Of a DNA stretch of 64,000 nucleotides, positions 1-64,000 are shown piece after piece. The notes beneath the pieces are model-generated. The model had not been told where the DNA came from, did no database searches, and saw only the letters and a program-made list of their open reading frames with translations. Made by a program: the position numbers and the translations under genes. The stretch spans positions 3,534,001-3,598,000 of the forward strand of contig NZ_BAAAWN010000001.1 of NCBI RefSeq assembly GCF_039535095.1, read 5' to 3'. This DNA comes from Arthrobacter ramosus (GTDB taxonomy: Bacteria; Actinomycetota; Actinomycetes; Actinomycetales; Micrococcaceae). Every line of letters starts with the position of its first letter. Position 1 is the stretch's first letter.

Positions 1-30
1 TTTGCCGTCACAACAGGCCTCGGGAACTAG
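1..30 (+). CDS. possible C-terminal tail of an upstream gene (cut by window edge)
   Basis: An open frame from base 1 ends at TAG 28-30, three bases before the GTG of the next gene. Only nine residues (FAVTTGLGN) are visible, so no function can be assigned. The tight spacing suggests it is the end of a gene co-transcribed with the FemX-like gene. Confidence 0.3.
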   Translation, partial: FAVTTGLGN

Positions 31-33
31 ACG

Positions 34-969
34 GTGGAGTACTTCCTGCAGACGCCCGCATGGGCGTCCTTCCAGCGATCCCTCGGCCGTACCGTGCACG
101 AGGAGTCCGGCCCGGGGTGGCGTTTCCTCGCTGTGGAGGAAAGGAACCCTGGCGGCAAGGTCATCTACACGCCTTACGGACCCGTGGCCGACTCATTGGA
201 GGCCTTTGACGAAGCCGTAGCCGCACTTGTGGCGATAGCGCGCCGCAGCCGGGCGGTGTTTGTCCGGATGGAACCCGTCACCGCCGGGTTCGAAGCCGCC
301 GACGCCGGTGCGGTACTGCGGGAACGAGGCCTGCAGCCGGCGCCGTCCAACCAGCAGCCGGAATTGAGCTGGATCGTGGATCTGGACGGCGACTTCAATG
401 ACGTCCTCGCGGGCATGAAACCCACAAACCGGAACCTGTACCGCAACATCCACAAGAAGGGTGTCACCTTCCGGTCCTCGCAGGATCCTGAAGACATCTC
501 GGTCCTTCTCGACTTCCTGCACATGACCGCGGCACGCAACGGCTTCAAGCCGCAGAGCGACGACTACCTGACCTCAGTGGCGCGCTCCCTCATGCCAGCC
601 GGTGCCGGCACCCTGTTCATCGCCGAACTCGAGGGCGAGCCGATTGCTGCCGCCTTGGCGTACGACTCCGCCGACACGCGTACCTACGCCCACGCGGCAC
701 TCGATGACACGCACCGCAAGCTCAGCGCGGGCATTCCGTTGCTCGTAACGCTCATGGCGGATGCCAAGGACAAGGGACTCAAGCACGTGGACCTGTGGGG
801 CGTGGCCCCGGAGGACGAGCCCGACCACAAGTGGGCCGGATTCACCGCCTTCAAGAAGTCCTTCGGGGGCCGGGAAATCGCCTACCCGGGCACATGGGAC
901 CTTCCCGTCAACAAGCTCCGCTACGGCGCCTACCAAGTGGCCCGGAAGCTGCGCGAAAAGCTGCGCTGA
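34..969 (+). CDS. FemX/FemAB-like peptidoglycan bridge aminoacyltransferase
   Basis: This 311-residue protein resembles the FemABX family, which moves amino acids from aminoacyl-tRNA onto the peptide stem of lipid II to build peptidoglycan cross-bridges in the cytoplasm. Visible features are the N-terminal MEYFLQTPAWASFQ segment typical of the family, a central MKPTNRNLYRNIHKKGV basic stretch near residue 130, and the C-terminal WGVAPEDEPDHKWAGF...FKKSFGG signature near residues 250-280, matching the repeated GNAT-like folds of Fem proteins. The GTG start three bases after an upstream TAG is the first in-frame start. The length is slightly below the 340-400 residues usual for Fem proteins. 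The amino acid transferred cannot be read from the sequence. A large palindrome follows its stop and could end transcription. Confidence 0.8.
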   Translation: MEYFLQTPAWASFQRSLGRTVHEESGPGWRFLAVEERNPGGKVIYTPYGPVADSLEAFDEAVAALVAIARRSRAVFVRMEPVTAGFEAADAGAVLRERGLQPAPSNQQPELSWIVDLDGDFNDVLAGMKPTNRNLYRNIHKKGVTFRSSQDPEDISVLLDFLHMTAARNGFKPQSDDYLTSVARSLMPAGAGTLFIAELEGEPIAAALAYDSADTRTYAHAALDDTHRKLSAGIPLLVTLMADAKDKGLKHVDLWGVAPEDEPDHKWAGFTAFKKSFGGREIAYPGTWDLPVNKLRYGAYQVARKLREKLR

Positions 970-985
970 CGCTTCTCCTTCTCCG

Positions 986-1046
986 CGCGAACTGGCAGCA
1001 GATGCCCTCAAAATCCGACTTTGCGGGCACCTGCTGCCAACTCGCG
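986..1046. repeat. palindromic intergenic element, copy 1 (bidirectional terminator-like)
   Basis: Arms of about 21 bases (gcgaactggcagcagatgcc on the left) pair with three mismatches around a ~16-base loop. The stop codon of the minus-strand gene (1008-1010) lies in the loop. A near-identical element lies at 2027-2087, so this is a repeated element and not only a local terminator. It separates two convergent genes. Confidence 0.75.
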
Positions 1047-1967
1047 GCCAGCCCACAGCGCCCGGCGGACTTTTTCCACCACTTCCGGCCGGGGCCCGAG
1101 CAAATCCTCATGGTGGACCCGGACTTCGTGCCACCCCAGCCGTTCCGTTAACGCTTGGCGCCTGATGTCTCTCTGGTACTGCTCAGCTTCCCCATGATGC
1201 CGCCCGTCGTATTGGAGGGCGATCCGCTCCTTGAGGTAAGCGGCATCGGGCCACACAGCAGGGGCACCCCACTCGTTGAAGATGACGTGGTTCAGCGTGG
1301 GTTCAGGCAACCCTGCATGCAGCAATATGAGGCGCATCTGCGTTTCCTGCGGCGAATCCGCGCCGACTCGAACCAGATCCAGGGCCAGCCTGGCCTTACG
1401 TACGCCACGCATTCCCGGGTGGGCTGCGACCATCGCCTTCAAATCCTCAATGGTTGCCAAAGCCTCGCGCGGCCTTGGATGGTTTTCGCTGTGCTCGACA
1501 ACGATCGAGTCGCCCGCCGCGACAATGTCGTCGATACTCATAACTTGGGCCAAGTCCAGCCACGTCCGGGCAGGCGAGGTGAGCCGGACGCCGTCGAGCA
1601 CTATCACTTCACCCGGTTTGAACGTGAGTTGGTGCCCAACAACATTCCGCCTCCGCGGTTTCCACCTCTCGCCCGGGCGGGCCAGATGGATCCGCCAATC
1701 CTCTTCAAGCGCTTTGGACAAACTGATGCGATGGATTCGTGCGGCGGACCCGTGGCTCAGGCAACATTCGGGGTCGAGCTCGATGTAACCCCGCAAGTGT
1801 TCCGCGACGGTTCCCGTGCTGTGCAACGGCAGGCGCAGTCCCCGCGACAACGTGACAATGCCGTCGCGGCGCAGTTGCTTCTGGCTCAATCCAAGGGTCT
1901 CAGCGGCCGACGCCGGAAAGGAACCGTTTGGAAGCTGCGGGGGCATCGGAGTCCGGGACATGCTCAA
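1008..1967 (-). CDS. DUF559/Vsr-like endonuclease-fold protein with AbiEi-like N-terminus
   Basis: This 319-residue protein is of a kind common in actinobacteria. The N-terminal half (SAAETLGLSQKQLRRDG...LSRGLRLP) looks like the winged-helix region of AbiEi-type antitoxin-like proteins. The C-terminal half ends in a DUF559-type PD-(D/E)XK core: IALQYDGRHHGEAEQYQRD then LGWHEVRVHHEDLL, as in Vsr-like nucleases. Activity and target are unknown, and no AbiEii-like partner is adjacent, so it is probably not a working abortive-infection pair. Palindromic repeats of one family lie on both sides. The gene runs the same way as glpX but is separated from it by the copy 2 palindrome. Confidence 0.65.
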   Translation of the reverse strand: MSMSRTPMPPQLPNGSFPASAAETLGLSQKQLRRDGIVTLSRGLRLPLHSTGTVAEHLRGYIELDPECCLSHGSAARIHRISLSKALEEDWRIHLARPGERWKPRRRNVVGHQLTFKPGEVIVLDGVRLTSPARTWLDLAQVMSIDDIVAAGDSIVVEHSENHPRPREALATIEDLKAMVAAHPGMRGVRKARLALDLVRVGADSPQETQMRLILLHAGLPEPTLNHVIFNEWGAPAVWPDAAYLKERIALQYDGRHHGEAEQYQRDIRRQALTERLGWHEVRVHHEDLLGPRPEVVEKVRRALWAGRELAAGARKVGF

Positions 1968-2026
1968 TTCTTGCCCGGCTTCGGTCCCTAAATTGAGTTA
2001 TCCACAGGACGGATTCCACTGCTTAA

Positions 2027-2087
2027 CGCGAACTGGCAGCAAATGCCTCCAAATCTGGATTCAGAGGGCATTTGCTGCCAGTTCGCG
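2027..2087. repeat. palindromic intergenic element, copy 2 (perfect 21-bp arms)
   Basis: Arms 2027-2047 and 2067-2087 are perfectly complementary over 21 bases with a 19-base loop. It belongs to the same family as the element at 986-1046, sharing gcgaactggcagca and part of the loop. It begins 14 bases beyond the 3' end of glpX and is well placed to end that transcript. Confidence 0.8.
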
Positions 2088-2101
2088 CGGGAGGGTGGGT
2101 C

Positions 2102-3136
2102 CTACTTGCGGGCGTAGCCCTCCCACTTGCTGGCCTGGTGCTCGCCATCGACAAAGCGGATGGTGCCGGACTTGGAGCGCATCACGATGGACTGGGTCAG
2201 GACCTTGTCCTTGGAGTAACGCACACCCTTGAGGAGGTCGCCGTCGGTGATGCCGGTGGCTGCGAAGTAGCAGTTATCGCTCGTGACGAGGTCGTTCGTC
2301 GAGAGGACGCGCTCGAGGTCGTGTCCGGCGTCGATGGCCTTCTGCTTCTCGTCGTCGCTCGTGGGCCACAGGCGGCCCTGGATGACACCGCCGAGGGACT
2401 TGATGGCACACGCGGCAACGATGCCTTCCGGGGTACCGCCGATGCCCATCAGGGCGTCGACGCCGGTGCCGGAACGTGCGGCGGCGATGGCGCCTGCAAC
2501 GTCGCCGTCCATGATGAACTTGGTGCGGGCACCGGCTTCGCGGATTTCCTCCACCAGCGGGCGGTGGCGGTCGCGGTCGAGGATCATGACGTTGAGCTGG
2601 TTGACCTTGACGCCCTTGGCCTTGGCGATCAGGTGCAGGTTCTGCTTCACCGGCAGGCGCAGGTCCACCATGTCGGCGGCTTCGGGGCCCGTGACGAGCT
2701 TCTCCATGTAGAACACGGCTGAGGGATCGAACATGGTGCCGCGTTCGGCAACTGCCAGCACGGCGAGGGCGTTGTTGATGCCCAGGGCGGTCAGGCGGGT
2801 TCCATCGATGGGGTCGACGGCGACGTCGCACTCGGGTCCGGTGCCGTCACCGACGTGCTCGCCATTGAAGAGCATGGGGGCTTCGTCCTTCTCACCCTCG
2901 CCAATGACAACGACGCCGTTGAAATGGACGGTGTGGAGGAAGGAGCGCATGGCGTCAACGGCGGCGCCATCTGCCTTGTTCTTGTCGCCGAATCCAACCC
3001 AGTGACCGCCGGCAATGGCGGCAGCTTCGGTAACCCGGACAAGTTCGAGGGCCAGGTTGCGGTCCGGCTCATCGGTCCCGACGGCGAGCGCCGGCGAAAT
3101 CGTGGAATACTTCTGGGACATTGGCGCTGGAGACAC
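2102..3136 (-). CDS. glpX: class II fructose-1,6-bisphosphatase GlpX
   Basis: GlpX hydrolyses fructose 1,6-bisphosphate to fructose 6-phosphate, the committed step of gluconeogenesis, in the cytosol. The 344-residue protein has the expected length and carries the family metal-site motifs GEGEKDEAPMLFNGE (about residues 79-93) and DPIDGTRLTALG (about 107-118), plus GIGGTPEGIVAACAIK. It is divergent from the DUF4245 gene with fumC nearby, the same group (fum, glpX, DUF4245) as Rv1098c-Rv1100 in M. tuberculosis, where GlpX is the gluconeogenic FBPase. A 21-bp-stem palindrome lies just past its stop. Its promoter must lie in 3137-3325, where no clear operator was recognised. Confidence 0.96.
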   Translation of the reverse strand: MSPAPMSQKYSTISPALAVGTDEPDRNLALELVRVTEAAAIAGGHWVGFGDKNKADGAAVDAMRSFLHTVHFNGVVVIGEGEKDEAPMLFNGEHVGDGTGPECDVAVDPIDGTRLTALGINNALAVLAVAERGTMFDPSAVFYMEKLVTGPEAADMVDLRLPVKQNLHLIAKAKGVKVNQLNVMILDRDRHRPLVEEIREAGARTKFIMDGDVAGAIAAARSGTGVDALMGIGGTPEGIVAACAIKSLGGVIQGRLWPTSDDEKQKAIDAGHDLERVLSTNDLVTSDNCYFAATGITDGDLLKGVRYSKDKVLTQSIVMRSKSGTIRFVDGEHQASKWEGYARK

Positions 3137-3325
3137 GTGAACCTCTTCTTCGATGACGCGATTCGTGGGACCAGGAATGGCTGCGCTTGGCGGCCTGAAT
3201 GATTCCTCTACAAGAGATCATAGTCGCGGCGGGGCGGCACGGTCATGGGATGACCAACACCCGGAACGCCCCTTGCGCGGACCGGCCGATGTGTATTAGC
3301 CGCTTGGATAGGAGACTATTGAAGC

Positions 3326-4045
3326 GTGAGTGAAACGCAAGACAAAGCAATTGCCGCCGCCCCCTCCGGCAACGGAGGCACCGGCGCAGCCGGCACCGAC
3401 GACGCCGGTCAGCCTGCCGTCAAGCCCGTTATCGCGGCGAAAGCAGCCAAAAGGGCCAACGCATCGGTCATTGGCATGCTCATCGCGTTGCTCCTCTGCG
3501 TGTTGGCGTTCCTGCCGATCGTGCTCATGAATCCGGCGCCGAAGAGCAACGGTTACAAGCCCAACGTCGATGTGGCCGCAACCGCAGCCAACGCGAAAGA
3601 TGTGGCGGGTTTCACACCTGTGGCGCCGGATACCGGCGACACATTTAGTCCCAACTACGCTCGCTGGGTATCCGGGACCGGCGATGGCGTACCCACATGG
3701 GAAGTCGGATACGTCACCCCCAAGCAGGCGTTCATCGGAATTGTCCAGACCCGCAAGGCCAATCCAACCTGGATTTTCCAGCAGGCCGGCAGCGCTCCGG
3801 TGACAGGCACACGCAGCGCCGGCGGCCACGACTGGGAACTCCATGACACGGCCAAGGGCAACCGCAGCATGGTCCTGAACTACCGCGGCACCACGATCAT
3901 CCTGAGCGGCAGCGCAGGACTGGACGAATTCTCCACATTGGCCGCAGCCGTGGTGAAAGCAGCAGACGCAGCTCCTGTCGCTTCAGCGGACGCGAGCACG
4001 AAGCCGGGCGACACAGTTTCGCAGCCTGCCACCGCAAAGCCGTAA
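3326..4045 (+). CDS. DUF4245 membrane-anchored protein
   Basis: This 239-residue protein has an Ala/Gly-rich cytoplasmic N-terminus of about 45 residues. One membrane helix follows at about residues 49-71 (VIGMLIALLLCVLAFLPIVLM), then an extracytoplasmic domain with the DUF4245 pattern (FTPVAPDTGDTFSPNYARWV, later GTTIILSGSAGLDEF). The C-terminus is an Ala/Thr/Pro tail. The function of DUF4245 is unknown. Divergence from glpX is conserved in actinobacteria, and carbonic anhydrase starts nine bases after its stop, suggesting an operon. The GTG start at 3326 is the first start giving a complete domain. Confidence 0.88.
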   Translation: MSETQDKAIAAAPSGNGGTGAAGTDDAGQPAVKPVIAAKAAKRANASVIGMLIALLLCVLAFLPIVLMNPAPKSNGYKPNVDVAATAANAKDVAGFTPVAPDTGDTFSPNYARWVSGTGDGVPTWEVGYVTPKQAFIGIVQTRKANPTWIFQQAGSAPVTGTRSAGGHDWELHDTAKGNRSMVLNYRGTTIILSGSAGLDEFSTLAAAVVKAADAAPVASADASTKPGDTVSQPATAKP

Positions 4046-4054
4046 AGTAGCGCC

Positions 4055-4669
4055 GTGGCTACCTATCTGACTCCTGCCCTTGCCTGGCGCCGTCTGCGCG
4101 AAGGAAACGAACGCTTTGTCGCCGGGGAATCGTTGCACCCCAACCAGGACGCTTCCCGCAGGCATTCCTTGGTCGAGGACCAGCATCCATTCGCAGTGAT
4201 CTTCGGTTGCTCGGATTCCCGCCTGGCTGCTGAGATCATCTTCGACCTCGGCCTGGGCGATGCCTTCGTGGTCCGCACGGCCGGACAAGTGATCGACGAC
4301 GCCGTCCTTGGTTCGCTGGAATACAGCATCTCCCAGCTGCATGTTCCGCTCATCGTGATCCTTGGCCACGACAGCTGCGGCGCTGTGACCGCGACCAAGA
4401 GTGCCGTCGAGACCGGTGACATGCCCGCAGGTTTCATCCGTTCCCTCGTGGAGCGCATCACGCCTTCCGTCCTCACCGCACTGCGCAATGAGCAGACGGA
4501 CGTCAACGAGATGGTGGTGGAGCACGTCAAGCAGACAGCCCGCCGCCTGGCCGACAGTTCCCGTGTGATTTCCGACGCGATCGACGACGGCCGGGCCGCC
4601 GTCGTCGGGCTTTCCTACAAACTGGACGAAGGCCGCGCGGCGCTGGTTTCCGGGATCGGCAAGCTCTAA
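4055..4669 (+). CDS. beta-class carbonic anhydrase
   Basis: The enzyme reversibly hydrates CO2 to bicarbonate with a zinc ion in the cytosol. Its 204 residues contain the beta-class zinc and dyad motifs: FGCSDSR (zinc Cys with the Asp/Arg dyad, about residue 51) and ILGHDSCGAVTA (zinc His and Cys, about residues 107-112). The RTAGQVIDD segment between them is also typical. The start is GTG, nine bases after the DUF4245 stop, so co-transcription is likely. A GC-rich hairpin follows. Confidence 0.93.
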   Translation: MATYLTPALAWRRLREGNERFVAGESLHPNQDASRRHSLVEDQHPFAVIFGCSDSRLAAEIIFDLGLGDAFVVRTAGQVIDDAVLGSLEYSISQLHVPLIVILGHDSCGAVTATKSAVETGDMPAGFIRSLVERITPSVLTALRNEQTDVNEMVVEHVKQTARRLADSSRVISDAIDDGRAAVVGLSYKLDEGRAALVSGIGKL

Positions 4670-4681
4670 GCGGGATGCCGG

Positions 4682-4701
4682 GCCGCCCCCGAAGGGGCGG
4701 C
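4682..4701 (+). terminator. hairpin after carbonic anhydrase
   Basis: GCCGCCCC, loop CGAA, GGGGCGGC form a perfect 8-bp GC stem 13 bases after the stop. There is no clear T-tract, so intrinsic termination is inferred from position and stability. Confidence 0.5.
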
Positions 4702-4767
4702 AAGCAACGGCCGTAGCTTTGGCCCGCCAGTTTTCGGTCAAGCGGCTGCTCGCCATAAGCTAGCCCC

Positions 4768-6204
4768 ATGACTTCCACTCAAGAATCCAACACGGCCGAG
4801 TTCCGTATTGAACATGACACGATGGGCGAAGTTCGCGTTCCTGTGAACGCCCTATACCGCGCCCAGACGCAGCGCGCCGTCGAGAACTTCCCGATCTCCG
4901 GCAAGACGCTTGAGCGCGCACACATCGAGGCCCTGGCCCGCGTCAAGAAGGCCGCGGCCCTGGCGAACGCTGAACTGGGAGTGCTCGACGGCGAGCTCGC
5001 CGAGGCGATTTCCAACGCTGCCGATGAGGTTGCCGCCGGAAAGTACGACGGCGATTTCCCCATCGACGTCTTCCAGACCGGTTCGGGTACCTCGTCCAAC
5101 ATGAACACCAACGAGGTCATCGCTGAGCTGGCGACGCGTGCCCTCGCGGCCTCCGGGAGCGACAAAGTTGTCCACCCGAACGACCACGTCAACGCTTCGC
5201 AGTCCTCCAACGATGTCTTCCCGACGTCGGTCCACGTCGCCGCGACGTCGGCGCTGATCAACGACCTGATCCCGGCGCTCGAGTACCTGGCTGCTTCCTT
5301 GGACCGCAAGGCCGTGGAGTTCAAGGACGTCGTCAAGTCCGGCCGAACCCACCTCATGGACGCCACTCCGGTGACCTTGGGCCAGGAGTTCGGCGGCTAC
5401 GCCGCCCAGGTCCGTTACGGCGTCGAGCGCATCAACGCAGCCCTCCCCCGCGTCGCCGAGGTCCCCCTGGGCGGAACCGCGGTCGGCACCGGCATCAACA
5501 CCCCGGAAGGCTTCCCGGAGCGCGTCATCGAGCTCCTCGCGGCCGACACCGGCCTGCCGCTGACCGAGGCACGCGACCACTTCGAGGCGCAGGCCAACCG
5601 CGACGGCCTCATCGAGGGCTCCAGCCAGCTGCGCAACATCGCCATCTCCTTCATGAAGATCAACAACGATCTCCGCTGGATGGGCTCCGGCCCCAACACG
5701 GGACTCGGCGAAATCTCCATCCCGGACCTCCAGCCGGGCTCGTCGATCATGCCGGGCAAGGTCAACCCGGTCATCTGCGAAGCATCGATCATGGTCTGCG
5801 CCCAGGTCATCGGCAACGACACCGCCATCGCCTGGTCCGGTACCAACGGCGCCTTCGAGCTCAATGTCGGCATCCCCGTCATGGCTGCCAACCTGCTCGA
5901 ATCCATCCGGCTCCTGGCCAACACCAGCCGCGTCATGGCCGACAAGATGATCGACGGCATCACGGCCAACGTGGAGCGCGCACGCTTCCTGGCCGAGGCT
6001 TCCCCGTCCATCGTGACCCCGCTGAACAAGTTCATCGGTTACGAAGCAGCGGCAAAGATCGCCAAGAAGGCCGTTGCCGAGGGTTTGACCATCCGCGAAG
6101 CCGTGATCTCCCTTGGTTACCTCGAGCGCGGCGAACTGAGCGAAGAGCAGCTCGACAAGGCTCTCGACGTCACCACCATGACCCGCCCGGCCCACAAGGC
6201 CTAG
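4768..6204 (+). CDS. fumC: class II fumarate hydratase FumC
   Basis: FumC interconverts fumarate and malate in the TCA cycle as an oxygen-stable, iron-free homotetramer. The 478-residue protein carries the fumarase/aspartase superfamily signature [15 protein letters not shown] (about residues 327-341). It also has the substrate-site motifs [14 protein letters not shown] (about 102-115), [14 protein letters not shown] and [17 protein letters not shown]. Length and motif order are normal. It follows the carbonic anhydrase gene after a hairpin, and a very strong hairpin ends it. Its neighbourhood with glpX is conserved in actinobacteria. Confidence 0.97.
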
Positions 6205-6230
6205 CTTCCCGCCAGCCCGACTGGCCAGCC

Positions 6231-6276
6231 CGACGGCGGCCGGCACCTTCCCCGCGGAAGGTGCCGGCCGCCGTCG
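6231..6276 (+). terminator. strong terminator after fumC
   Basis: A perfect 21-bp stem (6231-6251 with 6256-6276) around a 4-base loop lies 27 bases past the fumC stop. It is followed by the T-rich tcgtttcc. Confidence 0.8.
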
Positions 6277-6299
6277 TCGTTTCCGCTCGAAGGAGTTTC

Positions 6300-6324
6300 T
6301 TGCACTTTCGATAGAAAAGTGCAA
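6300..6324. promoter_or_regulatory. probable TetR operator
   Basis: TTGCACTTT and AAAGTGCAA form a perfect 9-bp inverted repeat with a 7-base spacer, ending 11 bases before the GTG start of the tetR gene. Position and symmetry fit an autoregulatory TetR-family operator controlling the regulator-transporter pair. Confidence 0.7.
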
Positions 6325-6335
6325 AACTTTACTTT

Positions 6336-8725
<2,390 letters not shown>

Positions 8726-8730
8726 AGCCA

Positions 8731-8809
8731 GGACATGCCCGGCCTTGGCTCGGACCAGTGGACATATGCGGAATATGCCCACCGCCCGGATGCAAGGGCG
8801 GGCATGTCC
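8731..8809. repeat. imperfect palindromic element after the MFS gene
   Basis: GGACATGCCCG (8731-8741) and CGGGCATGTCC (8799-8809) form a perfect 11-bp inverted repeat. The 57 bases between hold further related half-sites (ggacatatgc, gaatatgccc). It could be a terminator or a REP-like element; only one copy is visible. Confidence 0.5.
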
Positions 8810-8857
8810 GCTGGGCCGAACGTCGGGCTTAGGGGCGTCTGGCTTAGGCTTGAACCC

Positions 8858-9058
8858 ATGAGTTCAGAGCCCGAAGAATCCGCGAACATCAGCCCGGCCG
8901 TTCGATGGGGATTAGGGGCAGTCCTTTTCGGCCTTCTGGCCGTTTCCATAGCGTCCGCCAAGGGCGAATGGTGGACCATCGTGGGTGCTATCGCCTGCGG
9001 TGCCGCCGCGTGCCTCTTCGCTGCCCGCGCGATCCTCGCGGCCCGTCAATCGCGCTGA
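8858..9058 (+). CDS. small two-helix membrane protein
   Basis: The ATG at 8858 gives a 66-residue protein with two hydrophobic segments, about residues 16-30 (WGLGAVLFGLLAVSIA) and 39-58 (WTIVGAIACGAAACLFAARA), and short polar ends. No family is recognised. Longer in-frame versions run through the palindromic element and are unlikely. Its 3' end overlaps the convergent Nudix gene by 13 bases. Confidence 0.6.
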   Translation: MSSEPEESANISPAVRWGLGAVLFGLLAVSIASAKGEWWTIVGAIACGAAACLFAARAILAARQSR

Positions 9059-9519
9059 TACGCGACGGCGGAGCCTGGCTCCAGGGCAAGCCGGATGGTT
9101 TCACGGTGGCCCGCACTGATCTCAGGCAACTCGTCGAGGGCAAACCAACCGACGGCGATTGACTCGTCGTCGTTGACGCGGGCCTCCCCCGAGACATAGC
9201 GGCATTTGAAGGCAATATCCAGGAAGTCGCAGACGTCTCCGTTGGGATAGGTGACCGGGCCGATCACGCCCACTGCCAGGATGCGCTCGGTTTCGGCCAC
9301 TACGGCAGTCTCCTCGAAGATCTCGCGGAGCAAACCGGGGGCCGGGTGCTCCCCCGGTTCAAGCATTCCGGTGATCAGGGTCCACCGGCCACTGTCAGCC
9401 CGTTGGCACAGCAGGACCCGGTTCTCGTCGTCCAAGACCACGCCCCGAACGCCGGGTAGCCACAGCGGGTCGTTGCCGATCTTTACGCGGATTTCCCGGA
9501 TGAATTCCGGGATCGCCAC
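9046..9519 (-). CDS. Nudix hydrolase
   Basis: This 157-residue cytosolic enzyme should hydrolyse a nucleoside diphosphate linked to another moiety. The Nudix box is visible at about residues 51-73 as GMLEPGE, seven residues, then REIFEETAV; the usual Gly after EET is Ala here. The LPGVRGVVLDDENRVLLCQR strand and the WFALDELPEI segment are typical of the fold. The substrate cannot be inferred. The gene is monocistronic and converges with the small membrane-protein gene. Confidence 0.9.
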   Translation of the reverse strand: MAIPEFIREIRVKIGNDPLWLPGVRGVVLDDENRVLLCQRADSGRWTLITGMLEPGEHPAPGLLREIFEETAVVAETERILAVGVIGPVTYPNGDVCDFLDIAFKCRYVSGEARVNDDESIAVGWFALDELPEISAGHRETIRLALEPGSAVAYQRD

Positions 9520-9677
9520 GGCCTAGCCCGCTTCCGTTGAAACAGTCATCACCAACAAGAGCACTGCCTCCGCTTCCGGCTCGGATCCGCTAGTAGGGCG
9601 AGTATCCCACCGGCGATGCCCGAATGACAGCGTGCAGGCAACGGTCCTCCCTTGCGGCGCTTTGGTCACGACTCTCC

Positions 9678-10259
9678 TCACGCGGGCAGGGCAAACATCG
9701 CCGCAGCGGCACCGGCCAGCATGAACGGCCCGAAGGGTATCGATGATTTCAAGGTTCCCCGCCGGGTCGCCAGGACTCCCAGGCTCCACAGGCCGCCGAA
9801 GAGGAACGCCGCAAACGTTCCGACGAAAACATGCGCCCAGCCCAGATAGCCAAGGTAAAGCCCGAGGACGCCGGCCAATTTGACGTCGCCGAAGCCCATC
9901 CCGGGCGGGTACACCAATCGCAGGATGAAATAGAACACCCACAGCACGGCTCCCCCGGCCACGATTCCCAAGGCGGGCACCCCGAGGAAGGAGGCACCGC
10001 CGTCGGGCGCGGACCCCGCCGCTCCGTTGCTGAGGTTCCCTGCCGCTCCGCCGCCCAGGGTGACAGCTACGGCCGCGCCGAGCAGCAACACACCGGCGAT
10101 GGCATAGGACGGGAACACGATCCGGTTGGGCAACAAGTGGTGACCGACGTCGATGACCGTGAGGCGCGCAGCCATAATCGCAAAGTACACACAAGCTGCG
10201 AGCAGCAGCCAGAAGGCCGGGACACTGGTCCCCCACAATTCGCCGAGTCGTCGGATCAC
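9678..10259 (-). CDS. A24-family prepilin peptidase-like protein (short form)
   Basis: This 193-residue polytopic membrane protein carries the two aspartate motifs of type IV prepilin peptidases: TVIDVGHHLLPNRIV (Asp about residue 37) and GMGFGDVKLAGVLG (the GxGD site, about residue 126). It lacks the N-terminal cytoplasmic methyltransferase domain of PilD-type enzymes, so it is the short peptidase-only form seen with Tad/Flp pili and in many actinobacteria. A Gly/Ala-rich loop lies at about residues 68-90. No pilus genes are visible nearby. Confidence 0.82.
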   Translation of the reverse strand: MIRRLGELWGTSVPAFWLLLAACVYFAIMAARLTVIDVGHHLLPNRIVFPSYAIAGVLLLGAAVAVTLGGGAAGNLSNGAAGSAPDGGASFLGVPALGIVAGGAVLWVFYFILRLVYPPGMGFGDVKLAGVLGLYLGYLGWAHVFVGTFAAFLFGGLWSLGVLATRRGTLKSSIPFGPFMLAGAAAAMFALPA

Positions 10260-10318
10260 CCTCGGATGCTATCGGTTTTCTCCAGGCTGCGCCGGTCACG
10301 CACCCTTAGACTGTGGAT

Positions 10319-11089
10319 ATGGGGCGCTACAGTGCAGAAATCCAAGGCAATTCCGACGCCGACATGTCCTCCACCTTCCGAAACCTCTGCCGTTCCTCCC
10401 CATGGAAATGGACCAGCCTTAGGTTCGAATACCTGGACCGGCCTGGCGACACCGGAGCCACAGTGCGCGCCTGGCTGCGCCGGCCGGGGGCGCTTCGGCT
10501 CGAAACCATCGACGGCGCGTTACTGCATAGCACTACGGGCATCAACGATTCCCGCGACGGGCTTTACCTTGGCTCCAAGCGCAAGTCCTGGCTGTTGCCG
10601 GCACACTTGGTGACCCCCGTTTACGACTCCGCTGGCTTGGTTCGCCGGCGTCCCGAGGCGGCCTACGGTGAACCGTCCTTCGGGAACGGTCGGCTCGCGG
10701 CAGCCCTCGATCCTGTCGAACTCGCCGGGAACGCGCCGGTGCCGATGGAGTTTCCCGAGTCCAACCGGGTGTCGTTCGGCTCTATTCGGGAAGTGGATCA
10801 CGAGGGGCGTCCGGCCCTCGAAACCATCGCGACCCCGGGATCCAGCTACGTGGCTTCTAATGCGGCAACGCCGCTCTGTTTCCACGGACGCACGCTTTTG
10901 CGCGTGGACTCGGGAACGGGCGTGTGCGTGTCCAGCCAATCGCTCGACGGCGATACCACCGGTCAGGGGCATTGGATGCGGATCCTGGGGGTGGACGAAT
11001 ACATGCTGGACGATCTGTTCCTCGCCGAATCGATGAACCTCACCGACGTCCGGAAGCACATCAGCTGGGACATCGGCCCCCGTTCGTAA
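10319..11089 (+). CDS. hypothetical protein, 256 residues
   Basis: I do not recognise a named family. The protein is soluble, with no signal peptide or membrane helix. It holds strand-rich segments such as LRFEYLDRPGDTGATVRAWL, ALRLETIDGALLHST and TLLRVDSGTGVCVSSQSLDG, suggesting a beta-rich fold. It ends in a short acidic and basic stretch. A GTG two codons upstream (10313) is an alternative start. It diverges from the A24 peptidase gene. A 32-bp-period repeat array begins about 20 bases after its stop. Confidence 0.65.
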   Translation: MGRYSAEIQGNSDADMSSTFRNLCRSSPWKWTSLRFEYLDRPGDTGATVRAWLRRPGALRLETIDGALLHSTTGINDSRDGLYLGSKRKSWLLPAHLVTPVYDSAGLVRRRPEAAYGEPSFGNGRLAAALDPVELAGNAPVPMEFPESNRVSFGSIREVDHEGRPALETIATPGSSYVASNAATPLCFHGRTLLRVDSGTGVCVSSQSLDGDTTGQGHWMRILGVDEYMLDDLFLAESMNLTDVRKHISWDIGPRS

Positions 11090-11110
11090 GGATCGTCCCC
11101 CGTTCGCCCA

Positions 11111-11277
11111 ACGCCCGCTCACCAATACGCCCTTCCCGCCCAACGCCCGCTCACCAATACGCCCTTCCCGCCCAACGCCCGCTCACCAATATTCCCCTCC
11201 CGGGGAACGCCCGCTCACTTATACGTCCCTCCCACCAAACGCCCGCTCACTAATACGCCCCTCCCGCCCAACGCCCG
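11111..11277. repeat. 32-bp-period tandem array 1 (interrupted by the IS)
   Basis: Cores of acgcccgctcac start at 11111, 11143, 11175, 11207, 11239 and 11271, an exact 32-base period. Spacers vary (caatacgcccttcccgccca and relatives). The sixth core is broken after acgcccg by the IS3-family insertion and seems to resume at 16194 with gcccgctcac. Read on the minus strand the core is GTGAGCGGGCGT, the same family as the arrays at 16907, 62795 and 63070. Confidence 0.85.
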
Positions 11278-11307
11278 AGAATTGTCAAGCTGTGTGGAGT
11301 CACTGGG

Positions 11308-11640
11308 CTATTTTGTGGGGTGTTTGGTCTGGGGGAGGTTGATCCCGACGTATGTGGCGGGGGCCGGTGTGGTGGGTCGTTGGCGGAACCTTCCTGGGTG
11401 TCGTTCGTAGTAGTCCTGGTGGACTTTGTCGCGTTTGTCCCAGAGCTCTGTCCACGAGCCGTCGTGGACTTGTGATGGTGAGAACAGTGCGATACCGGAG
11501 TGTTTGTGATCGGTGCTGTACCAGTGCACATAGCCGGTGAGGTATTCCCTGGCGGTATCGAGATCGTCAAAGATCCGGGGGTAGCGGGGCCGGTATTTCA
11601 TCGTGCGAAAGCCTGACTCCGAGAAGGGATTGTCGTTGGA
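11308..11640 (-). pseudogene. 3' part of IS3 transposase OrfB (catalytic Glu half)
   Basis: Read on the minus strand from the transposon junction, this encodes NDNPFSESGFRTMKYRPRYP and onwards to the stop at 11308. FSESGF holds the third acidic residue of the DDE triad. Joined to the part at 15039-15704 the frame is restored exactly (…RPYVS|NDNPFSE…), with 35 residues between the second Asp and the Glu, the classic DD(35)E spacing of IS3. Separated from its first half and start, it is non-functional. Confidence 0.9.
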
Positions 11641-11687
11641 TTATCCGGCTAATAGCCCTGTATGCCGGGGATTGGCCGGTTAAGGAT

Positions 11688-11987
11688 TCAGCTTTTTCGG
11701 GCGGTCAGTTTCCGGAGTTGTTCTTCGTGGCGCCTCACGCTGGCAGCGAGGGTGTCGAGTGCGGCGCGGAGGGTGGCGATCTCGTCGGTGAGGCCGGTGA
11801 GGGTGCCGCTGGCGGCGGCGCGGTGACGGTTTTCCTCGATGACGGCCCGGATCATTGGGTCCCGATAGAGGGTGGTCCGGCCCAGGCCGGTGTGGGCGGC
11901 AACGGCGGTGAAGGTGACTGCCTGTCCGTTCCGGAGGAGATCGGCGCAGGCGCGCTCGACGCGGTTGAGAGTGCTCGTGTTGGTCAT
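11688..11987 (-). CDS. tnpC: TnpC-like accessory protein of Tn554-type transposon
   Basis: This 99-residue protein has an N-terminal helix-turn-helix-like region (VTFTAVAAHTGLGRTTLYRD, about residues 23-42). A C-terminal coiled coil follows (EIATLRAALDTLAASVRRHEEQLRKL). That is the pattern of the small protein after the two tyrosine recombinases in Tn554-like units. In Tn554, TnpC influences orientation and frequency of transposition without being strictly catalytic. It overlaps tnpB by four bases, so coupled translation is likely. Confidence 0.8.
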   Translation of the reverse strand: MTNTSTLNRVERACADLLRNGQAVTFTAVAAHTGLGRTTLYRDPMIRAVIEENRHRAAASGTLTGLTDEIATLRAALDTLAASVRRHEEQLRKLTARKS

Positions 11988-13888
11988 CCCGTGGTGGCCT
12001 CGTTGATCAGTTTGTCGAGTCGCGTGATGAGCTGTTTGTGACGGTCGGCTTCGGCGATCCAGCCTCGTTGTTCGGCGTCGCGGGCGAGTGCGTCCGCGTC
12101 AACGCGCTGCGCGGCGAGGATCGGCAGTGAGCTGGGCTCGGCGTGGAAGCTGGGGCAGTGCTCACAAATATTTGCGTAAGCGCAAGCCCCCTGGGCGGGT
12201 GCCCGCAGGCAGAACCCTCCGGCCATGCGGGACTTCAGCAAAGGGGTGTCCTTCCAGTCTTTTCCGCCGGTGATGTCTCTGAGCGGCAGGCTGGTCCTGC
12301 CGCTGTGAGGTGTGAGTGCCTGTTGTTTGGCCAGATCAAGGGCCCGTTCGTACTCGGTGCGCACGGTGGCGTCGAACAGCCGTCCGTAGCGCAGGCTCAT
12401 CTCTGCGGACATGTGGCCCAGCAGCGCCATCAGGGCCTGCAGCGAGACACCGGCGTTGACCAGGGCGGTGGCGTAGGTATGCCGTAGCTGGTGCGGGGTG
12501 ATGTGTTCGAGCCCGGCGAGACCGGCGGCGCGGTCGAGTTCGGCGCGGACCGCTTGTTGCCCGAGCCGGCGTCCGTGGTGGGTGAACAGGAACTGGGCCG
12601 GGCGTCGGTAACGAGGGTGTGGCAGCGGCCGGCCGTGCGATCTGGTGCGGGTTATGTGGTCGATCAGCTCCATGATCTCTCCATCGAGAGGGATCATCCG
12701 CTCGGTGTCCAGCTTGCCGAGGGGGACCTTCAGCCAGCTGCCGTGGCCGGGGACTTCGTGGACGCAGTCCAGTTCAAGATCGAGCAGTTCCCCGATCCGC
12801 AACCCGCAGGCGCGTTGGAGCCGCAGGGCGGCAGCGGCCAGCTCATTTCCCGGGGACTCGGTCAGGACCTGGGTGAGGCGCCGGTCGATATCGACGGGCA
12901 AATAACGCGGCAGTGTTTGCGGGAGCTTGGGAATGTCGTCACGGAACAACAGCCTGCGCGGCGGCGCTTCGGGCCAGTCCCACTCGGTGATGTCGGTCAG
13001 GAACCCCATCAGCGCGAGCACCCGCCGGGACCGGTCAGCGACGGTGATCACCTCACCGTTCTTGGTGTTGACGGCATCGACCATGCTGCTCAGGTAAGGC
13101 TCGATGTGCTTGCCTCGGTCGAGGGCAGCGACGGAGTCCAGATCCGGGTCGATGCCGGCCAGGAACTCACCGAAGTGCTTGAGCCGGGTCGCGATCGTTG
13201 ACACGGTCTTCGGCCGGCAGGTCGCGCGCTTGCGGTCCAGATAGGCGATCATCGCTGCCCGGATCGGCGGACGCACCTGGGCCAGCCGGACGGCGAACGG
13301 GACCGGGCCGCCGGCGCGGGGAAGTTCATCAAGGACTCCGAGGTGGAACAGCACCCGTTGGGCGTTGCTTGCCGCCGCCAGATAGTGGCCGTGTCCCTTG
13401 CCGGTCCGCCCCTGCCTGTCCCGGCAGGCCGCGGTGAACTCGGCCAGATCGGCCAGGGTGAGCCGTTCCAGGCGCCGGCCGGTTTGAATAAGGAGCCTAA
13501 CCGGCACCTGGGAGCCGGTGGCGAACCGGACCCGTTCGGTGAATCCCAGGTCGGCGGCCGCGGTCATGAACCGGTCCAGGTCGGTTGCCAGCGGGCAGTC
13601 TTGGATCTCGCGCCAGATGCTGGAGAGCTTGCGTTCCAGCAGGTAGTCATAGCCTGGCCGCAGGCCTTGGTGCAGCATCAGGAACGTGATGATCGGCCGG
13701 GTAGCTGACCCGGCGGACAAGCGCACCTGCAGCGGCTCGGCCGCCCATTGCCGGGGGTCCGGCCACCGCTGGAAGAACGTCCTGGCCGCTGATGAGTACG
13801 CGGTGTTTCCCCGGCCGGTCCGCCTCAGGTAGTCCAGATACGCGGTGTGCGGGTCACTGCTGGGAACGGATGCGATCGCGAGCGGCAT
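11984..13888 (-). CDS. tnpB: TnpB-like tyrosine recombinase (Tn554 family)
   Basis: This 634-residue site-specific recombinase is almost the length of Tn554 TnpB (630). The catalytic domain contains ACGLRIGELLDLELD (first Arg), HQLRHTYATALVNAG (HxxR) and GHMSAEMSLRYGRL (His and the nucleophilic Tyr). A core-binding N-terminal region precedes it. The C-terminal tail has clustered cysteines (ACAYANICEHC), a possible metal site common in this subgroup. It overlaps tnpA by 35 bases and tnpC by four. It works with TnpA in excision and integration. Confidence 0.9.
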   Translation of the reverse strand: MPLAIASVPSSDPHTAYLDYLRRTGRGNTAYSSAARTFFQRWPDPRQWAAEPLQVRLSAGSATRPIITFLMLHQGLRPGYDYLLERKLSSIWREIQDCPLATDLDRFMTAAADLGFTERVRFATGSQVPVRLLIQTGRRLERLTLADLAEFTAACRDRQGRTGKGHGHYLAAASNAQRVLFHLGVLDELPRAGGPVPFAVRLAQVRPPIRAAMIAYLDRKRATCRPKTVSTIATRLKHFGEFLAGIDPDLDSVAALDRGKHIEPYLSSMVDAVNTKNGEVITVADRSRRVLALMGFLTDITEWDWPEAPPRRLLFRDDIPKLPQTLPRYLPVDIDRRLTQVLTESPGNELAAAALRLQRACGLRIGELLDLELDCVHEVPGHGSWLKVPLGKLDTERMIPLDGEIMELIDHITRTRSHGRPLPHPRYRRPAQFLFTHHGRRLGQQAVRAELDRAAGLAGLEHITPHQLRHTYATALVNAGVSLQALMALLGHMSAEMSLRYGRLFDATVRTEYERALDLAKQQALTPHSGRTSLPLRDITGGKDWKDTPLLKSRMAGGFCLRAPAQGACAYANICEHCPSFHAEPSSLPILAAQRVDADALARDAEQRGWIAEADRHKQLITRLDKLINEATTG

Positions 13889-14939
13889 CGAACTCTGCTT
13901 TCACGTGGGCTGGAGCCAGATGGATGTAGCGGGCAGTGGTATCGACGTGCGCGTGGCCGAGCAAAGCCTGCATCACCGCCAGATCGACGCCCGCCTCGGC
14001 CAGCGCGGTCCCGAACGTGTGCCGCAAGGCGTGCGGGTGACCGCCAACGATTCCGGTCACGCCGCGGTGATAACGGAACACCGTGCGCAGCCCGGCCGCG
14101 GTCAACGGCTGGCCCCGGTTCGGCCCCTTGGCCACGAGAAACAGGCCTGTGCTGCCGGATTCGGGCCGCTCGGCCAGCAGATACACCTGGATGACGGAAG
14201 CCACGTCCGCGTCAAGGGGCACCCGTCGCTCCCGCCGTCCCTTGCCGAGCACCTGCAGCCACCGGCCGCCGATATCGACGTCCGCGACGTCCAGGGCCAG
14301 CACCTCGGCCGAACGCAACCCGCAATAAAGCATCAAACCCGCGATCGCCCGGTCCCGCCAGGTGTGAAAACTGGCCAGCAGCTCGGCCGCATCAGGCTGA
14401 GACAACGCCTTGGGCAACCGACGTGGTTCGCGCAGCCGAAGCGAGGAACGGTTCTTTGGCCGCCGGACCGTATGCGCCAGCATCCCGCTCCGCTCACCGG
14501 ATGCGACCCAACGCGCCTCCCGGCCCTTGGGGACCGGGTTCTTCATCTCCGGGTCCCGCATCGCGGCGAAGGCGAACAAACCTGAGATCGCGGCCAGCCG
14601 ACGGTTGATCGTCGTCGCGGCGTACTGATCCAACCGGCGCCCCGACAGCCTGATCACGTTCGGTCCCGCCCTGCCCGGAACCCGGGCATCGCGGCAGGCA
14701 CGCAGGAACCGAAGCAGCACCTCCGTGCTCACCTCCGCCAGCGGATGCCCGGCGATCAGAAGCCACCGGCAAAACGCCAGCAGGTCATACCCGTAGGAAC
14801 GCACCGTCTTCGGCGAGTAGTTCCTGTCCGTCAGATACCCAAGGTACTCATCCACGAGCTTGAACTGGGGCGCGTCCTGACCGGCCAACGCCCAGCCGCC
14901 GTCACGCTCCTCAAGCGAAAGACCGCAATCACTGCTCAT
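13854..14939 (-). CDS. tnpA: TnpA-like tyrosine recombinase (Tn554 family)
   Basis: At 361 residues this matches Tn554 TnpA in length. A SAM-like core-binding domain (LVDEYLGYLTDRNYSPKTVR) covers about residues 30-110. The catalytic domain shows YCGLRSAEVLALDV (Arg), GKGRRERRVPLD (Lys region), HALRHTFGTALAEAG (HxxR) and GHAHVDTTARYIHL (His and Tyr nucleophile). It is the first gene of the tnpABC operon; its promoter should lie between 14940 and the right end of the element. All catalytic residues are present, so the transposon itself may still move. Confidence 0.92.
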   Translation of the reverse strand: MSSDCGLSLEERDGGWALAGQDAPQFKLVDEYLGYLTDRNYSPKTVRSYGYDLLAFCRWLLIAGHPLAEVSTEVLLRFLRACRDARVPGRAGPNVIRLSGRRLDQYAATTINRRLAAISGLFAFAAMRDPEMKNPVPKGREARWVASGERSGMLAHTVRRPKNRSSLRLREPRRLPKALSQPDAAELLASFHTWRDRAIAGLMLYCGLRSAEVLALDVADVDIGGRWLQVLGKGRRERRVPLDADVASVIQVYLLAERPESGSTGLFLVAKGPNRGQPLTAAGLRTVFRYHRGVTGIVGGHPHALRHTFGTALAEAGVDLAVMQALLGHAHVDTTARYIHLAPAHVKAEFDAARDRIRSQQ

Positions 14940-15023
14940 GAAGAACAGGTGTACCAGCAGTGATCCGGATCACAAGGCAGGTCCCGTGGCATGGCGTGTC
15001 GCTGGCCTGCAGAGACAACCGCA

Positions 15024-15704
15024 TTAGCCGGTTAAGAGGGAGACGTAGGGGCGGTTATGGCTGAGTTCCACGCCGTGGACGGTGAGGGTGTCACGGAGCA
15101 GGTTTGATCTCATGGCCGGGCCTGAATCGGCATGCACGATGAGCGGGGCGCCGTGCCGGGCGATGGCTGTCTCGAACATCTCCGCGGCGAGGTGGTCGGA
15201 CTCGCGTTCCTCCGCCCGCCAGCCGACGATCTCCCGGGAGAAGATGTCCATGATGGAGTACACCTTGAAAACCTTCCCCTGCCACTTTGAATAGATGTCC
15301 GTGATGTCCCAGGACCAGACCTGGCAGGGTCCGGTGGCCTTGACCACCGGCATCTCAGAGGAGCCGCGCTTGACCCCACGCTTGCGCGGGATGATGGGGC
15401 GGGCCTGCTGATCCTCGTGCCCTGCCGCGATCCGCCACCACGTGCGGTTGGAGGCGAGCAGCACGCCGTTGTCCCAGGCGGTGGCGAAGGCATGGTCGAC
15501 GGAGTTGCCCTTCTCCCAACCGGCCAGGATGAGCCCCAGGATCCGGTCGTGATGCGCGGTGCTGATCCGGCATTCGTAGGCCCGGTCGGCCTGGTGGATC
15601 GGGTCCTGCACCGCCGGACGGGGATTGGACCGGTAATGCCAGGTCCCGCGCGACACGCCCGCCAGCTCGAGCGCTGTCCGCTGGGAGCCGATGATCACAC
15701 GCAA
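15024..15704 (-). pseudogene. 5' part of IS3 transposase OrfB, truncated by insertion
   Basis: This encodes the N-terminal HTH-like region (VIIGSQRTALELAGVSRGTW) and the first two catalytic Asp motifs of a DDE transposase: WSWDITDIYSKW and LIVHADSGPAM. The frame continues upstream toward OrfA in the -1 frame, as expected for IS3 programmed frameshifting. Genuine sequence ends at …HNRPYVS; the last few codons and the stop at 15024 come from the end of the inserted transposon. The catalytic Glu lies 3.4 kb away at 11308-11640. Confidence 0.9.
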
Positions 15705-15730
15705 CTCCAGGACCAGGCTGTTCTCGGCCG

Positions 15731-16150
15731 CTACGAACCGTTCTGAGCGCTCGTCGGGGTTGTATCGGGCTCTGGCACGCTCAAGTCGTGCAAGAGCCCG
15801 ATAGCTTTTCCCAGCGCGGAATTCGTATCCTCCAGCTCCCGCACCCGCTTCTGGAGTCTTTCGACTTCGGCACGGTGGGCAGCCATTTCCTTCGCGCGTG
15901 CTTTTTCAAACGCGGAGAGCTCACGATTTGTAGGGACCATGCCTCCATGCTCCCGCGGAATCAGGCCACGGTCGATATCGCCCTGGACCATCATCTTGCG
16001 CCACCGGCGGAACGTCCACTCGGAAACAGACGTCGAGGCAAGCCACACCTTCCTCGACCCGTGCGGCTGCAAATAGTACTCATGCATGAACTCACGGATC
16101 TCTTCACGCGTGAAACCCTTGTTATCAACGGCCATCGCCGGCTCCTTCAA
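15731..16150 (-). CDS. IS3-family OrfA (transposase DNA-binding subunit)
   Basis: This 139-residue protein has a helix-turn-helix region around SVSEWTFRRWRKMM (about residues 41-54). A leucine-zipper-like coiled coil follows (VERLQKRVRELEDTNSALGKAIGLL, about 96-120), the standard layout of IS3 OrfA. Normally it is made alone as a regulator and as the N-terminus of the OrfAB frameshift fusion. It is intact here, although OrfB is broken, so it could still bind related IS ends elsewhere. Confidence 0.85.
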   Translation of the reverse strand: MKEPAMAVDNKGFTREEIREFMHEYYLQPHGSRKVWLASTSVSEWTFRRWRKMMVQGDIDRGLIPREHGGMVPTNRELSAFEKARAKEMAAHRAEVERLQKRVRELEDTNSALGKAIGLLHDLSVPEPDTTPTSAQNGS

Positions 16151-16265
16151 TCAACAGGTCATGAATGACTCACAACCAGCTTGACGATGAGGGGCCCGCT
16201 CACTTGTCCGGTGGACCTGTGCGGCAGATGACAAGCTTTCCCGGCCTGTCCGCTAGGCTTCCCCG

Positions 16266-16910
16266 ATGAACGAGCTAAGCGCCATCTGGCCAACCTTCGG
16301 TCTTACGCTGACCACGCCCCGTTTGGTCTTGCGCCCCATCCAGGACGCTGACATCCCTGCAGCGGTCGGGGCAGCCCTCAGCGGCATTCACGCCCCTGGG
16401 AAGTCGCCCTTCAGCAACCCCTGGACGGAACTCCCCGAAGATGAGTTGGGTGCCAACATGGCCCGATGGTACTGGCGCTGCCGGGCAGGAATGACTCCGG
16501 AATCATGGACGCTCCTCCTCGGCATCTGGCACAACGACGATTTCATTGGCTGCCAGGATGTGGAGGCGAAGAACTTCGCATCGTTGAAGACTGTCTCCAC
16601 CGGCTCCTGGCTCAAGAAAGGCGCCCAAGGCCAAGGCCTCGGCAAGGAGATGCGCGCTGCCGCCCTCAGTTACGCCTTCGACTATCTGAACGCACAAGTA
16701 GCGACCTCCGAAGCCGCCATTTGGAACAAGCAATCCCTGGGCGTTTCCGCCAGCCTCGGCTATGAACCCAACGGCAGTTACCGCGACCAATGGGGCACCG
16801 ACGTCGTCGAAGTCCAACGCGTTCGCCTCACCTCGAACTCCTTCAGCCGACCCGGTTGGAAGCTAAAGGTAGAAGGCCATGAAGCCGCAGCAAGGTTCCT
16901 GGGTTTGTGA
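16266..16910 (+). CDS. GNAT N-acetyltransferase (RimJ/RimL-like)
   Basis: This 214-residue protein resembles the RimJ/RimL branch of GNAT enzymes. It opens with LTLTTPRLVLRPIQDADI. The acetyl-CoA pyrophosphate-binding loop is visible as GSWLKKGAQGQGLGKEMRAA (about residues 116-135), followed by AIWNKQSLGVSASLGYEPNG (about 157-176), a common substrate/CoA region. The acceptor is unknown. Its TGA stop lies inside the first GTGAGCG core of repeat array 2. The IS-split array 1 precedes it. Confidence 0.85.
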   Translation: MNELSAIWPTFGLTLTTPRLVLRPIQDADIPAAVGAALSGIHAPGKSPFSNPWTELPEDELGANMARWYWRCRAGMTPESWTLLLGIWHNDDFIGCQDVEAKNFASLKTVSTGSWLKKGAQGQGLGKEMRAAALSYAFDYLNAQVATSEAAIWNKQSLGVSASLGYEPNGSYRDQWGTDVVEVQRVRLTSNSFSRPGWKLKVEGHEAAARFLGL

Positions 16911-17015
16911 GCGAGCGTCGGTGAAAAACACGCCATGAGTGAGCGAGTGTCGGTGAAAAACACGACATTTGTGAGCGAGCGTCGGTGAAAAACACGACAT
17001 AAGTGAGCGAGCGTC
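16907..17015. repeat. 32-bp-period tandem array 2
   Basis: GTGAGCGAGCGTC-type cores start at 16907, 16939 (one base changed), 16971 and 17003, an exact 32-base period. Spacers contain ggtgaaaaacacgacat. The first core contains the TGA stop of the GNAT gene. It is the same repeat family as arrays 1, 3 and 4, with a different spacer. Confidence 0.9.
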
Positions 17016-17076
17016 GTCCGTCCAGCCAGGAACTAGCGAAGCCGCATGCCTGCCCAAAAAGCGAGCCGCTCGCAGC

Positions 17077-17153
17077 GGAGAGAGCCGGTTATCCGGCAGC
17101 GTGCGTCAAAAGCGAGGTACGAGCTAGCACGCCGAGGATAACCGGCTCTCTCC
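17077..17153. terminator. long hairpin between convergent genes
   Basis: GGAGAGAGCCGGTTATCC (17077-17094) and its exact complement at 17136-17153 form a perfect 18-bp stem. The 41-base loop contains a second small stem (gcgtgc/gcacgc). It lies 20 bases beyond the 3' end of phoH and after the GNAT gene, so it may be a bidirectional terminator. A structured RNA or mobile palindrome is also possible. Confidence 0.6.
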
Positions 17154-17172
17154 GGACAACGGATGCCGAGCC

Positions 17173-18570
17173 TTAGATTTCCGCCCCTTCGAGCAGTTCC
17201 GTCACGAGAGCCGCGATCGGCGAGCGTTCGGAGCGCGTCAGGGTGATGTGACCGAACAGCGGGTGCCCCTTGAGGGTCTCGACGACGGCGGCAACGCCGT
17301 CGTGCCGGCCGACGCGGAGGTTGTCGCGCTGGGCGACGTCGTGGGTCAGGACGATCTTGGAGTTCTGGCCGATACGGCTCATGACCGTGAGGAGCACGTT
17401 CTTTTCGAGCGACTGCGCCTCGTCCACGATCACGAAGGCGTCATGGAGCGAACGTCCGCGGATGTGGGTCAGCGGCATGACTTCGAGCATGCCCCGGTCC
17501 ATGACTTCTTCGACGACTTCCTGGCTGACGAGTGCACCGAGGGTGTCGAAGACCGCCTGCGCCCAGGGGTTCATCTTCTCTGCCTCGGAACCGGGCAGGT
17601 ACCCGAGTTCCTGTCCACCCACCGCGTACAGGGGGCGGAAGACAATCACCTTGCGGTGCTCCCGGCGTTCCAGGACTGCCTCGAGTCCCGCACACAAGGC
17701 CAGGGCCGACTTTCCAGTGCCCGCCCGGCCGCCGATAGAGACGATTCCGACGCTGGGATCCATGAGCAGGTCGATCGCAAGCCGTTGCTCCGCTGAGCGG
17801 CCGTGCAGTCCGAAGACATCACGGTCGCCCTTGACCAGCCGCACTTGCTTGTCCGCGCCCACGCGGCCCAGGGCGGAGCCCCGGTTGGAGAGCAGCACCA
17901 GGCCCGTGTTGACGGGCAGCTCGGCCGCCGCGGGGATGAACACCGGTTCGTGCCCGTACAGGGTGGTGATCTCGTCCTCGCTGGCTTCGATCTCTGCCAT
18001 GCCGGTCCAGCCGGAGTCCTTGACGAGTTCATTGCGGTATTCGTCCGCGAACAGCCCCATCGCGGAGGCCTTGACGCGCATGGGGAGGTCTTTGGAGACG
18101 ACCGTGACGTTGTGGCCTTCGTTGGCGAGGTTCTTTGCGACTGCCAGGATGCGGCTGTCGTTGTCCGCGCCGCGGAATCCTGCCGGCAGCACTTCGGTGG
18201 ACACATGGTTCATCTCGACACGCAGCGTGCCGCCGTCGGATCCGATCGGAATGGGTTGATTCAACCCGCCATGCTCGATACGCAAGTCATCCAAGAGCCT
18301 CAGGGCCTTGCGGGCGAAGTAGCCCAACTCGGGATCGTGGCGTTTGCCTTCCAATTCGGTAATGACCACGATCGGGACAATGACTTCGTGCTCCGCGAAG
18401 CGCAACAGGGCGTGCGGATCGGAAAGCAATACGGAAGTGTCAATCACATAGCTTCTGCCAGTCGGGGTCCCGGACTTTGCAGTCCGCCCACCGTTGGCCC
18501 GCTTGGTGCGAGAGGTAGCTGAACTTTCCCCGTCGGAAACGACTACGGGCAGTTGCTCAGAAATAGCCAC
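17173..18570 (-). CDS. phoH: PhoH2-type protein: PIN domain fused to PhoH ATPase
   Basis: This 465-residue protein joins an N-terminal PIN ribonuclease domain ([19 protein letters not shown] with acidic residues, about 40-60; [16 protein letters not shown]) to a PhoH-type P-loop ATPase. Walker A is [13 protein letters not shown] near residue 280 and Walker [14 protein letters not shown] near 380. Mycobacterial PhoH2 of this form has RNA helicase and RNase activity and is toxin-antitoxin-like. The start is GTG. It lies near the hemolysin III/isoprenyl transferase block, as in M. tuberculosis. The first ~35 residues are polar and variable. Confidence 0.94.
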
Positions 18571-18777
18571 ATCGACTCCAGCCCCGGGCGAACCCGGCTT
18601 ATTCGTGAGGCGGCTCGGCCGGAAGGCCGGGCGCGGCCCCCCACGTAACTGGTGCGATGATTCGCTCCATCTACTGGCCTCCCCGATCAGCAGGCGGTTT
18701 ACCTACTGATGGGATTAACGTATTCCCGTGCGATTACATTTCCGGTTAGCCCAAACGGCGATTCGTGTAGACAAAAT

Positions 18778-18788
18778 GTGAACTTCAC
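18778..18788. promoter_or_regulatory. short palindrome in the phoH upstream region
   Basis: GTGAACTTCAC is a perfect 11-base palindrome in the 248-bp gap between phoH and the isoprenyl transferase gene. It is roughly 200 bases before the phoH start and just past the isoprenyl transferase stop. No regulator is known for it; chance occurrence is possible. Nothing else is recognised in the gap. Confidence 0.2.
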
Positions 18789-18818
18789 GTAAACGGGAGC
18801 GCACTGGGATGGCGCGTG

Positions 18819-19592
18819 TCAGGAACCGAAGCGGCGCTGGCGGCCGGCATAGTCCCGCAGGGCCCGCAGGAAATCGACCTTGCGGAACGCGGGCCAGAGT
18901 GCCTCGCAAAAGTAAAACTCGCTGTAAGCGCTTTGCCACATGAGGAAACCGGACAAGCGCTGTTCACCTGATGTGCGGATCACCAGATCGGGGTCCGGCT
19001 GGCCTCGCGTGTAGAGGAAACGCGAGATGTCGTCCACTGAAAGCTCATCGGCCAGCTCGGTGATGTTGCGGCCGTGCGCGACGGCGTCGTGCAGCAGTTC
19101 CCGCACGGCGTCGACGATCTCGCGCCGTCCGCCGTAGCCGACGGCCACGTTCACATGAAGCCGCTCGCGGATCGGAGTTCGAGCCGTGAGCTTGTTGAGC
19201 CGCTCGGCGAGATAGTCCGGAAGGAGCTCGGGCGCACCCATGGCGTGGACCGAGATATCGGCGTCGTCATCCAAGCGATCGAGGGTGTTGGCGATGATTC
19301 CCATGAGCAGTTCGAGCTCTTCACCGGACCGGTTCATGTTGTCCGTCGAGAGCATGTACAGCGTGACGACTTTGACTCCAAGTTCCTGGCACCAGCCGAG
19401 GAATTCGTGGATCTTGTCCGCGCCTGCCTGATGCCCTTCGCTGGTGGGAGCGTTGAATTGCCGCGCCCAGCGGCGATTGCCATCAACCATGACGCCGATG
19501 TGCCGGGGAATCTTCTCCTGCTCGAGCGAACGGAGCAGTTTGCGCTCGTAGAAGCCATAGAGGAAGCCGGGCCACTCCATCCGGACACTCAC
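18819..19592 (-). CDS. cis-isoprenyl diphosphate synthase (isoprenyl transferase)
   Basis: This enzyme adds isopentenyl diphosphate units in cis to an allylic primer, making lipid carriers for the cell wall. The 257 residues contain family motifs HIGVMVDGNRRWAR (catalytic Asp, about residue 29), VVTLYMLSTDNMNRS (about 82-96) and RTSGEQRLSGFLMWQSAYSE (near the C-terminus). I chose GTG at 19592 because AAGGAAG lies just upstream and the resulting length is typical; a longer frame to 19688 lacks this. By synteny it matches Rv1086, a short-chain Z,E-farnesyl diphosphate synthase, so product chain length (undecaprenyl or short) is uncertain. Confidence 0.92.
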   Translation of the reverse strand: MSVRMEWPGFLYGFYERKLLRSLEQEKIPRHIGVMVDGNRRWARQFNAPTSEGHQAGADKIHEFLGWCQELGVKVVTLYMLSTDNMNRSGEELELLMGIIANTLDRLDDDADISVHAMGAPELLPDYLAERLNKLTARTPIRERLHVNVAVGYGGRREIVDAVRELLHDAVAHGRNITELADELSVDDISRFLYTRGQPDPDLVIRTSGEQRLSGFLMWQSAYSEFYFCEALWPAFRKVDFLRALRDYAGRQRRFGS

Positions 19593-19824
19593 CTGACTTC
19601 CTTTGAACAGCACGTGAAAAGCGAAACAAACGACGACGGCGGCTGGCCTGGTTGGCAGCCGGACCTTCAGCCAAACAACGATCGGCACCTCCGGACTGCA
19701 GCCGTAGGCGCACCACCAAGGCTACCTTCCCAAGCTAGGCAGTCGGCACACCTCAGCGGGCGAAAACTAGTCGAAAACGCGTTACTCGGCAGTAACTTAT
19801 CGGGGCGCGGGTTACGCTTTAACG

Positions 19825-20466
19825 ATGTCGGAGCTGCTCACAACCAAACCAAGGTGGCGCGGCTGGATACATGCTGTGGCCACGCCTTTCGCCGTCGCGG
19901 CAGGGATCGTCCTCGTGACGATGGCGCCTACAACGGATCGCAAAATCGCCTCCGCCATCTACGCTTTCACGGGTGTGCTGCTCTTCGGCGTGTCCGCGGT
20001 CTACCACCGCGGCAATTGGGAGCCGAAGACCAGGATGGTCCTCAAGCGCCTGGACCACACCAACATCATGCTGGTGATCGCGGGCAGCTACACACCCCTC
20101 GCGTGGTCGCTGCTGGAGCGCCCGAAGGCCGTGCTCCTGCTGTGGGTGATCTGGTCCGGAGCACTGCTGGGAGTGCTGTTCCGGATTCTCTGGACCGGCG
20201 CTCCACGTTGGCTCTACGTGCCCATCTACGTCGCGCTGGGCTGCGGGGCGCTGTTCTACTTGCCCGAGTTCTTCGCGGCGAACGTTCCGGCCGCGATCCT
20301 GATCTGTGCGGGAGGGGCCCTTTACATCGCTGGCGCTGTTTTCTACGGGATCAAGAAGCCCAACTTCAGTCCGTTGAACTTCGGCTTCCATGAACTCTTC
20401 CACGCACTCACGGTGCTGGCCTTCGCCGCACATTTCGCCGCAATCATGATCGCCGTGCTGAGCTAG
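19825..20466 (+). CDS. hemolysin III / PAQR-family membrane protein (TrhA)
   Basis: This 213-residue protein has seven hydrophobic segments and the PAQR/hemolysin III signatures. These are [19 protein letters not shown] (His near residue 14), [24 protein letters not shown] (about 54-77), and the C-terminal [21 protein letters not shown] with metal-binding His residues. TrhA homologues affect membrane energetics; hemolytic activity is not established for most members. Its last four bases overlap the convergent DUF255 gene. Its position matches Rv1085c. Confidence 0.9.
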
Positions 20467-22679
20467 CCGGCGGCCTCCGTCATCGCTTCAAGGCGCTGGA
20501 CCAGCTCCTCGACAGAGCCAAGCGGCAGGTCACACACCATCCCCCGGCACAAATACACCTGTGGTGAGCCGTCCGCAGCAGCCGTGCGGGCCTCAAGCAG
20601 CGGCACCTCCGGTTCCGTGGCGCGGGACCCGGGGAGCGCGCCGTCGTCGGCGGCTTTTTCGCCAGCCAGACCCAGCTGGACCGCCACCACCAGCCCCGGG
20701 CTCGGCGAGGCCAACAGAGCGCGATGGAGTTCCCGCTGCTTCCGGCCTGGAGGGCCGGAGACGGCGGCCTCTATGGGGCCGGCCACGGCCGCCTGGCCGG
20801 TCGCAAGCAGCCATCCCGCCACCCTAGGCGCCCGCCCGGCTATCGGCGGCAGGAGCGACAGGATGCTGCTTGCCATGGCCCTGTGCTCGTGCGAACCGGA
20901 GTACGCCGCGTAGCTCAGCAACACTCCGGCAAAAGCCGCCGCCCCGCTCGGCGCCGCATTGTCGAAGGGGTCCAGGCCCGCGTGCTGGCCCTGCGCGTTG
21001 AAAACCTGGGCCGACTCCCCCACGGAGTCCGACAACCTGCCGTCCACCACGAAGCGCGCGCAGGCTCCGCTGATCAGCTCCTCCGCGAACCCGTACCAGC
21101 GCCGCTGGCCGGTCACGGCGTAGAGAGCCAGGAAGCCTTCCGCGCAGAACGCGTAGTCTTCCAACAGGCCGCTGATCCCTCTCGCAACGCCGTCGTGCGA
21201 GACCCTGATCAGCACCCCCGCGCCGGGTCTTGAGGTGCCGGCGTTTGAGGCACTGGATGTTTCGGGGCCGGACGCCGGACGCCAATGCACGCGCATCAGG
21301 TACTCGGCCACGTTTTCCGCGGCAGTCACCAGTTCCGGCCTGTCCAGGACCGCACCGGCTTCGGCAAGCGCCGCGATGGCCAGGCCGTTCCAGCCCGCCA
21401 CTACTTTGTCGTCGCGCGCCGGCTGGGGCCGGCCCGAGCGTGCGGCGCGCAAGGCGGGCATGACACGGTTCCACAACCGCGATTCCGCACCGGACAGACG
21501 GCGACCGGGATGGAGCGGAGATCCAAGCTCCGAGACCGTCCCGGACGGCCCCACGTTCATCAGCCGGGCCACGGCCGCGCCGTCCTCCGGGCCAAGCACG
21601 GCCTCGAGGCTCCCAGGAGTCCAGAGATAGGACGCACCTTCGTGATGCACTCCGTCCACCACGGTATCGGCGTCAAGGGAGGAAGCGAGCCCGCCCGGGT
21701 TTGCGGGACCGCCCACGCCGAGCGAATCCAGCATCCAGTCCGCCACCCGCGACGCCACGCTCGCGGCCTCGCCGGCCGGCAGGACCCAGTCGCCCTGGAG
21801 CCGGACCCAGTGGACGTAGGCGCGGAGGAGCTGGGCATTGTCGTAGAGCATCTTCTCGAAATGCGGAACGGACCAATCCGCGGTCACGGAATACCGGGCG
21901 AAGCCGCCGTCGAGCTGGTCACACAGCGCGGAACGGGCCATGGCGGCGAGAGTGCGGCCCGCCATGTCTCGGGCGGCGTCCGAGGTATCCGACGGCACGG
22001 CAGCGTGCCGCATCAGGAATTCAAGAACGGCCGACGGCGGGAACTTGGGAGCGGCGCCGAAGCCGCCGCCGTCGGGGTCTTCCGAACGGGCGAGAAGACG
22101 CACGGCTTCCGACAGCAGGCTTCTGTCCAGGCTTTCGGATGGTCTGTCGAGGAACACCGTCGAGGCGATCTGGGCATTGGCCATGCCGGCGGCGAGCCCC
22201 CGTGCGTTCTGCTCGACGGCGTCCCGGCGTTCCAGCCACGCCTCGCGGACCGCCTCAAGCACCTGGCGGAAGGACGGCCTTCCGGGCTGTGGCGTTGGCG
22301 GGAAATAGGTGCCTGCATGGAAGGCCAAGCCATCGGGCGTCAGGAAGACGGACATGGGCCAGCCGCCCTCGCCGCTGATCGCCTGGGTGGCTGCCATGTA
22401 GATCGAGTCCACGTCGGGGCGTTCTTCGCGGTCTACCTTGACGGCCACGAAGTGGGCGTTCAGGTAGTCGGCGGTGTCCTGGTCTTCGAAGGACTCGTGG
22501 GCCATGACGTGGCACCAATGGCACGCAGCGTAGCCAATGCTCAAGAACACTGGTACGTCACGACGCATTGCTTCAGCAAAAGCCTCATCCCCGAAGGGAA
22601 ACCAATCCACCGGATTGTCCTTGTGCTGCAGGAGATAGCGGCTGTAGGCGCTGGCAAGTCGGTTCACAATTTCCATCAT
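20463..22679 (-). CDS. DUF255 thioredoxin-fold protein (YyaL/spermatogenesis-associated 20-like), chimeric 5' end
   Basis: This 738-residue protein begins with a thioredoxin-like DUF255 domain: [36 protein letters not shown] with a CxxC-like CHWC (about residues 47-60), and [21 protein letters not shown] long alpha/alpha-barrel-like region related to N-acylglucosamine 2-epimerases follows, with [28 protein letters not shown] and [17 protein letters not shown]. The reaction is unknown. The first ~58 codons are visibly less GC-rich than the rest, and a native-looking copy of the same region lies at 24314-24486. The 5' end therefore appears to have been replaced by the island described separately. 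By synteny it matches Rv1084. Confidence 0.92.
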
Positions 22680-22713
22680 CGCTCAGACCCGCGGCAGGGG
22701 CCCAGTGACCTGG

Positions 22714-22841
22714 TGATGCAACTCCTGATGCAACAACCACTCCACCACTTTTTACCGGTGGCAATTGCATCATCCACTCCACCGCTTTTTACCGGTGGCA
22801 ATTGCATCATCCATCACCGTTCGCCAATGACAGTTGCATCA
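22714..22841. repeat. TGATGCAA boxes and a 37-bp tandem repeat
   Basis: TGATGCAA or its complement TTGCATCA occurs at 22714, 22726, 22765, 22802 and 22834. A 37-base unit repeats twice (22740-22776 and 22777-22813, one base different), each with a small hairpin (CCACCG…CGGTGG) followed by TTGCATCA. The same box recurs at 23955 and 24178, flanking the toxin-antitoxin genes. The rest of 22842-23324 holds no gene I can support. Confidence 0.75.
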
Positions 22842-23324
22842 AAGTCAGTGATCGTGCACTACAGATAATCCTGTGATGTTGCGAGCGTTTGGACTCAGAT
22901 CGCAACCAGGAAGCGCGGGCAACAGACAGGCAAGCGGCAGGCTGCCCAGGAGAACCGTAGGACTCGCATACTCTTCCCTGCTCCCGGGGGTGAGGGAAAG
23001 AGCATGTGAAACCCCCGCAGGCTGGCCAGTATGGTGAGCTCTGAGCGCCTCAACAGGTGGGGCTGGCAAGTTCTGGTCAGAAGGTGAGCCAGCGCCGGTG
23101 GCCTCGCGACGAGGCCGATCACTCCGCGAACGTTCCAGCATTGACGTGGCAGACGACCCCAATACGCTCGGTCGTCCGCCCTACACGCTACACCGGCAAC
23201 TACCAATCTGTAGTGCCTGAGGCCTCCTTGCGCGAAGTAGCCCCCGCGCCGTGGAGAGCTTCGCGACAAGACCTCTGCGATGTCTTCCACGGTGGGGAAG
23301 CGCCGCTTCACGATTAGGGCTTGA

Positions 23325-23645
23325 TCAGAGCATTCCCAGAGCGGCCAGCAGTCCCTGATTCACCAGAGTCATCGTCTGCGGGGAGAAGGACGAGACGACG
23401 CCGAGGACTTCATCATCGTAGATGTTCTCAATGTCGTCGCAGACCACGTACCCGTTCATGGCCTCCGTCTCGTTGAGCTTGACGATAGAGGGAATCGCTG
23501 GTTTATGTGACGTGGTCAGACGGGCGGCCAGTACTGAACCCAACTGGGCGTTACGCCTGTTGTTGGAGACAACAACGAAGAGCTTGGGCTCATCCAACCC
23601 CACCTCCGCACGAATGACCTGCCCCCGCAGATACGTAGGGCTCAT
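23325..23645 (-). CDS. MazF/PemK-type toxin (endoribonuclease)
   Basis: This 106-residue protein has the MazF/PemK fold pattern. It opens with YLRGQVIRAEVGLDEPKLFVVVSNN (the family's G-x-V start and P-R/K-x-x-V-V-S-N strand), has VLAARLTTS near residue 40 and a C-terminal VCDDIENIYDDEVLGVVSS. Such toxins cut mRNA at short sequences and halt growth. The last codons of the upstream antitoxin overlap its start by four bases, the usual coupled arrangement. It lies inside the island at 22507-24324. Confidence 0.85.
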   Translation of the reverse strand: MSPTYLRGQVIRAEVGLDEPKLFVVVSNNRRNAQLGSVLAARLTTSHKPAIPSIVKLNETEAMNGYVVCDDIENIYDDEVLGVVSSFSPQTMTLVNQGLLAALGML

Positions 23646-23944
23646 GCTTCGTCAGCCCAGTGCGGACGACGACGGCGAGAGACGCTCTTGCGCTCGGCAA
23701 GATCCTGTTCCTGGGCAATGGCGGCATAACCATCTGCCTCGATCTGTTCGCGGACGGAACGCACTCCGGCTTCCCACACGGCATGCATTACGGCAGCCTC
23801 ACTGCTGGATTCCGCCAGCTGCTCACCGGCAAGTTCCCCGAGCGCCGAACGATGGGCAGGGGACGTCTTCAGGAGCTCCAGGTTCTTAAGGTCCTGTGCC
23901 GTGAGTGAGAAGTTCTTCCGAGTCGGACGTTCGAGAGTAGCCAT
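23642..23944 (-). CDS. antitoxin partner of the MazF-type toxin
   Basis: This 100-residue protein precedes and overlaps the toxin gene by four bases. It is predicted helical, with an N-terminal region that may bind DNA (KNFSLTAQDLKNLELLKTS), a middle helix (SSSEAAVMHAVWEAGVRSVREQ), and a charged C-terminus (KSVSRRRRPHW) that could block the toxin. No named antitoxin family is recognised, so the role is inferred from gene order, size and overlap. Repeated TTGCATCA boxes at its start suggest autoregulation. Confidence 0.75.
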   Translation of the reverse strand: MATLERPTRKNFSLTAQDLKNLELLKTSPAHRSALGELAGEQLAESSSEAAVMHAVWEAGVRSVREQIEADGYAAIAQEQDLAERKSVSRRRRPHWADEA

Positions 23945-24001
23945 GCATCAATAATTGCATCACCTTGTGGATTGCGCAATGAAGCAAAAGAACGCTTCAT
24001 T
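23943..24001. promoter_or_regulatory. candidate autoregulatory region of the toxin-antitoxin operon
   Basis: ATGCATCA (23943-23950, overlapping the antitoxin start codon) and TTGCATCA (23955-23962) are spaced by 12 bases. A perfect 8-bp hairpin AATGAAGC/GCTTCATT lies just upstream at 23978-24001. The position fits an operator bound by the antitoxin. Bases 24002-24313 contain one further TGATGCAA (24178-24185) and no gene I can support. Confidence 0.45.
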
Positions 24002-24313
24002 CAGCGATGCGATCGGTGCGGTTTCCGGAGTCAACGGAAGCCGGGGCAGACCCGAACTCAAAGATGAGACTGTCGGCACCCACTGACACTTCTTCGTGGC
24101 AAACCCGGCCCATCACGAGACCCAGGTACCTGACACGCGCCGAGTCAAGGTTTGGACGGTCAACGTCGATCACTCCGTGATGCAACAAGGTAATGCATTA
24201 GGGCGCAGAATCGATGTCCTCAAGCGTCCTAGCACGACCGTCAAAAGCACGAAAAATGCCTAGGTCACGGGCGAGACGGGTTCAGTCGCCTGTAATCTCG
24301 GGACCTATCGGTC

Positions 24314-24486
24314 ACGTGGCACCAGTGGCACGCGGCATAGCCGATAGAGAGAAAAACGGGAACATCGCGGGCCGCCGCGAACGCAAAGGCCTCATCGCCG
24401 AACGGCCGCCAGTGCACCGGATTGTTCGCATGCTGGCGGAGATAGGCGGACGGTTCCAAGCCGAGGGCGTTGGATGCCCCCGGCCA
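24314..24486 (-). pseudogene. stranded native 5' end of the DUF255 gene
   Basis: The minus strand encodes [16 protein letters not shown], then [18 protein letters not shown] and [14 protein letters not shown]. This is the conserved N-terminus of DUF255 proteins, parallel to the intact copy at 20463-22679. Homology stops exactly after CHWCHV, where the next codons (TDRSRDYRR…) are unrelated. Its place directly downstream of the small membrane-protein gene and mca is the expected native position. No clear start codon remains in frame; TTG before GAACCG is possible. Confidence 0.85.
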
Positions 24487-24505
24487 TTACCGGGTGGTGC
24501 CCGGG

Positions 24506-24841
24506 TCAGCGGGCTGCGGAGCCGGCATCGCCGTCGGACTCTTCAACGCCCGGCTTGCCCGAGACGACGCCGCCGGTCCTATCGCTGTCAGTCTCAGCGC
24601 CGTCAGTCTCAGCGCCGTCGGTCTCGCCGACAAGGGCTTCCTCAACCTGGGCGCGATAGCGGACCCGCCGGATCCGGCGGACCATGTCAACGATCAGAAA
24701 GGTCGTGAGCACCACGATGAAGGCAGTCAGGACGAAACCCCAGGTCCCCGGGGTCACCTGGTCTTCCGACAAGCCGGGACGCAGCGACGGGGTCGGGGTT
24801 GGCGACGGGGTCGTGGCCAGGGCGATGAGAAAGTGGTGCAC
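24506..24841 (-). CDS. small single-pass membrane protein downstream of mca
   Basis: This 111-residue protein has a short Pro/Ser/Thr-rich N-terminus and one membrane helix at about residues 34-53 (WGFVLTAFIVVLTTFLIVDM). A basic stop-transfer stretch (RRIRRVRYRAQ) and an acidic tail with a short TDGAE repeat follow. It has no recognised domain. Its location between mca and the DUF255 gene matches Rv1083, supporting a real, conserved gene of unknown function. Confidence 0.8.
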   Translation of the reverse strand: MHHFLIALATTPSPTPTPSLRPGLSEDQVTPGTWGFVLTAFIVVLTTFLIVDMVRRIRRVRYRAQVEEALVGETDGAETDGAETDSDRTGGVVSGKPGVEESDGDAGSAAR

Positions 24842-24911
24842 GGTTCAAACCTTCTATGGGAGTTTCCAGCCGGTTGGCGACTTCTACGCTTGATAGAAAT
24901 CGCCGGCGATC

Positions 24912-25817
24912 CTATCTTAGCCCTGCGAACAGGTCCTTTTCCGGCAGTTCGGCCGGGATGCGGGAGTCGACCAGGGTGTAGTCCTCCCACGGCCAGGCCC
25001 TGCGCTGCATGTCCGGGGATACCGCGAAGAAGAAGCCGAGCGGATCAATCTGCGTCCGGTGCGCCCTGAGTGCGTCGTCACGGGCCTCGAAGTAGTCACC
25101 GCAATCCACTTGCGTGGTGGTCTGGTGCATCGGCCTCGGCGGAGTATGGCCTTCCGCATCGGCTTCGAGCCAGGAAGCCAGGCGTTCGGCATAAGGCGAT
25201 TGCAGGCCCGCCTCTTCGAGTGCGAAATGCAAGGCACGGAAACGGTCGGGGCTGAAGGCGCGGTCGTAGTACAGCTTGCTCGGTGCCCAGCTTTCGCCTG
25301 TCCCCGGGTAGCGCTCCGGGTCACCGGCAGCGTGGAAAGCTTCAACGGCAACCTTGTGGGCCATGATGTGGTCCGGGTGCGGGTAGCCGCCGTTTTCGTC
25401 GTAGCTCACTATGACGTGCGGCTTGAAGTCGCGGACCAGGCGGACGAGCGGTGCCGCCGCCCGCTCAAGGGGCTGAAGCGCAAAGCAGCCGCTAGGCAGG
25501 GGTGGCAACGGATCGCCGTCGGGCAGTCCGGAATCTACGAATCCCAGCCACCGCTGCTTGATTCCCAGGACCGCGGCAGCTTGCTTCATTTCCAAGCGGC
25601 GCGCGCCTGCCATGTCCCGCTTCGGGTGCGGAGCCGACTCCATGGCCGGGTTCTGGATGTCCCCGCGGGAACCGTCAGTGCACGTAGCCACCATGACCTC
25701 CACGCCGGAAGCCGCATACATCGCCATGGTTGCCGCGCCCTTGCTTGACTCGTCGTCCGGGTGTGCGTGGACGGTGAGCAGCCGGAGCTGCGTGTCGGGG
25801 CTGGTGGATGTGCTCAT
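24912..25817 (-). CDS. mca: mycothiol S-conjugate amidase Mca
   Basis: Mca is a zinc amidase that cleaves mycothiol-toxin conjugates so that the mercapturic acid can be exported, a cytosolic detoxification step confined to actinobacteria. The 301-residue protein shows the LmbE/PIG-L metal-site motif VHAHPDDESSKGAATMAMY (about residues 16-34), GFVDSGLPDGDPLPPLP near 110, YDENGGYPHPDHIMAH (about 154-169) and later the HRTQIDP segment. Length and motifs are closer to Mca than to the biosynthetic deacetylase MshB. It is divergent from the DUF4307 gene, a conserved actinobacterial arrangement (Rv1081c-Rv1082). Confidence 0.95.
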   Translation of the reverse strand: MSTSTSPDTQLRLLTVHAHPDDESSKGAATMAMYAASGVEVMVATCTDGSRGDIQNPAMESAPHPKRDMAGARRLEMKQAAAVLGIKQRWLGFVDSGLPDGDPLPPLPSGCFALQPLERAAAPLVRLVRDFKPHVIVSYDENGGYPHPDHIMAHKVAVEAFHAAGDPERYPGTGESWAPSKLYYDRAFSPDRFRALHFALEEAGLQSPYAERLASWLEADAEGHTPPRPMHQTTTQVDCGDYFEARDDALRAHRTQIDPLGFFFAVSPDMQRRAWPWEDYTLVDSRIPAELPEKDLFAGLR

Positions 25818-25946
25818 CCGGTACGGTTCCTCTTTCCGGGTAATGCTGTTCTGGGCTTGCTGATGGCTGTGAACTGATCAGGCATTTCTAACGCGTGCGA
25901 CTCCGCTGTGTGCGGGGAGGCGCCGGAAGCCCACTAAACTGGGTGG

Positions 25947-26405
25947 GTGACTTCGGAAGACCCATCGGGCACGGCGCTGCCGGCAACTACCAGCCTAGCC
26001 AATCGCTACGGCAGCCAAAAGCGCGCCTTCGGAGGGAAAACCAAACGGAACATCGTCATTGCCGTCCTCCTTGTGGCCATCGGGTTCTTGTTTTGGGTCA
26101 CCACGTCTTCCTCGCAGTCGTCTGTGTCCTTCAAGGACATCGGCTACAGCGCCACCGACGCCACCCAGCTGTCGGTCGATTTCCAGGTCACCAAGAACCC
26201 CGATGCCGCGGCAAAATGCGCGGTCAAAGCCTTGGACTCCAAATTCGCTGTGGTCGGCTGGAAAGTCGTCGAGATCGGCCCGAATGCCCCCAAAGCCGGC
26301 GCCGACGGCGGCCAGACAACCGCCCAAAGAACCATCCTTCGCACCGAGTCCGAGGCCGTGTCCGCCGTCGTGGACAACTGCTGGATAGTCGACAGCAACA
26401 AATAG
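25947..26405 (+). CDS. DUF4307 membrane protein
   Basis: This 152-residue protein starts with LANRYGSQKR, the characteristic DUF4307 opening. A membrane helix follows at about residues 40-53 (NIVIAVLLVAIGFLFWV), then an extracytoplasmic beta domain with KCAVKALDSKFAVVGWKVVEI and the C-terminal VDNCWI. Function is unknown. The order mca (divergent), DUF4307, greA is conserved across actinobacteria. The GTG start at 25947 gives the complete domain. Confidence 0.88.
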   Translation: MTSEDPSGTALPATTSLANRYGSQKRAFGGKTKRNIVIAVLLVAIGFLFWVTTSSSQSSVSFKDIGYSATDATQLSVDFQVTKNPDAAAKCAVKALDSKFAVVGWKVVEIGPNAPKAGADGGQTTAQRTILRTESEAVSAVVDNCWIVDSNK

Positions 26406-26433
26406 CAAAGGTGTGACCCGCGACTCAGTGAGC

Positions 26434-26462
26434 TTGGGTTTGTCCACAGGATTGACTACACT
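26434..26462 (+). promoter_or_regulatory. possible sigma-A-like promoter for greA
   Basis: TTGGGT and TACACT are spaced by 17 bases, about 100 bases before the greA start. Matches to the consensus are partial, so this is a weak call. Confidence 0.3.
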
Positions 26463-26558
26463 GGATCAATACCTTAACCCCGCTGAGTTGGTTGCTGAGT
26501 TCCACGAGTGGCCTGCACCGGCGGGGTCTTTGCTTGTCAGATCCATAAGGAGAAGTCC

Positions 26559-27053
26559 GTGTCGACCACCAACAGCGCGCCTGCAGCTTGGCTTACCCAG
26601 GACGCATTTGACCGCCTGAAGGCAGAGCTGGACCACCTTTCCGGCCCCGGCCGTGCGGAGATCGTGCAGAAGATCGAAGCCGCCCGTCAGGAAGGCGACC
26701 TCAAGGAAAACGGCGGTTACCACGCCGCGAAGGAAGAGCAGGGCAAGATCGAGGCCCGCATCCGCCAGCTGACCGCGCTCCTGCGCGATGCCCAGGTCGG
26801 CGAAGCTCCGGCCGACGACGGAATCGTCGAGCAGGGCATGCTCGTCGTCGCTCGTATCGCCGGTGACGAAGAGACCTTCCTGCTCGGATCCCGCGAAATC
26901 GCCGGCGATTCCGATCTCAACGTCTTCAGTGAGAAGTCTCCGCTGGGCGTGGCGATCATGGGCCACAAGGAAGGCGACAAGATCAGCTACGTCGCCCCCA
27001 ATGGCAAGGAAATTCCGGTGGAGATTGTTTCCGCCAAGCCGTTCGCTGGCTGA
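26559..27053 (+). CDS. greA: transcription elongation factor GreA
   Basis: GreA binds the RNA polymerase secondary channel and stimulates cleavage of backtracked RNA. The 164-residue protein has the coiled-coil N-terminal domain with the tip motif EARQEGDLKENGGYHAAKEEQG (Asp and Glu of the conserved DLxENxxYxAA, about residues 45-60) and a C-terminal FKBP-like domain ending in SPLGVAIMGHKEGD. GTG at 26559 is chosen because AAGGAG lies seven bases upstream and the length then matches the family. A strong terminator follows. Confidence 0.95.
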   Translation: MSTTNSAPAAWLTQDAFDRLKAELDHLSGPGRAEIVQKIEAARQEGDLKENGGYHAAKEEQGKIEARIRQLTALLRDAQVGEAPADDGIVEQGMLVVARIAGDEETFLLGSREIAGDSDLNVFSEKSPLGVAIMGHKEGDKISYVAPNGKEIPVEIVSAKPFAG

Positions 27054-27071
27054 TAGTTCCGCGAAACAACG

Positions 27072-27106
27072 ACGCCGGCCCACCCCTTTGCGGGGCGGGC
27101 CGGCGT
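27072..27106 (+). terminator. greA terminator
   Basis: A 15-bp stem with one mismatch (27072-27086 with 27092-27106) and loop tttgc is followed by ttctgtt. It lies 18 bases past the greA stop. Confidence 0.85.
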
Positions 27107-27122
27107 TTCTGTTCCCCAAGTA

Positions 27123-27172
27123 ACTCGCATTTGTTGTCGTTTAGAGGCCTCTTAACGACAACAACTGCGAGT
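27123..27172. repeat. 50-base near-perfect palindrome
   Basis: actcgcatttgttgtcgttt and its approximate complement surround a central AGAGGCCTCT; only two base pairs are mismatched. It lies between the greA terminator and the rhomboid 3' end. Being so extended and separate from the terminator, it looks like a REP-type intergenic palindrome. Confidence 0.6.
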
Positions 27173-27193
27173 CAGTTGGGCCGGGCTACGGCG

Positions 27194-27817
27194 TTAGTTG
27201 GGCTGGGCTACGGCGCGGGGACGCGGGCGCAGCAGCACTGCGGCCACCACTCCCCCGACGGCCCCGCCAAGGTGCGCCTGCCAGGAGACGATCCCCATCA
27301 CCATGGGCAGCAAGCCGAACAAGATGCTGCCATACGCCAGGAAAAGCACCACGGACAGCAGGATTTGCCACCAGCTGCGGTTGAAGAAGCCGCGCACCAG
27401 CAGGAACGCGAAGAGCCCGAAAACCAAGCCCGAAGCGCCCACTGTCACCCCTCCCCCGCCAATGAGCCACACCGCAAGGCCTGAGCCTAGCCAGCTAAAC
27501 GCAAGAGCCGTCAGGAACACCCGGAGACCGGACAGGAACACCAGGAATCCGAAGATTACCAACGGCAGCGCATTGGACAGGAGATGGCCGAAATTGGCAT
27601 GGAGCAAGGGGAACGTCAGGATGTCGAAAACCCCGTCCACGCTCCGCGGCCGCAGCCCGGAGATGACGTTGAGGCTGTGCGACATCAGGGTGTTGACCAG
27701 TTCGATCACAGCCAACAGCGCCACGAAGCCACCCATGAACAGCAATCCGCCCCTGGCGCGCACGGCCAGTGAATCCTTGGCCGGTATCCGCCCGTCCCCG
27801 TTGCCGTGAAGCGCCAT
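27194..27817 (-). CDS. rhomboid-family intramembrane serine protease
   Basis: This 207-residue protein has six or so hydrophobic segments and rhomboid motifs: LLHANFGHLLSNALPLV (about residues 70-86), VTVGASGLVFGLFAF with the catalytic Ser in GASG (about 126), and SWQAHLGGAVGGVVAA with the catalytic His (about 185). It would cleave membrane protein helices within the bilayer; substrates are unknown. ATG at 27817 is preferred because a longer frame would run into ilvA. It lies 13 bases after the ilvA stop and may be co-transcribed. Confidence 0.88.
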   Translation of the reverse strand: MALHGNGDGRIPAKDSLAVRARGGLLFMGGFVALLAVIELVNTLMSHSLNVISGLRPRSVDGVFDILTFPLLHANFGHLLSNALPLVIFGFLVFLSGLRVFLTALAFSWLGSGLAVWLIGGGGVTVGASGLVFGLFAFLLVRGFFNRSWWQILLSVVLFLAYGSILFGLLPMVMGIVSWQAHLGGAVGGVVAAVLLRPRPRAVAQPN

Positions 27818-27830
27818 GGTCAGAAGCCCG

Positions 27831-29069
27831 TCAGTGCACCACGATCGGGTGGAAGCCCTCGGCGCGAAGGGCTGCCAGGACCTGCTCACTGTGCTCGTGG
27901 CCTTTGGTTTCCAGGTTGACGGTGATGGAGACGTCGCCCATGCTGATCGCGCCGCCCACCCGGGTGTGGTCCAAGCCGGTCACATTGGCATCGTTTTCGG
28001 CGATGATGCGGGCGATCGTGGCCAAGGAACCAGGCCGGTCATCCAGCATCATGCGCACGGTCATGTACCGTCCCGCCGCCGAGAGGCCGCGCTGGATCAC
28101 CTTGAGCATCAGCATGGGGTCGATGTTGCCGCCGGAAAGGATGACGGCGGTGGTCCCCGGGTTTTCGATCTTGCCGTCCATGAGGGCCGCGACGCCGACA
28201 GCACCGGCCGGCTCGACCACCATCTTGGCGCGCTCCAGCAGGAAGATGAGCGCCCGTGCCAAGGAGTCTTCGCTCACGGTCACGACGTCGTCCACGAGTT
28301 CGCGGATGATGCTGAACGGCAGCTGGCCGGGGCGCCCGACGGCGATGCCATCCGCCATGGTGGAAACCTTCTTGAGCGGCACCAAGGCATCGGCGGCGAG
28401 CGACGGCGGGTAGGCGGCCGCGTTCTCAGCCTGTACGCCGATGATCCGGATCTCCCGGCCCAGTTCCCTGGCCCTTGCCTTGACGGCCACTGCGACGCCG
28501 GCGAGCAGGCCGCCGCCGCCAACTCCCATGAGGATGGTGTCGACGTTGGGGACTTGATCCAGGATTTCGAGCCCGACGGTGCCCTGGCCCGCCACGACGT
28601 CGACGTTGTCGAAGGGGTGGACAAAGACGGCACCTGTTTCGTCCGCGTAGCGCTGCGCCTCGGCCAGGGCCTCATCGACGTTGTGTCCGTGCAGGACAAC
28701 TTCGGCGCCGTGGCTGCGGGTCGCAGCAAGCTTCGGAAGCGCTACACCGAGCGGCATGTAGATCCGCGCCTTGATTCCCAGGCTTTTCGCCGCCACCGCA
28801 ACGCCTTGTGCATGGTTGCCTGCCGAAGCCGCGACCACGCCGCGCTTCTTTTCCTCGGGAGACAGGCGCGCCATGCGCACGTAGGCACCACGGACCTTGA
28901 AGGAACCTGCCCGCTGGAGGTTCTCGCATTTGAAGAAGACCTCTCCGCCTACCATCGCTCCGAGAGCCCGCGAGGACTCGATGGGGGTCTTGGTAATAAT
29001 GCCCTCGAGCAGCTCCCGCGCCTTAAGGACATCGTCCAGGGTGACGGGCAGGGTATCGAGGGTATTCAC
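27831..29069 (-). CDS. ilvA: threonine ammonia-lyase (threonine dehydratase) with ACT domain
   Basis: The enzyme deaminates threonine to 2-oxobutyrate using pyridoxal phosphate, the first step toward isoleucine. The 412 residues contain the PLP lysine motif GSFKVRGAYVRM (Lys about residue 58), SAGNHAQGVA, the phosphate-binding GVGGGGLLAG (about 185) and a C-terminal ACT domain (MTVRMMLDDRPGSLATIARI, about 325-405). A single ACT domain makes it intermediate between the long biosynthetic form and the short catabolic form, so feedback by isoleucine is plausible but unproven. It starts just downstream of the AI-2E transporter gene. Confidence 0.93.
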   Translation of the reverse strand: MNTLDTLPVTLDDVLKARELLEGIITKTPIESSRALGAMVGGEVFFKCENLQRAGSFKVRGAYVRMARLSPEEKKRGVVAASAGNHAQGVAVAAKSLGIKARIYMPLGVALPKLAATRSHGAEVVLHGHNVDEALAEAQRYADETGAVFVHPFDNVDVVAGQGTVGLEILDQVPNVDTILMGVGGGGLLAGVAVAVKARARELGREIRIIGVQAENAAAYPPSLAADALVPLKKVSTMADGIAVGRPGQLPFSIIRELVDDVVTVSEDSLARALIFLLERAKMVVEPAGAVGVAALMDGKIENPGTTAVILSGGNIDPMLMLKVIQRGLSAAGRYMTVRMMLDDRPGSLATIARIIAENDANVTGLDHTRVGGAISMGDVSITVNLETKGHEHSEQVLAALRAEGFHPIVVH

Positions 29070-29072
29070 GGG

Positions 29073-30398
29073 TTAGTCTCCTTTGTTGGTGTGCTCTGCG
29101 GCATCCTTGGGGAATGTCCGTTCCGCAGCCGCGTGCTGACCTGCGGCACCTTCGCCGCTGTTGGACCGTGCGCCCGCATTGGTGCCGGGACGGCGGATCT
29201 CCTTGATGGTGGGTTCCTCATCGGAGTCCGGTGGTGCAATCCCTGCGCCGGCGTACGCCGTCATCAGTCCTTCATCATGTTCCCACGTCCGCGCTGCAAT
29301 ATAGCGAACCGCCGTATTTGCTACGGCGAGGAGCGGGACGGCAAAGAGCGCTCCCGGGATTCCGGCCAGGTAGGAACCGCCTGCGACCGACAAGATCACG
29401 GCGACAGGGTGCAACGATACTGCTTTGCCCATGATGAGCGGCTGGAGGATATGGCTTTCGAGCTGTTGCACGAACAGCACGATGACCAGCATGACGAGCG
29501 CGTTGACGGGACCATTGGCCACCAAGGCCAGGAGCACGGCGATGGCTCCCGTCACGAGGGCACCGACCACAGGGATGAATGAACCGATGAACACCAGGAC
29601 ACCCAGCGGCAGGGCGAGGGGAACCTGGATAATCGCTGCGCCGACGCCGATCCCCACAGCGTCCACGAACGCGACGAACATCTGGATGCGCACGTAGCTG
29701 ACCATGGACGACCAACCGCGCCGGCCGGCGCCGTCGGCCGCCGCGCGTGCAGTCCTGGGCAGGAGCCCGACGATGAACCGCCAGATCCTGGATCCCTCCA
29801 GAAGGAAGAAGATCAGGATGAAGAGGGCCAGGACCATGCCCGCGGCAAAATGCCCGGCGGTACTACCGAACGACAGGGCACCACTGAGGATGCTGCTGCT
29901 GTTGTTCTGCAGGGCCGAGGCGGCGCTCTGGATGTAAGTGTCGATCTGGTCCGCAGTGAGATGCAGCGGTCCGTCAGCGAGCCACGCCTGGATTTGCTGG
30001 ACGCCAGTAAGCGCTTCCTGCCACAGCTCGCCGAATCCCACAGCGAGCTGCCTGCCCACCAACGCCAGGGCTCCCGCAATGACCCCGAGGAACCCCACCA
30101 CCGTGATGGCAACGGCCGCCCCATGCGGCATCCTGAGCTTCCTGAGCCACCCCGTGACCGGATAGAGCAAGCCGGCAAGAAGGGAGGCGACCATGAGCGA
30201 GATGATCAGGAAGCTGACCTTCCCCAACAGCCAAATAAGGGCTCCAACGACCACCAATATGAGGCCCACCCGCCAGGCCCAGGCGGCAGCGATCCGCACT
30301 CCATACGGGATGTCCTGCGCAATGTGATGCTCGGACACCGGCCTGGGCACGGTCGAAACGGGGTCACTTGATGGCGTGGCGTCCTGGGCTGGCGTCAT
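29073..30398 (-). CDS. AI-2E family transporter (TqsA/YdiK-like)
   Basis: This 441-residue protein has about eight membrane helices in the family layout. Two N-terminal pairs are visible (AWRVGLILVVVGALIWLL and VSFLIISLMVASLLAGLLYP). An amphipathic middle region follows (ELWQEALTGVQQIQAWLADG), then a C-terminal bundle including GSFIPVVGALVTGAIAVLLALV and VQQLESHILQPLIMGKAVSLHP, the most conserved family segment. Members export small molecules or act as Na+/H+ antiporters; the substrate is unknown. The tail is hydrophilic and Ala/Gly-rich. Its stop is three bases before ilvA. Confidence 0.9.
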   Translation of the reverse strand: MTPAQDATPSSDPVSTVPRPVSEHHIAQDIPYGVRIAAAWAWRVGLILVVVGALIWLLGKVSFLIISLMVASLLAGLLYPVTGWLRKLRMPHGAAVAITVVGFLGVIAGALALVGRQLAVGFGELWQEALTGVQQIQAWLADGPLHLTADQIDTYIQSAASALQNNSSSILSGALSFGSTAGHFAAGMVLALFILIFFLLEGSRIWRFIVGLLPRTARAAADGAGRRGWSSMVSYVRIQMFVAFVDAVGIGVGAAIIQVPLALPLGVLVFIGSFIPVVGALVTGAIAVLLALVANGPVNALVMLVIVLFVQQLESHILQPLIMGKAVSLHPVAVILSVAGGSYLAGIPGALFAVPLLAVANTAVRYIAARTWEHDEGLMTAYAGAGIAPPDSDEEPTIKEIRRPGTNAGARSNSGEGAAGQHAAAERTFPKDAAEHTNKGD

Positions 30399-30439
30399 TC
30401 ACCCATAATTCCGCAGGGAGTGCCGGATGGGAAACGCAT

Positions 30440-31390
30440 CTACAGCGCGCCCACGATTCCCCACCTCATGGTGAAGGTCTCCCCTGGTTCAAGCCACCGG
30501 AGGCCCTTCCCCGAGTTGAAGGCGTTCGCCGGACCGGTCATGGGCTCGATCGCAACGGCCTTCGAGCGGCCCGGAAAAGTATCCGTGACGAAAACGTGGA
30601 CGTAGGCGCAGTTTTCGTCCTGCTCCAGGGAGACGCTCCGGCCATCCGGCGCCGACAGCGTCTGGCGGGCGATCCCGCCGTCGAACTCCAGATCCGTGAA
30701 CGCCACATCGACATCCAGGCCGCCCACGCTCCGGCCGCCGCCAAAATCAAAATCACCGTCGACGGCCACCGAACTCCGCGGAATCAGCCGCTCGTCGGCC
30801 ACGAGCCGCGTGCCTGCGTGGACAGTCAGGACCATCTCCTCCGGCGGAACGTCCCCCACGCGCAAGTATGGGTGCGCCCCAAGCACGAAGGGCGCGGGTG
30901 CCGCCGAATCATTGATGAAGCTCTGGGAGACCCGCAGTGCGAGCCCGGCGTCGATCTCGTAACGTACCTGGTGCCGGGCCAGGAAGGGGTAGCCATGCTG
31001 CGGGAAGATCACGGCTTCGAGGGTCACGGAGAATTGGTCTTCCGCAACGAGGGCGTAGGACGAGTTGCGCAAGAGCCCGTGGCTCGCGTTGTTGCGGGAC
31101 ACCTCCGTGATGTCCAGTTGCTGCTTCTTGCCGTCGAGATACCAGATCCCGTCCTCGATCCGGTTTGCCCACGGAGCCAGGGTAATTCCGGTAGCGCCGG
31201 GCGGAAGTTGCCCGTCGCCGTAGCTCTCGGTGAGCTGGACGCGGTCGCGGCTGAACAGCCGCAAACCTGCGGCGAGCTCGGTGACCACGGCGAGTGCGTC
31301 GCCGCGGCGGATCTCGAATTGGCGTCCGCTGGCAAAGCGTCGGGATACAGTCTCTTCGCCCGGCGCGGAAAACGGTGTTGTGGGAGGCAT
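30440..31390 (-). CDS. aldose 1-epimerase family protein (galactose mutarotase-like)
   Basis: Aldose 1-epimerases interconvert alpha and beta anomers of hexoses and feed beta-D-galactose into the Leloir pathway. The 316-residue protein has LAPWANRIEDGIWYLDG (about residues 70-86, including the conserved NR), ASHGLLRNSSYAL (catalytic His region, about 100-112) and VLGAHPYLRVGDVP (second His, about 170-183). ATG at 31390 is preferred; a longer frame would cross the promoter region shared with galT. It is divergent from galT-galK, supporting a role in galactose use. Confidence 0.88.
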   Translation of the reverse strand: MPPTTPFSAPGEETVSRRFASGRQFEIRRGDALAVVTELAAGLRLFSRDRVQLTESYGDGQLPPGATGITLAPWANRIEDGIWYLDGKKQQLDITEVSRNNASHGLLRNSSYALVAEDQFSVTLEAVIFPQHGYPFLARHQVRYEIDAGLALRVSQSFINDSAAPAPFVLGAHPYLRVGDVPPEEMVLTVHAGTRLVADERLIPRSSVAVDGDFDFGGGRSVGGLDVDVAFTDLEFDGGIARQTLSAPDGRSVSLEQDENCAYVHVFVTDTFPGRSKAVAIEPMTGPANAFNSGKGLRWLEPGETFTMRWGIVGAL

Positions 31391-31492
31391 GGCACCACCG
31401 TACTGCATCCCGCGTGTTGCTTGATTCCATCGCCAATGTTCAATTTTGTTAGTTATTTTGCCTTTTTGAGCACTCTGTGACACCATAAATCC
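31391..31492. promoter_or_regulatory. divergent promoter region of the galactose genes
   Basis: This 102-bp gap separates divergent aldose epimerase and galT starts. It includes an AT-rich stretch (tgttcaattttgttagttat, then ttgcctttttgagcac) unlike the surrounding DNA, as expected for promoters or an operator. No clear inverted repeat was found. Confidence 0.45.
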
Positions 31493-32626
31493 ATGACTCG
31501 CCTTACCAGCACACGTCTCGCCGATGGCCGGGAGCTGATCTATTTCGACGACGCCGGCTCGCCGGAGCGCGATCCCGGCTCGCTGACGGATCACCGTGAG
31601 CTGCCGCCCCGGGCTGATCCGGGCGAGCTGCGCTACGACGCGCTGAGCGGCGAATGGGTCGCCGTCGCGGCACACCGCCAAGGCCGCACCCATCTGCCGC
31701 CCGCGGACCAATGCCCGATCTGCCCGACCACGCCCGCGAACCCGTCGGAAATTCCCGCGCCGGACTACGACGTCGTGGTTTTCGAGAACCGTTTCCCCTC
31801 ACTGGGCCCGGCGGTCGGGACGATTCCAGGCACCCCTGCTTGGGGAACGGCAGGCCCCGCCTACGGCCGCTGCGAAGTTGTCTCGTTCACCCCCAGCCAC
31901 ACCGGATCCTTTGCCGAGCTTGGCGAAACCAGGGCGCGCACGGTCATTGAGGCGTGGGCGCACAGGACCGAGGCGCTTAGCGCGCTCCCTGGAATCCAGC
32001 AGGTGTTTCCGTTCGAAAACCGGGGTGCGGACATTGGGGTAACGCTCCACCACCCGCACGGACAGATCTATGCCTACCCCTACGTCACCCCGCGGGCGGC
32101 AAGCCTTGGCGCCGCTGCCAGCCGGCACTTCGACAACTCCAAGGGCCGGGAATCGCTGACGTCCTCGATCCTCAAGGCCGAACGGCAGGACGGGAGCCGG
32201 ATGGTACTCGAAGGCGAGCACTTCAGTGCCTACGTGCCGTTCGCCGCCCGCTGGCCGCTGGAGGTGCACCTGGTCCCGCATCGCCAAGTTCCCGACCTCG
32301 CTGCCTTGAGCGGCGAAGAACGTGACGAACTGGCCCATGTCTACCTTGAGTTGCTCAAGCGCATGGACGCCTTGTATCCAACTCCGACGCCGTACATTTC
32401 CGCGTGGCACCAGGCACCCCTCGATGCTGCCTTGAGGCCGTCCGGCCACCTGCACCTGCAACTCACCTCCCCGCGCCGTGCCGCCGACAAGCTCAAGTAC
32501 CTTGCCGGTTCCGAGGCGGCCATGGGAGCCTTCATCAACGACACCACGCCCGAATCCGTGGCAGAACGGCTGCGCGCCGTCGCCAGCCATTCGCAGCGCG
32601 CTATTCCCGAAGGGGCACCAGCATGA
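31493..32626 (+). CDS. galT: galactose-1-phosphate uridylyltransferase GalT
   Basis: GalT exchanges UDP between UDP-glucose and galactose 1-phosphate in the Leloir pathway. The 377-residue protein has the family active-site motif GVTLHHPHGQIYAYPY, with the nucleophilic His in HPH near residue 186. Other motifs are VAAHRQGRTHLPPADQCPIC (zinc-type Cys pair) and the later HLHLQLTSPRR. Its stop overlaps the galK start (ATGA), so the two are coupled. Confidence 0.94.
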   Translation: MTRLTSTRLADGRELIYFDDAGSPERDPGSLTDHRELPPRADPGELRYDALSGEWVAVAAHRQGRTHLPPADQCPICPTTPANPSEIPAPDYDVVVFENRFPSLGPAVGTIPGTPAWGTAGPAYGRCEVVSFTPSHTGSFAELGETRARTVIEAWAHRTEALSALPGIQQVFPFENRGADIGVTLHHPHGQIYAYPYVTPRAASLGAAASRHFDNSKGRESLTSSILKAERQDGSRMVLEGEHFSAYVPFAARWPLEVHLVPHRQVPDLAALSGEERDELAHVYLELLKRMDALYPTPTPYISAWHQAPLDAALRPSGHLHLQLTSPRRAADKLKYLAGSEAAMGAFINDTTPESVAERLRAVASHSQRAIPEGAPA

Positions 32627-33792
32627 CCTCCACTCCCGACGCCCCCGCCGTGAGCGCCCTGTCCGGGCTTTTCGAGTCGACCTTCGGTTCAGCCCCCGAC
32701 GGCGTATGGCAGGCACCGGGACGCGTTAACCTGATCGGCGAGCATACCGATTACAACGAGGGTTTCGTGTTGCCTTTCGCGATCGACAAGACCGCGAAGG
32801 TTGCAGTCCGGATCCGCCATGATTCACGCGTCCGGCTGCTGTCCACCTTCGGCGAGCAGGGCCTCGTCGAAGCCGACGTGGACATGTTGGTTCCGGAAGC
32901 GGCCAAGGGCTGGACGAAGTATCCGCTCGGCGTGGCCTGGGCCTTGCAACAGCGCGGCATCCTTGTCCCGGGCTTCGATCTCCTCATGGATTCGGATGTC
33001 CCCCTTGGCGCGGGACTGTCCTCCTCGCACGCCATCGAATGCGCAGTCATCTCGGCCCTCAACGAGCTGACTGGCGCGGGACTCGGCGCCGAAGACATGG
33101 TCCTCGCAACGCAGAGGGCCGAAAACGACTTCGTGGGCGCCCCCACCGGAATCATGGACCAGTCAGCGTCACTTCGCGGGTCAAAGGGCCATGCAGTCTT
33201 CCTGGACTGCCGCGACCAGAGCGTACAGCTCGTCCCCTTCGACGCCCAGGAAGCCGGGCTCGTGCTGCTGGTCATCGACACCAAGGTCTCGCATTCGCAT
33301 GCGGACGGCGGCTATGCCTCCCGTAGGGTTTCCTGCGAATTGGGCGCCCAGGTACTGGGAGTCCCGGCCCTTCGCGACGTTGGCATCGGCGATCTGGAGG
33401 AAGCCAGCGGCCTCCTGGACAGCACGACTTTCCGACGCGTGCGGCACATCGTCACGGAGAACGACCGCGTGTTGCAGACCGTGGAACGGCTCACGACGGA
33501 CGGACCCGCCCACATCGGCAGGCTCCTGGATGCGAGCCATGCGTCCATGCGCGATGACTTCGAGATCTCGTGCCCGGAACTCGATCTCGCGGTGGAAACC
33601 TCCCGCGCCCACGGCGCCATCGGTGCCCGGATGACAGGAGGCGGTTTCGGCGGCTCAGCTATCGCCCTCACCCCGGTGGGCCATGAGCAGGACGTGCGCG
33701 ACGCCGTCGTACGCGCCTTCGCGGCGGCCGGTTTCACGACGCCGGACATCTTCACCGTGACTCCGGCCGCCGGGGCCACACGCCTCGCCTGA
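32623..33792 (+). CDS. galK: galactokinase GalK
   Basis: GalK phosphorylates galactose at C1 with ATP. The 389-residue GHMP kinase has the galactokinase signature PGRVNLIGEHTDYNEGFV (about residues 25-42), the ATP-binding VPLGAGLSSSHAIECAV (about 126-142) and the C-terminal RMTGGGFGGSAIAL (about 335-348). ATG at 32623 overlaps the galT stop by four bases and gives the normal length; a much longer in-frame extension would lie within galT. A small hairpin follows. Confidence 0.95.
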   Translation: MTSTPDAPAVSALSGLFESTFGSAPDGVWQAPGRVNLIGEHTDYNEGFVLPFAIDKTAKVAVRIRHDSRVRLLSTFGEQGLVEADVDMLVPEAAKGWTKYPLGVAWALQQRGILVPGFDLLMDSDVPLGAGLSSSHAIECAVISALNELTGAGLGAEDMVLATQRAENDFVGAPTGIMDQSASLRGSKGHAVFLDCRDQSVQLVPFDAQEAGLVLLVIDTKVSHSHADGGYASRRVSCELGAQVLGVPALRDVGIGDLEEASGLLDSTTFRRVRHIVTENDRVLQTVERLTTDGPAHIGRLLDASHASMRDDFEISCPELDLAVETSRAHGAIGARMTGGGFGGSAIALTPVGHEQDVRDAVVRAFAAAGFTTPDIFTVTPAAGATRLA

Positions 33793-33800
33793 CTCCAGTC

Positions 33801-33822
33801 CGTTCGCCGCCTTCGGCGAGCG
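33801..33822 (+). terminator. small hairpin after galK
   Basis: cgttcgccg and cggcgagcg pair around a 4-base loop nine bases after the galK stop. There is no T-tract; it is probably a weak terminator. Confidence 0.4.
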
Positions 33823-33844
33823 GGCCCCGGCGTAAGCTGGGGGC

Positions 33845-35083
33845 ATGACTGAGGCCGTCATCGTTTCCACCGCCAGAAGCCCCATTGGACGGGCCTTCAA
33901 GGGGTCCCTCAAGGACGAACGTCCTGACGACCTCGCGGCGGCGATGGTGACTGCTGCGCTGGCAAAAATTCCGGCATTCGATCCGGGAGCACTCGATGGC
34001 CGTGGCCTCGATGACCTCTACCTTGGCTGCGCCGAGCCCAGTGGCGAAGCCGGTTCGAACATGGCCCGGGTTGTGACCGTCCTGGCAGGCCAGGACAATG
34101 TCCCCGCGGCCACGATCAACCGCTTCTGCGCCTCGAGCCTGCAGACCCTGCGGATGGCGTTCCACGCGATCAGCTCCGGGGAAGGCCATGCCTTCGTCTC
34201 GGCGGGGGTTGAGTCGGTGTCCCGTTACCAGAGCTGGGTCGGGGCAGGGGAAACGGACACCAGCCTGCATAACCCCCTGTTTGAAGCGGCGCGTGCCCGC
34301 ACGGCGGCCCGGGCCGCGTCCAACACGCCGTGGACGGATCCCCGCATGGGCGGACGGATGCCGGACGTCTACATCGCGATGGGACAGACAGCCGAGAACG
34401 TCGCCACGAGCCACGGAATCAGCCGGGCGGAGCAGGATCTGTGGGCGGTCCGGAGCCAGAACCGCGCCGAGGCGGCCATTGCCTCCGGTTTCTACGCCCG
34501 GGAGATCACGCCGTACACCCGCAAGGACGGCACCGTGGTGGAGCGCGACGATTCACCCCGTGCCGGCGTCACCCTTGAAGCCGTCAGCGCCTTGGAGCCG
34601 GTCTTCCGCAAGGAAGGGACCGTGACCGCGGGGAATGCATGCCCGCTCAACGATGGCGCCGCCGCCGTCGTGGTCATGAGCGATTTCAGGGCCCGGGAGC
34701 TTGGCCTCGAACCGCTGGCACGCATCGTCTCCACAGGCGTCAGCGCACTTTCCCCGGAGCTCATGGGCATGGGACCCGTGGAATCGTCCCGCCGGGCCCT
34801 GGCCTTGGCGGGGCTGAGCATGGCAGACATTGACCTCGTGGAACTCAACGAAGCCTTCGCCGTCCAGGTGGTGGCGAGCGCCCGCGAGCTAGGCATCGAT
34901 CCCGAGAAGCTCAACGTTCATGGCGGCGCCATCGCCCTTGGCCACCCGTTTGGCATGACAGGCGCCCGAATGACCACCACCTTGCTCAATGGCCTCCGCG
35001 AACGGGATGGCACCCTGGGACTGGCGACCCTCTGCGTCGGTGGCGGACAGGGCATGGCGGTGGTCTTCGAACGGCTGTCGTAA
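33845..35083 (+). CDS. acetyl-CoA acetyltransferase (thiolase)
   Basis: Thiolases cleave or form beta-ketoacyl-CoA. The 412-residue protein has the nucleophilic Cys in NRFCASSLQTLRMA (about residue 94), VELNEAFAVQ (about 340), the His motif GGAIALGHPFGMTGAR (about 362-377) and the second Cys in CVGGGQGMAVVFE (about 395). Sequence suits a degradative or general acyl-CoA thiolase; chain-length specificity cannot be read. It stands alone between galK and the convergent Bax-inhibitor gene, with no beta-oxidation partners nearby. Confidence 0.93.
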   Translation: MTEAVIVSTARSPIGRAFKGSLKDERPDDLAAAMVTAALAKIPAFDPGALDGRGLDDLYLGCAEPSGEAGSNMARVVTVLAGQDNVPAATINRFCASSLQTLRMAFHAISSGEGHAFVSAGVESVSRYQSWVGAGETDTSLHNPLFEAARARTAARAASNTPWTDPRMGGRMPDVYIAMGQTAENVATSHGISRAEQDLWAVRSQNRAEAAIASGFYAREITPYTRKDGTVVERDDSPRAGVTLEAVSALEPVFRKEGTVTAGNACPLNDGAAAVVVMSDFRARELGLEPLARIVSTGVSALSPELMGMGPVESSRRALALAGLSMADIDLVELNEAFAVQVVASARELGIDPEKLNVHGGAIALGHPFGMTGARMTTTLLNGLRERDGTLGLATLCVGGGQGMAVVFERLS

Positions 35084-35105
35084 GCCGCTCGAAGACCTCC
35101 CCGCG

Positions 35106-36008
35106 TTAGTCGTCGCCGCGCAGGATCGCCAGCAGGCGGATGATCTCCACGTAGAGCCACACGAGTGTGACGGTCAGGCCGAAAGCGGCCGTCCAGGAGT
35201 ATTTCTCCGGAGCACCCTGCCGGACACCCTGTTCGATGCTCGTGAAGTCCATGACGAGGGAGAACGCGGCCAGGCCGATAGCCAGGATGCCGATGAAAAC
35301 GCCCAACGGGATGCCGAAGATGTGCACGCTGCTGCTCAGGCCGAACGGCGACTGGACGGCGCCGGTCCACACCAGGACCATGTTGATGACTGCGAAGACG
35401 AGGTAGCCGAGCGTGGCGATCATGAAGAAGCGAATTGCCTTGGGTGTGGCGCGCACCTTGCCGCTCTTGAAGAGAGCCAACGTTACGCCGAAGACGGCAA
35501 GGGTGCCGATGACTGCCTGCAGGCCAACGCCCGGGAACATGCCATCCAGGAGGCGGGTCAGGCCTCCGAGGAACAAGCCCTCAAGGCCGGCGTAAGTCAG
35601 GATCAGTGCCGGGGACGGCTGCTTCTTGAAGGAGTTGACCATGCCCAGGGCGAAGCCGCCCAACGCGCCGACAATCATGAGGAGACTTGCCGTGCCGGGA
35701 GCCACGAACAACGTGACGGCTGCGCCAAGCAACAGCACCGCAAGGCAGGCCGCCGTCTTGACGATGACGTCGTCGAAAGTCATACGGCCGGTCTCGGCCG
35801 GACCGGCTGCGGGCTGGTTGTACATCTGCTGCAGCTGATCGCTGGTCATCTGCGGCTGTGCCGCCCAGGCGGGCTGGCCGTACTGGGGCTGGCCGTACTG
35901 GGGCTGGCCGTACTGGTTCTGGCCGTGGGAGTAGCTGGGAACAGGCGGAGCCTGTGTGGCTCCACGGAAATTCTTTCCGTTGAAGATCGGGTTGCCGCCG
36001 AGTGCCAT
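35106..36008 (-). CDS. Bax inhibitor-1/YccA-family membrane protein
   Basis: This 300-residue protein has a Gln/Tyr/Pro-rich cytoplasmic N-terminus with the tandem QYGQP repeat (encoded by short repeats near 35880-35915). Seven membrane segments follow from about residue 85. Family features include PALILTYAGLEGLFLGGLTRLLD and the C-terminal LVMDFTSIEQGVRQGAPEKY with acidic residues of the pH-sensing region. BI-1 proteins leak calcium or protons in eukaryotes and bacteria; the role here is unknown. ATG at 36008 is preferred as it gives the complete N-terminus without crossing into upstream intergenic sequence. Confidence 0.9.
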   Translation of the reverse strand: MALGGNPIFNGKNFRGATQAPPVPSYSHGQNQYGQPQYGQPQYGQPAWAAQPQMTSDQLQQMYNQPAAGPAETGRMTFDDVIVKTAACLAVLLLGAAVTLFVAPGTASLLMIVGALGGFALGMVNSFKKQPSPALILTYAGLEGLFLGGLTRLLDGMFPGVGLQAVIGTLAVFGVTLALFKSGKVRATPKAIRFFMIATLGYLVFAVINMVLVWTGAVQSPFGLSSSVHIFGIPLGVFIGILAIGLAAFSLVMDFTSIEQGVRQGAPEKYSWTAAFGLTVTLVWLYVEIIRLLAILRGDD

Positions 36009-36100
36009 GGTGGGTGTCCTTCTTGCCGTGGGTGCGAAGTGATAGTTCACGCTACCAATTCCCACGCTTAGTCCGCACCGAAAGTTCCACCGCCGCTGAT

Positions 36101-36132
36101 GCCGGCACCCTGTTTGTTGTGAGGGTGCCGGC
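36101..36132 (-). terminator. terminator at the end of the liv operon
   Basis: GCCGGCACCCT and AGGGTGCCGGC form a perfect 11-bp stem with a 10-base loop, nine bases beyond the livF stop. No strong T-tract is present. Confidence 0.65.
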
Positions 36133-36140
36133 ACATGCGG

Positions 36141-36854
36141 CTATCCGACGCCGAGGTACGCTTCCTTGACCGCCGGGTTGGCGAGCAGTTCCTTGCCGGT
36201 TCCCCTGTGCGTAATTGACCCGGTTTCCAGGACAAAAGCACGGTGAGCACGGGCGAGGGCCTGGTTGGCGTTTTGCTCCACCAGAAGCACCGTGGTGCCT
36301 TGGTTGTTGATCTCGGTGACAATCTTGAAGATCTGGCGGATGAACTGCGGAGCAAGCCCCATGGAAGGTTCATCCAACAGCAACAGCTTGGGGTTGGACA
36401 TCAGCGCCCGGCCAATCGCGAGCATCTGTTGTTCCCCACCGCTCATGGTGCCGCCAAACTGCTTGATGCGCTCCTTCAACCGTGGAAACAAGTCGAAGAC
36501 GCGCTCCAAATCGTCTGCCACCTTGGTCCGGTCCTTGCGGCCGTAGGAACCCATGTCAAGGTTCTCCTCTACCGTCATGCCAGGGAAGATTCCGCGTCCC
36601 TCAGGGGCTTGCGAAATTCCTTGGACGACGCGGATGTGCGCTTTCATCCTGGTGATGTCCTGCCCGGCGAAGGTGATGGAGCCAGCCGAGGGAGTCAGCA
36701 ATCCGGAGATGGTCCTCATGGTGGTGGTTTTGCCGGCACCATTGGCACCGATGAGCGAGACGATTTCGCCCTCATCCACGCTGAATGACATGTCCGAAAT
36801 GGCTTGGATCCGGCCGTAGTGGACGGAAACGTTCTTCAGCTCAAGCAAGGTCAT
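36141..36854 (-). CDS. livF: branched-chain amino acid ABC transporter ATPase LivF
   Basis: LivF is one of two cytoplasmic ATPases driving uptake of leucine, isoleucine and valine. The 237-residue protein has Walker A GANGAGKTT (about residues 35-43), signature MSGGEQQMLAIGRAL (about 137-151), Walker B LLLLDEPSMGLAP and the His loop VLLVEQNANQAL. ATG at 36854 overlaps the livG end by 14 bases and gives the normal family length. It is the last gene of the operon before a hairpin. Confidence 0.95.
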   Translation of the reverse strand: MTLLELKNVSVHYGRIQAISDMSFSVDEGEIVSLIGANGAGKTTTMRTISGLLTPSAGSITFAGQDITRMKAHIRVVQGISQAPEGRGIFPGMTVEENLDMGSYGRKDRTKVADDLERVFDLFPRLKERIKQFGGTMSGGEQQMLAIGRALMSNPKLLLLDEPSMGLAPQFIRQIFKIVTEINNQGTTVLLVEQNANQALARAHRAFVLETGSITHRGTGKELLANPAVKEAYLGVG

Positions 36855-37728
36855 CTTCAGGCTCCCCGAGATAGGCGGAAATAACTTTCGGGTCGTCGCG
36901 GATAATCTTGGGCAAGTCATCCGCGATCTTTTTCCCGAACTCCAGGACCACGATCCGGTCGGTCACGCCCATGACCAACTTCATGTCGTGCTCAATGAGC
37001 AGGACCGTGTAGCCGTCGTCACGGATGGTCCGGATCAGGGCCATGAGTTCTTCTTTTTCCGCGGGATTGAACCCGGCCGCAGGCTCATCCAGGCACAGGA
37101 CCTTAGGGTCTGTGGCCAGTGCCCGGGCGATTTCCAGGCGACGCTGGTACCCATAAGGAAGGTGCCGCGACAAGAAATGGGCATGATCAGCGATGCCGAC
37201 GAACTCAAGCAATGCCATGCCGCGATCAATCGCGGTTTTCTCTTCCCGGACATGGGTGGGCAGACGCAGGAGTGCCCCGCCGACACTCGTGCGGTGGCGT
37301 GCATCGAGACCAACAACCACGTTTTCCAAAGCTGTCATCTCACCAAAAAGGCGGATGTTCTGGAAGGTCCTGGCCAAGCCTCGCCTGGTGATCCGGTGCT
37401 GCGGCAGTCCGTTGAGCAATTGGCCTTCCAATAAGACCTTTCCGGACGTCGGCTTGTACACGCCTGTCATGGCGTTGAAACACGTGGTTTTGCCGGCACC
37501 GTTAGGACCGATCAAGCCGAGGATTTCGCCTCGGTTGATATCGAAAGTGACATTGTCCAAAGCCGTCAGGCCACCGAACTTAATCGTCAGGTCTTGGACC
37601 TGGACCAAGGCTTCGCCCACCTTGGTGACAATGTCCCTCTCAGGCGCTACCTTCCCGGCGACGTCAAGGTCCACACCCTGTTCCTTGAGTGCTTCCACAT
37701 CAATATCCGGTTCAATTGCTTCACTCAT
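36841..37728 (-). CDS. livG: branched-chain amino acid ABC transporter ATPase LivG
   Basis: LivG is the second ATPase of the Liv system. The 295-residue protein shows Walker A GPNGAGKTTCFNAMTG (near residue 76), a non-canonical signature LPYGYQRRLEIARAL typical of LivG, Walker B VLCLDEPAAGFNP and the His loop VLLIEHDMKLVMG. It has an N-terminal extension of about 35 residues before the first strand. It overlaps livM by eight bases and livF by 14. Confidence 0.95.
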   Translation of the reverse strand: MSEAIEPDIDVEALKEQGVDLDVAGKVAPERDIVTKVGEALVQVQDLTIKFGGLTALDNVTFDINRGEILGLIGPNGAGKTTCFNAMTGVYKPTSGKVLLEGQLLNGLPQHRITRRGLARTFQNIRLFGEMTALENVVVGLDARHRTSVGGALLRLPTHVREEKTAIDRGMALLEFVGIADHAHFLSRHLPYGYQRRLEIARALATDPKVLCLDEPAAGFNPAEKEELMALIRTIRDDGYTVLLIEHDMKLVMGVTDRIVVLEFGKKIADDLPKIIRDDPKVISAYLGEPEDDLA

Positions 37729-38923
37729 TGTCAGCCCCCTTTCCCGGTTCCAAAACGACTTTGCCCGAAGGAGGGATGTCGCCTACGGCGCCCTTGAGCT
37801 TGTTGTAAGCCAAGCGTCCGTACGCGAGGAGGCTCTGGCGTGCCGGCAGGAGACCGCCGGGGCGGAAAATCATGATGACCACCAGCGCCGCACCAAAGAT
37901 CAAATACTTGAACTCCGCAATCGCGGTAAAGCGGAGCGGAATATATGCCACCAACGCACCGCCAAGAATCGCACCAACCTTGTTTCCCGTGCCGCCCATG
38001 ACAACAGCAGCGACGAACAGGATTGAGGTGGCGATGTCGAATTTCTGGTTGTTCACAAAACCCACCTGGCCGGCGAACAATGCACCCGACAGTCCGCCCA
38101 CGGAAGCACCAATCGCGAAGGCCCACACCTTGTACTTGAACGTCGGGACGCCCATGATTTCCGCGGCGTCTTCATCTTCACGGATGGCAATCCACGCGCG
38201 TCCCACGCGGCTGCGCTCCAGGTTTCCGGCGGCCAAGAGCACCAGAATGATGATGGTCAGCGTCAACCAGTACCACGGAGTTCCGCTCGAGTTCAGGAAG
38301 ATTGGCTGGCCGCTTGAATCCGTTCCCGGAGGGTGGCCGACATTCTGGAAACCAACTTGGCCTTTCATCGCCGGAATAATGGTGGCCAAAATGCGCACGA
38401 TCTCGCCGAAGCCCAGCGTGACAATAGCCAGGTAGTCGCCGCGGAGGCGAAGAGTAGGCACACCCAGGACCACGCCAAAGAACATGGCGACCGCCATAGC
38501 CAGCGGCAGCGTCCACAAGTAGGGAATGTGCACATACGGAGAATCCGGGCTGGTAAACATTGCTGCCGTGTATGAACCCAGGGCAAAGAATGCCACGTAG
38601 CCCAAGTCAAGGAGGCCCGCATAGCCGACCACCACGTTCAAGCCCACAGCCACGAGGGCATAGACGGACATTTGCGCGAGTGCAATTTGCCAATTGTTGC
38701 CCGGTTCCGTCGTGATCAGCGGCGGATTGAGGATGGGAAGCAAGTACGCAATGACAACGACGACGATCAGGATCAACCATTGGGTTTGGCGCGGGAGCGC
38801 ATTCCATTTGTCACTTAGTCCCGGGAACCAGCCTTTGCGCTGCCGCATCTTGGCTTCGCGGTCGGCAATCTCCTGCGCTGAAGCATCATCGGGAATAAGC
38901 GTGGGGCCGTCTGTTGTGCTCAT
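37721..38923 (-). CDS. livM: branched-chain amino acid ABC transporter permease LivM
   Basis: LivM is one of two membrane channels of the Liv importer. The 400-residue protein has a hydrophilic N-terminus of about 45 residues followed by about ten hydrophobic segments. It has the LivM hallmark GYAGLLDLGYVAFFALGSYTAA (about residues 103-124) and the cytoplasmic ATPase-contact loop GRAWIAIREDEDAAEIMGV (about 247-265). It overlaps livG and livH. Confidence 0.94.
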   Translation of the reverse strand: MSTTDGPTLIPDDASAQEIADREAKMRQRKGWFPGLSDKWNALPRQTQWLILIVVVVIAYLLPILNPPLITTEPGNNWQIALAQMSVYALVAVGLNVVVGYAGLLDLGYVAFFALGSYTAAMFTSPDSPYVHIPYLWTLPLAMAVAMFFGVVLGVPTLRLRGDYLAIVTLGFGEIVRILATIIPAMKGQVGFQNVGHPPGTDSSGQPIFLNSSGTPWYWLTLTIIILVLLAAGNLERSRVGRAWIAIREDEDAAEIMGVPTFKYKVWAFAIGASVGGLSGALFAGQVGFVNNQKFDIATSILFVAAVVMGGTGNKVGAILGGALVAYIPLRFTAIAEFKYLIFGAALVVIMIFRPGGLLPARQSLLAYGRLAYNKLKGAVGDIPPSGKVVLEPGKGADNE

Positions 38924-39939
38924 GCCTTACTCTTTCCAAGCGAGCTACCCAAGACACCTTCGGGTCGCACAATCAATACCAACACCAGGACCACGAACGC
39001 GACAACGTCCGTCCATTGGGAACTACCCAGGAGCACCTGGCCGTAGTTGCCAATCAAACCGATCAGCAGGCCGCCCAGCAAAGCACCGCGCACATTGCCG
39101 ATGCCTCCGAGGACAGCGGCCGCGAAGGCTTTGACGCCGAGGATGAATCCGCCGTTGTATTGCACGCCGGACGGGATTTTCATGACGTAGAACAAGGCAG
39201 CTGCTCCGGCCAGGATCCCGCCGATTATAAAGGTGGTCACGATGATCTTTTCCTTGTTGACACCCATCAAAGTTGCGGTATCCGGGTCCTGCGCCACGGC
39301 ACGGATGCCTCGGCCGGTGCGGGACCGCCTAATGAACTGATCAGTGGCGATCATGAGGATAATCGCAGCGACGACAATAACCACCTGCTGCGAATCGACG
39401 ATGGTCCCGAAGACGTCGAAAATAGCGAGCGGCCGGAACATCGTGAGCGCAGCCTCCGGGCTCGGTCCGCGCCACCAGTAAATGGTGTACTGAATGGCGA
39501 AGGAAACACCGATGGCGGTAATCAAGAATGCCAGGCGGGGCGCCTTGCGCTGCCGCAAGGGTTTATAAGCCACCCGTTCCACGATCACTGCCATCAAGGC
39601 TGAGGCGATAATCGCGACGACGAGGGCGAGGACAAGGTTTCCCACGATGGCCCAAAAACCCAGCCTCGGAGCAGAGGGACCGAAATTCAGGGCGCTGAGG
39701 GTAAAGAACACTCCGTAACAGCCCGTGATGAACACTTCGGAGTGGGCAAAGTTGATGAGGTTGAGAACGCCGTAGACAAGGGTGTAACCGAGGGCAACCA
39801 ACGCATAAATTGCCCCGAAGGTCAACCCGTCAAAGGTGGAACTCCAGAAGTTTTGGGTGAACGAGTTTACGTCGAAGGTGATCCACGTGTCGTCCACGGG
39901 AACCGAGTGGAGCAGGTTGGGAATTACTTCACTGATCAT
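38920..39939 (-). CDS. livH: branched-chain amino acid ABC transporter permease LivH
   Basis: LivH is the partner permease. The 339-residue protein has GLTFGAIYALVALGYTLVYG (about residues 35-54), the LivH hallmark LNLINFAHSEVFITGCYG, and the ATPase-contact loop GRGIRAVAQDPDTATLMGV (about 221-239). ATG at 39939 is chosen because AGGAAG lies just upstream; one more start six codons upstream is possible. A hairpin lies between livK and livH, and the downstream genes overlap. Confidence 0.93.
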   Translation of the reverse strand: MISEVIPNLLHSVPVDDTWITFDVNSFTQNFWSSTFDGLTFGAIYALVALGYTLVYGVLNLINFAHSEVFITGCYGVFFTLSALNFGPSAPRLGFWAIVGNLVLALVVAIIASALMAVIVERVAYKPLRQRKAPRLAFLITAIGVSFAIQYTIYWWRGPSPEAALTMFRPLAIFDVFGTIVDSQQVVIVVAAIILMIATDQFIRRSRTGRGIRAVAQDPDTATLMGVNKEKIIVTTFIIGGILAGAAALFYVMKIPSGVQYNGGFILGVKAFAAAVLGGIGNVRGALLGGLLIGLIGNYGQVLLGSSQWTDVVAFVVLVLVLIVRPEGVLGSSLGKSKA

Positions 39940-39964
39940 GGCACTTCCTGATGTAATCAAAAGA

Positions 39965-40002
39965 AATGCTGGGGGTCGGCATGGATGCTAACCCCCAGCA
40001 TT
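39965..40002 (-). terminator. hairpin between livK and livH
   Basis: AATGCTGGGGGT and ACCCCCAGCATT form a perfect 12-bp stem with a 14-base loop just after the livK stop. Such hairpins between a binding-protein gene and its transporter genes usually stabilise or partly end the message, giving more binding protein than permease. Confidence 0.75.
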
Positions 40003-40017
40003 CATCTGGGCTCGGTG

Positions 40018-41247
40018 TTATTTTCCGATGACGCCGATGGGAACGATCTTGCCGTTCTCAACTTTGTAGCCGTAAACATCAGGCGTTGCCAGTTCGCCGG
40101 TTGCATCCCACTTGTAGTGCTTCGACAGACCGTCTGCATCGTAGGACTTGACCCAGGAGAGAAGGTCCGCGCGGGACTGCTTGCCCTTGTCGATACCTGA
40201 GAGCAGGACCGTGGCAGCGTCGTAACCTTCAATGGAGTAGGTTCCGGGCTCAGCGTTGGCCAGCTTCTTGTACTCGGACTCGAAGCTCGGGATCAGCTCG
40301 CCGGGGATGCACGGGCAGGTGAAGTATGAGTTCGACGACGCGTCGCCGGCCTGCTTGATGAACTGGTCATCCTTCACGCCATCCGGACCCACGAAGGAGC
40401 CGGTGAATCCCTTTCCAACCAGCTGCTGGTCGAAGGGAGCACCTTCTGCGTAGTAGCCGGCGTAGTAGACGGTGTCTGCCTTGGCGTTCATGATCTTGGA
40501 AATCACGGCCGAGAAGTCCTTCTGGCCAGTGACGACCTTGTCGGACCCCACCATCGCGGAGCCAAGGGCCGCGGACGTTGTGGTTCCCAGACCGATGCCA
40601 TAGTCAGAGTCGTCCTGGACGAGGTAGACCTTCTTTGCTTGCAGCTTGTCCGTGAGGAACTTCGCCGCCGCCGGACCCTGGACGGCGTCATTGCCGAGGG
40701 CGCGGAAGAAGGTGGTCCAGCCGTTCTTCGTCAGGCTCGGGTTGGTTGCGGAGGGCGTGATGTGCACCAAGCCCTTCTGCTCGAAGATGTTGCCGGTGGC
40801 CTTGGATTCTCCCGAGAAGGGCAAGCCCACCACTCCGATGATGTCCGACTCGGACACGATCTGCGTTACCGGGCCAGTGGCCTTGTTCGGATCGCCTTCA
40901 GTATCGAATTTCTTGAACTGGACCTGGCAGCCGGGGTTCGCGGTGTTGTGCTGGTTGATGGCCAGCTGGATGCCGTTGAAGATGTTGATACCCAGCTGGG
41001 CGTTGGGTCCTGTCTCGGCACCGGCATAGGCAAGGGTGGTGGTTGACGGGCATGTTCCTTTGCCATCGCCTGCAGGCAAAACAGCTCCGGCAGGAACGTC
41101 GACTTTGGAAATCGCAGGGATATTGATCCTGCCGCCGCCACCCGAGGTCTCTGTGCCGCTAGGGGCAGTCTGATTCGCACAGCCCGCCACTAGCATGCCA
41201 AGGGTGGCTGCTGCTGCAATCGCCGAAATGACTTTCTTCCTGTACAT
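40018..41247 (-). CDS. livK: branched-chain amino acid ABC transporter substrate-binding lipoprotein
   Basis: This is the extracytoplasmic receptor of the Liv importer, tethered to the membrane as a lipoprotein. The 409-residue protein has a signal peptide MYRKKVISAIAAAATLGMLVAG with lipobox Cys in VAGCANQ (about residue 23). A type I periplasmic-binding fold follows: LAYAGAETGPNAQLGINIFN, VGLPFSGESKATGNIFEQKG, VYLVQDDSDYGIGL and GPDGVKDDQFIKQAG. It is first in the livKHMGF operon. A perfect inverted repeat lies about 85 bases upstream. Confidence 0.95.
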   Translation of the reverse strand: MYRKKVISAIAAAATLGMLVAGCANQTAPSGTETSGGGGRINIPAISKVDVPAGAVLPAGDGKGTCPSTTTLAYAGAETGPNAQLGINIFNGIQLAINQHNTANPGCQVQFKKFDTEGDPNKATGPVTQIVSESDIIGVVGLPFSGESKATGNIFEQKGLVHITPSATNPSLTKNGWTTFFRALGNDAVQGPAAAKFLTDKLQAKKVYLVQDDSDYGIGLGTTTSAALGSAMVGSDKVVTGQKDFSAVISKIMNAKADTVYYAGYYAEGAPFDQQLVGKGFTGSFVGPDGVKDDQFIKQAGDASSNSYFTCPCIPGELIPSFESEYKKLANAEPGTYSIEGYDAATVLLSGIDKGKQSRADLLSWVKSYDADGLSKHYKWDATGELATPDVYGYKVENGKIVPIGVIGK

Positions 41248-41332
41248 AAATAGCCTCCGCGGTGCGTCTGATTCGTGGTCATTCGCCCGAAGTCACTTTC
41301 ACTTCGAACATGTTCCATGAGAGTACTACCAA

Positions 41333-41354
41333 ATATGTGTCCTGGAACACATAT
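41333..41354. promoter_or_regulatory. candidate operator upstream of livK
   Basis: ATATGTGT and ACACATAT form a perfect 8-bp inverted repeat with spacer cctgga, 86 bases before the livK start. GAACATGTTC, a second perfect palindrome, lies at 41306-41315. Both stand out as AT-rich in GC-rich DNA. The regulator is unknown. Confidence 0.5.
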
Positions 41355-41488
41355 ATGCAGGTCAGGATCTAATAACGGTGGATCACCCCCCTGCCCGGAC
41401 AACCCTTCGTATGAACGCGGGGTTAAATTCCTGTCACGGCACAAGCTGGCGCAACACGGGGGGCGGCACGGTTCGCATCTCGCGTGCG

Positions 41489-41562
41489 TGCCCCAGGTGG
41501 GACTCGAACCCACAACACGCGGATTTTAAGTCCGCTGCCTCTGCCAATTGGGCTACTGGGGC
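41489..41562 (-). tRNA. tRNA-Leu (anticodon UAA), short variable loop
   Basis: The minus strand folds into a complete 74-base cloverleaf. Acceptor GCCCCAG/CTGGGGC, D arm starting TAGCCC, anticodon stem GCGGA/TCCGC around CTTAAAA (anticodon TAA), variable loop GTGTT, T arm GTGGG TTCGAGT CCCAC, discriminator A. CCA is not encoded. The UAA anticodon reads UUA (Leu). Leucine tRNAs normally have a long class II variable arm, which is absent here. Confidence 0.93.
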
Positions 41563-41602
41563 GCCCGGATAATGGTAACCCAGTGCACTCCCCTCCTTGG
41601 TC

Positions 41603-42523
41603 TCAGAGCCCGTGGAACGGCGCGGCATAACGAAAGGTTCCGCCGACGCCGTCGGGCCATGCCTTGAGGGGCAACAGCTGGAAATGGTCTCCCCACCCGG
41701 CGTCGGGGGCCATCACGCCCAGCTTTCGGGCGGGTAGAAATCCGAAGCGCGGGTAGTACCCGGTACTGCCCAGCAGGGCGATGCCAGGTTCGCCCGCATC
41801 GTCGGCCCGTCGCGCGGTTTCCCGCAAGAGCGCAGATCCGATGCCGCGCCGCTGCAAGTGCGGCTGGACGCTGATGGGGCCCAGCCCCAAAAGCCGGAGC
41901 TCCCCGATCCAGCCGCGGGTACTGATGACGTGGCCTACGACCTCACCGGCAATCTCGGCCACGATGCTGAACTCCGGCAGGTACTCATCGCAGTCGAAGA
42001 GTTCACGCAGCAGCGTCGCTTCGGCCGGGACTCCGTCGACGGGCAGCCCGGTGACCGGGCTGGTGGAAAAGGCGGCAGCCGTGAGCGCCAGTACGGACTC
42101 GCGGTCGGCCGGCCTCTCCGTTCGAAGCACTACGCCTTGGCCCAGCAGTCCGAGCACTTCCATGGCGTGCCCGCGTTCGGCGGAGGGAACCAACAGGTGG
42201 TCGTGATGGAATCCGGCCAGGACGTTGCAGCTGATACCGGCTGCCGTGAGGGCCGAGCTGACTGCCGCGGTGAGCCCCACAGCTTCGAGCGCGGAGTGGA
42301 TTTGAAGAGTGATCCACGCCGCCACGAAATCGTAGGACAGTCCCAGGCGCCCGGCTTCCTCTCGGCGCAGCACCACGGTGAGGCCTTCCGCTTCGCGGAC
42401 AGCGGCTTCGATATTGCCTTCAAGCGGTTTACCGTGCGGCCACAATGCGTACACGTAGTCGCCGTCTCGAAGCACGGGGTGCATGGATCTCAGGAGAGTC
42501 GTCAGATCGCTTTCGCCAGCCAT
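41603..42523 (-). CDS. ACT-domain protein fused to a GNAT acetyltransferase
   Basis: This 306-residue protein appears to be a fusion. Residues 1-125 match the small ACT-type family that begins with LLRSMHPVLRDGDYVYALWP and includes LSYDFVAAWITLQIHSALEAVGLTAAV and NVLAGFHHDHLLVP. Residues ~130-306 are a GNAT domain with the acetyl-CoA loop VQPHLQRRGIGSALLRETAR (about 218-237) and a C-terminal GSTGYYPRFGFLPA strand. Each half also occurs as a separate protein in bacteria. Substrate and ligand are unknown; an amino-acid ligand for the ACT half is an inference. Confidence 0.82.
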   Translation of the reverse strand: MAGESDLTTLLRSMHPVLRDGDYVYALWPHGKPLEGNIEAAVREAEGLTVVLRREEAGRLGLSYDFVAAWITLQIHSALEAVGLTAAVSSALTAAGISCNVLAGFHHDHLLVPSAERGHAMEVLGLLGQGVVLRTERPADRESVLALTAAAFSTSPVTGLPVDGVPAEATLLRELFDCDEYLPEFSIVAEIAGEVVGHVISTRGWIGELRLLGLGPISVQPHLQRRGIGSALLRETARRADDAGEPGIALLGSTGYYPRFGFLPARKLGVMAPDAGWGDHFQLLPLKAWPDGVGGTFRYAAPFHGL

Positions 42524-42553
42524 GCTGCAAGTCTAGGACCAGCCGTTAAACGA

Positions 42554-42593
42554 CGACGGCGGCCGCCTCCCGCGTGGGAGACGGCCGCCGTCG
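42554..42593. terminator. terminator after NDH-2 gene
   Basis: Perfect 12-bp outer arms (cgacggcggccg, 42554-42565 with 42582-42593) enclose an inner ctccc/gggag stem. It lies 20 bases past the minus-strand ndh stop. Confidence 0.7.
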
Positions 42594-42613
42594 GCGGTAC
42601 TACTTGGCGTTCG

Positions 42614-44059
42614 CTACTTGGCGTCAGCCGTGACCGGAGCCTTGGCCTCAGCGGGCTCGGCGGCCGGCGCGGGTGCGGCGGCCGGCTTGGGAGCCGGGGT
42701 GGCCGCGGCCACGAAGGCTCCGCGCGGGTTGTCGAGGTCCAGGAGCTGGGTGGTGTCGCGGCCCATGGTCATGCCCAGGAGCCAGTTGAAGATCACGCGG
42801 ACCTTGCGCTCACCGGTGGGGATGGCCAAGCCGTGGTAGCCGCGGTGGGCCAGCCATGCGAGTCCGCCCTTGAGGCCGATACGGCCCAGGATGTTGATGT
42901 TGGCAACGCCCTTCCATTCGCCGAAGCCGGCAACCGCACCGAGGTTCTTGTGCTTGTAGTCGGCCATGGGCTTGTCCCAGCGGGAGGCCCACAGGTTCTT
43001 GGCGAGCCGCTTGGCCTGGCGCAGTGCGTGCTGGGCATTGGGAACGCAGGTGCCGTCCGGCAGGCCGCTGCCGGTGAGGTCCGGAACGGCAGCGATATCG
43101 CCGGCCGCCCAGGCGTTGTCGATGATGCCTTCGTCGCCTGCAATGCGCAGGTCCGGGAGGACACGGACACGTCCGCGCGGCTCGAGCGGGAAATCGGTGG
43201 AGCGGATCATCGGGTTGGCCTGCACGCCGGCCGTCCACACGAGGGTGTCGGCTTCGAACTCCTGGGCAGGGGTCTTGTCCGGCAGGTTGATGAGCTTAAG
43301 GCTGCCCTCTGCGTTGTCGAGGGAGGTGTTGAGCAGGACCTCGATGCCGCGGCTGCGCAGGTGTTCAACAACCCACTCGGCCTGGGCTGCGGTGACCTCG
43401 GGCATGATGCGGCCCATGGCTTCGACAAGAACGAAGCGGACTTCTTCCTGGCGGACGCGCGAGTTGTTCTTGACGGCAGCGCGGGCGAGGTCTTCCATCT
43501 CGGTGATGCACTCGATACCGGCGAAACCGCCACCCACGACCACGAAGGTCAGGGCCTTCGCGCGCTCGGCGGCGTTCGTCATCGTAGAGGCGAGCTCGAT
43601 GCGTTCAAGGACCTTGTTTCGCAGGGCGACCGCTTCTTCGATGGTCTTCAGGCCAATGCCTTCGTCAGCGAGGCCCTTGATGGGGAAGGTGCGGGTAATG
43701 GCGCCGGCGGCAACCACGACGTCGAAGTACGGGATCTCGAAAGGCTCTCCACCGTCGGCCGGAGCAACAACGGCGGTGCGGTTCTGGTGGTCGATGCTGG
43801 TGACGCGGCCCTGGATGAGTTCCGTCTGCTTGAGGTGCTGGCGGTGCGAGATGACGGCGTGGCGTGCCTCGATGTTGCCGCCGGCCACTTCGGGGAGGAA
43901 GGGCTGGTAGGTCATGTAGGGAAGGGGATCAACGACGGTGACGATGCCGCCGGCGTTCGCGATCTTCTTCTGCAGCTTGAGTGCTACGTACAGGCCGACG
44001 TATCCGCCGCCGACAACGAGAACACGGGGACGGTCAATGAGCTCAGGGGTGGTTGCCAT
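42614..44059 (-). CDS. ndh: type II NADH dehydrogenase (NDH-2)
   Basis: NDH-2 is a single-subunit, membrane-associated flavoenzyme passing electrons from NADH to quinone without pumping protons. The 481-residue protein has the FAD-binding VLVVGGGYVGLYVALKL (about residues 12-28), DPLPYMTYQPFLPEVAGG (about 43-60) and a second nucleotide-binding VVVGGGFAGIECITEM (about 175-190). The AWAAGDIAAVPD flavin motif lies near 310. The C-terminus has an amphipathic region and an Ala/Pro-rich tail of about 30 residues. ATG at 44059 gives the usual start. Confidence 0.93.
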   Translation of the reverse strand: MATTPELIDRPRVLVVGGGYVGLYVALKLQKKIANAGGIVTVVDPLPYMTYQPFLPEVAGGNIEARHAVISHRQHLKQTELIQGRVTSIDHQNRTAVVAPADGGEPFEIPYFDVVVAAGAITRTFPIKGLADEGIGLKTIEEAVALRNKVLERIELASTMTNAAERAKALTFVVVGGGFAGIECITEMEDLARAAVKNNSRVRQEEVRFVLVEAMGRIMPEVTAAQAEWVVEHLRSRGIEVLLNTSLDNAEGSLKLINLPDKTPAQEFEADTLVWTAGVQANPMIRSTDFPLEPRGRVRVLPDLRIAGDEGIIDNAWAAGDIAAVPDLTGSGLPDGTCVPNAQHALRQAKRLAKNLWASRWDKPMADYKHKNLGAVAGFGEWKGVANINILGRIGLKGGLAWLAHRGYHGLAIPTGERKVRVIFNWLLGMTMGRDTTQLLDLDNPRGAFVAAATPAPKPAAAPAPAAEPAEAKAPVTADAK

Positions 44060-44130
44060 AAGAATAGAGTACAGCACCTTGTGAAAATCTTCACTAACTA
44101 TTTCCCGAAGCTACGCACCAGCGCCGGAGG

Positions 44131-45528
44131 CTATTTCGGGCCGCTCGGATCCACGACGTCCACCACGCCGGTCGCGGGTTCGTCGGGCAGTTCCGGGGAG
44201 GCCCGGTAGGAGCGCCTCAATTGGACGGAGGCGCCCGCAACGATCGCCACGAAAAGCGAACCAAAGCCGATGACCACCGCGGCCGGAACCGCAGTGTCGG
44301 CCTGCGAGGGCGCCTTCGCCGCAGGAACTGTGGGATCCGCCAAGGTGGCTGCGGGGATGCTCGGCTTCGACGTTGACTGAGGCGTGGGGCTGCTGAGGTC
44401 CCCGCGCCGATGCACCCGGATCCATTCAGCAATGGATCCCACCGGATTGCTCGCCACCTCGGGCACATCGGCTTTCAGGGCCGCCTCGGCGTTGAGGATG
44501 CCGTAGCCATAGATGGGGTCCTTGCCGGGCGCCCCTGCATCCACGGCCGTCGACACAATCCTGTTGATGACCTGTTTGGCGCTCATATCCGGCCATTTCG
44601 AGCGGATAAGCGCCGCGACGCCGGAGACGATCGGCGCGGAGCCGGACGTGCCGGCCCAATCTTCATAGCTCCCCCCGGGCAGGCCACCCACCAGCTTTTC
44701 CGCCGGTGCCGAGACGCCGATGCTGATTCCCTGCGAAGAGGCATCGACGCTGGCCGTACGGTTCCGGTCGAGTCCTGCCACGGTCAGTACCCCCGGAATC
44801 GTGGCGGGCGCGCCCACCTGGACGTTTCCGCCGATCCGGTTGCCTGCCGCAGCCACGATCACCACGTCCTTTTGTTCGGCATAGAGGAACGCCGCGTCCC
44901 AGCTTTGGGGCCAATCAGGCGAGGTGCTGCCGAGGGAAATATTGATGACCTTGGCGCCGTTGTCCACTGCCCATCGAACAGCTTCGGGAATCTGTTCCTG
45001 GTCCGTCTTGCCCGCGGGATTCGGCGAACCGAGCCAAGCGGAGACGGACAAGATCTCGGCCTCGGGGGCGACGCCGACGATTCCGTCCGGGCCAACACTG
45101 GAACCGGGCGACGAAGACGACGTCGGCGACGGAGACGAGGGAGCGGTCGATGGACTGGCCGAAGCGTGTCCGCGCCCTGCCAGGAGAGTTGCGACGAGGG
45201 TCCCGTGCTCGGGTTTGGCCCCGATGCTCTTCTGTCCGTTCGGATCGCCCGCACCGGAAGCGTCGGTTCCGCCGACCACCGCACCCTTGAGGTCGGGGTG
45301 TTGCCCGTCCACCCCGCTGTCGATGATCGCGACTTTCACCCCCGCGCCCTTTGATACCTGCCAGGCTGCGGAAATGCCGTACTCGTTGAGCCAGTATTCC
45401 TTGTCCCGCCAAGAGTCGGCGAACGCCGAAGGGGCAGTGAGCAGGGCCCCTGCAAGGCTTCCCCCGGCCAGCATGGCGGCCAGCGCGGCCGATGCTGTCC
45501 GGCGGCGCCAACCGTGTGGCGATGTCAT
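44131..45528 (-). CDS. mycosin-like secreted subtilase with C-terminal membrane anchor
   Basis: This 465-residue S8 peptidase has a Sec signal peptide (RTASAALAAMLAGGSLAGALL, ending near AFA). The catalytic Asp is in VAIIDSGVDGQHPD (about residue 70), His in PEHGTLVATLLAGRG (about 109) and Ser in WAGTSGSAPIVSGVAAL (about 293). A Ser/Pro-rich insertion (SPSTAPSSPSPTSS) follows the His motif. The C-terminus has one membrane helix (about 420-440). This is the layout of mycosins of type VII secretion, but no ESX gene is in the window, so a housekeeping secreted or membrane protease is equally possible. Confidence 0.88.
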   Translation of the reverse strand: MTSPHGWRRRTASAALAAMLAGGSLAGALLTAPSAFADSWRDKEYWLNEYGISAAWQVSKGAGVKVAIIDSGVDGQHPDLKGAVVGGTDASGAGDPNGQKSIGAKPEHGTLVATLLAGRGHASASPSTAPSSPSPTSSSSPGSSVGPDGIVGVAPEAEILSVSAWLGSPNPAGKTDQEQIPEAVRWAVDNGAKVINISLGSTSPDWPQSWDAAFLYAEQKDVVIVAAAGNRIGGNVQVGAPATIPGVLTVAGLDRNRTASVDASSQGISIGVSAPAEKLVGGLPGGSYEDWAGTSGSAPIVSGVAALIRSKWPDMSAKQVINRIVSTAVDAGAPGKDPIYGYGILNAEAALKADVPEVASNPVGSIAEWIRVHRRGDLSSPTPQSTSKPSIPAATLADPTVPAAKAPSQADTAVPAAVVIGFGSLFVAIVAGASVQLRRSYRASPELPDEPATGVVDVVDPSGPK

Positions 45529-45544
45529 CAGCGAATACCCATCG

Positions 45545-46492
45545 TTAACGAATACTCAGCGCGATGCCGTCGAGGATGTCGTGCTCGCTGGAGATAGCCC
45601 CAGTGATGGAGCCCTCTCCCAGCTCAGCCAAGCGCTGGAGGATACGGCGCCATACGAGGGCTCCGGCTCCGATGACGTCAACGCGTCCGGGGTGCATGTA
45701 GGGCAGCCGGGCACGCTCCTCGCGGCTCATTTCCAACAGGCTCGTGGCCGCGTCGCTGATGGTCTCCAGGTCCAGGCTGGCACCGTGGATGAGTGCGGGA
45801 TCGTACTCGCCAAGGCCCAAAGCGTGCGCCGTGATGGTGGTGACGGAGCCGGCAACGCCCACGACGGCGGTGGCCCGGCCCAGCGGGACCGTGCGGGCGA
45901 CGAGATCAATGGCTGCGTCGACGTCGGCTTCCGCGGCGGCGATCTGCTCCGGCGTCGGCGGGTCGTTGCGGAGGTGCCGTTCGGTCAGCCGCACGCAGCC
46001 GATGTCGACGGATTTGGCGGCAATCACGCCGTCGGAGTCTCCGAGGACGAACTCGGTGCTTCCGCCGCCAAGGTCCACCACAAGGACCGGGTCCTTGCCG
46101 CGCGAAGGCAGCACGCTGCTTGCACCGGCGAAGGACAGGGCGGCTTCTTCGTCGCCGGAGATGACCTCCGGTTCGACGCCCAGCAGGTCCCGGATCCCGT
46201 CAACAAAGACGTCCCGGTTGCGGGCGTCCCGGCTGGCAGAGGTCGCCACGAAACGGACGCCCCCGGCGCCATGATGGCGGATCAACTCGGCGTAGTCGGC
46301 GGTTGCCGCAAAGGTGCGTTCGAGCGCCTCGGGGGCAAGCTCGCCGGTGGCGTCAACCCCTTGGCCGAGGCGCACCACGCGCATCTCGCGGACAACGTCC
46401 CGCAAGGGAGACCCTGCGCCTGCACCGTTTGAATCAGCAATCAGGAGCCGAATCGAATTGGTGCCGCAATCGATGGCAGCTACCCGGTTCAT
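45545..46492 (-). CDS. ppx: exopolyphosphatase / guanosine pentaphosphatase family (Ppx/GppA)
   Basis: Ppx/GppA enzymes remove terminal phosphate from polyphosphate or convert pppGpp to ppGpp. The 315-residue protein has the sugar-kinase/Hsp70-type ATP fold signatures AIDCGTNSIRLLIADS (about residues 5-20) and VLVVDLGGGSTEFVLGDS (about 139-156), then VIGAGALVWRRIL near 280. The short length, without the C-terminal HD domain, matches actinobacterial Ppx proteins. ATG at 46492 overlaps the DUF501 stop by four bases. Order eno-ftsB-DUF501-ppx is conserved (Rv1023-Rv1026). Confidence 0.92.
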   Translation of the reverse strand: MNRVAAIDCGTNSIRLLIADSNGAGAGSPLRDVVREMRVVRLGQGVDATGELAPEALERTFAATADYAELIRHHGAGGVRFVATSASRDARNRDVFVDGIRDLLGVEPEVISGDEEAALSFAGASSVLPSRGKDPVLVVDLGGGSTEFVLGDSDGVIAAKSVDIGCVRLTERHLRNDPPTPEQIAAAEADVDAAIDLVARTVPLGRATAVVGVAGSVTTITAHALGLGEYDPALIHGASLDLETISDAATSLLEMSREERARLPYMHPGRVDVIGAGALVWRRILQRLAELGEGSITGAISSEHDILDGIALSIR

Positions 46493-47205
46493 ACGTTGAG
46501 CTCCCCTGCGGCTGGTTCCCCTGATGGCTCTGTTGCGTGGGAGGACTTGGATTTGCGGACCGGGGCGGGACGGCCCACGATGTCCGGCAGGCCCTGCGGT
46601 CCGTGGCGGCTGAGGTCCCGGGACGGGGCCTCCCCCGCACTGTCCCACGCGCCGTCGCAATAGCAGCGGTCCGCGGTCCACCATTCGCTGATCGCCCGGA
46701 TGGCCTCGTCACCGAGCGGATTGACGCCGGGACCGGCGGCCAGGGAATGGCCGACCAGCACGTGGAGGCACTTGACGCGGGTGGGCATGCCGCCGGCAGA
46801 GACGCCTGCGATCTCGGGGACGTCCCCGGTGCCGGCCCGTCCGGCAATCTCGTCACGCGCCTGCAGATAGGCTTCGTGGGCGCTCCTGTAAGCCGCAGCC
46901 AAAGGCTCGTCAGCCGTGAGCCGTTCGTTCATCTCATTCATGAGCCCGCCGGCCTCCAGCCGCGACACGGCGGCGGTGATGACGGGGTGCGTCAAGTAGA
47001 ACGTCGTGGGAAACGGGGTGCCATTGTTCAGACGCGGAGCCGTCGCGGCGACCAGCGGGTTGCCGCACACGCAGCGCGCCGGGATTTCGACGACGTCACG
47101 CACCGGCCGTCCGAGCTGGCGGCTGAGGATTTCGAGATCGTGTGCTGATGGCTTGCGGGACTCCTGCGATGCAGGTGCCGAGTTGTCTTCCACTGGCGCT
47201 GCCAT
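46489..47205 (-). CDS. DUF501 protein
   Basis: This 238-residue soluble protein has the DUF501 pattern: LSRQLGRPVRDVVEIPARCVCGNPLVA (about residues 28-54), TPFPTTFYLTHPVITAAVSRLEAGG, and VSAGGMPTRVKCLHVLVGHSLAAGPGVNPLGDE with conserved Cys and His that might bind metal. The last ~50 residues are variable and polar. Function is unknown, but it is always found between ftsB/divIC and ppx in actinobacteria. It overlaps ppx by four bases. Confidence 0.9.
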   Translation of the reverse strand: MAAPVEDNSAPASQESRKPSAHDLEILSRQLGRPVRDVVEIPARCVCGNPLVAATAPRLNNGTPFPTTFYLTHPVITAAVSRLEAGGLMNEMNERLTADEPLAAAYRSAHEAYLQARDEIAGRAGTGDVPEIAGVSAGGMPTRVKCLHVLVGHSLAAGPGVNPLGDEAIRAISEWWTADRCYCDGAWDSAGEAPSRDLSRHGPQGLPDIVGRPAPVRKSKSSHATEPSGEPAAGELNV

Positions 47206-47261
47206 CCTTCCTGCCCTGTTTGGCCGCGCCCATCAGGGCGCGACGGCGGCGGGCACCGCGT

Positions 47262-47999
47262 CTAGTCTGTTGCCGAGCGCCTGATGGATTCCCACAGGCC
47301 ATCCACCCATGGCAGATTGGACGGGCTTCCGGAAGCTCCTGAGCTGGTGCTTCCGCCCGGTGTTCCGGCGGGAACGCCTCCACCAAACACCCAGTAGCCT
47401 GCTTCACCCGGCATAACCATGTTAATGCGGTCCCGGGCCTGTTGTTTCACATAGTTGGGATCCTGCCACCGCGTGATCTGCTTTTGGAGGCTGGCCTGCT
47501 CGGCCTGTTTGCTGGCAATGTCGGCTTCCAGGCCGGAGATTTCCGCCTTTTTCTCCAACCAGATCTTGACTGTGGGCGCGAGCATGATGGTGATGGCTAT
47601 CATCACCACGGCGAGGGCAAGCATGCGGCCGGAGAACGCCTTCGCAGGCACGGGGCGCGCGCTGTGGTCCTTGTCGAGGTGGGCGGACCCGGCACCGGAC
47701 GTTTTGTTCGATGCCTTGCCGACAACCGGGGTGTTTCCCGGCCCGCCCGGAAGCGAACGTCCAGGTTTCGCCGCAGAACCAGCCTTGGGTCCGGACTGGC
47801 CCTTGCTTTGGGTGCCGCCTTCGGCTTTGGCATTGGACGCCTGTCTGGACCCTGCGGGAACCGGGGTCTCCTGCTGGCCGGCGCTTGCCTTGCGGGACTC
47901 GCCGAAGTCGGCACGGATAACGTGGCCGCCGTCGGGGTTCTTTTGGGGCGAGCGACCGAGGGCGTCTGCCCGGGGGACCTTGGGGCGGCGGGTGGCCAT
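47262..47999 (-). CDS. FtsB/DivIC-like septum formation initiator
   Basis: This 245-residue protein has a long Lys/Pro/Ser/Gly-rich N-terminal cytoplasmic region (about 1-120). One membrane helix follows at about 126-146 (MLALAVVMIAITIMLAPTVKIWL), then a coiled coil (EISGLEADIASKQAEQASLQKQITRW) with the DPNYVKQQARDRINMVMPGE tail typical of FtsB/DivIC. FtsB helps activate septal peptidoglycan synthesis with FtsL and FtsQ. The long basic N-terminus is an actinobacterial trait. It lies between eno and DUF501, as in M. tuberculosis (Rv1024). Confidence 0.88.
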   Translation of the reverse strand: MATRRPKVPRADALGRSPQKNPDGGHVIRADFGESRKASAGQQETPVPAGSRQASNAKAEGGTQSKGQSGPKAGSAAKPGRSLPGGPGNTPVVGKASNKTSGAGSAHLDKDHSARPVPAKAFSGRMLALAVVMIAITIMLAPTVKIWLEKKAEISGLEADIASKQAEQASLQKQITRWQDPNYVKQQARDRINMVMPGEAGYWVFGGGVPAGTPGGSTSSGASGSPSNLPWVDGLWESIRRSATD

Positions 48000-48102
48000 G
48001 ACACTCCTGTAATGCCTGGTGCTTGCCTGGCGGGTTGCTGCGCTCTGCGTGCCTCACGGAGCCTGCGGTTTGCCGAAGTGCTCGCACATTTCGTTAAACA
48101 GA

Positions 48103-48138
48103 ACCGGTGGCTATGGTCTTTCCACCATAGCCACCGGT
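48103..48138 (-). terminator. eno terminator
   Basis: ACCGGTGGCTATGGT and its exact complement form a 15-bp stem with loop ctttcc, 19 bases past the minus-strand eno stop. On the minus strand it is followed by a T-containing stretch (tctgtttaacg). Confidence 0.8.
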
Positions 48139-48156
48139 CAGCTGTTTCAGCGGATA

Positions 48157-49530
<1,374 letters not shown>

Positions 49531-50316
49531 TTACGGAACAGCGTCGGATCCCTCACGTTTTGTGGCTTCGCCGTCGCGGCCTTGGTAGCGGCGGACGGCG
49601 CCGCGCAAGGCCCGTTCGGCGTCGAACCCCTTCTCCCGCGAGCCCGCGACGACGGCGAGCAGCAAGTCTCCAAGCGCAGCTTCGGAGCCGGGAACCTCCA
49701 CCGCCGCCACTGGACTGCCGCCGCGTTCCGGGCCGCCCGCGCGCTCTGCGCGCTCGGCACGGTCAAGGGACTTTTGCGCCAGGGCGAGGGCAGGAAGGTG
49801 TGGTGGTATTCCTTCGAAGGGATCCGAACGCCCGGGTCTTTCGGCCTTCTTCACGGCGTCCCACTTTTCGACGATCTCCTCCACGGTGGCCGGGAAGGAT
49901 TCCTGCAAGGATCCGTCCGGCTTGAAGACGTGCGGGTTGCGCCGCACCATCTTCTCCGTGATGGTGCGCGCGACGTCGTCGAAGGTGAACTGTCCTTGCT
50001 CCTCGGCGAGCCGGGCGTGGAGCACCACTTGGAGCAGCACGTCGCCCAGCTCGCCGCGGAGTTCGTCGGCAGTGTCGGAACCGGAGGCGCCGGCCTCGAT
50101 CGAGTCGACCACCTCGTACGCTTCCTCGATCAGGTACTCGACGAGGGATTCGTGAGTCAGCGCCCCCATCCACGGACAGTGCTCGCGCAAAGAGGCAATC
50201 TTCCCCAGCAGCTCCCCAACCTCGCCAGCTCGGCCGGGGACCCCTGCCGCCGTGGGCCCAACGAGCGCCGCGACGGGACTTACAGAGGCTGTCCCGCCAG
50301 TGGACTCCTCAGCCAA
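49531..50316 (-). CDS. mazG: MazG nucleoside triphosphate pyrophosphohydrolase
   Basis: MazG removes pyrophosphate from NTPs and dNTPs, including oxidised ones. The 261-residue protein carries the family motif REHCPWMGALTHESLVEYLIEEAYEVVD, which includes the metal-binding EExxE (about residues 40-68), and DELRGELGDVLLQVVLHARLAEE (ExxD, about 83-105). The C-terminal part is variable and charged. It overlaps adenosine deaminase by eight bases. The mazG-eno neighbourhood is conserved in actinobacteria (Rv1021-Rv1023). Confidence 0.93.
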   Translation of the reverse strand: MAEESTGGTASVSPVAALVGPTAAGVPGRAGEVGELLGKIASLREHCPWMGALTHESLVEYLIEEAYEVVDSIEAGASGSDTADELRGELGDVLLQVVLHARLAEEQGQFTFDDVARTITEKMVRRNPHVFKPDGSLQESFPATVEEIVEKWDAVKKAERPGRSDPFEGIPPHLPALALAQKSLDRAERAERAGGPERGGSPVAAVEVPGSEAALGDLLLAVVAGSREKGFDAERALRGAVRRYQGRDGEATKREGSDAVP

Positions 50317-51463
50317 GGTTGGCGTAGGCGTCGTTGATGTACTCCACCAAGGCTTCTTTTTCGTCCAGCGGCAGGAACGACGACTCGGCGGCGTTGAGGG
50401 TCAGTTCGAGGAGGTCGTCGAGATCGTAGTCGAAGGTCTCCACGAGAAGCTCGAACTCGTCCGTGAGCGTCACGCCGCTCATGAGCCGGTTGTCCGTGTT
50501 GATGGTGACGTTGAAGCCCAACTGGTAAAGCATGTCCAGCGGGTGGTTCTCGATGCCTTCGCCGAAGTTCGCGATTGCGCCGGTCTGCAGGTTGGACGAG
50601 GGGCAGATTTCCAGCGCGATTCCGCGATCGCGGACCCAGCCGGCCACCTCACCCAAGGTGACCATGCCAATGGTGTCCTCGGCGTCGTCGTCGGCCTCTT
50701 CGCCCTCGGCATCTTCGAACTCAACGGTGATGTCCTCGGCGATACGCACGCCGTGGCCCAAGCGCAGTGCGCGGCCGTCCACAAGGGCGGACTGGATGCT
50801 TTCCAGACCCGCGGCTTCGCCGGCGTGCACCGTAGCCGGGAAGTTGTGCTCGGCCAGGTAGGTGAAAGCGTCCTTGAAACGGGAAGGCAGGAAGCCGTCT
50901 TCGGCTCCGGCGATGTCGAAGCCGATAGCTCCGTTGTAGCGGTGGCGTACGGCGAGCTCGGCAATTTCCTGGCCGCGGTCCGCATGGCGCATCGCCGTGA
51001 TGAGCTGGCCCACCTGGATCTGGCCGCCGGACTCCTCAACGGCGTCCACACCGGCGTCGAGCCCTTCCTGGACCGCGTCCACAACCTCATCGAGGGTGAG
51101 GCCCTTCTGCAGGTGCTGTTCGGGCGCCCAACGGATCTCGCCGTACACGACGCCGTCGTCAGCCAGGTCCTCAACGAACTCCTTGGCGACGCGCGCCAGG
51201 CCTTCCTTGGTCTGCATGACAGCAATCGTGTGGTCAAAGGTTTCGAGGTAGCGGACCAAAGAACCGGAGTCCGCGGACTCACGGAACCACTGGCGCAGTG
51301 CTACGGGATCCGTGGAAGGCAGGGTGTGGCCGACGGCCTCCGCCAGCTCGATGATGGTGGCCGGGCGCAGTCCCCCGTCCAGATGGTCGTGAAGGGAAAC
51401 TTTCGGCAGGCTCTTCAGGTCGAAGTCAAGGGCAGGGGCGGCGTCAACAATGGGGTCAGTCAC
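50309..51463 (-). CDS. add: adenosine deaminase
   Basis: The enzyme deaminates adenosine to inosine for purine salvage. The 384-residue zinc TIM-barrel protein has PKVSLHDHLDGGLRPATI (HxH zinc site, about residues 20-37) and FPATVHAGEAAGLESI (catalytic His/Glu region, about 213-228). It also has RLGHGVRIAEDIT, and NTDNRLMSGVTLTDEF with the catalytic Asp (about 328-343). An acidic insertion is visible (EFEDAEGEEADDDAEDT). It overlaps mazG and lies just downstream of a DedA gene, near the nucleoside operon. Confidence 0.94.
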   Translation of the reverse strand: MTDPIVDAAPALDFDLKSLPKVSLHDHLDGGLRPATIIELAEAVGHTLPSTDPVALRQWFRESADSGSLVRYLETFDHTIAVMQTKEGLARVAKEFVEDLADDGVVYGEIRWAPEQHLQKGLTLDEVVDAVQEGLDAGVDAVEESGGQIQVGQLITAMRHADRGQEIAELAVRHRYNGAIGFDIAGAEDGFLPSRFKDAFTYLAEHNFPATVHAGEAAGLESIQSALVDGRALRLGHGVRIAEDITVEFEDAEGEEADDDAEDTIGMVTLGEVAGWVRDRGIALEICPSSNLQTGAIANFGEGIENHPLDMLYQLGFNVTINTDNRLMSGVTLTDEFELLVETFDYDLDDLLELTLNAAESSFLPLDEKEALVEYINDAYANLG

Positions 51464-51491
51464 GTCTCAACTCTAGGGGGACTGAAGAAGC

Positions 51492-52214
51492 TTAGCCAGC
51501 AGGGTTTGAGCGCTCGACGCCGGCCGCGGCGTTAACCGCGGTCCCCGTGTCTGCTGCGGCTGCTTCCGCGGAAGCTGCTTCCTTCTTCTCGCCGTCCTCC
51601 TTTTCCCCGTCCTTCTTTTCAAGGTGCTTGTGCCACCAACGCAACGTGTGGTCCACGATGACGCCGAGTACCACAGCGAATGCCACGGCAATCCCCACGC
51701 CGAGGAGCGGGTTGTTGTGCACCCAGTGGCCGGCCAGCGATCCAATGCCGATCGAATAAGCTACCCACGTGAAGCACGCGAAGGCATCCAGGAAGAAGAA
51801 GGTCTTGTGGCGGAAGCCAGTCTGTCCGGCGACGTAGTTCACCGCTACCCGGCCCCACGGTATGTACCGGGCTGTGAAGATAAGCACTGCGCCGCGCTTG
51901 TCCAGCTCGTAGTGTGCCCAGGCGAACATCTTCTGGACCTTCGGCTTGCGCATCCATTTCCAGCGGTCCAGGCCGATCTTGCGGCCCAGCATGTACGCCA
52001 TGTTGTCGCCGGCCATCGCCCCGACGAGCGCCGTAGCGCCGAGGAGCCACAGGTTCGGCTCGCCTCGGTGCATGGCAAGGGCAGAGAGCCCTACGATCGC
52101 GGTCTCACTTGGAAGGATGGTGGCAAAGCCGTCGATGAAAAAGAAAACCAGGAGCACCGGGTAGATCCACGGTTGCCCGGCGGCATGCTCGAGCATGTGG
52201 TTCATGAATTCCAC
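51492..52214 (-). CDS. DedA-family membrane protein 1
   Basis: This 240-residue protein has about four to five hydrophobic segments and DedA/SNARE-associated motifs. These are VFFFIDGFATILPSETAIVG (near residue 30, including the conserved E), GAMAGDNMAYMLGRKIG (near 75) and TARYIPWGRVAVNYVAGQTGF (near 125, conserved Arg/Pro). DedA proteins are undecaprenyl phosphate or lipid flippase-like transporters. The tail is Lys/Glu/Ala-rich. GTG at 52214 is chosen for the GAGGAG 10 bases upstream; alternatives exist. A paralogue lies immediately upstream. Confidence 0.9.
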   Translation of the reverse strand: MEFMNHMLEHAAGQPWIYPVLLVFFFIDGFATILPSETAIVGLSALAMHRGEPNLWLLGATALVGAMAGDNMAYMLGRKIGLDRWKWMRKPKVQKMFAWAHYELDKRGAVLIFTARYIPWGRVAVNYVAGQTGFRHKTFFFLDAFACFTWVAYSIGIGSLAGHWVHNNPLLGVGIAVAFAVVLGVIVDHTLRWWHKHLEKKDGEKEDGEKKEAASAEAAAADTGTAVNAAAGVERSNPAG

Positions 52215-52271
52215 GCAGGCATTGCTCCTCAAGGAAAGTCACACGGTCGCGTGACATAGATCGCTATCCAG

Positions 52272-52320
52272 TGTCCCACGGCCCGGGCGTCGTTCGCTAC
52301 GCCCCGGCCGGGGTGGGACA
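52272..52320 (-). terminator. terminator between the two dedA genes
   Basis: TGTCCCAC and GTGGGACA form the outer stem, with inner GC-rich ggcccgggcgt/acgccccggcc. It lies 66 bases after the dedA2 stop on the minus strand. Confidence 0.6.
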
Positions 52321-52385
52321 CAATTTAAGGCTAGCTCGAAAGCTGGAATGGAAGCATCCCCCCGTGGAGGGATCTTCAATCCGTG

Positions 52386-53036
52386 CTACACGACGGATTC
52401 CTCTTCGGGCTCACCGGTTTCTTCGTCCTCTTCGGTGGAAGGCGTGGCCCCGCGGACTTTGCTGATGATCCGGTCCACGATGATTCCGAGGACGACGGCC
52501 GCGCCGATCGCGATAATCGCTCCGAGCAGGTGGTTGTGCTCGAACCATTGGCCGAAGAACACACCGATGGCCACCGAATAACTGGCCCACAGAACGGCAG
52601 ACATGGCCGTGAGCGCCACAAACATGCCGTGCGGGAAGTGGGTTGCTCCGGCTGTGAGGTTGACCGCCACACGGCCGATGGGGATGAACCGGGCCACCAT
52701 GATCAGTGACGCGGCCCGGCGTCGAAGTTCCCTCCCGGCCCAGCGGAACGCACCCTGCATCCTTTGGGACTGCATCCACCGCCAGCGGCGGACACCTACT
52801 TTCCGGCCGATCAAGTAGGCGATGTTGTCGCCTGTGAAAGCCCCAAGGGCCCCCGCCAGCATCAGCAGCCACGTGTTGGGCATCCCTGCGGTCACGGAGA
52901 CTGCAGCGAGTCCCACCACCATCGACTCGCTGGGAACGGGCGGGAAGAAACCGTCGATCACGCAGCAGGCAAAAACCAGAAGCAAAACCCAAGGCTGCCC
53001 GGCCGCGGCGAGGATGAAGTCGTTGATGGCTTGCAC
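52386..53036 (-). CDS. DedA-family membrane protein 2
   Basis: This 216-residue paralogue of the neighbouring DedA protein has the same layout: VIDGFFPPVPSESMVVGLAAV (near residue 27), GAFTGDNIAYLIGRKVG (near 70) and VARFIPIGRVAVNLTAGATHF (near 118), with a C-terminal acidic tail (STEEDEETGEPEEES). GTG at 53036 is chosen for the GGAAG just upstream and the normal length; the long in-frame extension upstream overlaps deoA and is discarded. Terminator hairpins lie before and after. Confidence 0.9.
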   Translation of the reverse strand: MQAINDFILAAAGQPWVLLLVFACCVIDGFFPPVPSESMVVGLAAVSVTAGMPNTWLLMLAGALGAFTGDNIAYLIGRKVGVRRWRWMQSQRMQGAFRWAGRELRRRAASLIMVARFIPIGRVAVNLTAGATHFPHGMFVALTAMSAVLWASYSVAIGVFFGQWFEHNHLLGAIIAIGAAVVLGIIVDRIISKVRGATPSTEEDEETGEPEEESVV

Positions 53037-53065
53037 GGTCTTCCTAACGAATGGCCGCAGGGATT

Positions 53066-53097
53066 GTCTCCCGGGCATCCCAAAATGCCCGGGAGAC
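53066..53097 (-). terminator. terminator of the nucleoside operon after deoA
   Basis: GTCTCCCGGGCAT, loop cccaaa, and its exact complement form a perfect 13-bp stem just past the deoA stop. It separates the nucleoside operon from dedA2. Confidence 0.75.
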
Positions 53098-53101
53098 CAG
53101 C

Positions 53102-54412
53102 CTAGGAGATCCGGTCGATGATGAGCCGTTGCGCCGGCCGTGAGCCTTCCGGCGCGATGAGCACGGCGCCTTCCAAGGCTTCCTTGGCCCTTTCGAACTT
53201 TTCCGGGGTGTCGGTCAGGAGGGTCATGAGTGGCTCTCCCGCCCGGACCAGGGCGCCCGGTTTGGCATGCATCCGCACCCCTGCACCTGCCTGGACGATG
53301 TCTTCCTTGCGGGCACGACCGGCGCCGAGGCGCCACGCAGCCACACCCACGGACAGAGCGTCGAGCTCCACCAGGACGCCGTCGGCCGGAGCCGGGATGA
53401 CCTCGGATTCCTTGGCCACTGGCAGGGCGGCACGCGGATCGCCGCCTTGGGCTTCGATCATGCGGTTCCAGAGGTCCATCGCGCGGCCGTCCTTGAGGGC
53501 GGCCACGGGGTCGGCGTCGTGTACTCCGGCGCAGGCGAGCATCTCTTCGGCGAGCCTGACGGTCAGCTCGACGACGTCTTCCGGACCGCCGCCCGCAAGC
53601 ACCTCCATCGATTCCTCCACCTCGATGGCATTGCCCGCAGTCAGGCCCAGCGGCGTGCTCATGTTGGTCAGGAGGGCCACCGTGTTGACGCCCGCATCCT
53701 TGCCCAAGGCCACCATGGTTTCGGCCAGCTCGCGGGCACGGACTTCGTCCTTCATGAACGCCCCGGAGCCCACCTTTACGTCGAGCACCAGGGAGCCCGT
53801 GCCTTCGGCGATCTTCTTGCTCATGATGGACGAGGCGATCAGCGGAATGGCTTCCACGGTGCCCGTAACGTCGCGCAGGGCATAGAGCTTCTTGTCCGCC
53901 GGTGCCAAACCCGTGCCGGCGGCGCAGATGACTGCACCCACGTCCTGCAGCTGGGCCAGGATTTCCTCGTTGCTCAGGTTCGCCCGCCAACCGGGAATTG
54001 CTTCGAGCTTGTCGAGCGTGCCGCCCGTGTGGCCCAGTCCCCTGCCGGAAAGCTGGGGAACCGCCACCCCGAAAACCGCCACCAACGGCGCAAGCGGAAG
54101 GGTGATTTTGTCCCCGACGCCCCCGGTGGAGTGTTTGTCGGTGGTGGCCTTCACGCCGCCGTCGGGACGCCGAAGGCTGGAGAAGTCCATCCGCTCGCCC
54201 GAGGCGATCATCGCTTCGGTCCAGCGCGAGATCTCGGCACGGTCCATCCCGTTGAGCAGGATCGCCATGTTCAGGGCCGCCATCTGCTCGTCGGCAATGA
54301 CGCCGCGGGTATAGGCATCGATGGTCCAGTCGATCTGCTCCGGGCTCAGGGTGCCCTTGTCCCGCTTGATGCTGATGATCTGTACGGCATCAAACGCTTC
54401 AGTCTGTGTCAC
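53102..54412 (-). CDS. deoA: thymidine phosphorylase
   Basis: The enzyme splits thymidine and related pyrimidine nucleosides with phosphate to base and deoxyribose 1-phosphate. The 436-residue protein has KGTLSPEQIDWTIDAYTRG (N-terminal helical domain), ATTDKHSTGGVGDKITL (about residues 89-105, phosphate site) and SGRGLGHTGGTLDKLEAIPG (about 122-141, the family signature). KIAEGTGSLVLDVKVGSGAF follows. It overlaps cdd by four bases and is last in the operon before a terminator. Confidence 0.95.
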   Translation of the reverse strand: MTQTEAFDAVQIISIKRDKGTLSPEQIDWTIDAYTRGVIADEQMAALNMAILLNGMDRAEISRWTEAMIASGERMDFSSLRRPDGGVKATTDKHSTGGVGDKITLPLAPLVAVFGVAVPQLSGRGLGHTGGTLDKLEAIPGWRANLSNEEILAQLQDVGAVICAAGTGLAPADKKLYALRDVTGTVEAIPLIASSIMSKKIAEGTGSLVLDVKVGSGAFMKDEVRARELAETMVALGKDAGVNTVALLTNMSTPLGLTAGNAIEVEESMEVLAGGGPEDVVELTVRLAEEMLACAGVHDADPVAALKDGRAMDLWNRMIEAQGGDPRAALPVAKESEVIPAPADGVLVELDALSVGVAAWRLGAGRARKEDIVQAGAGVRMHAKPGALVRAGEPLMTLLTDTPEKFERAKEALEGAVLIAPEGSRPAQRLIIDRIS

Positions 54413-54819
54413 CGGTTCTCCTCCAGGTTGTCGGGACCGAAGGCATCTGGCAGCACTTGGTCCATGGTCTTGATGCCCTGCGTTGTCATGAGCTGCATGC
54501 CGGGTGCCCGGAATTCATACAGCAATTGCCTGCACCGGCCACACGGCATGAGGACATTGCCCTTCGAGTCGACGCAATAGAACGCCCGCAATCTTCCGCC
54601 GCCACCCATATGGAGGTCTCCCACCAAGGCGCACTCGGCGCACAGGGTGAGTCCATAGCTGGCGTTCTCGACGTTGCATCCGCTGACGATCCTGCCGTCC
54701 TCGGTGAGGGCGGCGGCCCCCACCGGGAACTTCGAATACGGAGCGTAGGCCTTCCCCATGGCCGCGACCGCGGCGGCCTCGAGGGCCGCCCAGTCCACTT
54801 CGGCATCCGTGAACGCCAC
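54409..54819 (-). CDS. cdd: cytidine deaminase
   Basis: Cdd deaminates cytidine and deoxycytidine to uridine forms. The 136-residue protein has YAPYSKFPVGAAALTEDGRI, CNVENASYGLTLCAECAL with the catalytic Cys-Ala-Glu (about residues 60-68), and the second zinc site MPCGRCRQLLYEF (about 97-109). GTG at 54819 gives the usual length and lies only three bases from the permease stop; a longer frame overlapping the permease is discarded. It overlaps deoA. Confidence 0.94.
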   Translation of the reverse strand: MAFTDAEVDWAALEAAAVAAMGKAYAPYSKFPVGAAALTEDGRIVSGCNVENASYGLTLCAECALVGDLHMGGGGRLRAFYCVDSKGNVLMPCGRCRQLLYEFRAPGMQLMTTQGIKTMDQVLPDAFGPDNLEENR

Positions 54820-54821
54820 GG

Positions 54822-56351
54822 TCAGCCCTTGACGTACGGTATGCCGCTTGCCGCCGGCGGCCGGGACCTGCCCACCAATCCAGCGACGGCGAAGACCGTC
54901 AAGGCGTAAGGCAGCATGGCCATGAACTGGCTCGGCACAGGCGATCCGATGATGGTGATGACGCTCTGGAGGTTGTCCGCGAAGCCGAACAGCAACGCGG
55001 CCAGGAAGGCGCCGATCGGGTTCCAGCGCCCGAAGATCAACGCCGCCAGGGCGATATACCCGCGACCACCGGACATGTCCTTGCTGAAGGCATCCACGGA
55101 TACCAGCGTGAAGAACGAGCCGCCAATGCCCGCGATCGCACCGCCCATGAGCACGTTCCAGAAACGGGTCCGGTTGACGTTGATGCCCACGGTGTCGGCC
55201 GCTTGCGGGTGCTCGCCGACGGCCCGCACGCGCAGTCCCCACTTCGTGTGGAAAAGGCCGAGGTAAACGACGATCACGGCGATGTACATCAAATAGCCCA
55301 CGAGGGACTGGTGGAACAGGATGGGGCCGATGACGGGGATATCGGACAGGAAGGGAATGTCCACCGGAGGTAAGCGCCCCGGCTTGTTGAGTCCATCCGG
55401 GTCAGCCGTCAGCAGCGTGGAAAAGAGGAAGCTCGTCAGGCCACTGATGAGGACGTTGAGCACGACGCCGACGATGATCTGGTTGACGAGGTACTTGATG
55501 CTGACGACGGCCAGGACCAGGGAAACAAGCGTTCCAGCGACGGCCGCCGCGACCAGCCCGGCGTAGACATTGTGCGTCACGGTGGCAACAACGGCTGCGG
55601 AGAATGCTCCCAGCAGGAGCTGCCCTTCAATGGCAATGTTGACCACACCGACGCGTTCGCACAGGACGCCGGAAAGGGATCCGAAGACCAGCGGCACGGC
55701 CAAGGTGACGGATCCCGCGATCAGTCCGGCGAGGGAGATCGACGGCTCATCGCCATTTCCGCCAGCGACGATCCAGACCATGAACCCGATGAGGAACACG
55801 GCGGCGAAGGTACCGCCCACCCAGCGAGGTGCGGCTTTCTTCGCCTGGGTCAGGTACACCGTGTAGCCGGCCAGGGCCAGGAGAATCACTGCAGCGATCC
55901 AGCCGATGGCCGCGGAAGGGAGCGTGATCTTGGAAACCTTTGCCACTCCCAGCGCGGCAAGGCCGAGGACCACGACGGCGGCGACGGTGGATGGAGGCAA
56001 CCAACCCGGCACTGTGCCTGACCCAGATGCGAGGCCTGAACCCGACGTGAGGCTTGAACGACGGCGGACGAACCAGAGGTATCCGAGACCGACGGAAAGC
56101 AGAAGGGCCAGGACGAACGTGACCAACGCCGCAACACTTGAGGCCGCTTCATTGGCCGCCTCGGCAATGCCGAAGCCTGCCGACTTCGAATTGGACATGA
56201 ACCCGAACAGCACGGTTCCCAGGATTGCGAGCAGGGACAGTCCGATGCCGGCCTTCCAGCTCACCAGCTCGGTGGCACCCGTTTTTCCGGGGCTCGCCGG
56301 GGCGTTACCGGCGGGTGTGCCACCGCCGGGCTGAGTTGTCGTGGTGCTCAT
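54822..56351 (-). CDS. nucleoside ABC transporter permease (second subunit)
   Basis: This 509-residue protein is the larger of two permeases of a BMP-type (basic membrane protein) nucleoside ABC importer. It has many hydrophobic segments, with a family core including CERVGVVNIAIEGQLLLGAFSA (about residues 229-250), RVRAVGEHPQAADTVGINVNRTR and GGAIAGIGGSFFTLVS. The first ~170 residues are an extra hydrophobic N-terminal region with several added helices. It overlaps the other permease by four bases and precedes cdd. Confidence 0.92.
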   Translation of the reverse strand: MSTTTTQPGGGTPAGNAPASPGKTGATELVSWKAGIGLSLLAILGTVLFGFMSNSKSAGFGIAEAANEAASSVAALVTFVLALLLSVGLGYLWFVRRRSSLTSGSGLASGSGTVPGWLPPSTVAAVVVLGLAALGVAKVSKITLPSAAIGWIAAVILLALAGYTVYLTQAKKAAPRWVGGTFAAVFLIGFMVWIVAGGNGDEPSISLAGLIAGSVTLAVPLVFGSLSGVLCERVGVVNIAIEGQLLLGAFSAAVVATVTHNVYAGLVAAAVAGTLVSLVLAVVSIKYLVNQIIVGVVLNVLISGLTSFLFSTLLTADPDGLNKPGRLPPVDIPFLSDIPVIGPILFHQSLVGYLMYIAVIVVYLGLFHTKWGLRVRAVGEHPQAADTVGINVNRTRFWNVLMGGAIAGIGGSFFTLVSVDAFSKDMSGGRGYIALAALIFGRWNPIGAFLAALLFGFADNLQSVITIIGSPVPSQFMAMLPYALTVFAVAGLVGRSRPPAASGIPYVKG

Positions 56352-57721
56352 GCTGTTGCAGCTCCGCTCTCGATTTTTCCGGAGGGGATGGTTCCGGAGC
56401 CGGGGCCGCCAGTGGCCTTCTTCTTTTTCCGCGGGTTCAGTCCGAAGATCGCGCGCACCAGTGGCGGTGCCGCAATGAACAGGACGATCAAGGACTGGAT
56501 GACCAAGACGATGTCGATGGGGGTCTGGGTTTCAGCCTGCATCGCGACGCCTCCCGCACGGAACGCGCCGAACAGGAGGCCGGCGAAGAAGGTTCCCCAG
56601 GGCGTCGAACGGCCCAGCAAGGCGACAGTGATGGCATCGAATCCGATGGAAGCCGCGACGCCTCCGGAGAGGTATTTCTCCGTTCCGGATACCTGTGCAA
56701 TGCCGGCCAGGCCTGCAAGCGCACCCGCAATCGCCATCACCAGGATCACGGCGCGGGGAACGTTGATTCCAGCGGTGCGTGCCGCGCTCTGGTTGGCGCC
56801 CACGGCCCGGAATTCAAAGCCGAGCGTGGAGCGCTTCAGGAGCCACCAGACGAAAACCGTTGCCAGCACAGCAAGGAGGAATCCGGCGTGGAGCCTGAAC
56901 TGGGGGCCGAGCAACTCCGGGAACAGTGCCGACTGGTCCAGGAAAGGCGAGATCGGGTTGGTCGAGCCCTTGCGCTGGAAAGCCGGAGTGGTCAGGAGGA
57001 ACAGGAGCAGGAAGTTCGCGATGTAGTTCAGCATGATGGTCACGATGACCTCATGCGCGCCGGTCCGGGCTTTGAGGAGGCCGACGACGCCGCCCCACAC
57101 CGCGCCGCCGACGAATCCGGCAACGATGACAAGCAGCAAGTGAACCAGGAATGGCAAGTGCCAGGTAAAGCCGACGTAGGCGCCGAACAGCGCGCCAAAG
57201 ATGATTTGCCCTTGCGCACCGATATTGAACAGTCCCGCACGGAAGGCCAGGGCCACGCCGAGTCCTGCCAGGATCAGGGGCGTGGAGACCGTCAGGGTTT
57301 CAGTGATCGGGTACAGCTGGGCTGCGGCGTCGGCCCCGGCCCAGTTGAATATCGAGCCTTGGACCAGTGCCACGTAGGGCCTGAAGACCTCGGTGAGCAT
57401 GTCCCCCGGCTGCGCGAAGAAATAGCCTGCTGTTTCGGCCACTTTGGGGTTGGTCACGGCCATCAGGATTCCGCCGAGCACAATCGCGAGGAGCACGGAC
57501 AACACCGACACCATGGCGTTTCCGGTCACGATCTGGCGGAAGACCGAACCACCGGCGGCGTGCGGGATCTGTCCGCCTTGGCGGGTAGCCGGAATTACTG
57601 ACGGGGCCATTGCACCGTCTGCCGTGTCCAGTGCGACATCCAGGACGACCTCGTCGTCCAATGTTTCCGGGCGCTCCGGCTCGACCTCGTTTTCTTGTCG
57701 AGGGGTGTTGGACTCAGACAT
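56348..57721 (-). CDS. nucleoside ABC transporter permease (first subunit)
   Basis: This 457-residue permease has an acidic N-terminus of about 60 residues and about ten hydrophobic segments. BMP-family permease features are visible: ITETLTVSTPLILAGLGVALAFRAGLFNIGAQGQIIFGALFGAYVG (positions ~136-180) and FRAVGANQSAARTAGINVPRA. It overlaps the ATPase by eight bases and the second permease by four, so the whole import complex is translationally coupled. Confidence 0.93.
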   Translation of the reverse strand: MSESNTPRQENEVEPERPETLDDEVVLDVALDTADGAMAPSVIPATRQGGQIPHAAGGSVFRQIVTGNAMVSVLSVLLAIVLGGILMAVTNPKVAETAGYFFAQPGDMLTEVFRPYVALVQGSIFNWAGADAAAQLYPITETLTVSTPLILAGLGVALAFRAGLFNIGAQGQIIFGALFGAYVGFTWHLPFLVHLLLVIVAGFVGGAVWGGVVGLLKARTGAHEVIVTIMLNYIANFLLLFLLTTPAFQRKGSTNPISPFLDQSALFPELLGPQFRLHAGFLLAVLATVFVWWLLKRSTLGFEFRAVGANQSAARTAGINVPRAVILVMAIAGALAGLAGIAQVSGTEKYLSGGVAASIGFDAITVALLGRSTPWGTFFAGLLFGAFRAGGVAMQAETQTPIDIVLVIQSLIVLFIAAPPLVRAIFGLNPRKKKKATGGPGSGTIPSGKIESGAATA

Positions 57722-59264
57722 GTGTTCCTCCCTCGAGGGTCTTGTGCGCAGTCAGTTCTGCCTCATGTTCCGGAACGCCGGCCATCATCAAGCCCAGCAC
57801 GTCACGGGAGGTACCGGCGGGAACGATCCCCACCAGCTTTCCGCGGTAGAGAACGGCGATCCTGTCAGCGAGCTCGAGCACTTCGTCGAGCTCCGTGGAC
57901 ACGATCATCACCGGAGTTCCGTTGTCCCGTTCGGCAATGACCCGCTTGTGCACGAATTCGATGGAACCGACGTCGAGGCCTCGGGTGGGCTGCGATGCGA
58001 TGAAGAGCCTTAATGGCCTGGACAGCTCCCTGGCCAGGACCACCTTTTGCTGGTTGCCTCCGGAGAGCGTACCCACGGCGACATCGATCGACGGCGTCCG
58101 TACATCGAACTCCTCGACCTTCTTCTCCGCGTGGGAAGCGATCAAGGCCGGTTTCATGCCGATGCCTTGGGCAAAAGGCGGCTTGTCGTACAGGTCCAGG
58201 ATCATGTTCTCGGAAATGGAGAACGTTCCCACCAGACCGTCGATCTTGCGGTCCTCAGGGACGAACCCGACGCCGGCGGACAGGACCTGCTTGACGCTCT
58301 TGCCGAGCAGTTCGACGTCGTCGAGGATGATGGACCCGGTGACGTGCTGCTGAACGCCGAGGATGGCTTCCGTGAGTTCCGTCTGGCCGTTGCCTTGGAC
58401 ACCGGCGATGGCGAGCACTTCACCCTTGGCGATGTCGAAGCTCAGCCCGTCCACGACGTGCTGGCCGTTGTGGTCAACAACGGTCAGGTCCCGGACCTTG
58501 AAAGTCGCCTCACCCGGTTGGGCCGGTTTCTTTTCCAGGGTCAGGCTGACCGCCCGGCCCACCATCGCCGAGGCGAGTTCCGTCGGGGACGCCGAGGGAT
58601 CGGCCGAGCCCACTACTTTCCCGCGCCGGATCACCGTGATGATGTCCGAAATTTCCTTGACCTCACGCAGCTTGTGCGAAATGAAGACAATTGATTTTCC
58701 GGCGGCCTTGAGCTGCCGGATGATATCCAGGAGCTCATCGGTTTCCTGCGGAGTGAGAACCGCGGTCGGTTCATCGAGAATCAGGACTTCGGCGTCGCGA
58801 ACGAGTGCCTTGATGATCTCGACCCGTTGCTGCACGCCCACGGGCAGGTCTTCCACGAGGGCATCGGGGTCGACGTGGAATCCGTATTGCTTGGAAATCT
58901 CGGAGATCCTGCGGCGGGTTTCATCCAGGTTCAGGAAACCGGCAGCCTTGGTGGCTTCGTTTCCCAAGGCGACATTTTCGGCGACGGTGAATACCGGAAT
59001 CAGCATGAAGTGTTGGTGGACCATGCCGATCCCTGCCGCCATGGCATCGCCGGGACCCTTGAAGACGACCGGCTTGCCGTCGACCAGGATTTCGCCCTCG
59101 CTGGGATCGTAGAGTCCGTAAAGGACATTCATCAGGGTGGATTTTCCGGCACCGTTTTCGCCCAACAGGCAATGGACTTGGCCGGGTTCAACCACGAGAT
59201 CGATGTGGTCATTGGCTACGAGGGATCCGAAGCGCTTCGTGATCCCTTTCAGTTCGAGTTTCAA
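57714..59264 (-). CDS. nucleoside ABC transporter ATPase (two-domain)
   Basis: This 516-residue ATPase contains two ABC domains in tandem, like sugar and nucleoside importer ATPases (RnsB/YufO type). Domain 1 has Walker A LLGENGAGKSTLMNVLYG (about residues 33-50), signature-like LPVGVQQRVEIIKALV (about 142-157) and Walker B LILDEPTAVLTPQE. Domain 2 has a degenerate Walker A (AGVQGNGQTELTEAILG) and LSGGNQQKVVLARELSRPL with ASQPTRGLDVGS, as usual for this family. It is the first gene after the BMP lipoprotein. Confidence 0.94.
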   Translation of the reverse strand: MKLELKGITKRFGSLVANDHIDLVVEPGQVHCLLGENGAGKSTLMNVLYGLYDPSEGEILVDGKPVVFKGPGDAMAAGIGMVHQHFMLIPVFTVAENVALGNEATKAAGFLNLDETRRRISEISKQYGFHVDPDALVEDLPVGVQQRVEIIKALVRDAEVLILDEPTAVLTPQETDELLDIIRQLKAAGKSIVFISHKLREVKEISDIITVIRRGKVVGSADPSASPTELASAMVGRAVSLTLEKKPAQPGEATFKVRDLTVVDHNGQHVVDGLSFDIAKGEVLAIAGVQGNGQTELTEAILGVQQHVTGSIILDDVELLGKSVKQVLSAGVGFVPEDRKIDGLVGTFSISENMILDLYDKPPFAQGIGMKPALIASHAEKKVEEFDVRTPSIDVAVGTLSGGNQQKVVLARELSRPLRLFIASQPTRGLDVGSIEFVHKRVIAERDNGTPVMIVSTELDEVLELADRIAVLYRGKLVGIVPAGTSRDVLGLMMAGVPEHEAELTAHKTLEGGTHV

Positions 59265-59366
59265 AACTCCAACCCATCTATAAAGGATGGCTCCTCGTCA
59301 TCACCGTGGTCCCAGCATAGTGCTCGGCCAAGGAGTGTCGAAGAGCAAATTGAAGGCAACGCAGAA

Positions 59367-59407
59367 CGCGCTGCCCTTCTGCCAAAACTCGGCTGAAGGG
59401 CAGCGCG
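59367..59407 (-). terminator. hairpin between bmp lipoprotein gene and its transporter genes
   Basis: CGCGCTGCCCTTC and GAAGGGCAGCGCG form a perfect 13-bp stem with a 15-base loop, 20 bases after the lipoprotein stop. It probably acts as a partial terminator or stabiliser, giving more lipoprotein than transporter, as at livK. Confidence 0.65.
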
Positions 59408-59427
59408 ACGCGGTTTAGCCCGGATTA

Positions 59428-60534
59428 TTACTTGGGGCTGGACTTCGATTCGACCTTGACTGCGCCGGAGATGATGTCCTTCTTCAACTGGTCAAGATCG
59501 CTCTTCATGTCAGCCGGCACTGCGGAGTCGAGATCGTGGAACGGGGCAAGCGCCACACCCCCGTTGTCGAGCGTGCCAACGTAGGGGCTGGGGTCGAACT
59601 TGCCGTCCTTGTCGGCTTTGATGACCGTTTCGACGGCGGTCGCCATGGTCTTCTGGACCGAAGTCAGGATGACCGACTTGTAGGCGGGTGCGGTCAGGTA
59701 GCCATCCGAGTCGACCCAGATCAGCTTTGCGTCCGTGCCCTTTGCCTTGGCGTCAAGGATCGCACTTCCTGCGCCTGCTCCGACCGGACCAGCGACGGGA
59801 AGGACGACGTCGGCCCCTTGGTCCAGGAATCCCTGGGTGAGGACCTTGCCCTTGTCGACCTGCTTGAAGTCGCCGACGAACGTTCCGTCCTGCTTGTCCT
59901 TGTCCCAGCCAAGAAGCTGGACGGACTTGCCCTTCTTCTGGTTGTAGTACTTCACGCCGTCAGAGAAGCCGTCCATGAAGATGCTCACGGTGGGGATGTT
60001 GAGACCACCGAAGGTCGCAACCTTGCCGGTCTTGGAAGTGCCGGCGGCGAGGTACCCGGCCAGGAACGCGGCCTGGGCAGTGTTATAGACAATCGGCTTG
60101 ACGTTCTTCGGGAAGGTGGGGTCCGAGTAGTCGATGATGGCGAAGTGGCTGTTCGGGTTCGCCGTCGCTATGTTCTTCGTGGCGTCGCCCAGCAGGAAGC
60201 CGACCGTAACCGTCAGCTTGCAGCCTTGCTGGACCATGGAACGAAGGTTGGGGTCGTAGTCCGTGTCGGCCTTGGACTGGACGTGCTTCTCCTGGATGTT
60301 CAGGTCCTTGGCTGCCGCCTGGAGGCCTTCATAGCCTGACTGGTTGAACGACTTGTCATCGAAGCCGCCGGAGTCGGACACCATGCATGCGGTGTAGTCC
60401 GACTTGGTGGCGCTGCCCGAGCTCGAAGCAGACGGTGCGCTACCGCAGCCTGCCAGCAAAAGTGCAGCGGCGCCCGCAGTTGCGACGCCTGCAAATGAAC
60501 CGCGCTTTAGTGTGGCACGCAGTGATTGCTTCAA
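59428..60534 (-). CDS. BMP-family nucleoside-binding lipoprotein
   Basis: This 368-residue receptor belongs to the BMP/PnrA family, which binds purine and other nucleosides. It has a lipoprotein signal (RGSFAGVATAGAAALLLAG, lipobox Cys in LLAGCGS), then ACMVSDSGGFDDKSFNQSGYEG (about residues 50-71, the family hallmark). GFLLGDATKNIATANPNSHFAI and GGLNIPTVSIFMDGF follow. TTG at 60534 is chosen because GGAGG sits five bases upstream and no better start fits. The downstream genes confirm a nucleoside importer. Confidence 0.93.
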   Translation of the reverse strand: MKQSLRATLKRGSFAGVATAGAAALLLAGCGSAPSASSSGSATKSDYTACMVSDSGGFDDKSFNQSGYEGLQAAAKDLNIQEKHVQSKADTDYDPNLRSMVQQGCKLTVTVGFLLGDATKNIATANPNSHFAIIDYSDPTFPKNVKPIVYNTAQAAFLAGYLAAGTSKTGKVATFGGLNIPTVSIFMDGFSDGVKYYNQKKGKSVQLLGWDKDKQDGTFVGDFKQVDKGKVLTQGFLDQGADVVLPVAGPVGAGAGSAILDAKAKGTDAKLIWVDSDGYLTAPAYKSVILTSVQKTMATAVETVIKADKDGKFDPSPYVGTLDNGGVALAPFHDLDSAVPADMKSDLDQLKKDIISGAVKVESKSSPK

Positions 60535-60696
60535 TTTTCCTCCAGGAAGAAAGTGATTGATGCTACGACAGTTGGTCAATGAGTGTCCGTTTCGAAAACT
60601 CGAGTCTGAAATTCTGTTTTCACTGATGCTTCGCAGCACTGCGCCAGGGGCGCACTGATGGCACAACTTTAGTGGGATTGAACACACCCGGGTAAC

Positions 60697-60734
60697 ACAA
60701 AAGCCCAACAACCCGAAGATTGTTGAGCTTTTGT
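60697..60734 (-). terminator. terminator of the ohr-oxidoreductase operon
   Basis: ACAAAAGCCCAACAA pairs with TTGTTGAGCTTTTGT with one mismatch around an 8-base loop, about 80 bases past the oxidoreductase stop. On the minus strand a T-rich stretch follows. Confidence 0.75.
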
Positions 60735-60814
60735 TACCAAGCAGTAGTGGAACTCCCAGCCAACGGTCCTAGGATGCCCGCCCGCCGGGGCCGGTACTCA
60801 GTGCAGGATCATAC

Positions 60815-61830
60815 TCAGTGCAGGCGGACCAACATCTTGCCGGTGTTAGCTCCATCCAGGAGATCGATGAAGGCCTGCGGCGCGTTTTCCAGCCCGTCGA
60901 GGATCGTCTCGTCGTAGCGGACCGTTCCGTCCGCCAGCCATCCGGCCATCTTCTCGGCGAACTCAGCGGCGTGCTGGCGCTGGCCGCTTACGAGGAAGCC
61001 ACGGATGGTCAGTTGTTTTCCGATCGCCAAGGCCAGGTTCCGCGGGCCGGGTGTGGGCTCTGTGGAGTTGTACTGGGAAATGGCACCGCACATTGCCACG
61101 CGGCCACCCACTGTGAGGACTGCGAGGGCAGCCTCGAGGTGTTCGCCGCCGACGTTGTCAAAGTAGACGTCGATGCCGCGCTCCCCCGCCGCCTCACGGA
61201 GTTGCTTCGCCACCGGACCGTCGTGGTAGTCGAAGGCCGCGTCGAAGCCGAGTTCCAGCAAGCGCGCCACCTTCTCCGGGGAACCGGCGCTGCCGATCAC
61301 CTTGGAGGCGCCCATGGCCTTGGCGACCTGGCCGACAATCGAACCCACTGCGCCTGCGGCACCGGAAACGAAGACGACGTCCCCGGCTTTGAACTCGGCC
61401 ACCTTGAGCAGCCCGGCATACGCTGTCAGGCCCGTCATGCCGAGCGCACCGAGGAACGCCGACGTCGGCGCCAGGCCGGCCGGAACCGGCGTCGCCTTTG
61501 CCGCATCCACCACGGAATATTCGCGCCAGCCGAACTGGTGCACGACGACGTCACCCACCTTGAGCGCCTCGGAACGGGACGCGATCACCTCACCCACCGC
61601 ACCGCCGTCGAGCGCTGCGTCGAGCCGGAAAGGTGCCGAATAGGACTTCACGTCATTCATGCGGCCGCGCATGTAGGGATCGACCGACATGAACTCGTTG
61701 CGGACCAGGATCTGGCCCTCCTGCAGCTCCGGCAGCTCGGTCTCGGCCAGCCGGAAGTTCTCCTGGACAGGGCGTCCCTGCGGGCGGGATGTCAGCTGGA
61801 TTTCGCGGGTGCTCTTGGGAACAGCGGCGC

Positions 61831-61834
<4 letters not shown>
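60815..61834 (-). CDS. NADP-dependent medium-chain oxidoreductase (CurA/LTB4DH-like)
   Basis: This 339-residue zinc-free MDR enzyme reduces alpha,beta-unsaturated carbonyls such as leukotriene- or curcumin-like substrates. Visible features are an N-terminal catalytic fold (MSVDPYMRGRMNDVKSY), the NADP-binding FVSGAAGAVGSIVGQVAKAMG (about residues 150-170) and GIDVYFDNVGGEHLEAAL (about 218-235). It overlaps ohr by four bases. With ohrR and ohr it probably removes reactive aldehydes and ketones made by lipid peroxidation. Confidence 0.92.
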
Positions 61835-62262
<428 letters not shown>

Positions 62263-62308
62263 TGTGGTTCCTTTTCCTTTGATGGGATGGACGTGTTGGG
62301 ATGGACGA

Positions 62309-62749
62309 TCAGATGGCTGAATGGAGGGCGGCGGTGAGCCGGCCCAGGGTGTCGTGAAGCTGCGCAAGCTCGGCTGCGCTCAAGCCGGCGGCGTCGGCGA
62401 GGCGTTGCGGAACAGCCCCCGCCCGGGCACTGAGGGCCCGCCCGGCGTCGCTCAGGTGGATCTCGACGCGACGCTCGTCCTCGGCTGAACGCCGGCGCTC
62501 CACGAAGCCCAACGCTTCAAGCCTCTTGAGCAGCGGCGACAGGGTGCCCGAATCGAGTCCCAGCTCAGTCCCCAGTTCCCGGACGCTTCGCGGCTCGTTT
62601 TCCCAGAGCACCAGCATCACGAGGTATTGCGGATACGTCAGTCCAAGCTCCTCCAGCACCGGCCGGTAGACCGCCGTCGCCGCCTTCGAGGCGGAATACA
62701 GCGCGAAACAGACCTGGCGGTCGAGGCGTGGGGCTTCACTCATAGCCAT
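62309..62749 (-). CDS. ohrR: OhrR, MarR-family peroxide-sensing repressor
   Basis: This 146-residue MarR-type regulator has LDRQVCFALYSASKAATAVY, with the conserved N-terminal sensing Cys at about residue 14. A winged-helix domain follows (YPQYLVMLVLWENEPRSVRELG, then SGTLSPLLKRLEALGFVERRRS). Oxidation of the Cys by organic peroxides releases it from DNA. ATG at 62749 or 62743 could be the start. A perfect OhrR-like palindrome lies 11 bases upstream, and ohr lies downstream, so it should repress its own operon. Confidence 0.94.
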   Translation of the reverse strand: MAMSEAPRLDRQVCFALYSASKAATAVYRPVLEELGLTYPQYLVMLVLWENEPRSVRELGTELGLDSGTLSPLLKRLEALGFVERRRSAEDERRVEIHLSDAGRALSARAGAVPQRLADAAGLSAAELAQLHDTLGRLTAALHSAI

Positions 62750-62759
62750 AACGATAGCT

Positions 62760-62774
62760 CACAATTAAATTGTG
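62760..62774. promoter_or_regulatory. OhrR operator
   Basis: CACAATTAAATTGTG is a perfect 15-base palindrome upstream of ohrR, close to the known OhrR box TACAATT-AATTGTA. A related half-site (caattgg) follows at 62781. It probably overlaps the operon promoter. Confidence 0.85.
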
Positions 62775-62794
62775 CACAACTCAATTGGCTCCAA

Positions 62795-63010
62795 CAACGC
62801 CCGCTCACAAACAAGCCCACCCCCCGCAACGCCCGCTCACAAACAAGCCCACCCCCCGCAACGCCCGCTCACAAACAAGCCCACCCCCCGCAACGCCCGC
62901 TCACAAACAAGCCCACCCCCCGCAACGCCCGCTCACAAACAACCCCACCCCCCGCAACGCCCGCTCACAAACAAGCCCACCCCCCGCAACGCCCGCTCAC
63001 AAACAAGCCC
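62795..63010. repeat. 32-bp-period tandem array 3
   Basis: Seven copies of caacgcccgctcacaaacaa plus a cytosine-rich spacer start at 62795, 62827, 62859, 62891, 62923, 62955 and 62987, an exact 32-base period. The copies are nearly identical; copy 5 differs by one base. On the minus strand the core reads GTGAGCGGGCGT. It lies just upstream of the ohrR promoter region. Confidence 0.92.
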
Positions 63011-63018
63011 ACACGACG

Positions 63019-63051
63019 GGATCCTCCTGCAGATGATCTGCAGAAGGATCC
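63019..63051. repeat. hairpin between arrays 3 and 4
   Basis: A 33-base near-perfect palindrome (16-base arms from 63019 and to 63051, one mismatch, containing ggatcc and ctgcag sites) separates two oppositely oriented repeat arrays. It is the axis of a larger inverted-repeat region. Confidence 0.65.
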
Positions 63052-63069
63052 GCAGCCTTTCGACCAAAA

Positions 63070-63146
63070 GTGAGCGAGCGTCCTTCGTCGGACCCATATT
63101 GGTGAGCGAGCGTCCGCCGCCGGACCCACATTAGTGAGCGAGCGTC
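63070..63146. repeat. 32-bp-period tandem array 4
   Basis: GTGAGCGAGCGTC cores start at 63070, 63102 and 63134, a 32-base period, with spacers based on cttcgtcggacccata. It faces array 3 head to head, with the hairpin at 63019-63051 between them. It ends just before the stop of the amidohydrolase gene. Confidence 0.88.
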
Positions 63147-63152
63147 GCAGTT

Positions 63153-64000
63153 TTAGAGATCCCGGATGGTCCGCAGCGCGGCGGCGGCCAGGACCTGGAT
63201 CGCGAAGCCGAGGGCACGCTCGTCCACAATGAAGTCACCGCGGTGAAGATCGTATTCCTCGCCGCCGGGCGTATGGGTCCCGAGCCGCATCATGGCACCC
63301 GGCAGGTCGGCCAGGAACCAGGCAAAGTCCTCGCCACCCATGGACTGGGGCGTCAGGACGACGGCGTGCTCGCCGAGTTCCGCACGGGCCGCTGCCTCGA
63401 TGAGGGCAGTCTCGTGTTCCGAGTTGACCACGGGAGGGACACCGCGGGTGTGTTCGAGGTGCACGTCCACCCCGTACGGCGCGGCAACTTGCTGGACGAC
63501 GTCGTCGAGCAGCTCCCCTGCGCTATGCCAAGCGTCCCTGTCGAGGCAACGCATGGTGCCGGCCATGTAGCCGTTGGCTGGGATGGCGTTGGGTGCGGAA
63601 CCTGCCGCGATCTGGCCCCACACGACCGAAACGCCACTGCGCACATCCACGCGACGGGACAGAACGGCCGGGACATTGACGGCGATTTGGGCCAGCGCGA
63701 AGACCAGGTCTTCGGTCAAATGCGGACGGGAAGTATGGCCGCCACGTCCGGTCAATTCGATTTTGATGGTGTCCGAGGCCGAGGTGATGGCGCCGATGCG
63801 CGTGCCGATCTTGCCGACGTTGATCCGCGGATCGCAGTGCAGCGCCAGAATCCGCGGGACACCCTGGAGCACGCCCTGCTCGATGCAGGACAGGGCACCG
63901 CCGGGCATGGTTTCCTCTGCCGGCTGGAAGATGATGCGCACCGTGCCGCCCAAAGGGGATTCCTGGTGCATGGCGTGCAGCACCAAGGCAATGCCGAGCA
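63153..64000 (-). CDS. M20-family amidohydrolase (partial, N-terminus outside window)
   Basis: This minus-strand frame is open to the window edge, so the N-terminus and first metal-site motifs are missing. The visible ~282 residues contain VRIIFQPAEETMPGGALSCI (metal-bridging Glu region), LALHCDPRINVGKIGTRIG, GRGGHTSRPHLTEDLVFAL (dimerisation domain) and MGGEDFAWFLADLPGAMMRL (last metal Glu/Asp region). This is typical of N-acyl-L-amino acid or hippurate-type amidohydrolases. The acyl substrate is unknown. Repeat array 4 lies just beyond its stop. Confidence 0.92.
   Translation of the reverse strand, partial: LGIALVLHAMHQESPLGGTVRIIFQPAEETMPGGALSCIEQGVLQGVPRILALHCDPRINVGKIGTRIGAITSASDTIKIELTGRGGHTSRPHLTEDLVFALAQIAVNVPAVLSRRVDVRSGVSVVWGQIAAGSAPNAIPANGYMAGTMRCLDRDAWHSAGELLDDVVQQVAAPYGVDVHLEHTRGVPPVVNSEHETALIEAAARAELGEHAVVLTPQSMGGEDFAWFLADLPGAMMRLGTHTPGGEEYDLHRGDFIVDERALGFAIQVLAAAALRTIRDL

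Follow-up and report, generated by a model that had tools for sequence, protein, structure and literature searches.

A gene with two 5′ ends

Why would a DUF255 gene have two 5′ ends, one attached to it and another stranded 1.8 kb away? The window, a 64,000-nt stretch of the Arthrobacter ramosus genome, contains, as the first-pass annotation had it, an intact DUF255 gene (20463-22679, minus strand; ORF list and Pfam profile search); it encodes 738 aa and matches PF03190 at 241.6 bits. PF03190 also matches a second N-terminal copy, which lies on the same strand and terminates at 24314. The annotation had placed this copy at 24314-24486, at the native start; the copy is there, but the start lies farther out, at an ATG (24526-24528) that overlaps the upstream native gene (24506-24841, minus strand), an ORF that immediately precedes DUF255 in the eight closest relatives. 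The stranded native 5′ end spans 24314-24528 (minus strand) and contains an in-frame TAA (24487-24489) that is absent from the nearest relative, G054, and from G012.

Alignment of the two copies gives 78% identity over 63 nt and 73% over 56 nt; both contain ACGTGGCACCA (22507-22517 and 24314-24324) at the CHWCHV codons in the same orientation. This 11-mer forms an attR-like core, TGGTGCCACGT, at the CHWCH codons of the intact gene (22507-22517, minus strand) and an attL-like core of the same sequence at the end of the stranded copy (24314-24324, minus strand). Codons 1-58 of the intact gene have a GC content of 54.6% vs 69.7% in the rest of the gene; the DNA between the two 5′ ends (22680-24313) is at 58.5% and the window at 63.8%. 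Thus, the shared sequence, the lower GC content of codons 1-58 and their divergence from the stranded copy, all noted at first pass, are upheld.

Which 5′ end is native?

All eight closest relatives carry an island-free DUF255 gene, i.e., an empty site. When the flanks of the island are joined and compared to G054, 100/100 and 98/100 bases beside the join match, and no native bases have been lost. The stranded 5′ end matches G054 at 100/100 bases (99.2% identity over 132 nt), the 5′ end of the intact gene at 68/100. Along the intact gene, identity to G054 is 43-75% per comparison window in codons 1-52, jumps at codons 52-58, and reaches 96-100% in codons 58-148; trees of codons 6-58 and 59-148 disagree, and the two 5′-end copies fall in different clades. 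By these comparisons, the stranded 5′ end is the native one, and codons 1-58 of the intact gene (22507-22679, minus strand) are a foreign, element-borne 5′ end joined to the native body (about codon 58/59 to 738; 20463-22506, minus strand). A direct repeat of the DUF255 5′ end 1.8 kb apart, together with an empty site in the eight closest relatives, is beyond chance. Looking for an empty site and for separate histories of codons 1-58 and the remainder had been proposed as checks at first pass, and both are borne out; the relatives do not show the arrangement by vertical descent, nor are the two copies equally close to the native lineage, the two outcomes that had been named as contrary.

In the tree of codons 6-58, the new 5′ end groups with those of G041, G066, G516, and G360, genomes with this kind of 5′ end in which no stranded copy was found. 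G066 and G360 switch to local sequence near codon 28-36 and G516 near codon 44; in G041 the switch cannot be placed. Since the three switch points precede CHWCH, they fit homologous recombination, a rival mechanism considered below.

The new kind of 5′ end (95%) also occurs in protein P0001, with a body like that of the window's gene. Elsewhere, the N-terminus of G581 matches in two frames, and G039 gives a weak match.

One end point, different islands

Is this junction used in other genomes? Among the matches listed, 8 of 12 stranded DUF255 5′ ends in cellular loci, from several actinobacterial groups, stop at TGGTGCCACG in the CHWCH codons: the copy in this genome and seven other copies, namely those of G760 (copy 1), Nocardioides sp. 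LHD-245 (with one base change, TGGTGTCACG), Nocardioidaceae UBA4001, Nocardioides sp. J54, a Nanopelagicales MAG (two), and Pedococcus sp. 5OH_020. The other four (G760 copy 2, G314, G325, and L127) end elsewhere. LHD-245, J54, UBA4001, the Nanopelagicales MAG, Pedococcus, and L127 come from a scan of genome contigs that covers the best 80 of 489 matches, with close 5′ ends not among them. Just past the CHWCH junction, LHD-245 and G760 both have AGGTTGAG; the element-side bases after CACG are different between most cases. These two genomes also carry the same pair of an HTH and a nucleotidyltransferase-like protein (79% and 81% identity). The arrangement that the first-pass annotation expected at CHWC codons elsewhere is thus present in other genera with other cargo, but the same MazF cassette is not there. 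The cargo at the DUF255 site is often toxin-antitoxin or defence genes, in five of the eight islands examined (this one, the upstream one in G760, LHD-245, UBA4001, and J54). This count treats the HTH/nucleotidyltransferase-like pair as a presumed toxin-antitoxin system and includes UBA4001 for its AbiE, taken to lie within an island of which the distal end was not seen.

What could have recombined at this site? The J54 island, 26 kb long and AICE-like (RepSA, FtsK), has a gene for a putative tyrosine integrase some 150 bp away from its new 5′ end. This protein scores 21.5 bits against PF00589, below the cut-off of 27.1, and is not among the nine PF00589 matches of the J54 genome; phages gave no match to it, viral contigs no confirmed one, and plasmids a single weak one. 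LHD-245 and G760 retain remains of a J54-type integrase in the equivalent position, and G868 has a homologue upstream of DUF255, bringing to four the other genomes in which a putative tyrosine integrase or its remains adjoins DUF255. These integrase-like genes back the reading of the CHWCH codons as a candidate attachment site. The present genome has 26 PF00589 matches, and no trace of a J54-type integrase was found in its island.

A toxin-antitoxin pair and repeats

The island between the two 5′ ends (22680-24313; about 1.63 kb, or 1.8 kb including the new 5′ end) is absent from the eight closest relatives. It encodes a 106-aa MazF/PemK-family toxin (23325-23645, minus strand; PF02452, 33.5 bits against a cut-off of 23.1) and a 100-aa putative antitoxin (23642-23944, minus strand), assigned by its position, whose stop overlaps the toxin start by 4 nt; a toxin of this family with a small ORF directly upstream is what a type II MazF/PemK pair would look like. 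The toxin lacks an NCBIfam match and has 374 homologues at E ≤ 0.001; with so many, it carries little information on the element. The putative antitoxin, by contrast, finds two protein clusters in a large protein database at E ≤ 0.001, no match in Pfam, PADLOC, NCBIfam, or the plasmid and phage collections, and none confirmed in the viral-contig scan. The island sequence has one match in the genome, and plasmids match its DNA only in pieces of DUF255 ends.

Upstream of the new DUF255 start, 22714-22841 holds five TTGCATCA/TGATGCAA motifs and two 37-nt direct repeats (22729-22802), and two more motif copies are found at 23955 and 24178. This 8-mer occurs seven times within the island and nowhere else in the window; the idea that the TTGCATCA motif is private to the island was nevertheless rejected, as it is also present upstream of antitoxin homologues and some other DUF255 genes. 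Pfam searches matched no recombinase among the island ORFs scanned and recognized no phage gene in the island. The earlier picture of a MazF-type pair with repeats and no recombinase stands.

How does an island without a recombinase enter a gene?

We consider it likely that the CHWCH codons of DUF255 serve as attB for integrative elements and that the island is a short, integrase-less element of a kind that replaces the 5′ end of its target. In this model, a circular form of the element would contain its own version of the first ~58 DUF255 codons, start codon included, up to TGGTGCCACG (attP), and site-specific recombination between two TGGTGCCACG copies would insert the element. Insertion would strand the native 5′ end at the far edge (attL) and fuse that of the element in frame with the native body (attR); DUF255 would therefore stay whole. 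The new 5′ end is presumably expressed, and the toxin-antitoxin pair may stabilize the element. The element in this genome would have been reduced to the MazF-type pair, with its recombinase lost or with one supplied in trans. What is observed is an empty site, a foreign 5′ end, a native stranded end, an end point common across genera, and an integrase-like gene next to DUF255 in related loci. Counting against the model are the earlier switch points of three related loci, the four stranded copies that end elsewhere, the varying element-side bases, and the lack of a recombinase in the island. The entry at a conserved motif and repair of the gene by an incoming 5′ end, proposed in the first-pass annotation, gains support from the empty site and the discordant trees.

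Could homologous recombination have done the same? A toxin-antitoxin pair located upstream of DUF255 in another species would have been brought in by a crossover via highly conserved codons, with the other side joined illegitimately (homology-facilitated illegitimate recombination at a break in the CHWCH codons). The crossover lies within the most conserved stretch of the gene, no recombinase was found in the island, and G066, G516, and G360, with their related 5′ ends, earlier switch points, and no stranded copy, would fit such exchanges. However, a join that loses no native bases, an end point shared by 8 of the 12 stranded copies among the matches listed, in different genera, and the presence of integrase-like genes, or what is left of them, next to the new 5′ ends of J54, LHD-245, and G760 make this route unlikely.

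Viral contigs also have a broken DUF255. In them, its 5′ end is broken at or near the CHW codons beside large serine recombinase genes, full in L254 and L251 and partial in L278 and L226, and the island might be what is left of a phage integrated by such an enzyme, everything but the toxin-antitoxin pair having since been lost. Yet the viral break points vary, deviating from that of the actinobacterial loci by up to ~5 bases or more, the island has no recognized phage gene, and this genome has no match to PF07508, the recombinase family expected of a large serine recombinase; we regard a phage remnant as quite improbable. The shared orientation of the two copies would suit an origin by tandem duplication within the gene itself, the two 5′ ends being parted afterwards by an insertion, but their unequal match to the nearest relative and their placement in different clades leave this explanation with hardly any credibility.

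Several viral candidates were set aside. The 81 “odd” matches included 59 to an unrelated marine phage protein (QHNDNPVDWTTIT), which were dropped; among further ones, L137, L159, L189, and L221 are intact DUF255 variants and L142 is a contig end. MT839133.1, a phage record ending in the DUF255 N-terminus, was dropped because its ORFs read as a bacterial contig end. Integrase motif-scan hits in viral contigs were judged false, and the large serine recombinases were found by reading the ORFs instead.

If the CHWCH codons are attB in the window, are they a general attachment site? Tentatively, and with more doubt than confidence, we suggest that tyrosine integrases of Actinomycetota and large serine recombinases of phages (probably of Bacillota) have reached these codons independently, making them a target for islands that bring toxin-antitoxin or defence genes and exchange the 5′ end. 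Some of these islands, the present one included, would be bare cassettes that are mobile while encoding no recombinase. The strong conservation of the motif could let such islands pass between genera.

Relation to known integrative elements

Islands in dusA reportedly occur in Vibrio, the subject of one published study. As described in the main survey, dusA islands enter the 5′ end of a conserved protein gene and replace it with their own, the original 5′ end becoming the outer boundary; they carry diverse cargo, have imperfect direct repeats at their ends, and reside in Alpha-, Beta-, and Gammaproteobacteria (Farrugia et al., 2015; PMC4482086). The window's island likewise supplies a new 5′ end and has the original one at its outer boundary, but its target is DUF255 (PF03190) at the CHWCH codons rather than dusA, dusB, or dusC, its host belongs to Actinomycetota, and no integrase lies next to its new 5′ end. 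The principle of 5′-end replacement is thus published for dusA; as far as we found, the DUF255 target has not been reported before. We found no relevant open-access paper on DUF255 as an integration or prophage attachment site, where it may bear other names, and passages on Mycobacterium prophage sites (PMC10654092) make no mention of thioredoxin. What differs from dusA islands is the target, the phylum, and the bare toxin-antitoxin form. The locus extends the known cases of 5′-end replacement by a precisely defined attachment site, open to testing and located within a conserved protein motif. The J54-type protein is a candidate integrase for it, with attB and attP deduced; attachment sites of this sort are useful for vector building.

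CIMEs have att sites and no integrase. The island resembles them in having the ends of an integrative element with no recombinase inside; its core is common to J54, LHD-245, and others, while the element-side arm is different. A parent element with the same ends was not found in the genus genomes searched. SXT, in turn, attaches at the 5′ end of prfC. SXT (PMC2654960) pairs an integrative element with toxin-antitoxin genes, as the window's island does, and those of SXT serve maintenance; unlike the island, SXT is ~100 kb long and has its own integrase and a different toxin-antitoxin pair. Among AICEs, a survey (PMC3218068) offers a parallel to the J54 island with its RepSA, FtsK, and integrase-like protein; tyrosine-recombinase AICEs in that survey are mostly found at tRNA genes, however, and the window's island has no Rep protein, FtsK-like translocase, or integrase. 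The tRNA-gene islands collected in Islander (PMC4383910) differ in that the target here is a protein gene, the replaced part is the 5′ end, and Islander requires an integrase; they are alike in that one end of the island is marked by the restored target and the other by a displaced fragment.

A foreign 5′ end on a native gene

The DUF255 gene (PF03190) of the A. ramosus genome (G000; 5.25 Mb, one contig) is intact on the minus strand, from 22679 down to 20463. Its first ~58 codons occur a second time 1,807 bp upstream, likewise on the minus strand, in a copy that ends at 24314. Between these two 5′ ends are a MazF/PemK-type toxin gene, a 100-aa ORF upstream of it with a 4-nt overlap, and two 37-nt direct repeats; no recombinase was recognised there. 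The island sequence has a single match in the genome. A consensus scan found no sigma-70-type promoter for the new 5′ end, a result that is weakly informative in this phylum. Elsewhere in the window, 11984-15704 holds two overlapping minus-strand tyrosine recombinases of 634 and 361 aa, plus an IS3-like integrase-core ORF; a genome search gave a second tyrosine recombinase pair, with equal scores, at G000:C1:4735516-4737532.

Which 5′ end is native? DUF255 was matched in 77 of 149 relatives. In all eight closest (G054, G012, G045, G043, G051, G065, G022, G079), the window's upstream flank is matched as far as 24314, after which DUF255 runs on without an island; the island flanks, once joined, align with all eight. 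Beside the join, 100/100 and 98/100 bases agree with G054, compared with 68/100 when the present 5′ end is used instead. In a comparison with G054 over 132 nt, identity is 99.2% for the stranded copy and 71.2% for the intact gene's 5′ end; along the intact gene, identity to G054 per window is 43-75% up to codon 52 and 94-100% thereafter. The stranded copy is dead because of an in-frame stop, which is absent from G054 and G012.

The same junction in other genomes

Fetched loci were scanned for extra DUF255 5′ ends, a regular-expression scan included (207 loci with at least one), and 12 stranded copies were found in 10 cellular genomes, A. ramosus among them. Eight of the 12 stop at one place in the CHWCH codons, TGGTGCCACG: those of A. 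ramosus, G760 (copy 1; another family of the same order), Nocardioides sp. LHD-245 (L182; one base changed), Nocardioidaceae UBA4001 (L132; the intact DUF255 lies beyond the retrieved stretch), Nocardioides sp. J54 (L138), a Candidatus Nanopelagicales MAG (L148; two copies) and Pedococcus sp. 5OH_020 (L187; decayed). Four end elsewhere: G760 copy 2, the copies of G314 and G325, which are alike in sequence and belong to one genus, and the decayed copy of L127. The LHD-245, UBA4001, J54, Nanopelagicales, Pedococcus and L127 copies come from the best 80 of 489 loci, ranked by 5′-end similarity; because the loci were so selected, these counts are not frequencies. An order-wide search matched 170 of 396 genomes, with more than one match in G000, G184 and G760; in G184, both DUF255 matches are long frames.

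G760 (L224 3160-6860) has three consecutive DUF255 5′ ends. By eye, its intact end and stranded copy 1 look identical for some 100 bases leading up to the junction and differ earlier, as if conversion had taken place. In G314 (L223 3000-8400; likewise G325, L225), a second 5′ end is cut near codon 33; it lies, together with an mca fragment, 5.1 kb upstream of the intact DUF255, with two-component and ABC-transporter-like ORFs (by eye) between both 5′ ends.

Cargo and a putative integrase

The J54 island covers 26 kb of its contig, with the stranded end at 2015 on one side and the intact gene at 28063 on the other. Besides a RepSA protein (PF20199), FtsK (PF01580) and a type IIG-like restriction enzyme (PF18135; PADLOC), it encodes an AAA protein and a helicase. 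About 150 bp from its new 5′ end lies the gene for a 468-aa protein that matches PF00589 (21.5 bits) and PF14659 (21.6 bits), both below cut-off (E ~2e-4), and that was not reported by the genome-wide PF00589 search; its GLRLGE, NLRHHAAT and NHYVR motifs, read by eye, would be tyrosine-recombinase boxes. Two further genomes, LHD-245 (54% over 142 aa) and G760 (three short pieces, 49-83%), have pieces of the same integrase-like protein adjoining the new 5′ end. Upstream of DUF255, G868 carries a homologue (70% over 420 aa) that is now divided between two ORFs; no stranded DUF255 copy was seen there in 40 kb. The islands of G000, G066, G360, G516, UBA4001 and the Nanopelagicales MAG show no convincing trace of this protein.

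LHD-245 and G760 have in common, at 79% and 81% identity, an HTH protein and a nucleotidyltransferase-like protein; the latter is a putative toxin, and its LHD-245 version matches nothing in Pfam, PADLOC or NCBIfam. LHD-245 also carries AbiH (PF14253), UBA4001 has AbiEi and AbiEii, and the downstream island of G760 encodes a DUF4143 protein matching PADLOC candidate PDC-S01; no defence gene was found among four ORFs scanned in the Nanopelagicales islands.

Probable site-specific integration at the CHWCH codons

How could an island replace the 5′ end of a gene and leave the gene intact? The simplest account, which we consider probable, is site-specific integration of an element whose attP contains a DUF255 5′ end, because (i) the same end points recur across genera; (ii) an integrase-like gene lies beside the new 5′ end; and (iii) the native bases are all kept. 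The element in A. ramosus has no recognised integrase, and its toxin-antitoxin pair may guard the island against loss. Native DUF255 is read from a start that overlaps the upstream gene, a coupling that an insertion would break; a start and an upstream region of its own come with the new 5′ end.

A parallel is known from Proteobacteria: in dusA-associated islands, the dusA 5′ end is replaced by that of the island, the original marks the outer boundary, and excision was demonstrated by PCR (PMC4482086). The DUF255 island shows the same 5′-end replacement, with the original end as outer boundary. No report of DUF255 or YyaL as a 5′-end-replacing integration site was found in the open-access literature; given the dusA precedent, the principle is therefore known, and DUF255 as a target is apparently new.

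Spread of the foreign-type 5′ end

The 58-residue N-terminus was matched in 113 of 206 genomes of the genus. Leaving aside G581 (match in two frames) and G039 (weak match), four genus genomes (G000, G041, G066 and G516) have the foreign-type 5′ end, and G000 alone has two long N-terminus copies. Outside the genus, the best N-terminus match among 395 family genomes was G360 (85%; next, 75-80%). When 345 family genomes were queried with 101 bases of DNA, G360 gave 93% over 70 nt; the matches next in length reach 75-77% over 65-75 nt, and the remainder cover 26-40 nt. Codons 5-28 of G000 and G360 are 88-100% identical per window, compared with 71.6% for the bodies.

In a FastTree phylogeny of codons 6-58, the four genus genomes group together (0.88), and G360 is the next to join them (0.79). 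In the tree of codons 59-148, G000 joins G054 and G012 (0.95), G516 falls within a ten-member clade around G000 (0.98), G041 and G066 share a clade with four genomes that have ordinary 5′ ends (0.91), and G360 stays with its own genus (0.998). Since the 5′-end and body trees disagree, the foreign-type 5′ end has moved between genomes; G041 and G066 could reflect one common transfer event.

Did all of these transfers use the same mechanism? The DNA upstream of the foreign-type 5′ end differs: a toxin-antitoxin pair in G000, a glycosyltransferase region in G360, ~560 bp in G516 and 129 bp in G041. Local sequence takes over at codon ~28-36 in G066 and G360 and at ~44 in G516; in G041, which lacks a close relative among the genomes compared, the switch could not be placed. 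The genus and family searches found no stranded copy in G041, G066, G516 or G360. This pattern is the main result against a single site-specific mechanism for all of these genomes. In G066 (L034 350-14406), the upstream gene and DUF255 are separated by ~14 kb; the catabolic genes in between look by eye like hydantoinase and amidohydrolase genes, and inspection by eye showed no integrase among them.

Viral contigs broken in DUF255

Searching by pattern for the CHWCH codons turned up six viral contigs, three of which (L226-L228, one sequence) have a 5′ end cut at CHWCHV. A second scan contributed L254, L261 and L278, cut at CHW or CHWC, as well as L248, L251, L257 and L262. L254 and L251 have full large serine recombinases next to the DUF255 piece, L278 and L226 partial ones. 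The L254 and L278 records also contain a tyrosine recombinase at another place, so that either enzyme may have acted; the far ends inspected of both hold no further DUF255 piece. Judging by AT-rich sequence, the hosts of L254, L251, L278 and L226 look like Bacillota. In L248, L251, L257 and L262, a stop codon is introduced by a foreign stretch of ~15-45 bases that lies within the CHW codons or immediately ahead of them. MT839133.1 (L232; 4,540 bp), named a bacteriophage, was set aside: its ORFs read as a bacterial contig.

A repeated motif

The 8-mer TTGCATCA/TGATGCAA occurs seven times at 22714-24185 and nowhere else in the window; it stands ahead of the antitoxin and, five times, ahead of the new DUF255 start. 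Four of the ten antitoxin homologues inspected (L094, L095, L099, L101) have the exact 8-mer nearby, and another (L097) has a 7-mer version. The 7-mer is present in 18 of 231 upstream regions, duplicates and mis-set starts included, compared with 3.6 expected from shuffles; its carriers include G041, G360 and G760, and also L028, L051 and L053, genus members with an ordinary 5′ end. The motif may be an operator common to the antitoxin and DUF255.
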